From positions 1 through 36,179 of the forward strand of contig CACZFH010000027.1 in the NCBI GenBank assembly GCA_902780395.1: a DNA stretch of 36,179 bases, written 5' to 3'. The first letter of the stretch is position 1, and the number at the start of each line of letters is the position of its first letter. Source of the stretch: an uncultured Erysipelotrichaceae bacterium (lineage in GTDB: Bacteria; Bacillota_I; Bacilli_A; RF39; UBA660). Shown piece by piece: positions 1 to 36,179 of this stretch. Made by a program: the position numbers and the translations under genes. The notes below the pieces were generated by a model. It saw only the letters and a program-made list of their open reading frames with translations. It did no database searches and had not been told where the DNA came from.

Positions 1-13
1 GGTCTATTAAAAA

Positions 14-49
14 TCAAAAAAACAGCCAATGCTTAATGCATCGACTGTT
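14..49 (-). terminator. Intrinsic terminator after the 251-aa membrane protein gene
   Basis: On the minus strand AACAGTC-GATGC pairs with GCATT-GGCTGTT (12 bp with G-U pairs, loop ATTAA), followed by seven T. It lies 11 bases past the stop codon and closes the priA-fmt operon. Confidence 0.85.
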
Positions 50-59
50 AGAAAAATTA

Positions 60-815
60 TCACTTACATGTGTCTACACACACTATTTGACAATTATCCA
101 TTGGACTTTCTATCTCTTTTACTTTTCCATATTGGTCAAATTCCAATAGTATCTTAAAATTATTTTGACAAATCTGACTTAAATGACCATAACTATCTAA
201 TTGAAACAATACTCTTTCAACATTTTTATCTTCATTAACTCCAACAACAATAGAATTTGGTTCTTCAAAATAATCAGTATTCATTCCTTTTAGTACTGAA
301 AAAATACTATTTGATGATAATAAATAATTATAATTTATTTTTCCACTTTCATAAGTAGTCATAGAGTCATAGCTAGCCACATCAAGTAATAAATTAACTT
401 GATCAAAATCTAAATATTCTTTAAAAGCTAAAGAATCATCACACTCTATCCATTCACCATCTTGTTTATAATATTTTTCTCCATCATAATAATATTTCTG
501 ATTATTATATTCAAATAACATCTTATCCAAATATCTTTGTCCTTTATATTGATAAACATTTTGATCAATCGTAATAGTATAAACAAATTCATAACTATTA
601 AGTCTTAAAGAATCAACATAATCAGGTTTTGAATTACCTTGTTGAAAATCACTAACCTTTAAATCTCTATTACTACCACCAGTACGAGATAATATAGCAA
701 TAAAAAGAAAAAAGAAAAAATAAAAAGCAAAAAAAACTATACCTTGTCCTCTAGGAGTTTTCAATAACTCTTTAATTGCTTGATTACTTTTTATTTCTTT
801 ATTCTTTTTTTTCAT
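60..815 (-). CDS. Single-pass membrane protein of unknown function
   Basis: 251 aa. I do not recognise the family. A short Lys-rich cytoplasmic N-terminus is followed by one very hydrophobic helix at about residues 27-44 rich in Phe. The remaining ~200 residues should lie outside the membrane. They are rich in Tyr and Asp and have a YYYDGEKYYKQDGEW stretch near 110-122, reminiscent of beta-strand-rich surface domains. Three Cys near the C-terminus (CQIVCVDTCK) could form a disulphide. The start ATG overlaps the fmt stop as ATGA and is preceded by an AGGTG site, so translation is probably coupled to fmt. It is the last gene of the operon and is followed by a strong terminator. The membrane topology is clear; the function is unknown. 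Confidence 0.8.
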   Translation of the reverse strand: MKKKNKEIKSNQAIKELLKTPRGQGIVFFAFYFFFFLFIAILSRTGGSNRDLKVSDFQQGNSKPDYVDSLRLNSYEFVYTITIDQNVYQYKGQRYLDKMLFEYNNQKYYYDGEKYYKQDGEWIECDDSLAFKEYLDFDQVNLLLDVASYDSMTTYESGKINYNYLLSSNSIFSVLKGMNTDYFEEPNSIVVGVNEDKNVERVLFQLDSYGHLSQICQNNFKILLEFDQYGKVKEIESPMDNCQIVCVDTCK

Positions 816-1741
816 CTTAACACCTGCCCTATCAATTTATTCTTCCCTACACCATTTACATAACTACTAACATCCATCATTTTTTTTCCAAAGGGCTTTA
901 TTTTTGTTAATACAACACTTCCATCTTGTGTCTTAACAACAATTCCTTCTTTTATAACATCAACAATTTCTCCACAAACAGCCTGTTCATATTTCCTATC
1001 ATAAATAAAACTCTCATAAATCTTCATTTCTAAATCAAACAAAGAAGTAAAAGCGCTTGGTACAGGAGACAGTCCTCTAATAAGATTAAATACTTCTCGA
1101 CTAGTTTTTGAAAAATCAATTTTTTCTTCTTCTCTTTTAATATTATAAGCAAAAGTAACTTCATCTTCATTTTGAGGAATTCTTTGATTAGTTCCATCTA
1201 TAATACTAGGTAATGTCTCCAATAATAAATCTCTTCCCATAACACTCAATTTATCATGTAGACTTTCCAAATTATCAGAATCTAATATTTCTAATTCCTT
1301 TTGTGAAATAATATCACCATTATCCATTTTAACATCCATATACATAATGGTAATTCCCGTTTTATCATAACCATCAATCAAAGCTTTATGAATAGGCGCA
1401 CCACCTCTTAATTTAGGAAGTAAAGAAGCATGAACATTAATGCATCCTAATTTTGGACAATCTAAAATAACCTTTGGAATAATTTGACCATACGCACATG
1501 TAACAATCATATCAGGCTTTAAAGCTAATATCTCTTCATAATCTTCTCGTATCTTAATTGGTTGAAATACAGGAATATGGTGCTGTAAAGCTACTTTCTT
1601 AATAGGTGTTTGTGTTAGTACTTGATGTCTTCCTACTACTTTATCAGGTTGACTAACTACTCCCACAACTTCATAATTACTAATTAACCCTTCTAAAACA
1701 GGCACCGCAAATTCCGGTGTTCCCATAAAAACAATTCTCAT
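812..1741 (-). CDS. fmt: Methionyl-tRNA formyltransferase
   Basis: 309 aa, the usual length. It transfers the formyl group from 10-formyl-tetrahydrofolate to initiator Met-tRNA in the cytosol. The N-terminal formyltransferase domain starts MRIVFMGTPEFAVP and holds the catalytic signature HASLLPKLRGGAPIH. Asn102, His104 and Asp140 (in MDVKMDNGD) correspond to the E. coli Asn106/His108/Asp144 triad. The C-terminal tRNA-binding OB-like domain follows from about residue 205. The ribosome site GAGGGGGTAAT includes the last codons and stop of the upstream ART-like gene, so the two are likely translationally coupled. Pairing of fmt with priA is common in Bacillota; here two extra genes sit between them. 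No defects seen. Confidence 0.97.
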   Translation of the reverse strand: MRIVFMGTPEFAVPVLEGLISNYEVVGVVSQPDKVVGRHQVLTQTPIKKVALQHHIPVFQPIKIREDYEEILALKPDMIVTCAYGQIIPKVILDCPKLGCINVHASLLPKLRGGAPIHKALIDGYDKTGITIMYMDVKMDNGDIISQKELEILDSDNLESLHDKLSVMGRDLLLETLPSIIDGTNQRIPQNEDEVTFAYNIKREEEKIDFSKTSREVFNLIRGLSPVPSAFTSLFDLEMKIYESFIYDRKYEQAVCGEIVDVIKEGIVVKTQDGSVVLTKIKPFGKKMMDVSSYVNGVGKNKLIGQVLR

Positions 1742-1745
1742 TTTA

Positions 1746-2915
1746 TTACCCCCTCAACATTGATAATATACTAATAATAACCCCTAAACTAATAAACAAA
1801 GAACCAATAATCAATAATAATGAAACATTTCCATAAGCATTTAAATAATCTTGATTAATTATTTCTTTAGGTTTTTGAATATCATTCACATTTTCATCAA
1901 AATGATACACAATTCTTTTCTCATAAAAGTGTTCCAACGTAAGTAACTTTATATTCTTAGGAAGAATAACTTCACCATAAGATAATTGATTATACTTAGA
2001 ACTTAAAATACGATCTACTATATCATAAACGTTACCTGAAGAAGAAACATATTCTTCCAACAAAACAGGAGCACTTGGAATAGCTTGTCGATCAATTAAT
2101 AATAAACATATTTTTCTTTTTCTTCTATGAAGAAGTCTCCATTCATCCTGGAATAAATCCAAAATAAATTTACGATCTTTTTCATTAAATAAATGATTAC
2201 TCATTAATCTCTTTAAAGCATTTTCAAACACTTCATATCGATCATACCAATAATCATCTTCCTGAACCCTTTTTCCCAATAATTTATGATTTAATAAAAA
2301 TTGATAAAAAAACATTGGAGAACACATAGAATAATAACATCCCATAACAATATCATCTGTAAAATAAACTTTTTTATCTAAAAAGTCCTTTGAGATAACA
2401 TTTGGTAAATTATACTTTTTAAAAATTGTATTAACTCTTTTAAATCTTTCATAATAATTTTCATATTCCTCAGGAACAAATCCATTATCACGAATTGTTT
2501 GGTAATAGCAACTAGAAAATCCATGAAAGAAATATCCATTTCGAATATAACGATCATACACTACATAAATAATCTTATTACGATTTTCTATTGAAGAACA
2601 ATCACTCATATGAAAATAAGTCATTAATTCATTACAAATCAGTTTATGAATTCCCATTTGTATATCTTCTACTGTATCTAACTTTCGATATAACTTTTGA
2701 ATTTGCTCTAAAAAATCTGGAAGCAACGATTCATCTTGAACAACAATATAATATTTAATTAAAGCATCATAAAATAGATAAAGTCCTAGTTCATAAGACA
2801 TAGAAATATCATGATAAGAATAAGTTAATTGATTTCTTAAATGAAACATATTACTATTCTTTAATACATCTATAAAATGCAAAACATCTTGTCTTTTAAA
2901 TAAATCATCTAACAC
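1746..2915 (-). CDS. Tail-anchored membrane protein with ADP-ribosyltransferase-like motifs
   Basis: 389 aa, GTG start with a near-perfect AGGAGGTGAT site. The middle of the protein carries three spaced motifs that look like the ART fold: FFHGFSS with His131, where 'HGTS' is usual; KVYFTDDIVMGCYYS with Tyr184, where 'vYft.d...A..Ya' is usual; and SYGEVILPKNIKLL with Glu315, where the catalytic 'E-V...P..I' strand is usual. A strand KICLLLIDRQAIP precedes the last motif. One hydrophobic helix at about 365-386 anchors the C-terminus, so the body is probably cytoplasmic. It sits between priA and fmt in one operon and overlaps the fmt ribosome site. The membrane anchor is seen directly. The ART assignment is inference from motif pattern, not a database match, and the residues before 120 are unrecognised. 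Confidence 0.75.
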   Translation of the reverse strand: MLDDLFKRQDVLHFIDVLKNSNMFHLRNQLTYSYHDISMSYELGLYLFYDALIKYYIVVQDESLLPDFLEQIQKLYRKLDTVEDIQMGIHKLICNELMTYFHMSDCSSIENRNKIIYVVYDRYIRNGYFFHGFSSCYYQTIRDNGFVPEEYENYYERFKRVNTIFKKYNLPNVISKDFLDKKVYFTDDIVMGCYYSMCSPMFFYQFLLNHKLLGKRVQEDDYWYDRYEVFENALKRLMSNHLFNEKDRKFILDLFQDEWRLLHRRKRKICLLLIDRQAIPSAPVLLEEYVSSSGNVYDIVDRILSSKYNQLSYGEVILPKNIKLLTLEHFYEKRIVYHFDENVNDIQKPKEIINQDYLNAYGNVSLLLIIGSLFISLGVIISILSMLRG

Positions 2916-2948
2916 TTTATCACCTCCTACAACCCTTTTAATTCTCCA

Positions 2949-3170
2949 TTACTTTCCCATATAAGCACTTATATAATAAATAGAACCAACCACAATAATA
3001 GCTAGTAAAATAACTAAAACAAGAACAACAAATGGATTTTTCTTATCCCAATATCCATCTAGTTTAGAAGATGAATCAGCCATCAAATTTTCATAATCTT
3101 CCCTATTTTTTTTATTAAAATCTAAATTACTATCTACAACCGTCTTATTTTTTTCATCTTGATTACCCAT
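2949..3170 (-). CDS. Small single-pass membrane protein
   Basis: 73 aa, unrecognised. A charged, Asn/Asp/Lys-rich N-terminal half (about 45 residues) precedes one strong transmembrane helix at about residues 47-70 (FVVLVLVILLAIIVVGSIYY). The ribosome site AGAGGTG is well placed before the ATG. It lies 70 bases after priA and 33 bases before the ART-like gene, so it is in the same transcription unit. Its position next to a membrane-tethered protein suggests a partner role, but nothing in the sequence proves that. Confidence 0.75.
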   Translation of the reverse strand: MGNQDEKNKTVVDSNLDFNKKNREDYENLMADSSSKLDGYWDKKNPFVVLVLVILLAIIVVGSIYYISAYMGK

Positions 3171-3240
3171 ATAAACACCTCTACTCTCTTATAAGAATAA
3201 CACAAAACAGAAATTAACACTAGTTTAAACAGAAAATTTC

Positions 3241-5409
3241 CTACAAAACCTGTGTAGGATTAAAATCTATATCAATACGTATCATTCGATTAAATTGGTA
3301 ATGATCTACTATTTTAGAAAAAATAGGATACAATTCATCTTCTTTTTTAAACTTCAAAATTATTTGATAACGATATATCTGATTCATTTTAAAAACCAAA
3401 GCATTACTAGGACCAAGAATAATAACAGATTTTAAATTTCTTTCTAAACTATTTTTTATTTTTAATGCTTCTTGAAAAATAAAAGAAGCATTTTTTCCAC
3501 TAATTCTAATACAACATAAATAATAATAAGGAGGATATTTTAACCGTTTACGAATATCCATTTCTTGTTGATAAAAAGATAAATAATCATGTTTTTGAGC
3601 ATATTTAATAGCATAATGATCTGGATTAAACGTTTGAATAATTACTCTTCCTTCCTTTGCACTTCTTCCACTTCTACCTGCCACTTGACTAAGCAATGAA
3701 AAAGTATTTTCACTACTTCTAAAATCAGGTATATTAAGAGAAGTATCTGCATTAATAACCCCAACTAAAGTTACATTAGCAAAATCCAATCCTTTAGCAA
3801 CCATTTGAGTACCCAACAAAATATCATATTCATGGTTCTTAAAAGAAGCAATCATCTCTTCATGCTTACCTTTTTTACTAGTTGTATCATAATCCATTCG
3901 AAGAATTCGAACATTTGGTAACAATTCTTTTAATTCTTCTTCAATTCTTTGAGTCCCAATTCCTAAATTACTAAAAGCTTTCTCATGACACTTAGGACAT
4001 TCATTATATACTTTTTCTCCATAACCACAATAATGACATCTAAGTGTATTACTACTTTTATGATAAGTTAAAGTAATATCACAATTAGGACATTTAAAAG
4101 TAAATCCACAATTCTTACAAGTTACAAAAGAAGCATATCCACGACGATTCAATAATAAAATACTTTGTTCCTTCTTTTGAAAACAACTTTGTATAGATTC
4201 AAACAATTCTGAAGAAAAATGCCCCTTCATCTTACTAAAACTTTCATTCATATCAACAATCGTTACTTTTGGTAATTGTTTTCCATTAACTCTATTAACT
4301 AGTTCTAATAATTGATATACTCCTTTTTGAGCTCTTGCCATAGATTCTAAAGAAGGCGTAGCACTACCTAACAATACTGAACAATGATGTGTTTTAGCTC
4401 TAATCATTGCAATATCTCGAGCATGATATCTAGGATTAGCATCACTCTGCTTATAAGAGTCACTATGTTCTTCATCAAGAATAATAATTCCCAAATTTAA
4501 AAGGGGGGCAAATATGGCACTTCTAGCCCCAATAACAATAGATACTTCTCCACGGGAAATTCTTCTCCATTCATCATATTTTTCCCCATCACTAAGCCCC
4601 GAATGAAGAGCCGCTATTTGATTTCCAAATCTCTTCTGAAATCTTTCTATCATTTGTGGAGTTAAACTAATCTCAGGAACTAACACAATACTATTTTTTC
4701 CTAAAGATAAATAGTAATCTATTATTTCCATATAAACTTCTGTTTTTCCAGAACCAGTTACTCCATATAATAAAAAAGTTTGTGAAGAAGACTGAATAAC
4801 TGAAGAAACAACAGCTTTTTGATCAGCAGTTAATTCTTTTTTTAGAGAGGGACCATCTTGATATTGCAATCGATAATGTTCCTTTTTCTCTTCTAATAGA
4901 ATTTTCTTCTTAAGAAGCGTTTGTAAACTACTAGCAGAAACGGAAAGCAAATCCTTTCGTAATACTAATTCTTTTTCTTTTACAATATCAAATATTTTCT
5001 TCTGAGTATTATTTAAAGAGAAAGAAGAATCATAATTAGGATTAATTTTATAATAAGTATCATACTTAATAGATATATCTTTTCCCTTTTTAGCTTTTAA
5101 AGCCTTAGGAAGCATCACTTGATAACAACTAATTAAAGGAGACAAAGTCTTCTTTTTAATAGTTTTACCAAGCTCTAATAATTCTTGATTCAAAACAATA
5201 TCCGAATCAACAACATCAATAATATCTTTTAACTCCACAGAAGAAGAATCTCTAAATTCTAATACAAATCCCTCTAAAATCATTCTCCCAAAAGGAACTG
5301 ATACTCTAACACCAATTTTAATATCATTTTCCATATTAGAAGGAACATGATAATCAAAAATCTTATCAACACTTTTATTAGCAATTTCAACTAATACACC
5401 AACTATCAA
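3241..5409 (-). CDS. priA: Primosomal protein N' (PriA helicase)
   Basis: 722 aa superfamily 2 helicase that restarts stalled replication forks and loads the primosome. Walker A is GVTGSGKT (216-223), and the DEAH-type box is DEEH (312-315). The two-zinc insertion has all eight Cys (431, 434, 440, 443, 458, 461, 471, 474). The QMVAKGLDF and GRSGRS helicase motifs are present, so it should be active. The start is TTG: an exact GGAGGTGAT site lies 5 bases upstream, and the downstream N-terminus (MIVGVLVEIANKSVDKIFDY) matches the family start. Rare start codons with a perfect ribosome site recur in this window. Its promoter (extended -10 TGGTATAAT) is fused to the terminator of the preceding gene. 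Confidence 0.97.
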   Translation of the reverse strand: MIVGVLVEIANKSVDKIFDYHVPSNMENDIKIGVRVSVPFGRMILEGFVLEFRDSSSVELKDIIDVVDSDIVLNQELLELGKTIKKKTLSPLISCYQVMLPKALKAKKGKDISIKYDTYYKINPNYDSSFSLNNTQKKIFDIVKEKELVLRKDLLSVSASSLQTLLKKKILLEEKKEHYRLQYQDGPSLKKELTADQKAVVSSVIQSSSQTFLLYGVTGSGKTEVYMEIIDYYLSLGKNSIVLVPEISLTPQMIERFQKRFGNQIAALHSGLSDGEKYDEWRRISRGEVSIVIGARSAIFAPLLNLGIIILDEEHSDSYKQSDANPRYHARDIAMIRAKTHHCSVLLGSATPSLESMARAQKGVYQLLELVNRVNGKQLPKVTIVDMNESFSKMKGHFSSELFESIQSCFQKKEQSILLLNRRGYASFVTCKNCGFTFKCPNCDITLTYHKSSNTLRCHYCGYGEKVYNECPKCHEKAFSNLGIGTQRIEEELKELLPNVRILRMDYDTTSKKGKHEEMIASFKNHEYDILLGTQMVAKGLDFANVTLVGVINADTSLNIPDFRSSENTFSLLSQVAGRSGRSAKEGRVIIQTFNPDHYAIKYAQKHDYLSFYQQEMDIRKRLKYPPYYYLCCIRISGKNASFIFQEALKIKNSLERNLKSVIILGPSNALVFKMNQIYRYQIILKFKKEDELYPIFSKIVDHYQFNRMIRIDIDFNPTQVL

Positions 5410-5430
5410 AGTATCACCTCCATTACTTAT

Positions 5431-5439
5431 ATTATACCA
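5431..5439 (-). promoter_or_regulatory. Extended -10 promoter of priA
   Basis: Minus strand reads TGGTATAAT, a TGn-extended -10. No good -35 is present; the T-run of the upstream terminator occupies the spacer. Confidence 0.6.
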
Positions 5440-5464
5440 AAAAAAGAAGTCATTGAACTTCTTT
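5439..5464 (-). terminator. Intrinsic terminator after the 16-residue-repeat protein gene
   Basis: Minus strand AAGAAGT-TCAATG-ACTTCTT followed by a T-run. It ends right before the priA promoter, and one base past the repeat gene's stop. Confidence 0.8.
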
Positions 5465-5465
5465 T

Positions 5466-6254
5466 CTAATCAACATCCATACTACGAATAATAACTGGTT
5501 GATCATAATATAATACTTCTTCAGGAACATCAAAAGAAGTGCTAACCTGTTCACTATAAGAAAGAACTTCTATTGGACTATCTGGTTGAGATACCGGTTG
5601 AACATATGAAGGAACTTCTACTGGACTAACTGGTTGCGATACCTGCTGAACATATGAAGGAACTTCTACTGCACTAACTGGTTGTGATACCTGCTGAACA
5701 TATGAAGGAACCTCTACTGGAGTAACCGGTTGCGATACCTGCTGAACATATGAAGGAACCTCCACTGGAGTAACGGGTTGTGATACCGGCTGAACATATG
5801 AAGGAACCTCCACTGGAGTAACGGGTTGTGATACCGGCTGAACATAAGAAGGAACCTCTACTGGACTAACTGGTTGTGATACCTGCTGAACATATGAAGG
5901 AACCTCTACTGGAGTAACTGGTTGTGATACCTGCTGAACATATGAAGGAACTTCTACTGGACTAACTGGTTGTGATACCTGCTGAACATATGAAGGAACC
6001 TCCACTGGAGTAACGGTTTGTGATACCTGCTGAACATATGAAGAAACTTCTACTGGAGTAACTGATGGAGTTACTGAAGTTAAATCAACATTTGATTGAC
6101 TTGATGGTAGAGTCCTTTTTTTACCAATGCTAGGAATAATAGTAGTATCAAAAGAAATCATCCCTTTTTGATACTTCTTCTTCAGAATAATTCCCACAAC
6201 AAAAGATAATATTACGACAATCGCAATAATAATAAGCACTAAATGAACACTCAT
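5466..6254 (-). CDS. Membrane-anchored protein with ten 16-residue tandem repeats
   Basis: 262 aa. An N-terminal helix (about 4-24, VLIIIAIVVILSFVVGII) anchors it and is followed by Lys residues. After a Ser/Thr-rich linker come ten near-identical copies of VTPVEVPSYVQQVSQP (residues 65-224), then one or two decayed copies (to about 255). Variation is limited to T/S at position 2 and Q/P at position 12. Such Pro/Val/Gln/Ser repeats usually form an extended, unstructured rod. Whether that rod is outside or inside the cell is not certain: by the positive-inside rule the KKK after the helix favours a cytoplasmic tail. The ATG is preceded by AAAGGTGAT. It follows a 49-aa membrane peptide gene by 14 bases and is followed by a terminator. 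No known family recognised. Confidence 0.8.
   Translation of the reverse strand: MSVHLVLIIIAIVVILSFVVGIILKKKYQKGMISFDTTIIPSIGKKRTLPSSQSNVDLTSVTPSVTPVEVSSYVQQVSQTVTPVEVPSYVQQVSQPVSPVEVPSYVQQVSQPVTPVEVPSYVQQVSQPVSPVEVPSYVQPVSQPVTPVEVPSYVQPVSQPVTPVEVPSYVQQVSQPVTPVEVPSYVQQVSQPVSAVEVPSYVQQVSQPVSPVEVPSYVQPVSQPDSPIEVLSYSEQVSTSFDVPEEVLYYDQPVIIRSMDVD
5583..6062 (-). repeat. Ten tandem 48-bp coding repeats
   Basis: Ten in-frame 48-bp units encode the 16-residue repeat; a decayed eleventh reaches 5535. Units differ only at a few positions (for example CTC/TTC and CCGG/CTGG variants), so the array is recent and probably varies in copy number. Confidence 0.95.
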
Positions 6255-6268
6255 AATATCACCTTTCT

Positions 6269-6418
6269 TTATTCTTTTTCCTGAAATAATATATTAACAT
6301 CATCTGTTAAATTAGGATTAACATCAAAATGTTTATTACTAGTTAAATGATCTAAATACAAGGCAATTACTATAGTAAATGATAATACAATACATACTAA
6401 TATGACAAATACTATCAA
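6269..6418 (-). CDS. 49-aa single-pass membrane peptide (TTG start)
   Basis: 49 codons starting at TTG with a GAGGTGAT ribosome site 3 bases upstream; it ends in GAA-TAA. One strongly hydrophobic helix (IVFVILVCIVLSFTIVIALY) fills residues 2-21, followed by a polar tail ending FQEKE. It has its own -35/-10 promoter and lies 14 bases upstream of the repeat-protein gene, so the two are co-transcribed. The function is unknown. A start codon, ribosome site, promoter and operon position together support a real gene despite its size. Confidence 0.65.
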   Translation of the reverse strand: MIVFVILVCIVLSFTIVIALYLDHLTSNKHFDVNPNLTDDVNILFQEKE

Positions 6419-6448
6419 AATATCACCTCGTTACCCATCTTATATATA

Positions 6449-6477
6449 ATTATATCGAACAACAAAAAAAAGAACAA
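6449..6477 (-). promoter_or_regulatory. Promoter of the 49-aa peptide / repeat-protein operon
   Basis: Minus strand TTGTTC (6472-6477), 17-bp spacer, TATAAT (6449-6454). The -35 lies in the 3' arm of the rseP... upstream hairpin at 6463-6493, and its T-run is the spacer. Confidence 0.6.
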
Positions 6478-6493
6478 TATATTATGTTCTTTT
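6463..6493 (-). terminator. Intrinsic terminator after rseP
   Basis: AAAAGAACA (6468-6476) pairs with TGTTCTTTT (6485-6493), 9 bp; a T-run follows on the minus strand. It directly abuts the rseP stop codon. Confidence 0.85.
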
Positions 6494-7546
6494 TTAAAAC
6501 AATCTTAAAATATCATTAAACGTAATAATAGCCATTAAAATTAATAATAATATCAAGAAAACAGTATGTATTTTATTTTCTAATTCTGGATTAACAGGAG
6601 AGCCCTTTATTAACTCAATAATAATAAACAAAATATGTCCTCCGTCAAAAGCTGGAATTGGTAAAAGATTAATAAAACCAACATTAATACTTAAAAATGC
6701 CATTAAATATAATAAATTGGCAAACCCTAATGATCTTTGTTGACCTACTACTGAATAAATACCAACTGGTCCTGATAATTGATTTAAGTGAATTCTTCCT
6801 GTAAATAAATATCCAACTGTAATAAACATTTGTTTAAAAATAGAACATGTTTTTTGAAATGTAAAAATAATAGCATTTACAAAACCAGTTGTCCTTTCCT
6901 GTTGAATTCCAATTCCGTATCGATAAGATTCTTTTCCATCTTCAACTACTTTTTTTGGCTTAACTTTATATGTTGAAATATCACCATTTTCTTTTTTTAC
7001 TTTAAAGGTTTGAACTTTACTAGGATCAGCAACTGCCAAATATAAAGATATATCATCACTATATTTAATCTTATGACCATTAATAGTTAGAATTCTATCT
7101 CCTTCTTCCATTCCTACTTCACTAACCGCTGAATTTTCTTCAATAGAAGTTATCACTGGTTTTAAAGTAGAACCACCAACTGCTAAAGCAATAAAGAATA
7201 ATAGAACAACAGCTAAAATAAAATTATTCATAGGTCCAAAAACCATAATCAAAAATCTTTGCCAAGCTTTCTTAGATTGTAATCTTCTCTCTTTTGGAAC
7301 TTTCTGATCATCATCATCATCTAAGTCTTCTCCAGCTAATTGACAAAAACCCCCAATAGGAATAGCACGAATATTATAATCTGTCTCTCCCTTTTTAAAC
7401 CCCCATATTTTAGGCCCCATACCAAGAGCAAATTCATATACATAAACCCCTGTTAATTTAGCAAAAATAAAGTGTCCAAATTCATGAACAAAAACAATAA
7501 CACCTAGTATTACAACAAATAAAAGCAAGTTAATAATAATTGACAA
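6494..7546 (-). CDS. rseP: Site-2 protease RseP family zinc metalloprotease
   Basis: 350 aa integral membrane protease that cuts substrates inside the bilayer (in Bacillus the homologue RasP cleaves anti-sigma factors and signal-peptide remnants). The zinc motif HEFGH is at residues 21-25 in the first helix. A PDZ domain occupies about 128-215, with ENSAVSEVGMEEGDRILTING. The second active-site motif NLLPIPAFDGGH (293-304) supplies Asp301. Four membrane segments are seen. An acidic DDDDD run at 76-80 sits in the loop before the second helix. It is downstream of uppS and cdsA, the usual uppS-cdsA-rseP order of Bacillota. An 11-base gap from cdsA implies one transcript. Confidence 0.96.
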   Translation of the reverse strand: MSIIINLLLFVVILGVIVFVHEFGHFIFAKLTGVYVYEFALGMGPKIWGFKKGETDYNIRAIPIGGFCQLAGEDLDDDDDQKVPKERRLQSKKAWQRFLIMVFGPMNNFILAVVLLFFIALAVGGSTLKPVITSIEENSAVSEVGMEEGDRILTINGHKIKYSDDISLYLAVADPSKVQTFKVKKENGDISTYKVKPKKVVEDGKESYRYGIGIQQERTTGFVNAIIFTFQKTCSIFKQMFITVGYLFTGRIHLNQLSGPVGIYSVVGQQRSLGFANLLYLMAFLSINVGFINLLPIPAFDGGHILFIIIELIKGSPVNPELENKIHTVFLILLLILMAIITFNDILRLF

Positions 7547-7557
7547 AATAATCCCTC

Positions 7558-8358
7558 CTATAATAATCCTTGTATAATTATATAAGCTAATATTACAAAT
7601 ATTAAACTATCAAAACGATCTAAAATTCCTCCATGTTCTGGAATCAACTGAGAAAAATCTTTAACTCCATAATATCTCTTAATAGAAGAGAATATTAAAT
7701 CGCCTAACTGCCCTACAAGACACAACAATAAAGTAAGTAGTATTACTAATAATAATGAAACATGGGAATTAATAACTGTATTATAATATGCACTTGCAAC
7801 AAAAGTACCCATTAAAACACCACCTACTAACCCTTCTACTGTCTTTTTAGGACTAATATCAGGACATAATTTATGTTGTCCAACTAACATTCCAGTAAAC
7901 AAAGCAAAAGTATCTGTAATAGTAGTTATTATTAATAAATAAACAATATAAATAATATCATAATTTCTAGTAATAATTATTAAATTAAAACTAAACCCAA
8001 TAAATAACACAGATCCTACCAAAAATAAAGCATCATTTAAATTATATTTCTTAGTATCATTAATAAACACCATAGGTGATAAAAATAAGAAAATAATAAA
8101 GGCAATCAAACGATAATCAAAAGAATTAAACAATTCAATAGAACCAGTATTATATAAACAAAAATAAACTGTTAATAAATAAGCAAATACTTTCAACAAC
8201 CAAGGAAACTCTTTTTTACTTTCCCTTACTTTGAACAATTCATGTAATCCTAACAAACTAAGAATAGTCATAAAAATAGCAAAAGGAATTCCTCCCATTA
8301 CTATAAAAGGTAAAAATACCAAAACAAGAATAATAGCACTTATAATCCTAGTCTTCAT
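7558..8358 (-). CDS. cdsA: Phosphatidate cytidylyltransferase (CDP-diacylglycerol synthase)
   Basis: 266 aa multi-pass membrane enzyme making CDP-diacylglycerol from phosphatidate and CTP, the precursor of phosphatidylglycerol. About seven hydrophobic segments are visible. The C-terminal family signature is present as SSIKRYYGVKDFSQLIPEHGG then ILDRFDS. One change stands out: the usual PGHGG reads PEHGG. The core KD, HGG, DR and D residues are kept, so activity is still likely. The start ATG overlaps the uppS stop (ATGA) and follows a GGAGGTG site, so translation is coupled to uppS. Confidence 0.95.
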   Translation of the reverse strand: MKTRIISAIILVLVFLPFIVMGGIPFAIFMTILSLLGLHELFKVRESKKEFPWLLKVFAYLLTVYFCLYNTGSIELFNSFDYRLIAFIIFLFLSPMVFINDTKKYNLNDALFLVGSVLFIGFSFNLIIITRNYDIIYIVYLLIITTITDTFALFTGMLVGQHKLCPDISPKKTVEGLVGGVLMGTFVASAYYNTVINSHVSLLLVILLTLLLCLVGQLGDLIFSSIKRYYGVKDFSQLIPEHGGILDRFDSLIFVILAYIIIQGLL

Positions 8359-9065
8359 TTGACACCTCCAAATCTACGATTCCTCTTATTATATTCTATA
8401 ATAGCTTTATCAAATTCTTCATTATTAAAATCTGGAAAATATACTTTTGGAAAATAAAACTCTGCATAACTAGCCTGATACATCATAAAATTACTTAATC
8501 TTAATTCTCCACTAGTTCGAATTACAAAATCTAATGGCGGTAAATCTTGATATAAATTTTTTTGAATTAATTCCTCTGTAATATCATCCAAAGAAATAAC
8601 ACCATTTTTATACATTTCACATATTTTTTTAGTAGTATCTACCATTTCAGCATGAGATCCATAATTAAGACAAATATTTAAAGTTAATTCAGTATTATTC
8701 TTTGTCTCTTCCACTAATTGATCCATAGCCTCTAAAACTTTATTAGGAAGTGGCTCTCTTCTTCCTGAAAATAATACTCTTACTTTTTTCTTTTTTATGA
8801 AATCAAATTCTTTATTAAAAGAAGAGATAAACAAATTCATTAAAAAATCAACTTCAGTTATTTCTCTTTTAAAATTCTCAGTAGAAAAAGCATACAAAGA
8901 GCAATAGTTGACACCTACATCAGCCATATGAATACATAATTCTTTTAATATTCCTACAGCATGTTTATGACCCATGGTACGAATTAGTCCTCTTTCTTGA
9001 GCCCATCTACCATTCCCATCCATAATTATTCCAATATGGTTGGGTATTAATAATTCTTGTTCCAT
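8355..9065 (-). CDS. uppS: Isoprenyl transferase (undecaprenyl diphosphate synthase)
   Basis: 236 aa from the chosen start. A cis-prenyltransferase that makes the C55 carrier for peptidoglycan. The N-terminal active site reads HIGIIMDGNGRWA with catalytic Asp16. The C-terminal motif is RTSGELRLSNFMMYQASYAE, where the last Glu binds magnesium. The start at 9065 is preferred because GAGGTAAT lies 7 bases upstream and the protein then opens MEQELLIPNHIGIIMDG as in the family. The longer reading frame (20 extra hydrophobic residues to 9125) has no ribosome site. First gene of the uppS-cdsA-rseP operon. Confidence 0.96.
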   Translation of the reverse strand: MEQELLIPNHIGIIMDGNGRWAQERGLIRTMGHKHAVGILKELCIHMADVGVNYCSLYAFSTENFKREITEVDFLMNLFISSFNKEFDFIKKKKVRVLFSGRREPLPNKVLEAMDQLVEETKNNTELTLNICLNYGSHAEMVDTTKKICEMYKNGVISLDDITEELIQKNLYQDLPPLDFVIRTSGELRLSNFMMYQASYAEFYFPKVYFPDFNNEEFDKAIIEYNKRNRRFGGVK

Positions 9066-9084
9066 AACTATTACCTCAACATAG

Positions 9085-9090
9085 ATTATA
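9085..9090 (-). promoter_or_regulatory. Probable -10 of the uppS operon
   Basis: TATAAT on the minus strand, 19 bases before the ATG. The -35 is unclear; a TTGACT lies 22 bp away across a T9 run, which is too far for a normal spacer. Confidence 0.4.
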
Positions 9091-9151
9091 TACCAAGCAT
9101 AAAAAAAAAGAAAGTCAAAACTCAATTTGTCCCTAGTAAATCATGACAACT

Positions 9152-9184
9152 AAAATAAAAAGAAGTTGCAATAAAACAACTTCT
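9152..9184 (-). terminator. Intrinsic terminator after khpA
   Basis: Minus strand AGAAGTTG pairs with CAACTTCT (8 bp, 8-base loop), followed by TTTTATTTTA. It starts 2 bases after the khpA stop. Confidence 0.85.
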
Positions 9185-9186
9185 TA

Positions 9187-9435
9187 TTAAAACTTATCAA
9201 TATCAATTTTAACGTATTTATTATCACCAAGTGCACTACTTGCTTGTACTAAAGTTCGAATAGCATTAGCAGTACGACCCTCTTTTCCAATAACACGTCC
9301 CATGTCATCTTCTTCAACCATAACTTGAATTAAAATGACCTTTTCATCTTCAGTAGGAAATTCTTTTACACTAACTCCTTCTTTATGAACAACTAATGAC
9401 TTAACAATTTCTTCTGTTAAAGATACTAAATTCAT
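9187..9435 (-). CDS. khpA: KH-domain RNA-binding protein KhpA
   Basis: 82 aa, the typical length. A single KH domain: the GxxG RNA-contact loop is GKEG in GRVIGKEGRTANAIR. In Gram-positives KhpA pairs with KhpB (not in this window) and binds RNA, affecting cell elongation and division. It lies 2 bases after rpsP, the usual rpsP-khpA pair, and is followed by a terminator, so the trmD/rimM genes that often follow are absent here. Confidence 0.94.
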   Translation of the reverse strand: MNLVSLTEEIVKSLVVHKEGVSVKEFPTEDEKVILIQVMVEEDDMGRVIGKEGRTANAIRTLVQASSALGDNKYVKIDIDKF

Positions 9436-9437
9436 AA

Positions 9438-9707
9438 TTAATTTCCTTTCTTTTTAGAATCAGAATATTTCTTCATAATTCCTTCTTTAGTAAATAAATT
9501 ACGAACAGTATTAGTAGGAATTGCTCCATTATTTAACCATTTTAAAGCAACTTCTTCATTAATTTTAACTTCTTCTACTAAAGGAGAATAAGTTCCAATC
9601 AACTCTAAATATTCACCATCTCTAGGGCGACGTGAATCTGTTGCTACGATTCTATAAGTAGGTTTCTTCTTTTTACCCATTCTTGTTAATCTTAATTTAA
9701 CTGCCAT
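9438..9707 (-). CDS. rpsP: 30S ribosomal protein S16
   Basis: 89 aa; begins [20 protein letters not shown] and has the family's [19 protein letters not shown] block. A structural protein of the small ribosomal subunit. The ribosome site GGAGGGATA sits before the ATG and a consensus promoter lies 36 bases upstream. Operon with khpA. Confidence 0.97.
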
Positions 9708-9737
9708 ATTATCCCTCCATTTCTTAATAACAATGAT

Positions 9738-9766
9738 ATTATAATAAATAAAAAAAGAGATGTCAA
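9738..9766 (-). promoter_or_regulatory. Consensus sigma-A promoter of rpsP-khpA
   Basis: Minus strand TTGACA (9761-9766), 17-bp spacer, TATAAT (9738-9743): both boxes exact. Confidence 0.9.
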
Positions 9767-9785
9767 CATTTTTTTGTTAACACAC

Positions 9786-9824
9786 AAAAAAAAGATTATA
9801 TAACATTTTCATCAATATAATCTT
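9786..9824 (-). terminator. Intrinsic terminator embedded in the 3' end of cotE
   Basis: Minus strand AAGATTATAT pairs with ATATAATCTT (10 bp, 13-base loop), followed by a T8 run. The 5' arm codes for the last cotE residues and the stop codon lies in the 3' arm. Confidence 0.75.
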
Positions 9825-10317
9825 CTTTTACATCATTATCAATCTGAGAAGATGAATCTTCAACTATTTCTTCCCAATCTTCTTCTCCCTCATTTGCCTC
9901 AATTTTTACTTTAATATCACCAACCAATTCAATTCCAAGTTCTTTTTCAATGGTATAAACTATTTTCCCCTCTTCTATCTCTGCTTTTACACAATTTGGT
10001 TGCTTTAAACTTCTTACAATAATCTCTTCTCCCGTAATATCCTCTACTTCTCTCATATGAATAACTTCTTGATAATGATTAGTATCTTTAAATACATCTG
10101 TCTTCGTATCATCATCAAAAGAATACCAAATGTTAACATCATAACTTCCATCAATAATAATATCATTTCCCCTTCGATTTCCTTGAAAATGATGATTAAT
10201 AACCCAACAACCCAAAATAGTAGATACTTGATTTATATCAACTTGCCTCGTCGTAATAAAACTTTTCTTCCCCTTAGAAACAACTGCTTTTGTTACAATT
10301 TCTTTATAATTAGCCAT
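9796..10317 (-). CDS. cotE: Outer spore coat morphogenetic protein CotE
   Basis: 173 aa (Bacillus CotE is about 181). In Bacillus it is the scaffold that builds the outer spore coat on the mother-cell side. The family signature is plain: YKEIVTKAVVSKGKKSF at the N-terminus, ILGCWVINHHF, then VNIWYSFDDDTKTDV and LKQPNCVKAEI. The C-terminus is strongly acidic (EEDWEEIVED...), as in Bacillus. The ribosome site AGGAGGAA precedes the ATG. In Bacillus the order is miaB-ymcA-cotE-mutS. Here a plus-strand gene is inserted between ymcA and cotE, and mutS does not follow. Its presence implies the host makes coated endospores. Confidence 0.93.
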   Translation of the reverse strand: MANYKEIVTKAVVSKGKKSFITTRQVDINQVSTILGCWVINHHFQGNRRGNDIIIDGSYDVNIWYSFDDDTKTDVFKDTNHYQEVIHMREVEDITGEEIIVRSLKQPNCVKAEIEEGKIVYTIEKELGIELVGDIKVKIEANEGEEDWEEIVEDSSSQIDNDVKEDYIDENVI

Positions 10318-10333
10318 AACTTCCTCCTAATGT

Positions 10334-10362
10334 ACTATATGTAAAAGCCTAAAAAAAATGAC
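10334..10362 (-). promoter_or_regulatory. Possible sporulation (sigma-E-type) promoter of cotE
   Basis: Minus strand GTCATTT, 14-bp spacer, CATATAGT; this resembles sigma-E boxes, which drive cotE in Bacillus. The predicted start would fall at the edge of the AGGAGG site, leaving almost no leader, so the call is weak. Confidence 0.3.
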
Positions 10363-10386
10363 TACTCAGATAAAAAATGTTATAAT
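10358..10386 (+). promoter_or_regulatory. Promoter of the zinc-phospholipase-C-like gene
   Basis: ATGACT (10358-10363), 17-bp spacer, TATAAT (10381-10386). AAGGAGG at 10397-10403 is the ribosome site for the ATG at 10410. Confidence 0.7.
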
Positions 10387-10409
10387 GTAATAAAATAAGG
10401 AGGATAAAT

Positions 10410-11033
10410 ATGGCTTCAATAATGATCCATCTTGCAATAGCAAAAAAAGTAAAAGAACACTTCGATATTAGAAAAGAAAAAGACTATTATTTAGGAGCAA
10501 TAGCTCCAGATATTTCAAGACAAATCGGTGAAAGTAAAGAAAAATCACATTTTCTAATCAATACTATAGATAATATACCCAATATAACTCTATTTATAAA
10601 AAGATATCCAACCTTTAAATATAATCCATTTAATTTAGGCTATTATACACATCTAATGACAGACAAACTATGGATAGAAAAATTTATTCCAACTCTTATC
10701 CAAGACAATACTATCAAACTATTAAATGGCTCAATAATATCCACTAATCCAGAGGAAATAGAAAACATGTTATATTCAGATTACACAAATATAAATTGCC
10801 AAATAATTGATGAATATGAAATGGATTTATCTATTTTTTATGAAGAATTCATTCCTCCAACTACTCAATTAAATGAAATACCTATTGATCAATTAGACAT
10901 ATTACTAAATAAAATGGGAATTATCATAGAAAATTCAAAAGAAGAAAAGCCTTATACTTTAGATTTTGAAGCCGTCAAAGCCTTCATTGAAAATAGTAGT
11001 AAAGAAATAATAGAAGAACTAAAAAGATACTAA
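10410..11033 (+). CDS. Zinc-dependent phospholipase C-like (S1/P1 fold) protein
   Basis: 207 aa, one of two plus-strand genes. It matches the pattern of the zinc-dependent phospholipase C family: IHLAIAKK near the start with His7, GAIAPDI with Asp34, KSHF with His47, and GYYTHLMTDKLW with His81 and Asp85. These are spaced like the metal ligands of that fold. There is no signal peptide, so it is probably cytoplasmic, and its substrate is unknown. Many members with this pattern are uncharacterised, so 'phospholipase' names the fold rather than a proven activity. Its stop codon overlaps that of ymcA on the other strand. Its insertion into the ymcA-cotE pair suggests later acquisition. Confidence 0.75.
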   Translation: MASIMIHLAIAKKVKEHFDIRKEKDYYLGAIAPDISRQIGESKEKSHFLINTIDNIPNITLFIKRYPTFKYNPFNLGYYTHLMTDKLWIEKFIPTLIQDNTIKLLNGSIISTNPEEIENMLYSDYTNINCQIIDEYEMDLSIFYEEFIPPTTQLNEIPIDQLDILLNKMGIIIENSKEEKPYTLDFEAVKAFIENSSKEIIEELKRY

Positions 11034-11049
11034 AAAATAGTATCTTTTT
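11021..11049. terminator. Two-way terminator over converging stop codons
   Basis: AAAAAGATACTA and TAGTATCTTTTT form a perfect 12-bp stem with loop AAAAA. Both strands end in T-runs, and both stop codons lie within the hairpin. Confidence 0.9.
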
Positions 11050-11368
11050 CAAATAATAATTGAAAATAATCATTCAAAGAATCTCTAACATAATCAATCT
11101 TTTGATTAACTACTTCTAAATTCTCAGTATATATGACATAAACAGGTATAGTTTCTAATTCACTTACTAGTACATCTAATTCTTTTTTTATTTTTGAATC
11201 ATAACCACTTTGAACAAATTGCTTTTGCAATTTTTTTATTTGATTAACTCTTTCACAAATAAATGTATTATCAGCCATTTGTTTCTTTAGTTTGATACAC
11301 ATTTGATATTCTTTACTATTTTGAATATATTCAACTATTTCTTTTAAATCACTCACTACATTTTCCAT
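11030..11368 (-). CDS. ricA: YlbF/YmcA family protein (RicA)
   Basis: 112 aa, alpha-helical, matching the YlbF/YmcA (DUF964) family. In Bacillus, YmcA (RicA), YlbF (RicF) and YaaT (RicT) form a complex that acts with RNase Y on mRNA processing and supports sporulation, competence and biofilm. The assignment to YmcA rather than YlbF rests on its place directly after miaB and near cotE, as in Bacillus. It is shorter than Bacillus YmcA (143 aa). In some YmcA/YlbF/YaaT complexes Cys residues hold iron-sulphur clusters; only Cys24 and Cys38 are visible here. Its start lies 20 bases inside miaB. Confidence 0.75.
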   Translation of the reverse strand: MENVVSDLKEIVEYIQNSKEYQMCIKLKKQMADNTFICERVNQIKKLQKQFVQSGYDSKIKKELDVLVSELETIPVYVIYTENLEVVNQKIDYVRDSLNDYFQLLFEKDTIF

Positions 11369-12764
11369 CTAAACTCCATGTCTTAGCTTCTTCAATAATA
11401 ACTGGAACAATTTCTCCAACATTTAACTTCTTTTGACTAGAAAAATTAATCAATTGATTTGTTTCACTATATCCATAATATTGATTTTTTTTAGTACTAA
11501 CACCTTCTACCATTACTTGTACTGTTTTCCCTATCATCTGTTTATGTTTATTTAAGAAGCCTTCATTTACTACTTCGTTTAATCTTTGCAAACGATTTTC
11601 TTTTTCTTCCAATGAAGTATTATCCTCTAATCGACAAGCCGGTGTATCATCCCTCGCTGAGAAAATAAATGTAAAAGCATTATCAAATTGACATTCTTTG
11701 GCTAAACTCATTGTCTCTAAAAAATCTTCTTCATCTTCACCTGGAAATCCCACAATAATATCAGTAGAAATACTAACACCAGGTATCATATCTTTCATCT
11801 TATGAAACAACTCTAAATAACTTTCTCTAGTATATCTTCTTCCCATCAATTTTAAAATACGACTAGAACCACTTTGAACAGGTAAATGTACACTAGGCAT
11901 AATATTAGGATATTTTCCAATAACTTCAATCATTTTATCTGTAAAATCCCAAGGATGAGAAGTCATAAAACGAATTCTTGGAATATCTTTTAAAGCTATT
12001 TCTTCTAGTAAATCCCCTAAATTATAATCATCATAAAGATCCTTCCCATAAGCATTAACATTTTGTCCTAATAATGTAATTTCTTTATACCCATCCTGGA
12101 TTAATTGATCAATCTCAAGCAAAATATCTTCTTTTCTTCTACTTCTTTCTCTTCCTCTAGTATAAGGAACAATACAATAAGTACAAAATTTATTGCAACC
12201 ATAGATAATATTAACATAAGCTTTAAAAGAATTAGCCCTTACAACAGGAAGACCTTCATATAAATCTCCTTCCCTTGAAAAAACCTCAATTTGCATAGAA
12301 TTATCCACAATTGCTTGATCAAGCACTTCAGGTAATTGATACATATTATGAGTACCTAAAACAAAATTAACAAACTTATAGTCTTTAAGAATTCTTTCCA
12401 CTACACTAGCTTCTTGAGCCATACATCCACATAATCCAACAATTAATTCTTTCTTTTCATTTTTCAAATGCTTTAAACGTCCTAACATACCAAAAGCTTT
12501 ATTATGTGCATTTTCTCGAATACTACAGGTATTTAATAATACTAAATCTGCTTTCAAATAAGAATCAACTCTTTGAAAACCTAACTTTTCAAGTAAAGCC
12601 GAAATATTCTCACTATCATGCTCATTCATTTGACAACCATATGTCTTAATATAATATGTTTTTCCTTTATACTTTTCTAAATAACGAGAATCAAAAGAAA
12701 AATCTTTTCTTTGATAATCCCTTTTATCCCGACTACGAGCTTCTAAATAATTAGGTTTATGCAT
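11349..12764 (-). CDS. miaB: tRNA-2-methylthio-N6-dimethylallyladenosine synthase
   Basis: 471 aa radical-SAM methylthiotransferase that adds methylthio to i6A37 of tRNA. Counting from the upstream frame, the first cluster ligands are in YIKTYGCQMNEHDS, NTCSIREN and LCGCMAQE. The radical-SAM Cys-x3-Cys-x2-Cys is GCNKFCTYCIVPYTRGRERS. A TRAM domain ends the protein. I place the start at 12764 (MHKPNYLEA), with GAGGTGAT 4 bases upstream. The frame extends 3 codons to a GTG that is itself part of the ribosome site. It follows an unknown 245-aa gene by 30 bases and overlaps ricA. Confidence 0.95.
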   Translation of the reverse strand: MHKPNYLEARSRDKRDYQRKDFSFDSRYLEKYKGKTYYIKTYGCQMNEHDSENISALLEKLGFQRVDSYLKADLVLLNTCSIRENAHNKAFGMLGRLKHLKNEKKELIVGLCGCMAQEASVVERILKDYKFVNFVLGTHNMYQLPEVLDQAIVDNSMQIEVFSREGDLYEGLPVVRANSFKAYVNIIYGCNKFCTYCIVPYTRGRERSRRKEDILLEIDQLIQDGYKEITLLGQNVNAYGKDLYDDYNLGDLLEEIALKDIPRIRFMTSHPWDFTDKMIEVIGKYPNIMPSVHLPVQSGSSRILKLMGRRYTRESYLELFHKMKDMIPGVSISTDIIVGFPGEDEEDFLETMSLAKECQFDNAFTFIFSARDDTPACRLEDNTSLEEKENRLQRLNEVVNEGFLNKHKQMIGKTVQVMVEGVSTKKNQYYGYSETNQLINFSSQKKLNVGEIVPVIIEEAKTWSLDGKCSE

Positions 12765-12794
12765 AAATATCACCTCATAAAATCAAACAATAAT

Positions 12795-13532
12795 TTAACA
12801 TAAATTCCTATTAAAATCAACTATCTTAGTCTTACCATTTTCTTTTCTTTCACTACCCAAATCTTCCAAAATACCTAAAGAAAATAGTTCCCTTGGAATA
12901 ACAGAATAAGGTATAACAATATCTCCAATACCATTAATAATTTTCTGTAATTCTTCTTGCCCCACTCTTTTTTTTGTATCATTAACATAAGGTCTTAAAG
13001 AATCATCAAAAGTAATTGTTTCATACAAAAATTGATCAGGTGTATAAAAACCAAAGATAGCACTTCTATAACACAATGAAATTGAAAAAACAGAATAAGC
13101 ATCTTTTTCCTCTAAAGAAACAACATATCTGATTTTTGGAGAAATACTAAAGATAGATTCATATTTTCTATAAAATTCAACTATTTCAGCAACATTATCA
13201 AATGTATCATCGATAATAATTCCCATTTGCTCTATTTCTGTAGAATCAGTCACTATCATATTTTGATTCATATCAATAACTAAATAATATGTCCCAATCC
13301 AAATAATTAAATATTCTTTACCTAAAGAACAAACTTTATCAACTCTTCTAGGATTCTTTTTTAAATATTGCTGTCTTCTAGTACAACCCTGATAAATAAG
13401 ATTACCAAAATCTTCATAAATATCATGTATTGAATCCAATTGAGAAACTAAATCAGATGCTTTAATACCATCTTTATTATTTATAAATTTATTCCATAAT
13501 TCCTGTCTAAGCTTATATTTTTCATCTTCCAT
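12795..13532 (-). CDS. Hypothetical protein, 245 aa
   Basis: 245 aa, soluble, unrecognised. It begins MEDEKYKLRQELWNKFINN, with a helical N-terminal third. The middle carries a short hydrophobic strand run (EYLIIWIGTYYLVIDM) followed by FDNVAEIVEFYRKYE. A two-Arg cluster (CTRRQQYLKKNPRRVDK) near 50-65 could bind nucleic acid, but this is speculation. It lies 30 bases upstream of miaB with its own promoter. No signal peptide or membrane segment. Confidence 0.75.
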   Translation of the reverse strand: MEDEKYKLRQELWNKFINNKDGIKASDLVSQLDSIHDIYEDFGNLIYQGCTRRQQYLKKNPRRVDKVCSLGKEYLIIWIGTYYLVIDMNQNMIVTDSTEIEQMGIIIDDTFDNVAEIVEFYRKYESIFSISPKIRYVVSLEEKDAYSVFSISLCYRSAIFGFYTPDQFLYETITFDDSLRPYVNDTKKRVGQEELQKIINGIGDIVIPYSVIPRELFSLGILEDLGSERKENGKTKIVDFNRNLC

Positions 13533-13559
13533 TTACTTTCCCCCAAAAAAGCAATGAAT

Positions 13560-13588
13560 ATTATACAAAAAAAAGACAAACAATGCAA
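13560..13588 (-). promoter_or_regulatory. Promoter of the 245-aa gene and miaB
   Basis: Minus strand TTGCAT (13583-13588), 17-bp spacer made of the terminator's T-run, TATAAT (13560-13565). The -35 lies in the loop of the ankyrin-gene terminator. Confidence 0.55.
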
Positions 13589-13598
13589 ATTGTTTGTC
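13567..13598 (-). terminator. Intrinsic terminator after the ankyrin gene
   Basis: GACAAACAA pairs with TTGTTTGTC (9 bp, loop of 6), followed by TTTTTTTT on the minus strand. Confidence 0.85.
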
Positions 13599-13599
13599 A

Positions 13600-14274
13600 C
13601 TAAGAAATTGATTGTTCAATAATTCCTTCTATTACATCTACCCGATTATGTTTCATAATATCTCTTTTAATAAGATCCATATTATCTGAAATACGTTGAA
13701 CTAATTCACTCATATTTTGGTCTAATTCTTTTCTTTCTAAACTATCTACAATAATTTCCAAATTAGTAATTTTAGAATATTTACCATATAAAGAATTCTT
13801 AATAGTTACATTAAATAAATTTTTAAAAGAGAAAATACTAATATTATTAAACCGCTTATCTTCTAATATCTTAAAAGCACAACAAATATAGTTACTATTA
13901 ATTGCCCTATCCAAAGCCGTTTCTCCTCTTTTATTTTTAATATTTGGTAGATAATTCTTTTTCTTTGTTAATTGTTCAATAATTAAAACTGTTGCTACAG
14001 AATCATCCTGTGCTAATATATGACCAAATGTATTACCATCATCATTTTGATGATTAACATCCCAATTCCTTTTCTTCATTAGCTTTAACACTAAATCATA
14101 TTGTCTTGCCTTAAGTAAACGAGTAACAACATCGTTACCCACAACATCTACTGCATTCACATCTATTTCATTATTTTGAATCATTTCCTCAACTAAATCA
14201 AATCTTTCTTGTTTAATAAGAGAAAATACTATAGATGAATCTCCCTTACACGATGAATAATTTCTGTTTTTCAT
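13600..14274 (-). CDS. Ankyrin-repeat protein
   Basis: 224 aa from the chosen start. Three or so ankyrin-like units are visible: 'ERFDLVEEMIQNNEIDVNAVD', 'QYDLVLKLMKKRNWDVNHQNDDGNT' and 'NKRGETALDRAINSNYICCAFKILED'. These are the VNxxDxxGNT / GETALDRAI signatures of this repeat. It has no signal peptide, so it is probably a cytosolic protein-protein adaptor. The C-terminal 80 residues are unassigned helices. The start at 14274 (MKNRNYSSCKGD) has GAGGTG upstream; a GTG three codons earlier lies in that site. It has its own strong promoter and terminator, so it is a single-gene unit. Confidence 0.8.
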   Translation of the reverse strand: MKNRNYSSCKGDSSIVFSLIKQERFDLVEEMIQNNEIDVNAVDVVGNDVVTRLLKARQYDLVLKLMKKRNWDVNHQNDDGNTFGHILAQDDSVATVLIIEQLTKKKNYLPNIKNKRGETALDRAINSNYICCAFKILEDKRFNNISIFSFKNLFNVTIKNSLYGKYSKITNLEIIVDSLERKELDQNMSELVQRISDNMDLIKRDIMKHNRVDVIEGIIEQSIS

Positions 14275-14306
14275 ACCAAACACCTCTTCTCACGTGACAG
14301 TTCACT

Positions 14307-14335
14307 ATTCTAACAGAACCATTTTCTTGTGTCAA
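14307..14335 (-). promoter_or_regulatory. Promoter of the ankyrin gene
   Basis: Minus strand TTGACA (14330-14335), 17-bp spacer, TAGAAT (14307-14312). The rest of the gap up to 14500 is AT-rich; I see no other gene in it. Confidence 0.85.
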
Positions 14336-14503
14336 ATTACCTAACATAGAAGAGCTATAAAATATTTTTATCATAAAAAAACAATTATCATATATACATA
14401 TAAAAAGATATATCATAAAAAATAAAACAAATAAAAACAAATAAACAATAAAAAAAAATACTTTAAATAGGACTTTTAACAAGGTACCATAAAATTAATT
14501 TAT

Positions 14504-14528
14504 AAAAAAAACAGCCTAAGCTGTTTTT
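14504..14528 (-). terminator. Intrinsic terminator after the SPFH gene
   Basis: Minus strand AAAAACAGC pairs with GCTGTTTTT around a 4-base loop, followed by a T-run. It ends one base from the SPFH stop. Confidence 0.85.
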
Positions 14529-14529
14529 A

Positions 14530-15651
14530 TTAACTTAATTGAGTTCCACAATTTGGACAGAACTTAGAGCCATTAGTAGCAGTTCCACAATTTGGGCAGA
14601 ACTTAGCACCAGCAACAGGTGCTGTTGCAGAATTAGCTCCTCCTTGTAAATCTTGAGCACTTACTCCTTGATTTTGAAATGCTCCTTGAGCAACTCCACC
14701 AATCATTCCACCACTAGCCATATTCATCATACCTACACCAATCATACCATTTGCAGCTCCATTGGCATTATTAGCAGCATCTTGAACAGCTTGAGCATAA
14801 GCTCCTGTAAGTGTACCTTGTTGCATGTAACTATTAGAAGAAAGCTCGTAGTTATCAATTTTCTTCTCACTTTCACTATCAAGAGTAACACTTTCAACAA
14901 TGAAACCTTCAATACTCATACCACGATCACGAATTGGTTGATCAAATACCTTTTCATCCATCGTTTTCTTAATTTCATCAGTAGCACTAGGTAATTCCAA
15001 CACTGGAACTTTATGTTCACTATTACCTAATTCATTTAACACATTTTGGAAAGCTCCAATAACTTCACTTCTCATTTGCTCAACAATATCATCTTTACGA
15101 TATTCTTCAGCAGTACCAGCAATCTTACTCATAAAAACAGCTGGATCATTAATTACAAATGTATATTTTCCAAAACATTTAACTTCAACTCTTAATGGAG
15201 TCATTTGACCAGTCATTTGATTTGGAATTGGATGTGACCAATCTTGGAATGGAATTGGTGCAGGAGTACCAAACTTATTATCCATAATCTCTTTAGCATT
15301 GATATAGAAAACAGCTTGTTCCTTAAATGTTCCTCCTCCATATGTAAAACGAGTCCACATTTCTTTAAACACGTCACCAAATTGTCCAGCAAAGAAAGAT
15401 GGTGAAGTAGATTGATCAAAAGTATAAATTCCTTCTTCAGCAGTAGCATCTAAAATTTGACCACTTTGGAAAATAACAGCAATTTGTCCAGGAGCTACTT
15501 GAATAGCACTATCTTTTGAAATAATACCATTTGGAGTAGTAACCTTTTTCATTAAAATATCATTTCCTAAGTCATCACACTTAATATACTCTTTCCATTG
15601 ATCATGTAGAGTTCCACCAATAGACCCTACAACAGCTTTTATTAATCCCAT
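14530..15651 (-). CDS. SPFH-domain protein with C-terminal double CPxCG zinc ribbon
   Basis: 373 aa. An SPFH-type core (about 30-250; IQVAPGQIAVIFQSGQILD then the FGDVFKEMWTRFTYGGGTFKEQAVFYI block) is followed by a Gly/Asn/Met-rich linker. Two zinc knuckles end the protein: FCPNCGTA and FCPNCGTQLS, with Cys352/355/365/368. This is the architecture of Bacillus YdjI, which is recruited to membranes and helps place the PspA stress protein. No transmembrane helix is present, as in YdjI. Its upstream neighbour is a membrane zinc-ribbon protein, which fits a two-part membrane-stress or quality-control module. PspA itself is not in the window. Start with AGGAGAT site. Confidence 0.85.
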   Translation of the reverse strand: MGLIKAVVGSIGGTLHDQWKEYIKCDDLGNDILMKKVTTPNGIISKDSAIQVAPGQIAVIFQSGQILDATAEEGIYTFDQSTSPSFFAGQFGDVFKEMWTRFTYGGGTFKEQAVFYINAKEIMDNKFGTPAPIPFQDWSHPIPNQMTGQMTPLRVEVKCFGKYTFVINDPAVFMSKIAGTAEEYRKDDIVEQMRSEVIGAFQNVLNELGNSEHKVPVLELPSATDEIKKTMDEKVFDQPIRDRGMSIEGFIVESVTLDSESEKKIDNYELSSNSYMQQGTLTGAYAQAVQDAANNANGAANGMIGVGMMNMASGGMIGGVAQGAFQNQGVSAQDLQGGANSATAPVAGAKFCPNCGTATNGSKFCPNCGTQLS

Positions 15652-15683
15652 AAAAAATCTCCTATCTAACTTTATTTATTTTT

Positions 15684-15689
15684 ATTATA
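15684..15689 (-). promoter_or_regulatory. Probable -10 of the SPFH gene
   Basis: TATAAT on the minus strand, about 33 bases before the ATG; the matching -35 (TTTTAA, 17 bp away) is poor. The gene may also be read from the upstream promoter. Confidence 0.4.
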
Positions 15690-15725
15690 CAATATTATTA
15701 ATAATTTTAAAAGATATATTTTTAA

Positions 15726-16424
15726 TTAATAACTCACAATATCATTACAAGTAAAGACTCTCCCAATTACTTCTTGTACTTGACTACCACAATAACTACA
15801 ACTCTTATAACCTAAATTAGTAATAGGACTACCACAATTAGGACAATGAATTCCCAATACTGTAATATCTTGTGGTAATTCACTTTCATCTATTACATAA
15901 ATAAATTCTAGTTTTACTCTATCTTGAGTTTTCACTTCTTTCCCATTAGTATTCAAATAATACTCAAAAGAAATAGAAAAATAAATAGTAGCCAATGCTT
16001 TATCTTTTTTATAATTAGAAATTACTGTATTATGAATCTTAAAATTTCCAAAAGAAACATTTTTTCCTTGGTATTCTAGTATCTTTTCCTCAACAAAACT
16101 CTTTATTTTCCCTTTCAAAGAGCTACTATCTTTCTTCTCTATTGCCTGAAAACAATTCATTAAAATAGTTTCAGCTTTTCGCTTTAATTCAGAAATATGA
16201 ATATCTGGAAAATCCTTCTCTATTTGTTTTAAATAAATACGGTCCATACTAGCTAAAGACTTAGGTACTTCTTGATCTTCTAATCTGGCTTCATCAATAA
16301 TATCTTTTAAATTCATTCCTGAGAAACCAGCTCCATCTAAAACATTACGAATACGATACTTAATATAAATATAAATACCAATAACAAAAACAATAAGTAT
16401 AATAACCCCTATTAAAAAATACAT
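15726..16424 (-). CDS. Membrane-anchored zinc-ribbon protein with a Tim44-like middle domain
   Basis: 232 aa. An N-terminal helix (about 3-22, FLIGVIILIVFVIGIYIY) anchors it. Residues about 65-190 look like a Tim44-like alpha+beta domain (helical stretch, then paired strands NFKIHNTVISNYKKDKALATIYFSI). A C-terminal zinc ribbon has Cys194/197/209/212 (HCPNCGSP...SCSYCGS). It lies 74 bases upstream of the SPFH/zinc-ribbon gene in the same direction and shares the zinc-ribbon tail style, so the two probably work together. In Bacillus the membrane partners of YdjI (YdjG/YdjH) also anchor it; correspondence here is by arrangement only. Confidence 0.75.
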   Translation of the reverse strand: MYFLIGVIILIVFVIGIYIYIKYRIRNVLDGAGFSGMNLKDIIDEARLEDQEVPKSLASMDRIYLKQIEKDFPDIHISELKRKAETILMNCFQAIEKKDSSSLKGKIKSFVEEKILEYQGKNVSFGNFKIHNTVISNYKKDKALATIYFSISFEYYLNTNGKEVKTQDRVKLEFIYVIDESELPQDITVLGIHCPNCGSPITNLGYKSCSYCGSQVQEVIGRVFTCNDIVSY

Positions 16425-16443
16425 AACACCACATCCTAATTTT

Positions 16444-16452
16444 ATTCTATCA
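16444..16452 (-). promoter_or_regulatory. Extended -10 promoter of the Tim44-like/zinc-ribbon gene
   Basis: Minus strand TGATAGAAT, TGn-extended -10; its upstream spacer is the T8 run of the serS terminator. Confidence 0.4.
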
Positions 16453-16453
16453 T

Positions 16454-16488
16454 AAAAAAAATAAAAGAAGATAATCTTCTCTTATTTT
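16454..16488 (-). terminator. Intrinsic terminator at the serS 3' end
   Basis: Minus strand AATAAg-AGAAGA-TTA-TCTTCT-tTTATT, then a T8 run. The serS stop codon lies in the 5' arm. Confidence 0.8.
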
Positions 16489-17768
16489 TGAATTTCTATT
16501 TTTTCTTTTCCACCCATATATGGTTGAAGAACTTTTGGTATTTTAATACTTCCATCTTCTTGATAATTATTTTCAATTAAAGCAATCAATCCACGTGGAG
16601 TTGCTACTACTGTATTATTTAATGTATGTAAATAATAAGTCCCTTTTTCACCCTTTTCACGGATTCCTAAACGTCTTGCCTGAGCATCACCTAGATTAGA
16701 ACAAGAAGCCACCTCAAAATATTTTTGTTGACGAGGACTCCATGCTTCAATATCACAAGATTTTACTTTTAAATCTGCTAAATCTCCACTACAACATTCT
16801 AATTGTCTAACTGGTATATCCATATTACGGAATATTTCTACTGTAAAATTCCACATTTTGTTATACCAATCCATAGATTCTTCTGGTTCACAAATAACAA
16901 TCATTTCTTGTTTTTCAAATTGATGAACACGATATAGTCCTCTTTCTTCTAATCCATGAGAACCACCTTCTTTACGAAAGCATGGAGAATAACTAGTCAT
17001 ATGAATTGGTAATTCTTCTTTTTTAAGAATTTGATCCTTGAATTTTCCTATCATACTATGTTCACTAGTACCAATTAGATATAAATCTTCTCCTTCAATT
17101 TTATACATCATAGCTTCCATTTCTGGGAAAGACATAACACCAGTTACTACATCACTATGAATCATGAATGGTGGAATAGCATATGTAAACCCATGATCTA
17201 TCATATAATCTCTTCCATAAGCAATCATTGCTTCATGAAGTCTAGCAATATCTCCTAATAAATAGTAAAAACCTTGTCCACTTGTTCTACCAGCAGCATC
17301 TTTATCCATTCCTTTTACTGCTTCAATAATGTCTGCATGATAAGGAATTTCATAACTAGGAACTACTGGTTCTCCAAATCTTTGCACTTCAACATTTTCA
17401 CTATCATCCTTACCAATTGGCACAGTATCATCAATTATTTGAGGAATAACCATCATTTTTTGACGAATTTCATTTGTTAACTCTTCCTGTTGTTTTTCTA
17501 AAGAAACTATTTCATCTCCTGTTTTAGCAATCTCCTTCTTTATTTCTTCAGCTTCTTCTTTTTTGCCTTCTTTCATTAGCTTACCAATTTCTCCACTAAG
17601 CTTATTTTTATTAGCTTTTAATCCATCTGCTTTTACTTGAACTTCTCGAACTGTTTTATCTAGTTCAAACACTTCATCTACCAAAGGTAGTTTTTCATCT
17701 TGAAATTTCTTTTTAATATTTTCTTTTACTAAGTCACGATTCTCACGAATCAATTTAATATCTATCAT
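16482..17768 (-). CDS. serS: Seryl-tRNA synthetase
   Basis: 428 aa, full length class II synthetase charging tRNA-Ser. The N-terminal coiled-coil arm (about 28-105, Lys/Glu-rich) grips the tRNA long arm. TSEH is at 234-237; motif 2 is FRKEGGSHGLEERGLYRVHQ (264-283); motif 3 is HTLNNTVVATPRGLIALIEN (381-400). Motif 3 reads NNTVVATPR rather than the usual bacterial NGSGLAVGR, closer to the archaeal/eukaryal type. The catalytic Arg at 392 is kept. It is controlled by the T-box leader just upstream. Followed by its own terminator. Confidence 0.96.
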   Translation of the reverse strand: MIDIKLIRENRDLVKENIKKKFQDEKLPLVDEVFELDKTVREVQVKADGLKANKNKLSGEIGKLMKEGKKEEAEEIKKEIAKTGDEIVSLEKQQEELTNEIRQKMMVIPQIIDDTVPIGKDDSENVEVQRFGEPVVPSYEIPYHADIIEAVKGMDKDAAGRTSGQGFYYLLGDIARLHEAMIAYGRDYMIDHGFTYAIPPFMIHSDVVTGVMSFPEMEAMMYKIEGEDLYLIGTSEHSMIGKFKDQILKKEELPIHMTSYSPCFRKEGGSHGLEERGLYRVHQFEKQEMIVICEPEESMDWYNKMWNFTVEIFRNMDIPVRQLECCSGDLADLKVKSCDIEAWSPRQQKYFEVASCSNLGDAQARRLGIREKGEKGTYYLHTLNNTVVATPRGLIALIENNYQEDGSIKIPKVLQPYMGGKEKIEIQK

Positions 17769-17883
17769 TTTTATCTCCTCCTCATATTATTCTATCATAG
17801 ACATTTCTAACAAAAAATCACGAGACATTATCAAAAACTAAATATTTTATATGTAATTGTATCATATACAATCATCCCTTCCT

Positions 17884-18072
17884 AAAAAAAAAGAATGATA
17901 CCCAAGGAGTGCATATTGCACGGTACCATCCTTTATTTAACTCACTTTGATAACGGTATTCACCGGAATTACTTCATCTATAGAGTAGATAAATAAGTCT
18001 TTCACATCGTTTACACCAACCACGAATTCTCTTTGCTAAAAGTATCTTATTATTAGTTCTAATCATCGACTT
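17884..18072 (-). promoter_or_regulatory. T-box riboswitch leader of serS
   Basis: The conserved T-box core AAAGGATGGTACCGTGC reads on the minus strand at 17918-17934. The apical-loop element GGTTGGTGTAAAC of Stem I is upstream, and a CGGT-gaat-ACCG stem lies between. The terminator pairs GGATGGTACC with GGTATCATTC (10 bp with G-U) before a T9 run at 17884-17892. The usual action of T-boxes is to bind uncharged tRNA at this core and stop termination, so serS should rise when Ser-tRNA is uncharged. I could not fix the specifier codon; UCU triplets are present in the right area. Confidence 0.9.
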
Positions 18073-18078
18073 GCTTCC

Positions 18079-18107
18079 ATTATAGTAAAAAATTAACAAT
18101 TTGACAA
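18079..18107 (-). promoter_or_regulatory. Promoter of the serS T-box transcript
   Basis: Minus strand TTGTCA (18102-18107), 17-bp spacer, TATAAT (18079-18084). The -35 begins two bases after the stop codon of the upstream gene. Confidence 0.85.
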
Positions 18108-18109
18108 GT

Positions 18110-19294
18110 CTATTTAATACTATATTTAGTAAAATTACAATGTGTTTCATTAATAGGATCTTTTAGAGAATAATTTTCTACAACAGAATCAGTATTCAAT
18201 TCATCTATTAAAACTTCACTATAACCATAGTTACCATCCCCAACACTAACATAGTAAGAGGAAACCCCACCTTCATTAACTACTTTTACATATCCACCAA
18301 TAGGTTCTCTCATAATATAGAATGGTAAAGAAATCACTGTACCTACATCATAAAAAGTAAAATAATAAACTCCACTATCAGATGAATACTGACTTTTAAT
18401 ACAAGTTACTTTTTTTTCTGAAATTTTTTTCTCAACAACATTTACTAAACGATTTCCAGCTAAAACGTAATAATAATTTCTAAAATCATTAGCACCACTT
18501 TCAACCTTAGCTTGATTTAAAAATAGAAACATTCCAGCTCCAACAGCTAAGAATAAAAAGCAAGTAAAGAAGAACACTCTTTTACGACTATATTCCTTCT
18601 CAAGAGGATGCTTCTCATCATCAGAAATAAATTGTCTTCCTTCATATACATGATTTCCATATCCTATGATAAGAATATAAACAATTAAGAAAAGAACTGT
18701 AAGAATTCCATTATAACGGAATTTCTTTCCTAATTGATAAAACATTACTAATAAAAATATTTGTCCAATCACTGGAATAAAACAAATAATACCTAACCAT
18801 TTCTTATTATAAACAATCTCAGCTAAAATCAAAAAATTATAAAATGGAATAAGTGCTCCCCACCATCTTTTATTACATTTAATAAAAATTAATTCCATTG
18901 CATACAAATAAAGAAAAATAGTAGATAGTACCACACAAACTAATGGAAAGAAAGAAGAAATAATATTATCTATAGCAAAATTTCCCTTACAACAAATAAA
19001 AAAACTAATAATTAAAGAAATTAAATAACTCCAAAAGTTCAAATGAAAACAAAAAGCAACATTACCAGTATTATTAGCAATACTAACTTGTATTTGACTT
19101 GAATTATTATTAACCATAAATTTACCAGATCCTACTTGATAAGCTTCTTGATCTTCTTCTTTAATATACTGACGCATAGTTTCATTTGCATCATGGTCAT
19201 AATTCAAATTTCCACATTTCATACAATAACGAGACTTACTTTTCATTTCAGCCCCACAACGAGAACAAAAAATAGTTGGTTCTTTTTCCGCCAT
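18110..19294 (-). CDS. Multi-pass membrane protein with N-terminal zinc ribbon (DUF5684-like)
   Basis: 394 aa. Cys10/13/24/27 form an N-terminal zinc ribbon (FCSRCGAEM...YCMKCGNLN). A membrane block of about five or six helices at roughly 85-260 contains WWGALIPFYNFLILAEIVYNKKWLG and IICFIPVIGQIFLLV, the pattern of DUF5684 membrane proteins. The last 120 residues are an outside-facing soluble domain rich in Tyr, Ser and Val. The ribosome site AGGGAT precedes the ATG. An extended -10 promoter lies 25 bases upstream. No terminator is obvious before the serS promoter, so some read-through into the T-box leader is possible. Function unknown. Confidence 0.8.
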   Translation of the reverse strand: MAEKEPTIFCSRCGAEMKSKSRYCMKCGNLNYDHDANETMRQYIKEEDQEAYQVGSGKFMVNNNSSQIQVSIANNTGNVAFCFHLNFWSYLISLIISFFICCKGNFAIDNIISSFFPLVCVVLSTIFLYLYAMELIFIKCNKRWWGALIPFYNFLILAEIVYNKKWLGIICFIPVIGQIFLLVMFYQLGKKFRYNGILTVLFLIVYILIIGYGNHVYEGRQFISDDEKHPLEKEYSRKRVFFFTCFLFLAVGAGMFLFLNQAKVESGANDFRNYYYVLAGNRLVNVVEKKISEKKVTCIKSQYSSDSGVYYFTFYDVGTVISLPFYIMREPIGGYVKVVNEGGVSSYYVSVGDGNYGYSEVLIDELNTDSVVENYSLKDPINETHCNFTKYSIK

Positions 19295-19318
19295 ATAAAT
19301 CCCTACTCTTTCATTACT

Positions 19319-19327
19319 ATTATATCA
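19319..19327 (-). promoter_or_regulatory. Extended -10 promoter of the zinc-ribbon multi-pass gene
   Basis: Minus strand TGATATAAT, TGn-extended; no convincing -35. Confidence 0.55.
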
Positions 19328-19347
19328 CAAGAATTAAGAATTTACAC

Positions 19348-19374
19348 AAAAAAAGAAGCAATCATTTTGCTTCT
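19348..19374 (-). terminator. Intrinsic terminator over the spoVS stop codon
   Basis: Minus strand AGAAGCAA pairs with TTGCTTCT (8 bp), then TTTTTTT. The spoVS stop TGA lies in the loop, so the 5' arm encodes its last residues (EAK). Confidence 0.85.
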
Positions 19375-19622
19375 ATCAATAGTTTTATAGCAGTTCGTTC
19401 TTCCCCTTCAATCATAATATCTTGAAAAGAAGGAATGCAAACTAAGTTTTTTCCACTAGGAGTAATAAATCCTCTAGCAATAGCAATTGCCTTAATAGCT
19501 TGATTTAAAGCTCCTGCTCCTACTGCTTGTACTTCAACCATTCCTTGCTCTCGAAAAACATTAGCTAAAGCTCCTGCTACTCGATTTGGATTTGATTTAC
19601 TACTTACTTTTAATATTTCCAT
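19362..19622 (-). CDS. spoVS: Stage V sporulation protein S
   Basis: 86 aa, the same length as Bacillus SpoVS, with near-identical text: MEILKVSSKSNPNRVAGALA, then VQAVGAGALNQAIKAIAIAR and GEERTAIKLLIE. A small Alba-fold, likely nucleic-acid-binding protein needed for normal septation and coat assembly in sporulation. The start at 19622 has an AGAGAGG site and reproduces the family start; a frame 6 codons longer (GTG) has no advantage. In Bacillus spoVS lies near miaB-ymcA-cotE; here several genes intervene. Confidence 0.95.
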   Translation of the reverse strand: MEILKVSSKSNPNRVAGALANVFREQGMVEVQAVGAGALNQAIKAIAIARGFITPSGKNLVCIPSFQDIMIEGEERTAIKLLIEAK

Positions 19623-19644
19623 AATAATCCTCTCTTTCACATTA

Positions 19645-19673
19645 ATCTTATGAAAAAAAGAATAAAATATGAA
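19645..19673 (-). promoter_or_regulatory. Possible promoter of spoVS
   Basis: Minus strand TTCATA (19668-19673), 17-bp spacer, TAAGAT (19645-19650); both boxes 4 of 6. Overlaps the vanW-family terminator. Confidence 0.35.
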
Positions 19674-19687
19674 ACTATTTTATTCTT
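19653..19687 (-). terminator. Intrinsic terminator over the VanW-family stop codon
   Basis: Minus strand AAGAATAAAATA pairs with TATTTTATTCTT (12 bp, AT-only except two pairs), then a T7 run. The stop codon is in the 5' arm. Confidence 0.75.
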
Positions 19688-20909
19688 CTGTATACCAAGT
19701 AGTAGCAATCTCATGAACATCAATTTCTTCTCCATCTTTCCAAGTATGTAAATAAGACTTATAACCTCTCACTCCTATCTTAGTAGAAGAAGTTGTATAT
19801 TCTAAACCACCTTTAGCATCATGATTAGACCAAAATTCCACATGAGCTTGTCCATCAACCGAATATGCCTTAATATAGATAGGATAGCTATAAGTATTTT
19901 TAAATTGCATATCTACACACCATCCACTAGAATAACTAGCAACAGTAGCATCTAACCCTCCTGCTACATACAAACTCTTCTTGGCATGAGGATATCTCTT
20001 AACAATTTCTAATCCCCCCAATAAAGCAGCATTATAAGTAGTAGTTGCTATTTGACATACACCATTTCCTACAAATTCATAATAGAAGACATATCCCTTT
20101 TTATTAAAAGGACCAGCTTTATTACAATAACTAAAAATCTCCCCAGGTTCAACAATAGTACCATTAATATAACCTAAAGCTGTATTAAGATTAATATTTC
20201 TTAAATAAGTATTAGGCATAAAATCCGTTACAAAAGAAGAAGTCATAGTATCAATTGTTTGATAAGATTCATTCATATTAGAAGGAGTTTTTTCTCCCAC
20301 TAATGTAATAGTAACACCCTCCGTAATACTATTAGAAACAGCTTTTTCTATAATTGCAACATTCTCCTGAATATCAAGAGAAAAGCCATGAACCCCTGTA
20401 TTATAATGAACTCCTTCTGATAAATCAAAATATCCATCAACAGGATCAGTATTAACCTTACTTCTCAAATCTAATAATGCATTCTGAATAATCTCATAGT
20501 CTACTTTATAAAGAAAAGGAAAAGTCTTTTGAACTTTATGATTAATAATCATCAACTTTTTACTATAACTAAGTGACTTTTGATATTTTTTTACTTGCTC
20601 AATAGTTCTTTCTTGATCAATCTTAATACCTAAATCTTTTAAAGTATACTCATAAGGTACAGAATTCGCTTCTAATATAATTTTCTTATCTAGAATATAA
20701 TCTTCATAAAAATCTATCTTTATACCAGCATGATCAAATGTATATGAAGTCATATCAAATCTTTCTAAATAAGTATTTGGTAAAAACTCATCATCATATC
20801 TCTTTAAAGAATAAAAATTATAAATAGACAACCCTACATAAGATATTATTAATATAGACAGCAACAAAATTAGAAAAAATAATTTATGTTCCTTAAACTT
20901 ATTTCTCAT
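19680..20909 (-). CDS. VanW family membrane-anchored surface protein
   Basis: 409 aa. An N-terminal helix (about 10-30, LFFLILLLSILIISYVGLSIY) anchors it. Residues about 50-210 look like the PG_binding_4 repeats that commonly precede VanW. The VanW core has EPGEIFSYCNKAGPF, GNGVCQIATTTYNAALLGGL (usual GGGVCQ...), KRYPHAKKSLYVAGG and LDATV. VanW proteins occur in glycopeptide-resistance clusters and in many genomes without them; their biochemical role is not settled. The start ATG overlaps the SGNH-like gene stop (ATGA), so the two are coupled. Nothing suggests vancomycin resistance here. Confidence 0.9.
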   Translation of the reverse strand: MRNKFKEHKLFFLILLLSILIISYVGLSIYNFYSLKRYDDEFLPNTYLERFDMTSYTFDHAGIKIDFYEDYILDKKIILEANSVPYEYTLKDLGIKIDQERTIEQVKKYQKSLSYSKKLMIINHKVQKTFPFLYKVDYEIIQNALLDLRSKVNTDPVDGYFDLSEGVHYNTGVHGFSLDIQENVAIIEKAVSNSITEGVTITLVGEKTPSNMNESYQTIDTMTSSFVTDFMPNTYLRNINLNTALGYINGTIVEPGEIFSYCNKAGPFNKKGYVFYYEFVGNGVCQIATTTYNAALLGGLEIVKRYPHAKKSLYVAGGLDATVASYSSGWCVDMQFKNTYSYPIYIKAYSVDGQAHVEFWSNHDAKGGLEYTTSSTKIGVRGYKSYLHTWKDGEEIDVHEIATTWYTEE

Positions 20910-21826
20910 TTCTCTTCATCTACCACATTACGAATAATTTTATATATTTTTTCATATCCTAAATCATTTAAGGCAACACCATTATCCGTATATTTTTTCT
21001 TTAATTCATGATTTTCACTAATTTCCTTATAAATATCTAAATAAGATACATTTAATGTATTACATAAATCTTTTAATTCTTCATTATAATCCTCTATTTC
21101 AGAATATTCTATTTCTTCATAATCTGAATCAAAATCTTTATAATCTTTATTAATTGGATAAAGAGACTCTACATATATTTTTGCATAAGGACGATTTTCT
21201 TGAATTCCTTTAATAATCTTTTCCATATCATCTAATATGTCACTCATATCTCTTTCTTCTAATAAATCATTCATTCCAACTTCAATAAATACAATAGAAG
21301 GATTATAAACATAAATCATTGATTTTATATTATCTAATAAAGAAGTAGTAGTAAGTTTCTCATCTACTGATTTTACATAATAATTTTCTAAAAATAAGTC
21401 TTCTAAATCAAAATCTAAAGTATGATAATCTCCTACAAATAAATAATTACGATCAATTATTGAATCTTCTTTATGAACAACATTATCTTCTTTTATTACT
21501 TCTCCTTCACGATTATTAGGAGTAATAAATACTATTTGAAATACAAATATAATAATAATTAATAAGACTAATGCTAAAAGAATTTTAAGTACAGAAAAAG
21601 GAATACCAGATTCTTTTTTCTCTCGTAATATTTCTTCTTTTACTTTTTTATTATCTTGAGCTTTCTTATGAACTCTACCTTCTAAAAAACTAGTATCTAA
21701 AGATTCTGAATCCTCAAGTCTTTCTCTATCAATACGTATTTTCATCGTATTTTCAAGAGTTTCTTTATCCATTTCTCTCTTCTTCTGAATCTTCTTAGCA
21801 GTTGTTTTTTCATTCTTTTTAGCCAT
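20906..21826 (-). CDS. Membrane-anchored SGNH-fold protein lacking Ser and His of the active site
   Basis: 306 aa. A 75-residue Lys/Glu-rich cytoplasmic segment precedes one helix (about 79-101). The rest resembles an SGNH/GDSL hydrolase. Block I reads FVGDYHT (132-136), where GDS is usual, so the Ser is Tyr134. Block III keeps GMND (Asn186). The last block reads DNGVALNDLGY (281-291), where D.VHLN..GY is usual, so the His is Ala285. Strands IVFIEVG and AKIYVESLYP fit the fold. The fold call is inference from these blocks. Loss of both Ser and His suggests a pseudo-enzyme, perhaps a binding subunit for the coupled VanW protein. Translated with VanW from one mRNA. Confidence 0.75.
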   Translation of the reverse strand: MAKKNEKTTAKKIQKKREMDKETLENTMKIRIDRERLEDSESLDTSFLEGRVHKKAQDNKKVKEEILREKKESGIPFSVLKILLALVLLIIIIFVFQIVFITPNNREGEVIKEDNVVHKEDSIIDRNYLFVGDYHTLDFDLEDLFLENYYVKSVDEKLTTTSLLDNIKSMIYVYNPSIVFIEVGMNDLLEERDMSDILDDMEKIIKGIQENRPYAKIYVESLYPINKDYKDFDSDYEEIEYSEIEDYNEELKDLCNTLNVSYLDIYKEISENHELKKKYTDNGVALNDLGYEKIYKIIRNVVDEEK

Positions 21827-21852
21827 ACTACCAACCTCACTAACCTATCATT

Positions 21853-21881
21853 ATTATAAAATAAAAAACATAAAAGAACAA
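21853..21881 (-). promoter_or_regulatory. Promoter of the SGNH-VanW operon
   Basis: Minus strand TTGTTC (21876-21881), 17-bp spacer, TATAAT (21853-21858). The -35 lies in the 3' arm of the preceding terminator. Confidence 0.55.
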
Positions 21882-21896
21882 GTAACTTGTTCTTTT
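21862..21896 (-). terminator. Intrinsic terminator at the 3' end of the broken surface gene
   Basis: AAAAGAACAAG pairs with CTTGTTCTTTT (11 bp, loop TAA); a T-rich tract (TTTTTTATTTT) follows three bases later on the minus strand. Confidence 0.7.
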
Positions 21897-24496
21897 AATT
21901 AGTATCCACCACATAAGGATCTGCCATAGAACCATCACCCGATGAATAAAGTGTCTTTGATTTTAGTGTAATAGTAGGACGTATTCCAATTTTAGAAACA
22001 GTAGATCGATCAGTTATATCACCATCTGGATTTACACTACGTATACAAGAACGATAATCAAAACAACATGGAGAACCTAACCAATACCACACACCTGATT
22101 TTCTTATCACAGAATTATTCAAGAGATTCATTTCCGAAAAAGTAGGCAATCCTATTTTATATTTTAACTGAGCACTTGGATTAGATACACTAAATTGATC
22201 AGTAACTTGTGTACAATTTAAATCAGTAGTTGAAGCATATCCATTAAATTGAAATGATTCATTTAATACGCCACCATTTGGATTCCATCCATTTAAGTTC
22301 AATATATTTCTATTATTGCAATAAATAGTATCATCAATATAGTTATCATACTCTAATAGGTTTCTTTTATACCAAGCATCTATAGAATTCTTTATCGTTG
22401 AACTGGTACTATTCTTTTTTAACATATCATCAAGTTTACTAGAAACCGATGTTTCTCCGTTTTCCAAAAGAAGATAATATTTAGTTCCAGAAGAATAATG
22501 ATGAATATAAGCAACTCTAGTACACGTCGTTCTTCCTGCATCTACACATGTATAATGATGAGTTGATAAAGTATCCAAATTTTTATAATTTTCCAAACCA
22601 ATTGGATTTACTAAAGTATATTTAGTACCATCCCAAGTTACACTAGATCCATAATAATGATTCTCTGCATACTTATACCCTAAAGCATTATAACTATCAA
22701 TAATTCTTAGATTTGATTCTGTACAAGTAGTACTAGTATTATTACATGTATATTTATAATCACTATAAGAGTTATAATTGCTAATCCATTCTTCTTTATT
22801 AACAAGCTTTGTATCTTCTAATACCAATCCATTACGTCTCTTAGCAATAACTATTTTTTCTGCTGCATCAATATAACCATAATTTGATGGATTAGCATTA
22901 ACAATCAATCTAGGATGTTCACAAGTAGTACTACTACCATTGCATGTATATTTACGATAATAATTAGCGTAATTATTAACCCAATCAGTAAGAGTTATTG
23001 ACTGAGGATTATTCAAAGTATAAGTACCATCCCCATTATCTGTAATAGAATCTCCAAATACAATTGGTTCATAATATCCTATTGAATTACCATTAGATAA
23101 TTTTTTATAATATCCAATATTACCATTAACACCAACTATATAGTATATATTCTCACAAGTATGATTTATATCTGAAGTCATATATGTATAAGTATGAACT
23201 AAATTAGGAAAATCAGCAGCTGAATTTACTTGATATGGATTAACTAATGAATATTCACCTGGAATAATATTATTAAAATCAACTGAATTGGCATACCAAG
23301 AAGACGTATCTAAATAGTCAGCATCTAACAATATTTCTGTTGATACAAAATCCTGAGTAGTTGGGCAAGTAATACTTTTTGATTTATAATCATCACCATA
23401 CATATACCCAACATATGCCAAAGAATTACTACTCATATTATATTGAGTTGTTCCTAATCGTGAATAATGAGAATCATTATCAAACGGAATAATAACCGCA
23501 CTAGAATCATCCACATATGACTCTATATAATATAAAGTTGAGCATGCATATGATTCAGAAGATGACCCACAAGAATATTTACCAACTAATTCAGGTCCTG
23601 TTGTGGCATTCCATTCTGAATACTCTGTATCCCCAGCTATACTAAATGTTTGATTAGTAGAATCATAAGTATAATCTGTTCCATACCAATACCCTAGCAT
23701 TGGACTATATGTAATTGCCTCACTATAGCCTACATGTACAGGCCTATTAAGGAAACATTGACCATTTTCTGGCTCACCATTATAAATCATCTTTACTCCA
23801 CCAGTATCAGTAGTTCTTATCATTTGCCAACAATATCCGGCAAATATCACATTGTTTTTATCTAAGATTGCTGTTCCTTCAGTATCATTATCAGCATACC
23901 AATGATATATCTTTTTACTAGAATTTTGAGTAAATGAATCTTTATGGGCTCCAGTATATTCTTTGGAATATGTTCCATCTTCTGCCGCATCCTTTAATAC
24001 CCCATACAAAGTAGAAGGATGATCTACATCAACAACATCATTTGTTGCCTGTGAATAAGTAATAGCTACTTCCATTGTAATATCTTCATCTTCATCTGGA
24101 TAGTCATCAGGATCATCAGCTTCTTTATAAATAAAAGCTATTCTTAAAGTCTCACTATCTCCCGCATCTAGTCTTTGATTTTCTGCTAGTTCTGTTCCAT
24201 CAGAGTAAGTTACTATATAATCTAAGTATTTTTGTTGATTCTCTGTTAAAACTGGTTGTATTATCAGTAATAGTAGCAGCACTTGTTGGGGTAACACTAC
24301 CATCTTTAACAACTATATTATCAAAATGAATATCCCATTTAGCATTAGCAAGCTTACTTGTTCCATCTATTCCTAATGTTGTATTTAATACTGCATAACC
24401 AATACCCATACTAAGTAGAATAAACAAAAAAAGGAGATATGTTAGATTTCTTTTACGTGCAAAACGTTGTCTTCTTTTAAAACGTTTCCACCACAT
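21895..24496 (-). pseudogene. Frameshifted large surface protein gene (DUF6273-type C-terminus)
   Basis: The reading frame from ATG 24496 (MWWKRFKRRQRF, AGGAGGTG site) gives an Arg-rich start, one helix (LLFLFILLSMGIGYAVL) and the family stretch LGIDGTSKLANAKWDIHFDN then VTPTSAATITDNTT. It is then lost, ending in 17 unrelated residues at 24200. The rest continues in the next frame from about 24250: VLTENQQKYLDYIVTYSDGT, a long Cys-poor Tyr/Ser/Asn-rich body, and a DUF6273-like end (YWLGSPC, IRSVNPDGDI, GIRPTITLKS, GDGSMADPYVVDT). In homologues about 40 residues (with a GDFYEFTVDVVNAGxIDAMI-like segment) separate TITDNT from LTxxQQKYL. They are missing, so a deletion of a length not divisible by 3 is inferred. 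Confidence 0.75.
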
Positions 24497-24524
24497 ACTA
24501 ACACCTCCTACTATATCTACTATC

Positions 24525-24553
24525 ATTATATCTACATATATAGAAGAAGTAAA
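24525..24553 (-). promoter_or_regulatory. Promoter of the broken surface gene
   Basis: Minus strand TTTACT (24548-24553), 17-bp spacer, TATAAT (24525-24530), directly after the carboxypeptidase terminator T-run. Confidence 0.6.
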
Positions 24554-24554
24554 C

Positions 24555-24581
24555 AAAAAAAAGAACTAACCTAGTTCCTTT
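24555..24581 (-). terminator. Intrinsic terminator after the D-Ala-D-Ala carboxypeptidase
   Basis: Minus strand AAAGGAACTA pairs with TAGTTCTTTT (10 bp, one G-U, loop GGT), then a T-run. It abuts the stop codon. Confidence 0.85.
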
Positions 24582-25724
24582 TTATAATTGCCCTAATAGT
24601 AAATTTTTACCATTTTCAATTAATAGCTCAAAATAACTCATAGGAGTAATCTCATTCATAGAAACTAAATCATTTTCAATAATGACATTTTTATCTTTCT
24701 TTACTCTAATAATACCAATCTTATCACCTATATTTAATGGTATTTGATAATCATAAATCTCTATATCATATTGATAAGTATTATTATCCCCAACTTCTTC
24801 AACAACTCCTAAATCTTCTTTTAATCCTATTTTTAATTTTTTTTCTTTAGAATTGGGTATTACTATATCTTTTATAATAGTACCTTTCTTTTTTAATACT
24901 TTATACTTTGTATTTGAAAATCCATAATCTAATAATTTCATAGTTTCCTGATTTCTTACCTTACTATTATCTTCCCCTAACACAATCCCAATTAATCGAT
25001 AATTATTTCTCTTAACAGTTGCAGCTAAACAATAACCACTATTATCAGTATGTCCTGTTTTTAAACCATCTGTCCCTTCATATTGTCCAATTAGTTTATT
25101 TGTATTTACTAACCAAAATTTACGATCACTATCTTCCCTCAAATAATCTTCATAAATAGAAGAAAATCTAAGTATTTCCGAATGCTTTATAACAAGTTCT
25201 CTAGCAATCATAGCCATATCATAAGCACTAGAATAATGATTATCTTCATCTAATCCTGTTGAATTCATAAAATGAGTATGTGATAGATTTAATCTTTTAA
25301 CAACACCATTCATTCTTTTTACAAATTTCTCTTCTGTCCCACTTATCAACTCAGCCATAGCCACAGTAGCATCATTACCACTAGCAACACTAATTCCTTT
25401 CATTAAATCTTCTATTGTAATTTTTTCCCCTTGCTCTAAATATATTTGACTCCCACCCATATCACTAGCATTTTTACTAACAGTAACTACATCATCCCAA
25501 TGAATATTACCTTTCTCTATTTCTTCTAAAATTACTATCTGAGCAACCATTTTAGTCATAGAGGCAACACTTACTTCCATATCTTTTTCTTTTTCAAATA
25601 ATATTTTTCCACTATTAGCTTCTATTAATATTCCACTTTTAGCATTAGGAATTAATTCTTCTGCCATACCCTTATTTGGAAATAGTAAAAGAAATAAAGC
25701 ACTAATTAGTATTATTTTCTTCAT
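24582..25724 (-). CDS. D-alanyl-D-alanine carboxypeptidase (DacF/PBP5-type, S11)
   Basis: 380 aa. A signal peptide (1-21, cleaved near GMA-EE) leads to a penicillin-binding serine peptidase. The three active-site motifs are SMTK (55-58), SGN (115-117) and KTG (222-224). A C-terminal PBP5-like beta domain (from about 265) ends with a possible amphipathic helix (SYFELLIENGKNLLLGQL), the usual membrane-attachment element. It removes the terminal D-Ala from peptidoglycan stem peptides. In spore-formers such enzymes (DacF, DacB) tune cortex cross-linking, but nothing in the promoter shows a sporulation sigma factor. It faces the VanY-type gene across a shared divergent region. Confidence 0.95.
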   Translation of the reverse strand: MKKIILISALFLLLFPNKGMAEELIPNAKSGILIEANSGKILFEKEKDMEVSVASMTKMVAQIVILEEIEKGNIHWDDVVTVSKNASDMGGSQIYLEQGEKITIEDLMKGISVASGNDATVAMAELISGTEEKFVKRMNGVVKRLNLSHTHFMNSTGLDEDNHYSSAYDMAMIARELVIKHSEILRFSSIYEDYLREDSDRKFWLVNTNKLIGQYEGTDGLKTGHTDNSGYCLAATVKRNNYRLIGIVLGEDNSKVRNQETMKLLDYGFSNTKYKVLKKKGTIIKDIVIPNSKEKKLKIGLKEDLGVVEEVGDNNTYQYDIEIYDYQIPLNIGDKIGIIRVKKDKNVIIENDLVSMNEITPMSYFELLIENGKNLLLGQL

Positions 25725-25784
25725 AGAAACACCTCACTGAAGAATATGAATTAAAAAGAAATCCATGCATCTTTTTAAAAAAAA

Positions 25785-25813
25785 TTCATAAAAAAAGAAA
25801 AAAATGCTATGAT
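25785..25813 (+). promoter_or_regulatory. Promoter of the VanY/LdcB-type gene
   Basis: TTCATA (25785-25790), 17-bp spacer, TATGAT (25808-25813); both boxes imperfect. Confidence 0.5.
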
Positions 25814-25830
25814 AGAATTAGGTGAATAAA

Positions 25831-26748
25831 ATGAACCGAAAAAGAAAAAAGAAATTAAAAATTAAAAAGAAGAATTTTACAATTTTTCTAATCATAATTA
25901 TAGTAATTACTTTTCTTATTACCGAATTTAGTATCATGGTAGTAAATAAACTAAGCACTCCTGAAACAGTAGAAAAAACAACCAAGAAAAAAAAGAAAAA
26001 GGAAAAATCATCAGAACTAGATCAATTAGATAATATAAATGAAACAATAAATTACTTTAACAACGATTATATAAAGCGATATATATCATATAAGAATAGT
26101 AATCCTTCTTTAGAAACAATACAAATAATCAAGAATGTAAATATGCAACTAGACAAAATACAATATGAAGATATAATTCCTGCTAGAAACTTAAATACAC
26201 CAAAAGTACTAGTAAACAAATATTATTATTTAGAAGAAGATTATATACCAAAAGATCTAGAAACGATTAGTTCAATGTATGCATTAAGTGGTATGCGTTT
26301 AGTAAAAGAAGCTAAAATAGCTTTTGAATCTCTTTCAAAAGCTGCTTCTAAAGAAGATTTAAAAATAATTGCTATGTCTAGTTACCGTAGTTATGAATAC
26401 CAAGTAGATTTATATAATCGTTATGCTAAACAAGATGGCAAAGAAAAGGCAGATACATATTCAGGAAGACCTGGTCATTCAGAACATCAAACAGGTTTAG
26501 CCGTCGATGTCTACAATGGAAAAACAGATTACACTAATTTTGAAAAAACCAAAGAATTCAAATGGATGAATTCTCATGCTCACGAATATGGTTTTATTTT
26601 AAGATTCCCTAAAGAAAAAGAAAATGAAACTGGCTATGAATATGAATCATGGCATTATCGTTATGTAGGAGAAGAAATTGCAACTTATATAAAAGAAAAT
26701 AATATTTCATTTGAAGAATATTATGCAACAATCATAAAAGATTGGTAA
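25831..26748 (+). CDS. VanY/LdcB family D,D- or L,D-carboxypeptidase (M15B)
   Basis: 305 aa from the ATG with an AGGTG site; a GTG three codons earlier lies in that site. A very basic N-terminus (RKRKKKLKIKKK) precedes one helix (about 17-39) and a Lys-rich linker. The catalytic domain has SSYRSYEYQVDLYNRYAK, the zinc motif GHSEHQTGLAVDV (His219, Asp226), YGFILRFP, and ESWHYRYVG (Glu272, His275). It trims peptide stems of peptidoglycan outside the membrane; whether it is D,D or L,D cannot be told from sequence. Plus strand, divergent from the S11 carboxypeptidase and convergent with the macroglobulin gene. Confidence 0.93.
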   Translation: MNRKRKKKLKIKKKNFTIFLIIIIVITFLITEFSIMVVNKLSTPETVEKTTKKKKKKEKSSELDQLDNINETINYFNNDYIKRYISYKNSNPSLETIQIIKNVNMQLDKIQYEDIIPARNLNTPKVLVNKYYYLEEDYIPKDLETISSMYALSGMRLVKEAKIAFESLSKAASKEDLKIIAMSSYRSYEYQVDLYNRYAKQDGKEKADTYSGRPGHSEHQTGLAVDVYNGKTDYTNFEKTKEFKWMNSHAHEYGFILRFPKEKENETGYEYESWHYRYVGEEIATYIKENNISFEEYYATIIKDW

Positions 26749-26749
26749 A

Positions 26750-26780
26750 GAAAACTTCACATCAATATTGTGAAGTTTTC
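26750..26780. terminator. Two-way terminator between the VanY-type and macroglobulin genes
   Basis: GAAAACTTCAC pairs with GTGAAGTTTTC (11 bp, 9-base loop). It fills the whole gap between the converging stop codons, with T-rich flanks both ways. Confidence 0.9.
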
Positions 26781-29700
26781 TTATTCAGTAACTGTTATAG
26801 ATAATGAATTAGACATTAAATAATGATCATTTTCTAAAGCAACAATCGGTTCTATTACATAATGTCCAGGAGAAGAAGCATATAAAGGTATCTGAACTTC
26901 ATCTTTATTATATGGTTTTGAAACCTTTACATGATCAATACGATTCAATATGACAGGAACTCCAGTCTTATCATTAGATAAACGCAAACCATTAGGTAAA
27001 TATAACCAAAAAGGTTTATCATGATTATGGAATTGAACTGTTAAAATAACAGTATCTCCCAATGAAACAGAATCTGAACTTAAAGAAAGAGTAAGATCTT
27101 CTACTTTTTTATTCTTATCAATTTCATCAATAGATCCTTCATAGAAATAATCAACATAAATATCATCTGCCGTAGATTTAAATTTCAAAGTACCCAAGTC
27201 ATCTTGATAAATCTTTAATTTTTTCTTTCCTAGAGATGATATATCCAAAGTCTCTTTTTTCTTACCATAAGAAACCGTAACTTTTGATACACTATCTAAA
27301 TCAACTTTATTATTTTTAAAATAAGATATGATAGAAAAATATAAATAACGATTAGAAATATCATTTTCTGATAAAAATTTAATTTCTTCTGCAGCCTCTT
27401 TCTTATTAAAGAAAGTTGCAGCATAAGTACTAAGTCCTTCATTAACAAAATGATATTTTTTAACCTTTTGATAATCACCCAAGAATAAGTAAGCTAAAGC
27501 AGTCTTTTCACTCATTCCATCTTTAGAAACAATATAATCTAAATCATCTAAAACAGGTTCCTTCATAGCAGCCAAAACTAAGTAAGCATCTAACTGTTCT
27601 TCTTTACTCTTATTAGAATCTTGAACAATATTATAATAAATTGTTTTATCAAATTGATAAGAATCATCATAATAAGCTAAAAATGCTGTTAAAGGATAAG
27701 AAACATTTTCTGCTGCTAAATACTTCCAACCAGTTTCTCCCCTAAAAGCCGAAACATCTCCAATATCAACACTATTTTCACCTTCTGCATATTCATTTTC
27801 AAATTCCATAGCTTTTTGATAAGCAAACAAGGTATCCATTCTTTCTTCATTATGATCTTTAATGATATCTAAAAAATTAGCATAATCTTTAAAACTAGTC
27901 CGATAGAACTCCAATTGAATTGGATTTTTTGTTGGTTTAATACTTTTTACTTTTGAAATAGAACCTGTATTCTTTACAAATATTTCTGTTTGAGAGTTTT
28001 GCACAGAAAAAGTAAATTCCATCGCATCAGTATCTTTTCCAGCTTTTGCTCGAATAATTGCTTTATACTCTCCAGGAGCTAATTTTCCAAAGTTTACATA
28101 AACCGGTCTACCTATTACTCCTGTTTTACTGATTTTTTTATCAACACCTTCAATAGAAAAGTCATAAGATATATTTTCCTTAGTTCCTCCTATTCCTGTA
28201 GCATTTAACACAACATCATCATCTTTCTTTAACCCTCTAGGTACAACAGTAGAAACAGAAATAGGTAAAGAAGAATTAATATTAATATGTTCAGCACCAA
28301 CATCAGTATTTTCATTTGCAGCATGAACAGTAATTCTAAAAGAAGTAATAGAATCATTTAAAGTAAACGTAACTTTAGCATTACCATTTTTATCAGTCTC
28401 AATAGTATCAAAATAAATTGTATCTCCAAAATTAGCTCTATTAGCCCCAGAAGTAGAACCAGCTCCACCACCTAAATCATAGAATGAATAATCCCTATAA
28501 GTAGAATAAGTATATTCATAATAAAATTTATTAAGATAGATCTTATCCAAAATATTAGTCATATCTTCTGCTACTTTAAATACTCCTTCATCAACCACAC
28601 TAATATTTAATTTAGAAGCAATTCCTTTACCACCTTTACTAACATTTATTTCACAAGTAACTTTTTCTCCAGGAGTGTACTTCTTTTTATTTGGAGTTAT
28701 TTTTATATCCAACTTAGAATCATTTTCTTGATAATCTTGATAACTAGATGGCATACGATAGAATACTCCATCTTTAAAATAAGCAGAAGTAAAATCATAT
28801 CCAGGAACATCATCTTCATTAAATGATATAGCTAAGTTTTGTTTATTTTGATAAATCTTTTGATTATATATTTGATTCTTATATTTTACAATCAACAATG
28901 GATTATCATTAATTTCAGCAACACCAGTATAATGAAATAAATTCAAATATGTTTTATCAGAAACAGATTTTTTCTTACGTTCATAATCAAAATAATATGA
29001 AAAATAATTATAATTTGAAGAAACAGGATAACTTTCATATGAATAATAACCATTATTAGAAACATTTTCACTATTACGATATATATACCCTGTATATTGA
29101 TAAGTCACATCATTTAAATCTTTCATAGTAATAAGCAAAGTATAACTATAAGCCAAATCAGCAGTTGATTTCTTTAATTCATAAGGAATATTCATTTGAA
29201 ATTGACCATTTTTAACTTCAACAGAGGTATCATAAACATTAGTTTTTTCATTAGTCCAATTATAATAAGGTTCATTTTGCTTCGTAAAAGCATTATATCT
29301 TTGTCCAGCTAAATGTCTAGTAGAAACATTCTCTTCAAGCGTTACCGAAACAGTACCTTGATACATTTTATCCTTTAAATCAGTGTTAATATACTTAATA
29401 TTGCCTTTATCAGTTTGATTAGATAAATAATATATTTCTCCAGAAACAGACTGTTTTTTTGCTTGATAAGTATAATTATCCAAAGTAATATATCTATCAA
29501 TTACATAGAAATAAAAACCAATACCCTTAGCACCATATTCTGATAAAGAGCTAGTCACTCTAACATACTCAGAATGATAATTAGTAGAAAGACTATTATT
29601 AAATTCAGTATCAATATCAAAAGAAGCAACACCATTTTCATCTGTAATAGCAGTATATACTTTCTTTCCTACTGTTGCTGTTATTTCTTTATTAGGAACT

Positions 29701-31412
29701 TTAACTCCACTAATATGATCAACCCGAACTGTAAAATGAAATTTATCATTTGCTTTTACATAATTATTATCCATATCAATAATAAAGTCATACATTTCTT
29801 TTTCATAGTGATAAACTTCTACACTACGATTACCAATATTAGCATTTTGATAATGAAGAGTAATATTTAAATAACCATCCTTATAGTTTTTTAAAGAATA
29901 CTTTGTCATAAAAGTACCATCTTTTTTTATTTCCACAGGAACAGTTTCATCTCCTACAGATAAATAGAAATCCTTTGGAGTAACACTAAACTCTTTAAAA
30001 TGAGCCATAGGAATATAACCCCATATTTGAATTTCATCCGTATTTTTATACAAAGGACGATCAGTATATATATACGCATTTGGATATTGAGTATTATTAT
30101 TGGTATTAACACCTACAAAAATAGGTTGATCCTCACCAATCTTTACAATTTGCATTTTCTCTTCTTTAGTGTTATAGTTAGCTATTTTAGCTAATCCATC
30201 TTTATCAGTCTTAACATTTTTATCTAAATATTGAACAGGAATTCCCTCTAACAAAGAATCTCCTTTTCCAACCCATACCAAAATATCAGATTGACTTGCT
30301 ACTAAATAAGCTGATAACTCATTAACTTGAATAGGAAAACTAAATAAAATATCTCCATTTTCTTCATAAACATTTCCTAAATAATAACCAACTGGTAAAG
30401 AATCATTTAATATATAAAGATCTTTTGATACTTCTTGGAAAGAATAGTTTCCTAAAGAAGTGGTTTGTACATCAGTCTTTTTCTCTAATAATTTTTGAAA
30501 ATCATTAGCACTTTGTACTTTTAATATTTCAACTCTAGCAACCTTTTTATTAACCTGTGAATTATTATTAACACGAATAGCAATAGGGTCTGATGGCCTA
30601 AAAGTAGAAATATCATCTATGGTAATACTACTATAATAATTTGTCCCAGTAGTTTTAGTTGAATTCTCAAAAGTTGAAAAAGATGATTGAAAAGGTTCTT
30701 TTAAAGACTCTTCTCCTCTTTTTAAACTATCTTTAACTGTAACTGTATAAACAGTATTAGTTTGAAGAGGAACAGATGGTTTAAAAATCCATAATCTACC
30801 ATTAGAAACAAACTCTCCTTCTACAGCAGGTGAAATCTCTACATAATCTTTTATATCAGTTAAATCTGGATAAGAGAATAATATCTCAATTGTAGTATTT
30901 GGACTAACTCCTTTAGAACCATCAACTGGATAAATAGAATTAACAACAAAATTTTTGGTAGACTGAAATGCCCACTGATCATCAATAACATTTTGATCAA
31001 CAAATTTTGCATTAATAATTTTATCACTAGGAACATCCTGTATTTTTACCTCATATTCATCTCTTTTCTTTTCTTTTATTTCATAACGAACAGCAGGTTC
31101 AAAATACAAATGTTTTTTTACGTCTTCCAATGAACCATTTTTAGTTTTAACAACTAAGACATCTTCTAATTGAAGATATTTACCAGAAGACTTCTTATCT
31201 ACATTAACAATAGAAAAGTAATTCTCTCCCTTACGCTTATCTTGAAAAAAGAATTTTTTTATACCCAGTAATAATAAACACAATAAAAGTACAATTACTA
31301 CTAGTAAGATATATCTAAGTTTCTTATGATTAATAAAAAAAATCTTTATTTTTTGAAAAATACTTTCTTTAACCAAACCATCTACACCATCATTATTTAC
31401 TTCTTCACTCAT
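26781..31412 (-). CDS. Alpha-2-macroglobulin-family membrane-anchored surface protein (no thioester)
   Basis: 1543 aa from ATG 31412 (MSEEVNN, GGGAG site 7 bases upstream); 17 extra codons further up have no site. A cytoplasmic segment and one helix (about 33-50) anchor it. Then come a Big_5-like domain (GVSPNTTIEILFSYP), several macroglobulin domains with the hallmark YIYTDRPLYKNTDEIQIWG, a Gly-rich bait-like loop (DLGGGAGSTSGANRANFG), the ANA strand (TLNDSITSFRITVHAAN) and a C-terminal receptor-like domain (KPFWLYLPNGLRLS). Only one outside Cys (KVTCEINV) is present and no CGEQ, so the thioester trap is missing. Members of this family are thought to act as protease traps; that function here is inference. 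Its own promoter has a 13-T spacer. Confidence 0.9.
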   Translation of the reverse strand: MSEEVNNDGVDGLVKESIFQKIKIFFINHKKLRYILLVVIVLLLCLLLLGIKKFFFQDKRKGENYFSIVNVDKKSSGKYLQLEDVLVVKTKNGSLEDVKKHLYFEPAVRYEIKEKKRDEYEVKIQDVPSDKIINAKFVDQNVIDDQWAFQSTKNFVVNSIYPVDGSKGVSPNTTIEILFSYPDLTDIKDYVEISPAVEGEFVSNGRLWIFKPSVPLQTNTVYTVTVKDSLKRGEESLKEPFQSSFSTFENSTKTTGTNYYSSITIDDISTFRPSDPIAIRVNNNSQVNKKVARVEILKVQSANDFQKLLEKKTDVQTTSLGNYSFQEVSKDLYILNDSLPVGYYLGNVYEENGDILFSFPIQVNELSAYLVASQSDILVWVGKGDSLLEGIPVQYLDKNVKTDKDGLAKIANYNTKEEKMQIVKIGEDQPIFVGVNTNNNTQYPNAYIYTDRPLYKNTDEIQIWGYIPMAHFKEFSVTPKDFYLSVGDETVPVEIKKDGTFMTKYSLKNYKDGYLNITLHYQNANIGNRSVEVYHYEKEMYDFIIDMDNNYVKANDKFHFTVRVDHISGVKVPNKEITATVGKKVYTAITDENGVASFDIDTEFNNSLSTNYHSEYVRVTSSLSEYGAKGIGFYFYVIDRYITLDNYTYQAKKQSVSGEIYYLSNQTDKGNIKYINTDLKDKMYQGTVSVTLEENVSTRHLAGQRYNAFTKQNEPYYNWTNEKTNVYDTSVEVKNGQFQMNIPYELKKSTADLAYSYTLLITMKDLNDVTYQYTGYIYRNSENVSNNGYYSYESYPVSSNYNYFSYYFDYERKKKSVSDKTYLNLFHYTGVAEINDNPLLIVKYKNQIYNQKIYQNKQNLAISFNEDDVPGYDFTSAYFKDGVFYRMPSSYQDYQENDSKLDIKITPNKKKYTPGEKVTCEINVSKGGKGIASKLNISVVDEGVFKVAEDMTNILDKIYLNKFYYEYTYSTYRDYSFYDLGGGAGSTSGANRANFGDTIYFDTIETDKNGNAKVTFTLNDSITSFRITVHAANENTDVGAEHININSSLPISVSTVVPRGLKKDDDVVLNATGIGGTKENISYDFSIEGVDKKISKTGVIGRPVYVNFGKLAPGEYKAIIRAKAGKDTDAMEFTFSVQNSQTEIFVKNTGSISKVKSIKPTKNPIQLEFYRTSFKDYANFLDIIKDHNEERMDTLFAYQKAMEFENEYAEGENSVDIGDVSAFRGETGWKYLAAENVSYPLTAFLAYYDDSYQFDKTIYYNIVQDSNKSKEEQLDAYLVLAAMKEPVLDDLDYIVSKDGMSEKTALAYLFLGDYQKVKKYHFVNEGLSTYAATFFNKKEAAEEIKFLSENDISNRYLYFSIISYFKNNKVDLDSVSKVTVSYGKKKETLDISSLGKKKLKIYQDDLGTLKFKSTADDIYVDYFYEGSIDEIDKNKKVEDLTLSLSSDSVSLGDTVILTVQFHNHDKPFWLYLPNGLRLSNDKTGVPVILNRIDHVKVSKPYNKDEVQIPLYASSPGHYVIEPIVALENDHYLMSNSLSITVTE

Positions 31413-31434
31413 ACACATTCTCCCTATTATCCTC

Positions 31435-31463
31435 ATTATATTAAAAAAAAAAAAATTTGACAA
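31435..31463 (-). promoter_or_regulatory. Macroglobulin-gene promoter with a 13-T spacer
   Basis: Minus strand TTGTCA (31458-31463), a 17-bp spacer AA-T13-AA, and TATAAT (31435-31440). The -35 is the 3' arm of the upstream terminator. A slip of one T would change the spacing to 16 or 18. Confidence 0.75.
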
Positions 31464-31473
31464 TATGCCAAAT
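31443..31473 (-). terminator. Intrinsic terminator after the sortase operon
   Basis: Minus strand ATTTGGCA pairs with TGTCAAAT (8 bp, one G-U, loop TAT), then 13 T. It starts 2 bases after the stop of the 190-aa gene. Confidence 0.85.
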
Positions 31474-31474
31474 C

Positions 31475-32047
31475 TTAATCATACTTTTTTCTATAATACT
31501 GATATAACCAATAAAAACCAGTAAATAAAAACCATATCAATAGAATAAAATTACTAATTTGTACAAAACAAAGAATCGTTTCATTTTGATATAACTTGGT
31601 AATATCAACTAAATCTACTCCATCTGTAGCCGCCAAAGCAATAAATGCCATAAAAAAGAAATATAAAATACTAAAGAAAGAATAATTAACAACTTTCTTA
31701 AAATAAGGAATCTTCTTACTAAACAAAGTCCATAGTATCATAACAGTCACAAAAGCCATTATGAAAAAATAAACAATTGTAGAAGGAAAATAAATATAAT
31801 TTAATATTTCTTTCATAAATGAATCTACACAAGTACTTACATAAGTAGTATAACTAATAAGAATACCAATAATAAAGCCTATATATATACCAATAGCTAT
31901 CATTTGAATTAATAAGTTATTTCTTTTTAAATTAGCAATTAAAATCAAAAATAAAAGAAGGCTTAATATGAACATCTCAATCGATAGAAAAGAGGAAAAG
32001 ATATATCGAAATATCGTTCCAAATTTCTCAACAACAGATAAATTCAT
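31475..32047 (-). CDS. Multi-pass membrane protein in the sortase operon
   Basis: 190 aa from ATG 32047 (MNLSVVEKFG), with AGAAGGTGAT just upstream; the frame 7 codons longer is not supported. About five hydrophobic helices: FLSIEMFILSLLLFLILIA, IGIYIGFIIGILISYTTY, IVYFFIMAFVTVMILWTLF, FSILYFFFMAFIALAA and FILLIWFLFTGFYWLYQYY. It ends in a basic tail (YYRKKYD). I do not recognise the family. It is 13 bases after the sortase gene, so it is co-transcribed with the adhesin and sortase and may assist surface display. No enzymatic motif is visible. Confidence 0.75.
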   Translation of the reverse strand: MNLSVVEKFGTIFRYIFSSFLSIEMFILSLLLFLILIANLKRNNLLIQMIAIGIYIGFIIGILISYTTYVSTCVDSFMKEILNYIYFPSTIVYFFIMAFVTVMILWTLFSKKIPYFKKVVNYSFFSILYFFFMAFIALAATDGVDLVDITKLYQNETILCFVQISNFILLIWFLFTGFYWLYQYYRKKYD

Positions 32048-32060
32048 ATTATCACCTTCT

Positions 32061-32735
32061 CTAGCCAACTAACTCTGAAATATAAACAGTTTGAGTCTTA
32101 TCATTATCTTTTGTACAAGTTATCATAGTAAGAGAATTTTTATTATAATTTCTTTTAATTACAACTGCCCCATTTTTTTCTACTTCATAAATATTAACAA
32201 TTTGATATTCATATTTTCTTCCTGCATAGGTAACATAAGCCATATCTCCAACTTCTAATTTATAAAGATAAGCAAAATATGAAATATAGGCATCTCCTGA
32301 ATGAGCCATTAAAATCAAATTTCCAAACTCAACATCAGGCAAAGTAGAACCCTCTACCATAGTAACATTATACTTTATATTATTATATTTAGAATCAATA
32401 TTATAAAAGCCCCTCTTTAAACGAATCTTAGGTATTTCTAAAACCCCTAAATATTTACTGTAATCAACAACATACTCTTTATTCTCACTACTATTTGAAT
32501 TAACTTCAACATTTTCTACTACAGGAACATCTTCAATCTCATCCTCTTCATGATTTTCTACAAACACGTCATCCATCATAGCAATACGCATATCAGAAAA
32601 TACTTCATCACGCATCTTCAAAATATAATTCCAAGAAAGAGAAATTATTCCTATAAATACAAGGAAAGAGCCAATAACTAATACATGGCTCTTTTTTATT
32701 TTATTATTTACTTTCAACTGGTTTTGCGTTTGCAT
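32061..32735 (-). CDS. Sortase without the usual catalytic arginine
   Basis: 224 aa. A helix at about 17-37 anchors it. The sortase core has YLGVLEIPKIRLKRGFYNID, the His motif ILMAHSGDAYISYF (His145) and the Cys motif SLTMITCTKDNDKTQTVYIS (Cys207). The catalytic Arg normally found about 8-15 residues after the Cys is absent: no Arg occurs from Cys207 to the end. The ribosome site is weak (GGTGTTGG) and the ATG lies 32 bases inside the upstream adhesin gene, so translation may be coupled or start at a nearby TTG. Its likely substrate is the adjoining adhesin with a PDTG sorting signal. Class cannot be set firmly; it is closest to class D/A in general shape. Confidence 0.9.
   Translation of the reverse strand: MQTQNQLKVNNKIKKSHVLVIGSFLVFIGIISLSWNYILKMRDEVFSDMRIAMMDDVFVENHEEDEIEDVPVVENVEVNSNSSENKEYVVDYSKYLGVLEIPKIRLKRGFYNIDSKYNNIKYNVTMVEGSTLPDVEFGNLILMAHSGDAYISYFAYLYKLEVGDMAYVTYAGRKYEYQIVNIYEVEKNGAVVIKRNYNKNSLTMITCTKDNDKTQTVYISELVG
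32665..32694 (-). other. Hairpin near the sortase 5' coding region
   Basis: AAAGAGCCA (32665-32673) pairs with TGGCTCTTT (32686-32694), 12-base loop, ten bases past the adhesin stop on the minus strand. On that strand only TTTCCTTG follows, so it is a weak terminator at best; on the plus strand it has a strong T-run but no gene to end. Confidence 0.55.
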
Positions 32736-33870
32736 AAACTATACCAACACCACATAACAATACAATTAATCCAATAAAGTAAATTGTTTGAGCAGCATTC
32801 ATACCAGTATCAGGAGCACCAATAAATTCAACTTCAGTTCCAGCATTAACATTAATTACATTACCAGTAACAGAAACAACTTTTTGTAAATCTTCTCCAG
32901 CAGCACTTTTTCTTTCTGTATAATATTCATTTCCAGTTAAAGAAGTGAATTTTCCAGTAACATTAACATTAATAGTTTGTACTTTTTCAGTAACTTTTTC
33001 AGCAGGAACCCTTACGTAGAAATCTGTTCCAGCAGCAACTTCTCCCTCAATATCACGACCATCAGCATCAACTACATATGCTCCATCAATTCCACTAACT
33101 GAAATAGTATAAGAAGTTAAACTTGTAGATGGATTACCAACAACTGATATTTTAGCAGATTGATAATAATTTCCATCAGCTGATTTAGCAATTGAATCAC
33201 TAGCCTTAGTTACAGATAATTTTCTAGAACTAGATACATTTTTAGCTTCATCTACTAATGCTCTAACTTTAGCATAAACGCCATCTGCAGAAACTTGACC
33301 ACCAACATAATAGAAAGTATTAGCATTTTGAATACCTGTCATATCTTCACTACTTATATTATGAATAGCAACGCCAGGATTTTTCTCATATAAATATAGC
33401 CAAATAGCAACTTGAGTAGCCCATGTTTCAACATACTTATTTCCATTAACAATATCTACATCATTAGCATAACTATTATCTAAGATATACAATAAACCAT
33501 AGTCTTCAATAGCATCACCTTTTAAATATTGTGGTGGATCTGACTCATCAGATGAAACTTGAGCTTTATGCTCGATACAAAATACTGGATTTGTAGCACT
33601 ATCATCAGAATAATATAGTGGAACAACAAAACTATTACCTTCTCCATCTGTACCTCGTATAAGTGCAGTTCCCTCATGATAAAAATAAAAACTATCACCT
33701 GTTACAGACGCAGCATAACTAATACTAGTAGCTTGATTACTAGTAATACCAAACATTGCAAGAGAGAAAATTGCAAAGATGGCAACAACAAAAGACATAA
33801 GAACAGAAAAATTAAATACACTCTTACTTTTTTTCTGTCTTTGACTTTCTTCCATATAAATTTTTTCCAT
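32704..33870 (-). CDS. Thioester-domain (TQXA) surface adhesin with PDTG sorting signal
   Basis: 388 aa from ATG 33870 (AAGGTGA site); a GTG three codons earlier lies in that site. A signal peptide (about 17-52, VLMSFVVAIFAIFSLAMFG) is followed by a thioester domain: Cys101 in NPVFCIEHKA and Gln156 in WATQVAIWLYLY (numbered from the GTG), the Cys-Gln pair that forms the covalent bond in TQXA domains. An Ig-like/collagen-binding-type beta domain follows (about 220-345). The C-terminal sorting signal is GAPDTGMN, then a hydrophobic helix and a short charged tail (NAKPVESK). Thioester adhesins bind host surfaces covalently. It is the first gene of the adhesin-sortase-membrane-protein operon. Confidence 0.93.
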   Translation of the reverse strand: MEKIYMEESQRQKKSKSVFNFSVLMSFVVAIFAIFSLAMFGITSNQATSISYAASVTGDSFYFYHEGTALIRGTDGEGNSFVVPLYYSDDSATNPVFCIEHKAQVSSDESDPPQYLKGDAIEDYGLLYILDNSYANDVDIVNGNKYVETWATQVAIWLYLYEKNPGVAIHNISSEDMTGIQNANTFYYVGGQVSADGVYAKVRALVDEAKNVSSSRKLSVTKASDSIAKSADGNYYQSAKISVVGNPSTSLTSYTISVSGIDGAYVVDADGRDIEGEVAAGTDFYVRVPAEKVTEKVQTINVNVTGKFTSLTGNEYYTERKSAAGEDLQKVVSVTGNVINVNAGTEVEFIGAPDTGMNAAQTIYFIGLIVLLCGVGIVYANAKPVESK

Positions 33871-33895
33871 TTCTTTCACCTTACCTTATAAATGT

Positions 33896-33904
33896 ATTAT
33901 ATCA
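33896..33904 (-). promoter_or_regulatory. Extended -10 promoter of the adhesin operon
   Basis: Minus strand TGATATAAT, TGn-extended; -35 candidates (TTTGAT) are 15-16 bp away and poor. No clear terminator precedes it after the phosphorylase gene. Confidence 0.6.
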
Positions 33905-33949
33905 TAAATTAAATAAAATCAAACCCTTTTAGAATTTTTTTTTTGAAAA

Positions 33950-35179
33950 TTACACATCAATTGTAAAAATAGAGTCATAAGAGATTGAAGGTTCCTTTTT
34001 CCCTATATAAATTGTTGCTAAAACATCCCCTTTTTTAACTTTATCACCAACTAACTTATTTAAATAAATTCCTACAGAATGATCAATTGTATCATCTAAC
34101 GTTTCTTTACCAGTTCCTAAAGATAAAGCTAGTTTACCAACTTCTAGGGCATCAATCTTTTTAATAATTCCAGATGATTTAGCCTCAATTGTCTTTGTCT
34201 TAGAACTAATTTTCATCTTTGTAAGATCACCTTTCTGATGAGCAACCAAATCAAGGAATTTTTGATAAGCAGACCCATTTTTTACACATTCAACTACCTG
34301 CTCATAAGCTTCTTCTTTAGAAATATTCTTTCCCATACTAACCATTTCACTAGCTAAATCAAAACATAATCGAACAAATTCATTATCAGTTTCTTCACCT
34401 TTTAAAACATCAATTGCTTCTTGAACTTCTAAACTATTACCAATTGCCCTTCCTAAAGGAACATTCATATCACTAATAATAGTCCGAACTTCTCGCTGAT
34501 AGAATTTACCAATACGAATCATAAGATCACTAAGTTCTTTAGCATCTTGTTTTGTTTGCAACAAAGCCCCTCTTCCTACTTTAATATCAATTAATATTTT
34601 ATCAGCCCCACCAGCAATTTTCTTACTCATAATACTAGAAGCAATCAAAGGAATAGAAGAAACAGTAGCCGTTACATCTCGTAAAGCATAAATAGCTTTA
34701 TCCATAGGTACTAAAGAAGCAGTCTGTCCTGTAATAACAATTTGAATATCTTGTAATTGTTTTAGTATCTCTCCTTCTTTTAGATTAATACGATATCCCG
34801 GAATAGATTCTAATTTATCAATAGTACCACCAGTATAACCTAAACCACGTCCACTCATTTTAATAACTGGAATTCCTAAAGAGGCAACTATAGGAGCAAT
34901 CACCAAAGTAGTTTTATCTCCAATTCCACCAGTAGAATGTTTATCCACTTTAACTCCATCTATCATAGAAAAATCTAACACATCTCCACTATCAATAAAA
35001 ATTTTAGTTAAAGCAAATATCTCCTCATCACTCATTCCATTAATACAAATAGCCATTAATAGACTAGACATTTGATAATCTAAAACTTCCCCTTCAAGAT
35101 AACCATTAAAAATAGTATCTAATTCCTGATAAGTTAACTCTTTTCCTAATCTTTTCTTATTAATTATATCTAGTATCAT
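33950..35179 (-). CDS. pdp: Pyrimidine-nucleoside phosphorylase
   Basis: 409 aa (usual about 430). Splits thymidine/uridine/deoxyuridine with phosphate to the base and (deoxy)ribose-1-phosphate. The signature KVDKHSTGGIGDKTTLVIAP is followed by KMSGRGLGYTGGTIDKLESI, and the family block SIMSKKIAGGADKILIDIK. The C-terminal barrel-sandwich-like domain (SSGIIKKIDALEVG...VKKGDVLATIY) is complete though the tail is short. Start has AAAGGAGAT; the ATG overlaps the GNAT stop as ATGA. In many genomes the partners are deo genes; none are seen here. Confidence 0.95.
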   Translation of the reverse strand: MILDIINKKRLGKELTYQELDTIFNGYLEGEVLDYQMSSLLMAICINGMSDEEIFALTKIFIDSGDVLDFSMIDGVKVDKHSTGGIGDKTTLVIAPIVASLGIPVIKMSGRGLGYTGGTIDKLESIPGYRINLKEGEILKQLQDIQIVITGQTASLVPMDKAIYALRDVTATVSSIPLIASSIMSKKIAGGADKILIDIKVGRGALLQTKQDAKELSDLMIRIGKFYQREVRTIISDMNVPLGRAIGNSLEVQEAIDVLKGEETDNEFVRLCFDLASEMVSMGKNISKEEAYEQVVECVKNGSAYQKFLDLVAHQKGDLTKMKISSKTKTIEAKSSGIIKKIDALEVGKLALSLGTGKETLDDTIDHSVGIYLNKLVGDKVKKGDVLATIYIGKKEPSISYDSIFTIDV

Positions 35180-35583
35180 AATATCTCCTTTCTATATATA
35201 TCAGAATCTCTCTTATTAAATCCCTTTTTTTCATATAGTTTATGAGCCGCTATTCTAAATCTACTACATGTAAGTTGCAAATACATAGCATGATCATCTT
35301 TAGCAATTTCTTCAGCATAAGTAAGCATCTGATCAGCCACTCCCATCCCCCTGAATTGACTAGAAACACACACATAATCAACTAAATAATAAAATTGATT
35401 CTTAATTGGATTTAACACCTTCGTTAATAGCAAATATCCCACTACTTGATTATCAACACATCCAACAATCTCATGAAACATATTTCCCTCTACTTTATTT
35501 TTGTGACAAGAAAAAGCCTCCATCAAAATTCCATCAACTAAAGAAAAATCATTTTCTTCATACAACCTGACTTTAATATCCAT
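35176..35583 (-). CDS. GNAT family N-acetyltransferase
   Basis: 135 aa from ATG 35583 (MDIKVRLYEEND, TAGGTGATT site); the frame to 35637 lacks a site. The acetyl-CoA motif A is YVCVSSQFRGMGVADQMLTY (RxGxGxA-type). A typical single-domain acetyltransferase with motif B near the end (AHKLYEKKGF). The substrate cannot be inferred. It is co-transcribed with pdp through an ATGA overlap, from its own promoter. Confidence 0.9.
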   Translation of the reverse strand: MDIKVRLYEENDFSLVDGILMEAFSCHKNKVEGNMFHEIVGCVDNQVVGYLLLTKVLNPIKNQFYYLVDYVCVSSQFRGMGVADQMLTYAEEIAKDDHAMYLQLTCSRFRIAAHKLYEKKGFNKRDSDIYRKEIL

Positions 35584-35604
35584 ATAATCACCTACTCTAA
35601 AAGT

Positions 35605-35634
35605 ATTATAGCATTTTTTATTATTTTCAAGCAA
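35605..35634 (-). promoter_or_regulatory. Promoter of the GNAT-pdp operon
   Basis: Minus strand TTGCTT (35629-35634), 18-bp spacer, TATAAT (35605-35610), with TGC extended -10. Confidence 0.65.
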
Positions 35635-35650
35635 CAACTCATATTAGAAC

Positions 35651-35679
35651 AAAAAAGGATTTAGATTTCTAAATCCTTT
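35651..35679 (-). terminator. Strong intrinsic terminator without an assigned gene
   Basis: AAAGGATTTAG pairs with CTAAATCCTTT (11 bp, 4-base loop), then TTTTTTG on the minus strand. A second terminator lies about 70 bp upstream, after the 71-aa gene. Confidence 0.85.
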
Positions 35680-35755
35680 AATCAATTTCTATCTTTGTTA
35701 AATGTCTACCACACAACAAAATACATAGTGTTAATAACATAATCAGTAACTTCAA
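35678..35755 (-). CDS. Possible 25-aa hydrophobic peptide
   Basis: TTG-started frame LKLLIMLLTLCILLCGRHLTKIEID with its TAA in the arm of the following terminator, the layout of most genes here. The only nearby ribosome site (AAGGAGG) is 20 bases away, too far for the TTG; an in-frame ATT at 35776 is 3 bases after it. T-rich DNA gives such frames by chance, so this is tentative. Confidence 0.25.
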   Translation of the reverse strand: MKLLIMLLTLCILLCGRHLTKIEID

Positions 35756-35787
35756 CAAAAAAAAAGAAAGGAAAATATTCCTCCTTT
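35752..35787 (-). terminator. Probable terminator after the 71-aa gene
   Basis: Minus strand GGAA-TATT-TTCC short stem extended by A-T/G-U pairs, then TTTCTTTTTTTTT. Confidence 0.5.
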
Positions 35788-35816
35788 TTATAAAACAAAA
35801 TCATAATTATTTTAAA

Positions 35817-36032
35817 CTATCGAGTTTTTGGCTTGTTTACATTACCTTCAGATAAACTATTGATTTCTTTCAATAATTCATTTGACTCTCGTCTTAAAGA
35901 ATTAATAATGCTATCATAATATGCCCTTGCAGAAGTATTTCCAGTATTTTGAACATTATCTGCTTTCTTTATCAACCCTTCTATTTGTTTTTGTATGTCA
36001 CCATACATTTTACATAAACCTTCTAAATTCAT
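35817..36032 (-). CDS. Small coiled-coil protein, 71 aa
   Basis: 71 aa, unrecognised. Predicted to be almost wholly helical: MNLEGLCKMYGDIQKQIEGLIKKA, then a Gly/Asn turn (NVQNTGNTSA) and SIINSLRRESNELLKEINSL, giving a helix-turn-helix pair. The tail is basic (NKPKTR). The ribosome site AGGGGGAT lies 6 bases before the ATG, and an extended -10 promoter lies 48 bases upstream. A two-helix protein of this size is consistent with an adaptor or the small subunit of a toxin-antitoxin/secretion system, but no partner is visible in the window. Confidence 0.65.
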   Translation of the reverse strand: MNLEGLCKMYGDIQKQIEGLIKKADNVQNTGNTSARAYYDSIINSLRRESNELLKEINSLSEGNVNKPKTR

Positions 36033-36080
36033 ATAAATCCCCCTTTTCTATTAAGTCATCTCTTCAACTCAATTGGCTGT

Positions 36081-36110
36081 ATTATAGCACGTATAATACT
36101 GATTAGTAAA
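36081..36110 (-). promoter_or_regulatory. Promoter of the 71-aa gene
   Basis: Minus strand TTTACT (36105-36110), 18-bp spacer, TATAAT (36081-36086), with TGC just before the -10. An inverted repeat TAGTAAATT/AATTTACTA covers the -35. Confidence 0.6.
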
Positions 36111-36150
36111 TTGATGAACTTGCTAATCATTAATTTACTAGTATAATAAA

Positions 36151-36178
36151 TTTTACTTATTTTATAAAATAAGTAAAA
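36151..36178. terminator. Palindromic two-way terminator at the window edge
   Basis: TTTTACTTATTTTA and TAAAATAAGTAAAA form a perfect 28-bp palindrome with T-runs; it probably ends a gene just outside the window. Confidence 0.55.
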
Positions 36179-36179
36179 A

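Follow-up and report, generated by a model that had tools for sequence, protein, structure and literature searches.

A thirteen-T run probably shared by the terminator of a sortase operon and the promoter of a macroglobulin gene in an uncultured Erysipelotrichaceae bacterium

A run of thirteen Ts (T13; positions 31455-31443, minus strand of the window, by which we mean the whole 36,179-nucleotide stretch analysed here) appears to be both the U-tract of an upstream terminator and the core of a 17-bp promoter spacer, and we consider it quite probable that terminator and promoter share the same bases at this junction. In the arrangement we propose, an operon encoding a thioester-domain (TED) protein, a sortase and a membrane protein would end at an intrinsic terminator whose hairpin begins in the final stop codon, with the T13 as U-tract, and polymerase finishing this operon would stop within the T-run. 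A housekeeping-sigma promoter of the macroglobulin gene would reuse the 3' arm of the hairpin as its -35 element and the U-tract as its spacer, and the same DNA would position a new polymerase for the macroglobulin gene, with TATAAT and a short leader to follow. The long run itself would be an elongated U-tract, tolerated because the total spacing is 17 bp. We infer that the predicted terminator and the predicted promoter are both active; more speculatively, polymerase terminating here may restart at the adjoining promoter.

The upstream operon opens with the TED surface protein (32704..33879, minus strand; Pfam PF08341 TED, E 2.4e-7), the translation of which carries a GAPDTG sorting-like signal at its C-terminus. 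It continues with a sortase (32061..32735, minus strand; Pfam PF04203, E 1.6e-16; NCBIfam sortase_fam TIGR01076 above cut-off), and its last gene before the terminator is an open reading frame for a membrane protein of no named family (31475..32068, minus strand; likely start ATG 32047), for which we found no Pfam match. Across the junction lies the gene for a macroglobulin-like protein of 1543 aa (26781..31412, minus strand), which has an N-terminal membrane anchor and Pfam matches to Big_5, A2M, A2M_BRD and MG4, and which returned no matches against PDB or NCBIfam at the cut-offs used. Its translation has no CxEQ-type thioester motif; a thioester-domain protein is encoded by the operon upstream. 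A VanY gene (25822-26748) lies beyond the macroglobulin gene within the window.

A preliminary description of this DNA had placed TTGTCA and TATAAT around AA-T13-AA, exactly 17 bp apart, and we confirmed this layout and its coordinates on the minus strand. The -35 element TTGTCA (31463-31458) matches the consensus at five of six positions and lies in the loop and 3' arm of the hairpin, the 17-nt spacer AA-T13-AA (31457-31441) holds a homopolymer between -35 and -10 as a phase-variable promoter would, and the -10 element TATAAT (31440-31435) is identical in the ortholog described below. The macroglobulin start with the best-placed Shine-Dalgarno sequence (GGGAG, 31424-31420, 7 nt 5' of the start codon) is ATG 31412; a ATAATAGGGAG motif here is common to both orthologs, and an alternative ATG at 31418 was discarded since its Shine-Dalgarno spacing is too short. 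The promoter scored 11/12 matches in our scan, and promoter-like matches in this AT-rich region occur about as often as chance predicts (64 found vs 59 expected from shuffled sequence), so the TTGTCA/TATAAT match alone is little proof. What makes the promoter credible is its position 22 nt ahead of an ATG preceded by a Shine-Dalgarno sequence. It has the form of a sigma-A/70-type promoter: its two hexamers precede a gene, their 17-bp separation falls in the 16-18 bp range of this class, and the arrangement is conserved in the ortholog. It has no TGn extension and should therefore rely more heavily than many sibling promoters on its -35 element and spacing, which makes an effect on expression plausible if the T13 slips.

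The same description had taken the T-run for the U-tract of the upstream terminator, and this held. The predicted hairpin AAGAUUUGGCA-UAU-UGUCAAAUUUU (31476-31452, minus strand) has a folding energy near -8 kcal/mol (z -3.95), which none of 200 shuffles matched. Its 5' arm starts within the TAA stop codon (31477-31475) of the membrane-protein gene, and its 3' arm takes up most of the -35 element and extends four Ts into the run, leaving the remaining Ts as the U-tract. A stable hairpin just past a stop codon, with a U-tract directly behind, is the form of an intrinsic terminator, here one with few G-C pairs that a simple terminator scan missed.

We found one ortholog of the macroglobulin gene among 39 congeners, in genome G029 (69% identity). 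Its junction runs through a hairpin AAGATTTGAAAACTGTTTTCAAATCTT at the same position (-9.6 kcal/mol, z -3.98), T8, GGGTT, TATAAT, a 22-nt leader and the shared ATAATAGGGAG motif, with TTTTCA as the -35 element at the same 17-bp spacing to TATAAT as in the focal promoter. By sequence comparison, the architecture is conserved between the two genomes and the homopolymer is not, retention of a homopolymer in an orthologous promoter being a supportive, not strictly defining, mark of phase variation. The comparison drew on a single assembly for each species. Of the effect on both transcripts that the preliminary description proposed, the dual role of the run is supported by the recurrence in G029 of terminator and 17-bp promoter together; the phase variation is left unsupported by the interrupted T8-GGGTT.

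The terminator is more widespread than the macroglobulin gene. Close relatives of the membrane protein (190-197 aa, 62-88%) occur in 37 of 39 congeneric genomes, and in most of the 30 junctions we read, a hairpin is present at the stop codon of the membrane-protein gene; outside the window, the T-runs at these junctions are 4-9 long. A convergent VanY carboxypeptidase gene lies directly behind in 18 of these 30. The macroglobulin gene is present in only 2 of 39 species, between the widespread sortase operon and the convergent vanY, and among the 30 junctions TATAAT at +37 to +39 is confined to these two carriers; the remaining junctions have no TATAAT, or have it farther off or within unrelated sequence. 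Since TATAAT stands here only in the two macroglobulin species, the promoter appears to have been grafted onto an older terminator. The macroglobulin gene is likely a recent gain, and its distribution points to gain rather than to loss elsewhere; the simplest history would have it enter between the sortase operon and vanY, placing its -10 directly behind the existing terminator.

Layouts of this kind extend well beyond the focal junction. The pattern T9-N0-6-TATAAT occurs at 15 sites in this assembly vs 2 for reversed-pattern controls, and genus-wide at 253 vs 53 (39 genomes, summed by hand, with overlapping matches in longer runs counted repeatedly). Most of the 15 sites follow closely on a stop codon, have a foldable hairpin that runs up to the T-run, and have a Shine-Dalgarno sequence and ATG 15-36 nt after TATAAT; the exceptions are three without such a downstream start and at least three with a weak hairpin or none. 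By Pfam, the genes behind these sites encode a zinc metallopeptidase, an FtsW/RodA/SpoVE protein, a ferredoxin, phosphofructokinase (PFK), TsaE, an S4-domain protein, an AMP-binding enzyme and a Polysacc_synt flippase-type protein, and ThiI is also among the genes served by terminator-tail spacers. In a sample of 308 kb (14 stretches of the same assembly plus the window), TATAAT stands 0-12 nt past the T-run at 9 of 37 co-directional terminators, and its density behind terminators is 0.015-0.022 per position vs a genome background of 0.0016. T-runs past stop codons with no detected hairpin show a similar TATAAT excess in this sample, so spacers rich in T may be favoured in their own right, independent of any terminator. 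Among 24 gene-proximal sites, 10 have -35 matches of at least 4, compared with 2/24 for a slid control, and a TGn extension is present at 10. A class-wide search of 120 genomes for T8-N0-6-TATAAT gave 35 sites vs 12 controls here and, judged by eye, generally smaller excesses elsewhere.

The terminator tail as promoter spacer is a common layout in the genus, and the host genome is compact and AT-rich. In the literature searched, coverage of which was partial, we found no direct description of such U-tract-as-spacer fusions. The window itself holds three more minus-strand junctions of hairpin, T-run and TATAAT (13567-13574, 6464-6471 and 5439-5445), so the fused layout recurs within 36 kb. At the PFK gene, the -10 ATATATAAT is constant across species, the hairpins or T-rich stretches that precede it differ by species, and G029 has none, a comparison that suggests terminators are gained and lost while the promoter stays in place.

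We next consider the length of the run. A/T runs in the 308-kb sample number 788, 346, 119, 34 and 2 at lengths 6, 7, 8, 9 and 10, and the sole 13-long run is the focal T13; under a first-order Markov model about 24 runs of at least 10 would be expected, far above those observed, and T-runs of 12 or longer number two in the whole 1.8-Mb assembly. This abrupt fall above 9 indicates that the genome avoids long runs and that T13 is an outlier. The other T-run/TATAAT sites of this genome are T9 or T10, and T13 exceeds what the layout needs. Across the genus we counted about 36 T12+ runs, roughly half of them a short way ahead of a -10-like hexamer and a start codon. Such runs are followed by genes for a short-chain dehydrogenase (SDR), a class-V aminotransferase, a histidine kinase, a DUF285 surface-type protein, an amylase, a glycosyltransferase, ThiI and undecaprenyl diphosphate synthase, and the roughly 36 runs show no clear bias towards surface genes. 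Nor do long tracts in this lineage cluster at surface or variable genes, the genes behind promoter-proximal T12+ and T9+ runs being mixed and largely housekeeping. We weighed with caution the many T12+ runs of relatives that come from the ends of contigs or from assemblies of low quality. Runs of T16-T18 were seen in the 58%-complete assembly of congener G025 (contigs C17, C102 and C106 and other contig ends), some of them near contig ends, and may be assembly artefacts or AT-rich elements.

The preliminary description had proposed that the T13 spacer is a phase-variable switch of the macroglobulin surface protein, a reading we consider unlikely. Its strongest point is the outlier length, in a genome where such runs are strongly depleted, and the run sits in the spacer of a surface-protein promoter in which spacing should matter; an unusually long run of this kind could be unstable. 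A single outlier shows neither instability nor selection, however, and the other evidence runs against a switch: the ortholog lacks a pure homopolymer, the origin of the run is explained by a terminator present in most congeners even without the macroglobulin gene, and the genus routinely carries T-runs immediately ahead of TATAAT, mostly at housekeeping genes. MutS and MutL are both present in this genome, which also rules out loss of mismatch repair as a driver. On this evidence the phase-variable promoter is unsupported, and the T13 layout is probably no special on/off switch. Still less probable is the two-way form of the idea, in which slippage of the T-run would tune both termination of the TED-sortase operon and initiation at the macroglobulin gene, coupling expression of the two surface systems, whether in opposite or in linked directions.

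Two further readings were weighed against the shared terminator and promoter. It is very unlikely that a U-tract is followed by TATAAT merely by chance, with no promoter present and the macroglobulin gene expressed by read-through from the operon. Such a reading would fit the parity of promoter-like matches in the region with those in shuffles, but G029 keeps the spacing, the TATAAT and the leader length with the proteins 69% identical, and TATAAT is strongly enriched behind T-runs at gene starts. We give almost no credence to translational slippage, by which the macroglobulin frame, listed as open upstream through the T-run to TTG 31463, would be shifted by changes in run length; it was rejected on the placement of the Shine-Dalgarno sequence, which lies downstream of the T-run and ahead of ATG 31412, and on the closed frame of G029, where a TAG stands 21 nt before the ATG.

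Known systems bear on both halves of the junction. In Neisseria, the porA, fetA and opc promoters are phase-variable, with homopolymer spacers whose varying length alters sigma-factor binding (PMC2791445). They are a precedent for a homopolymer spacer, and as in the focal promoter a single-base run occupies the stretch that separates the -35 from the -10 element ahead of a gene for a surface protein; unlike them, the focal tract is a terminator U-tract, its ortholog lacks a pure run, and no variation is known here. The T-tract of Helicobacter pylori sabA lies beside the -35 element, upstream of the core promoter, and ranges from T5 to T28 among strains (PMC4081817). It reaches the size of T13 and likewise belongs to the promoter region of a surface-protein gene, whereas it falls outside the core promoter, varies among strains and is no terminator tail. 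All vlp genes of Mycoplasma hyorhinis share variable adenine tracts tied to on/off states (reviewed in PMC10502178), again an A/T homopolymer in the promoter region of surface proteins, and in an AT-rich low-GC Gram-positive relative; here, by contrast, there is one gene with no known states. By analogy these systems show that such a tract could work, and all of them rest on observed length variation. For the handover between transcripts, E. coli polymerase can restart in vitro at a nearby promoter after termination (PMC6978380). The focal promoter would similarly lie within reach of a polymerase just released from its RNA, although terminator and promoter are separate on the E. coli templates and share bases at the focal junction.

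Should the T-run vary, an uncultured lineage of gut commensals would have a phase-variable macroglobulin. Under the ordinary reading alone, the junction warns against taking T-runs in AT-rich promoters for contingency loci, because a terminator tail can serve as the spacer. The genus-wide reuse of U-tracts as spacers also raises a question open to experiment, namely whether a polymerase released at the end of an operon starts again at the promoter that follows; more speculatively, fused terminator-promoters across this genus could pass polymerase along between successive operons.
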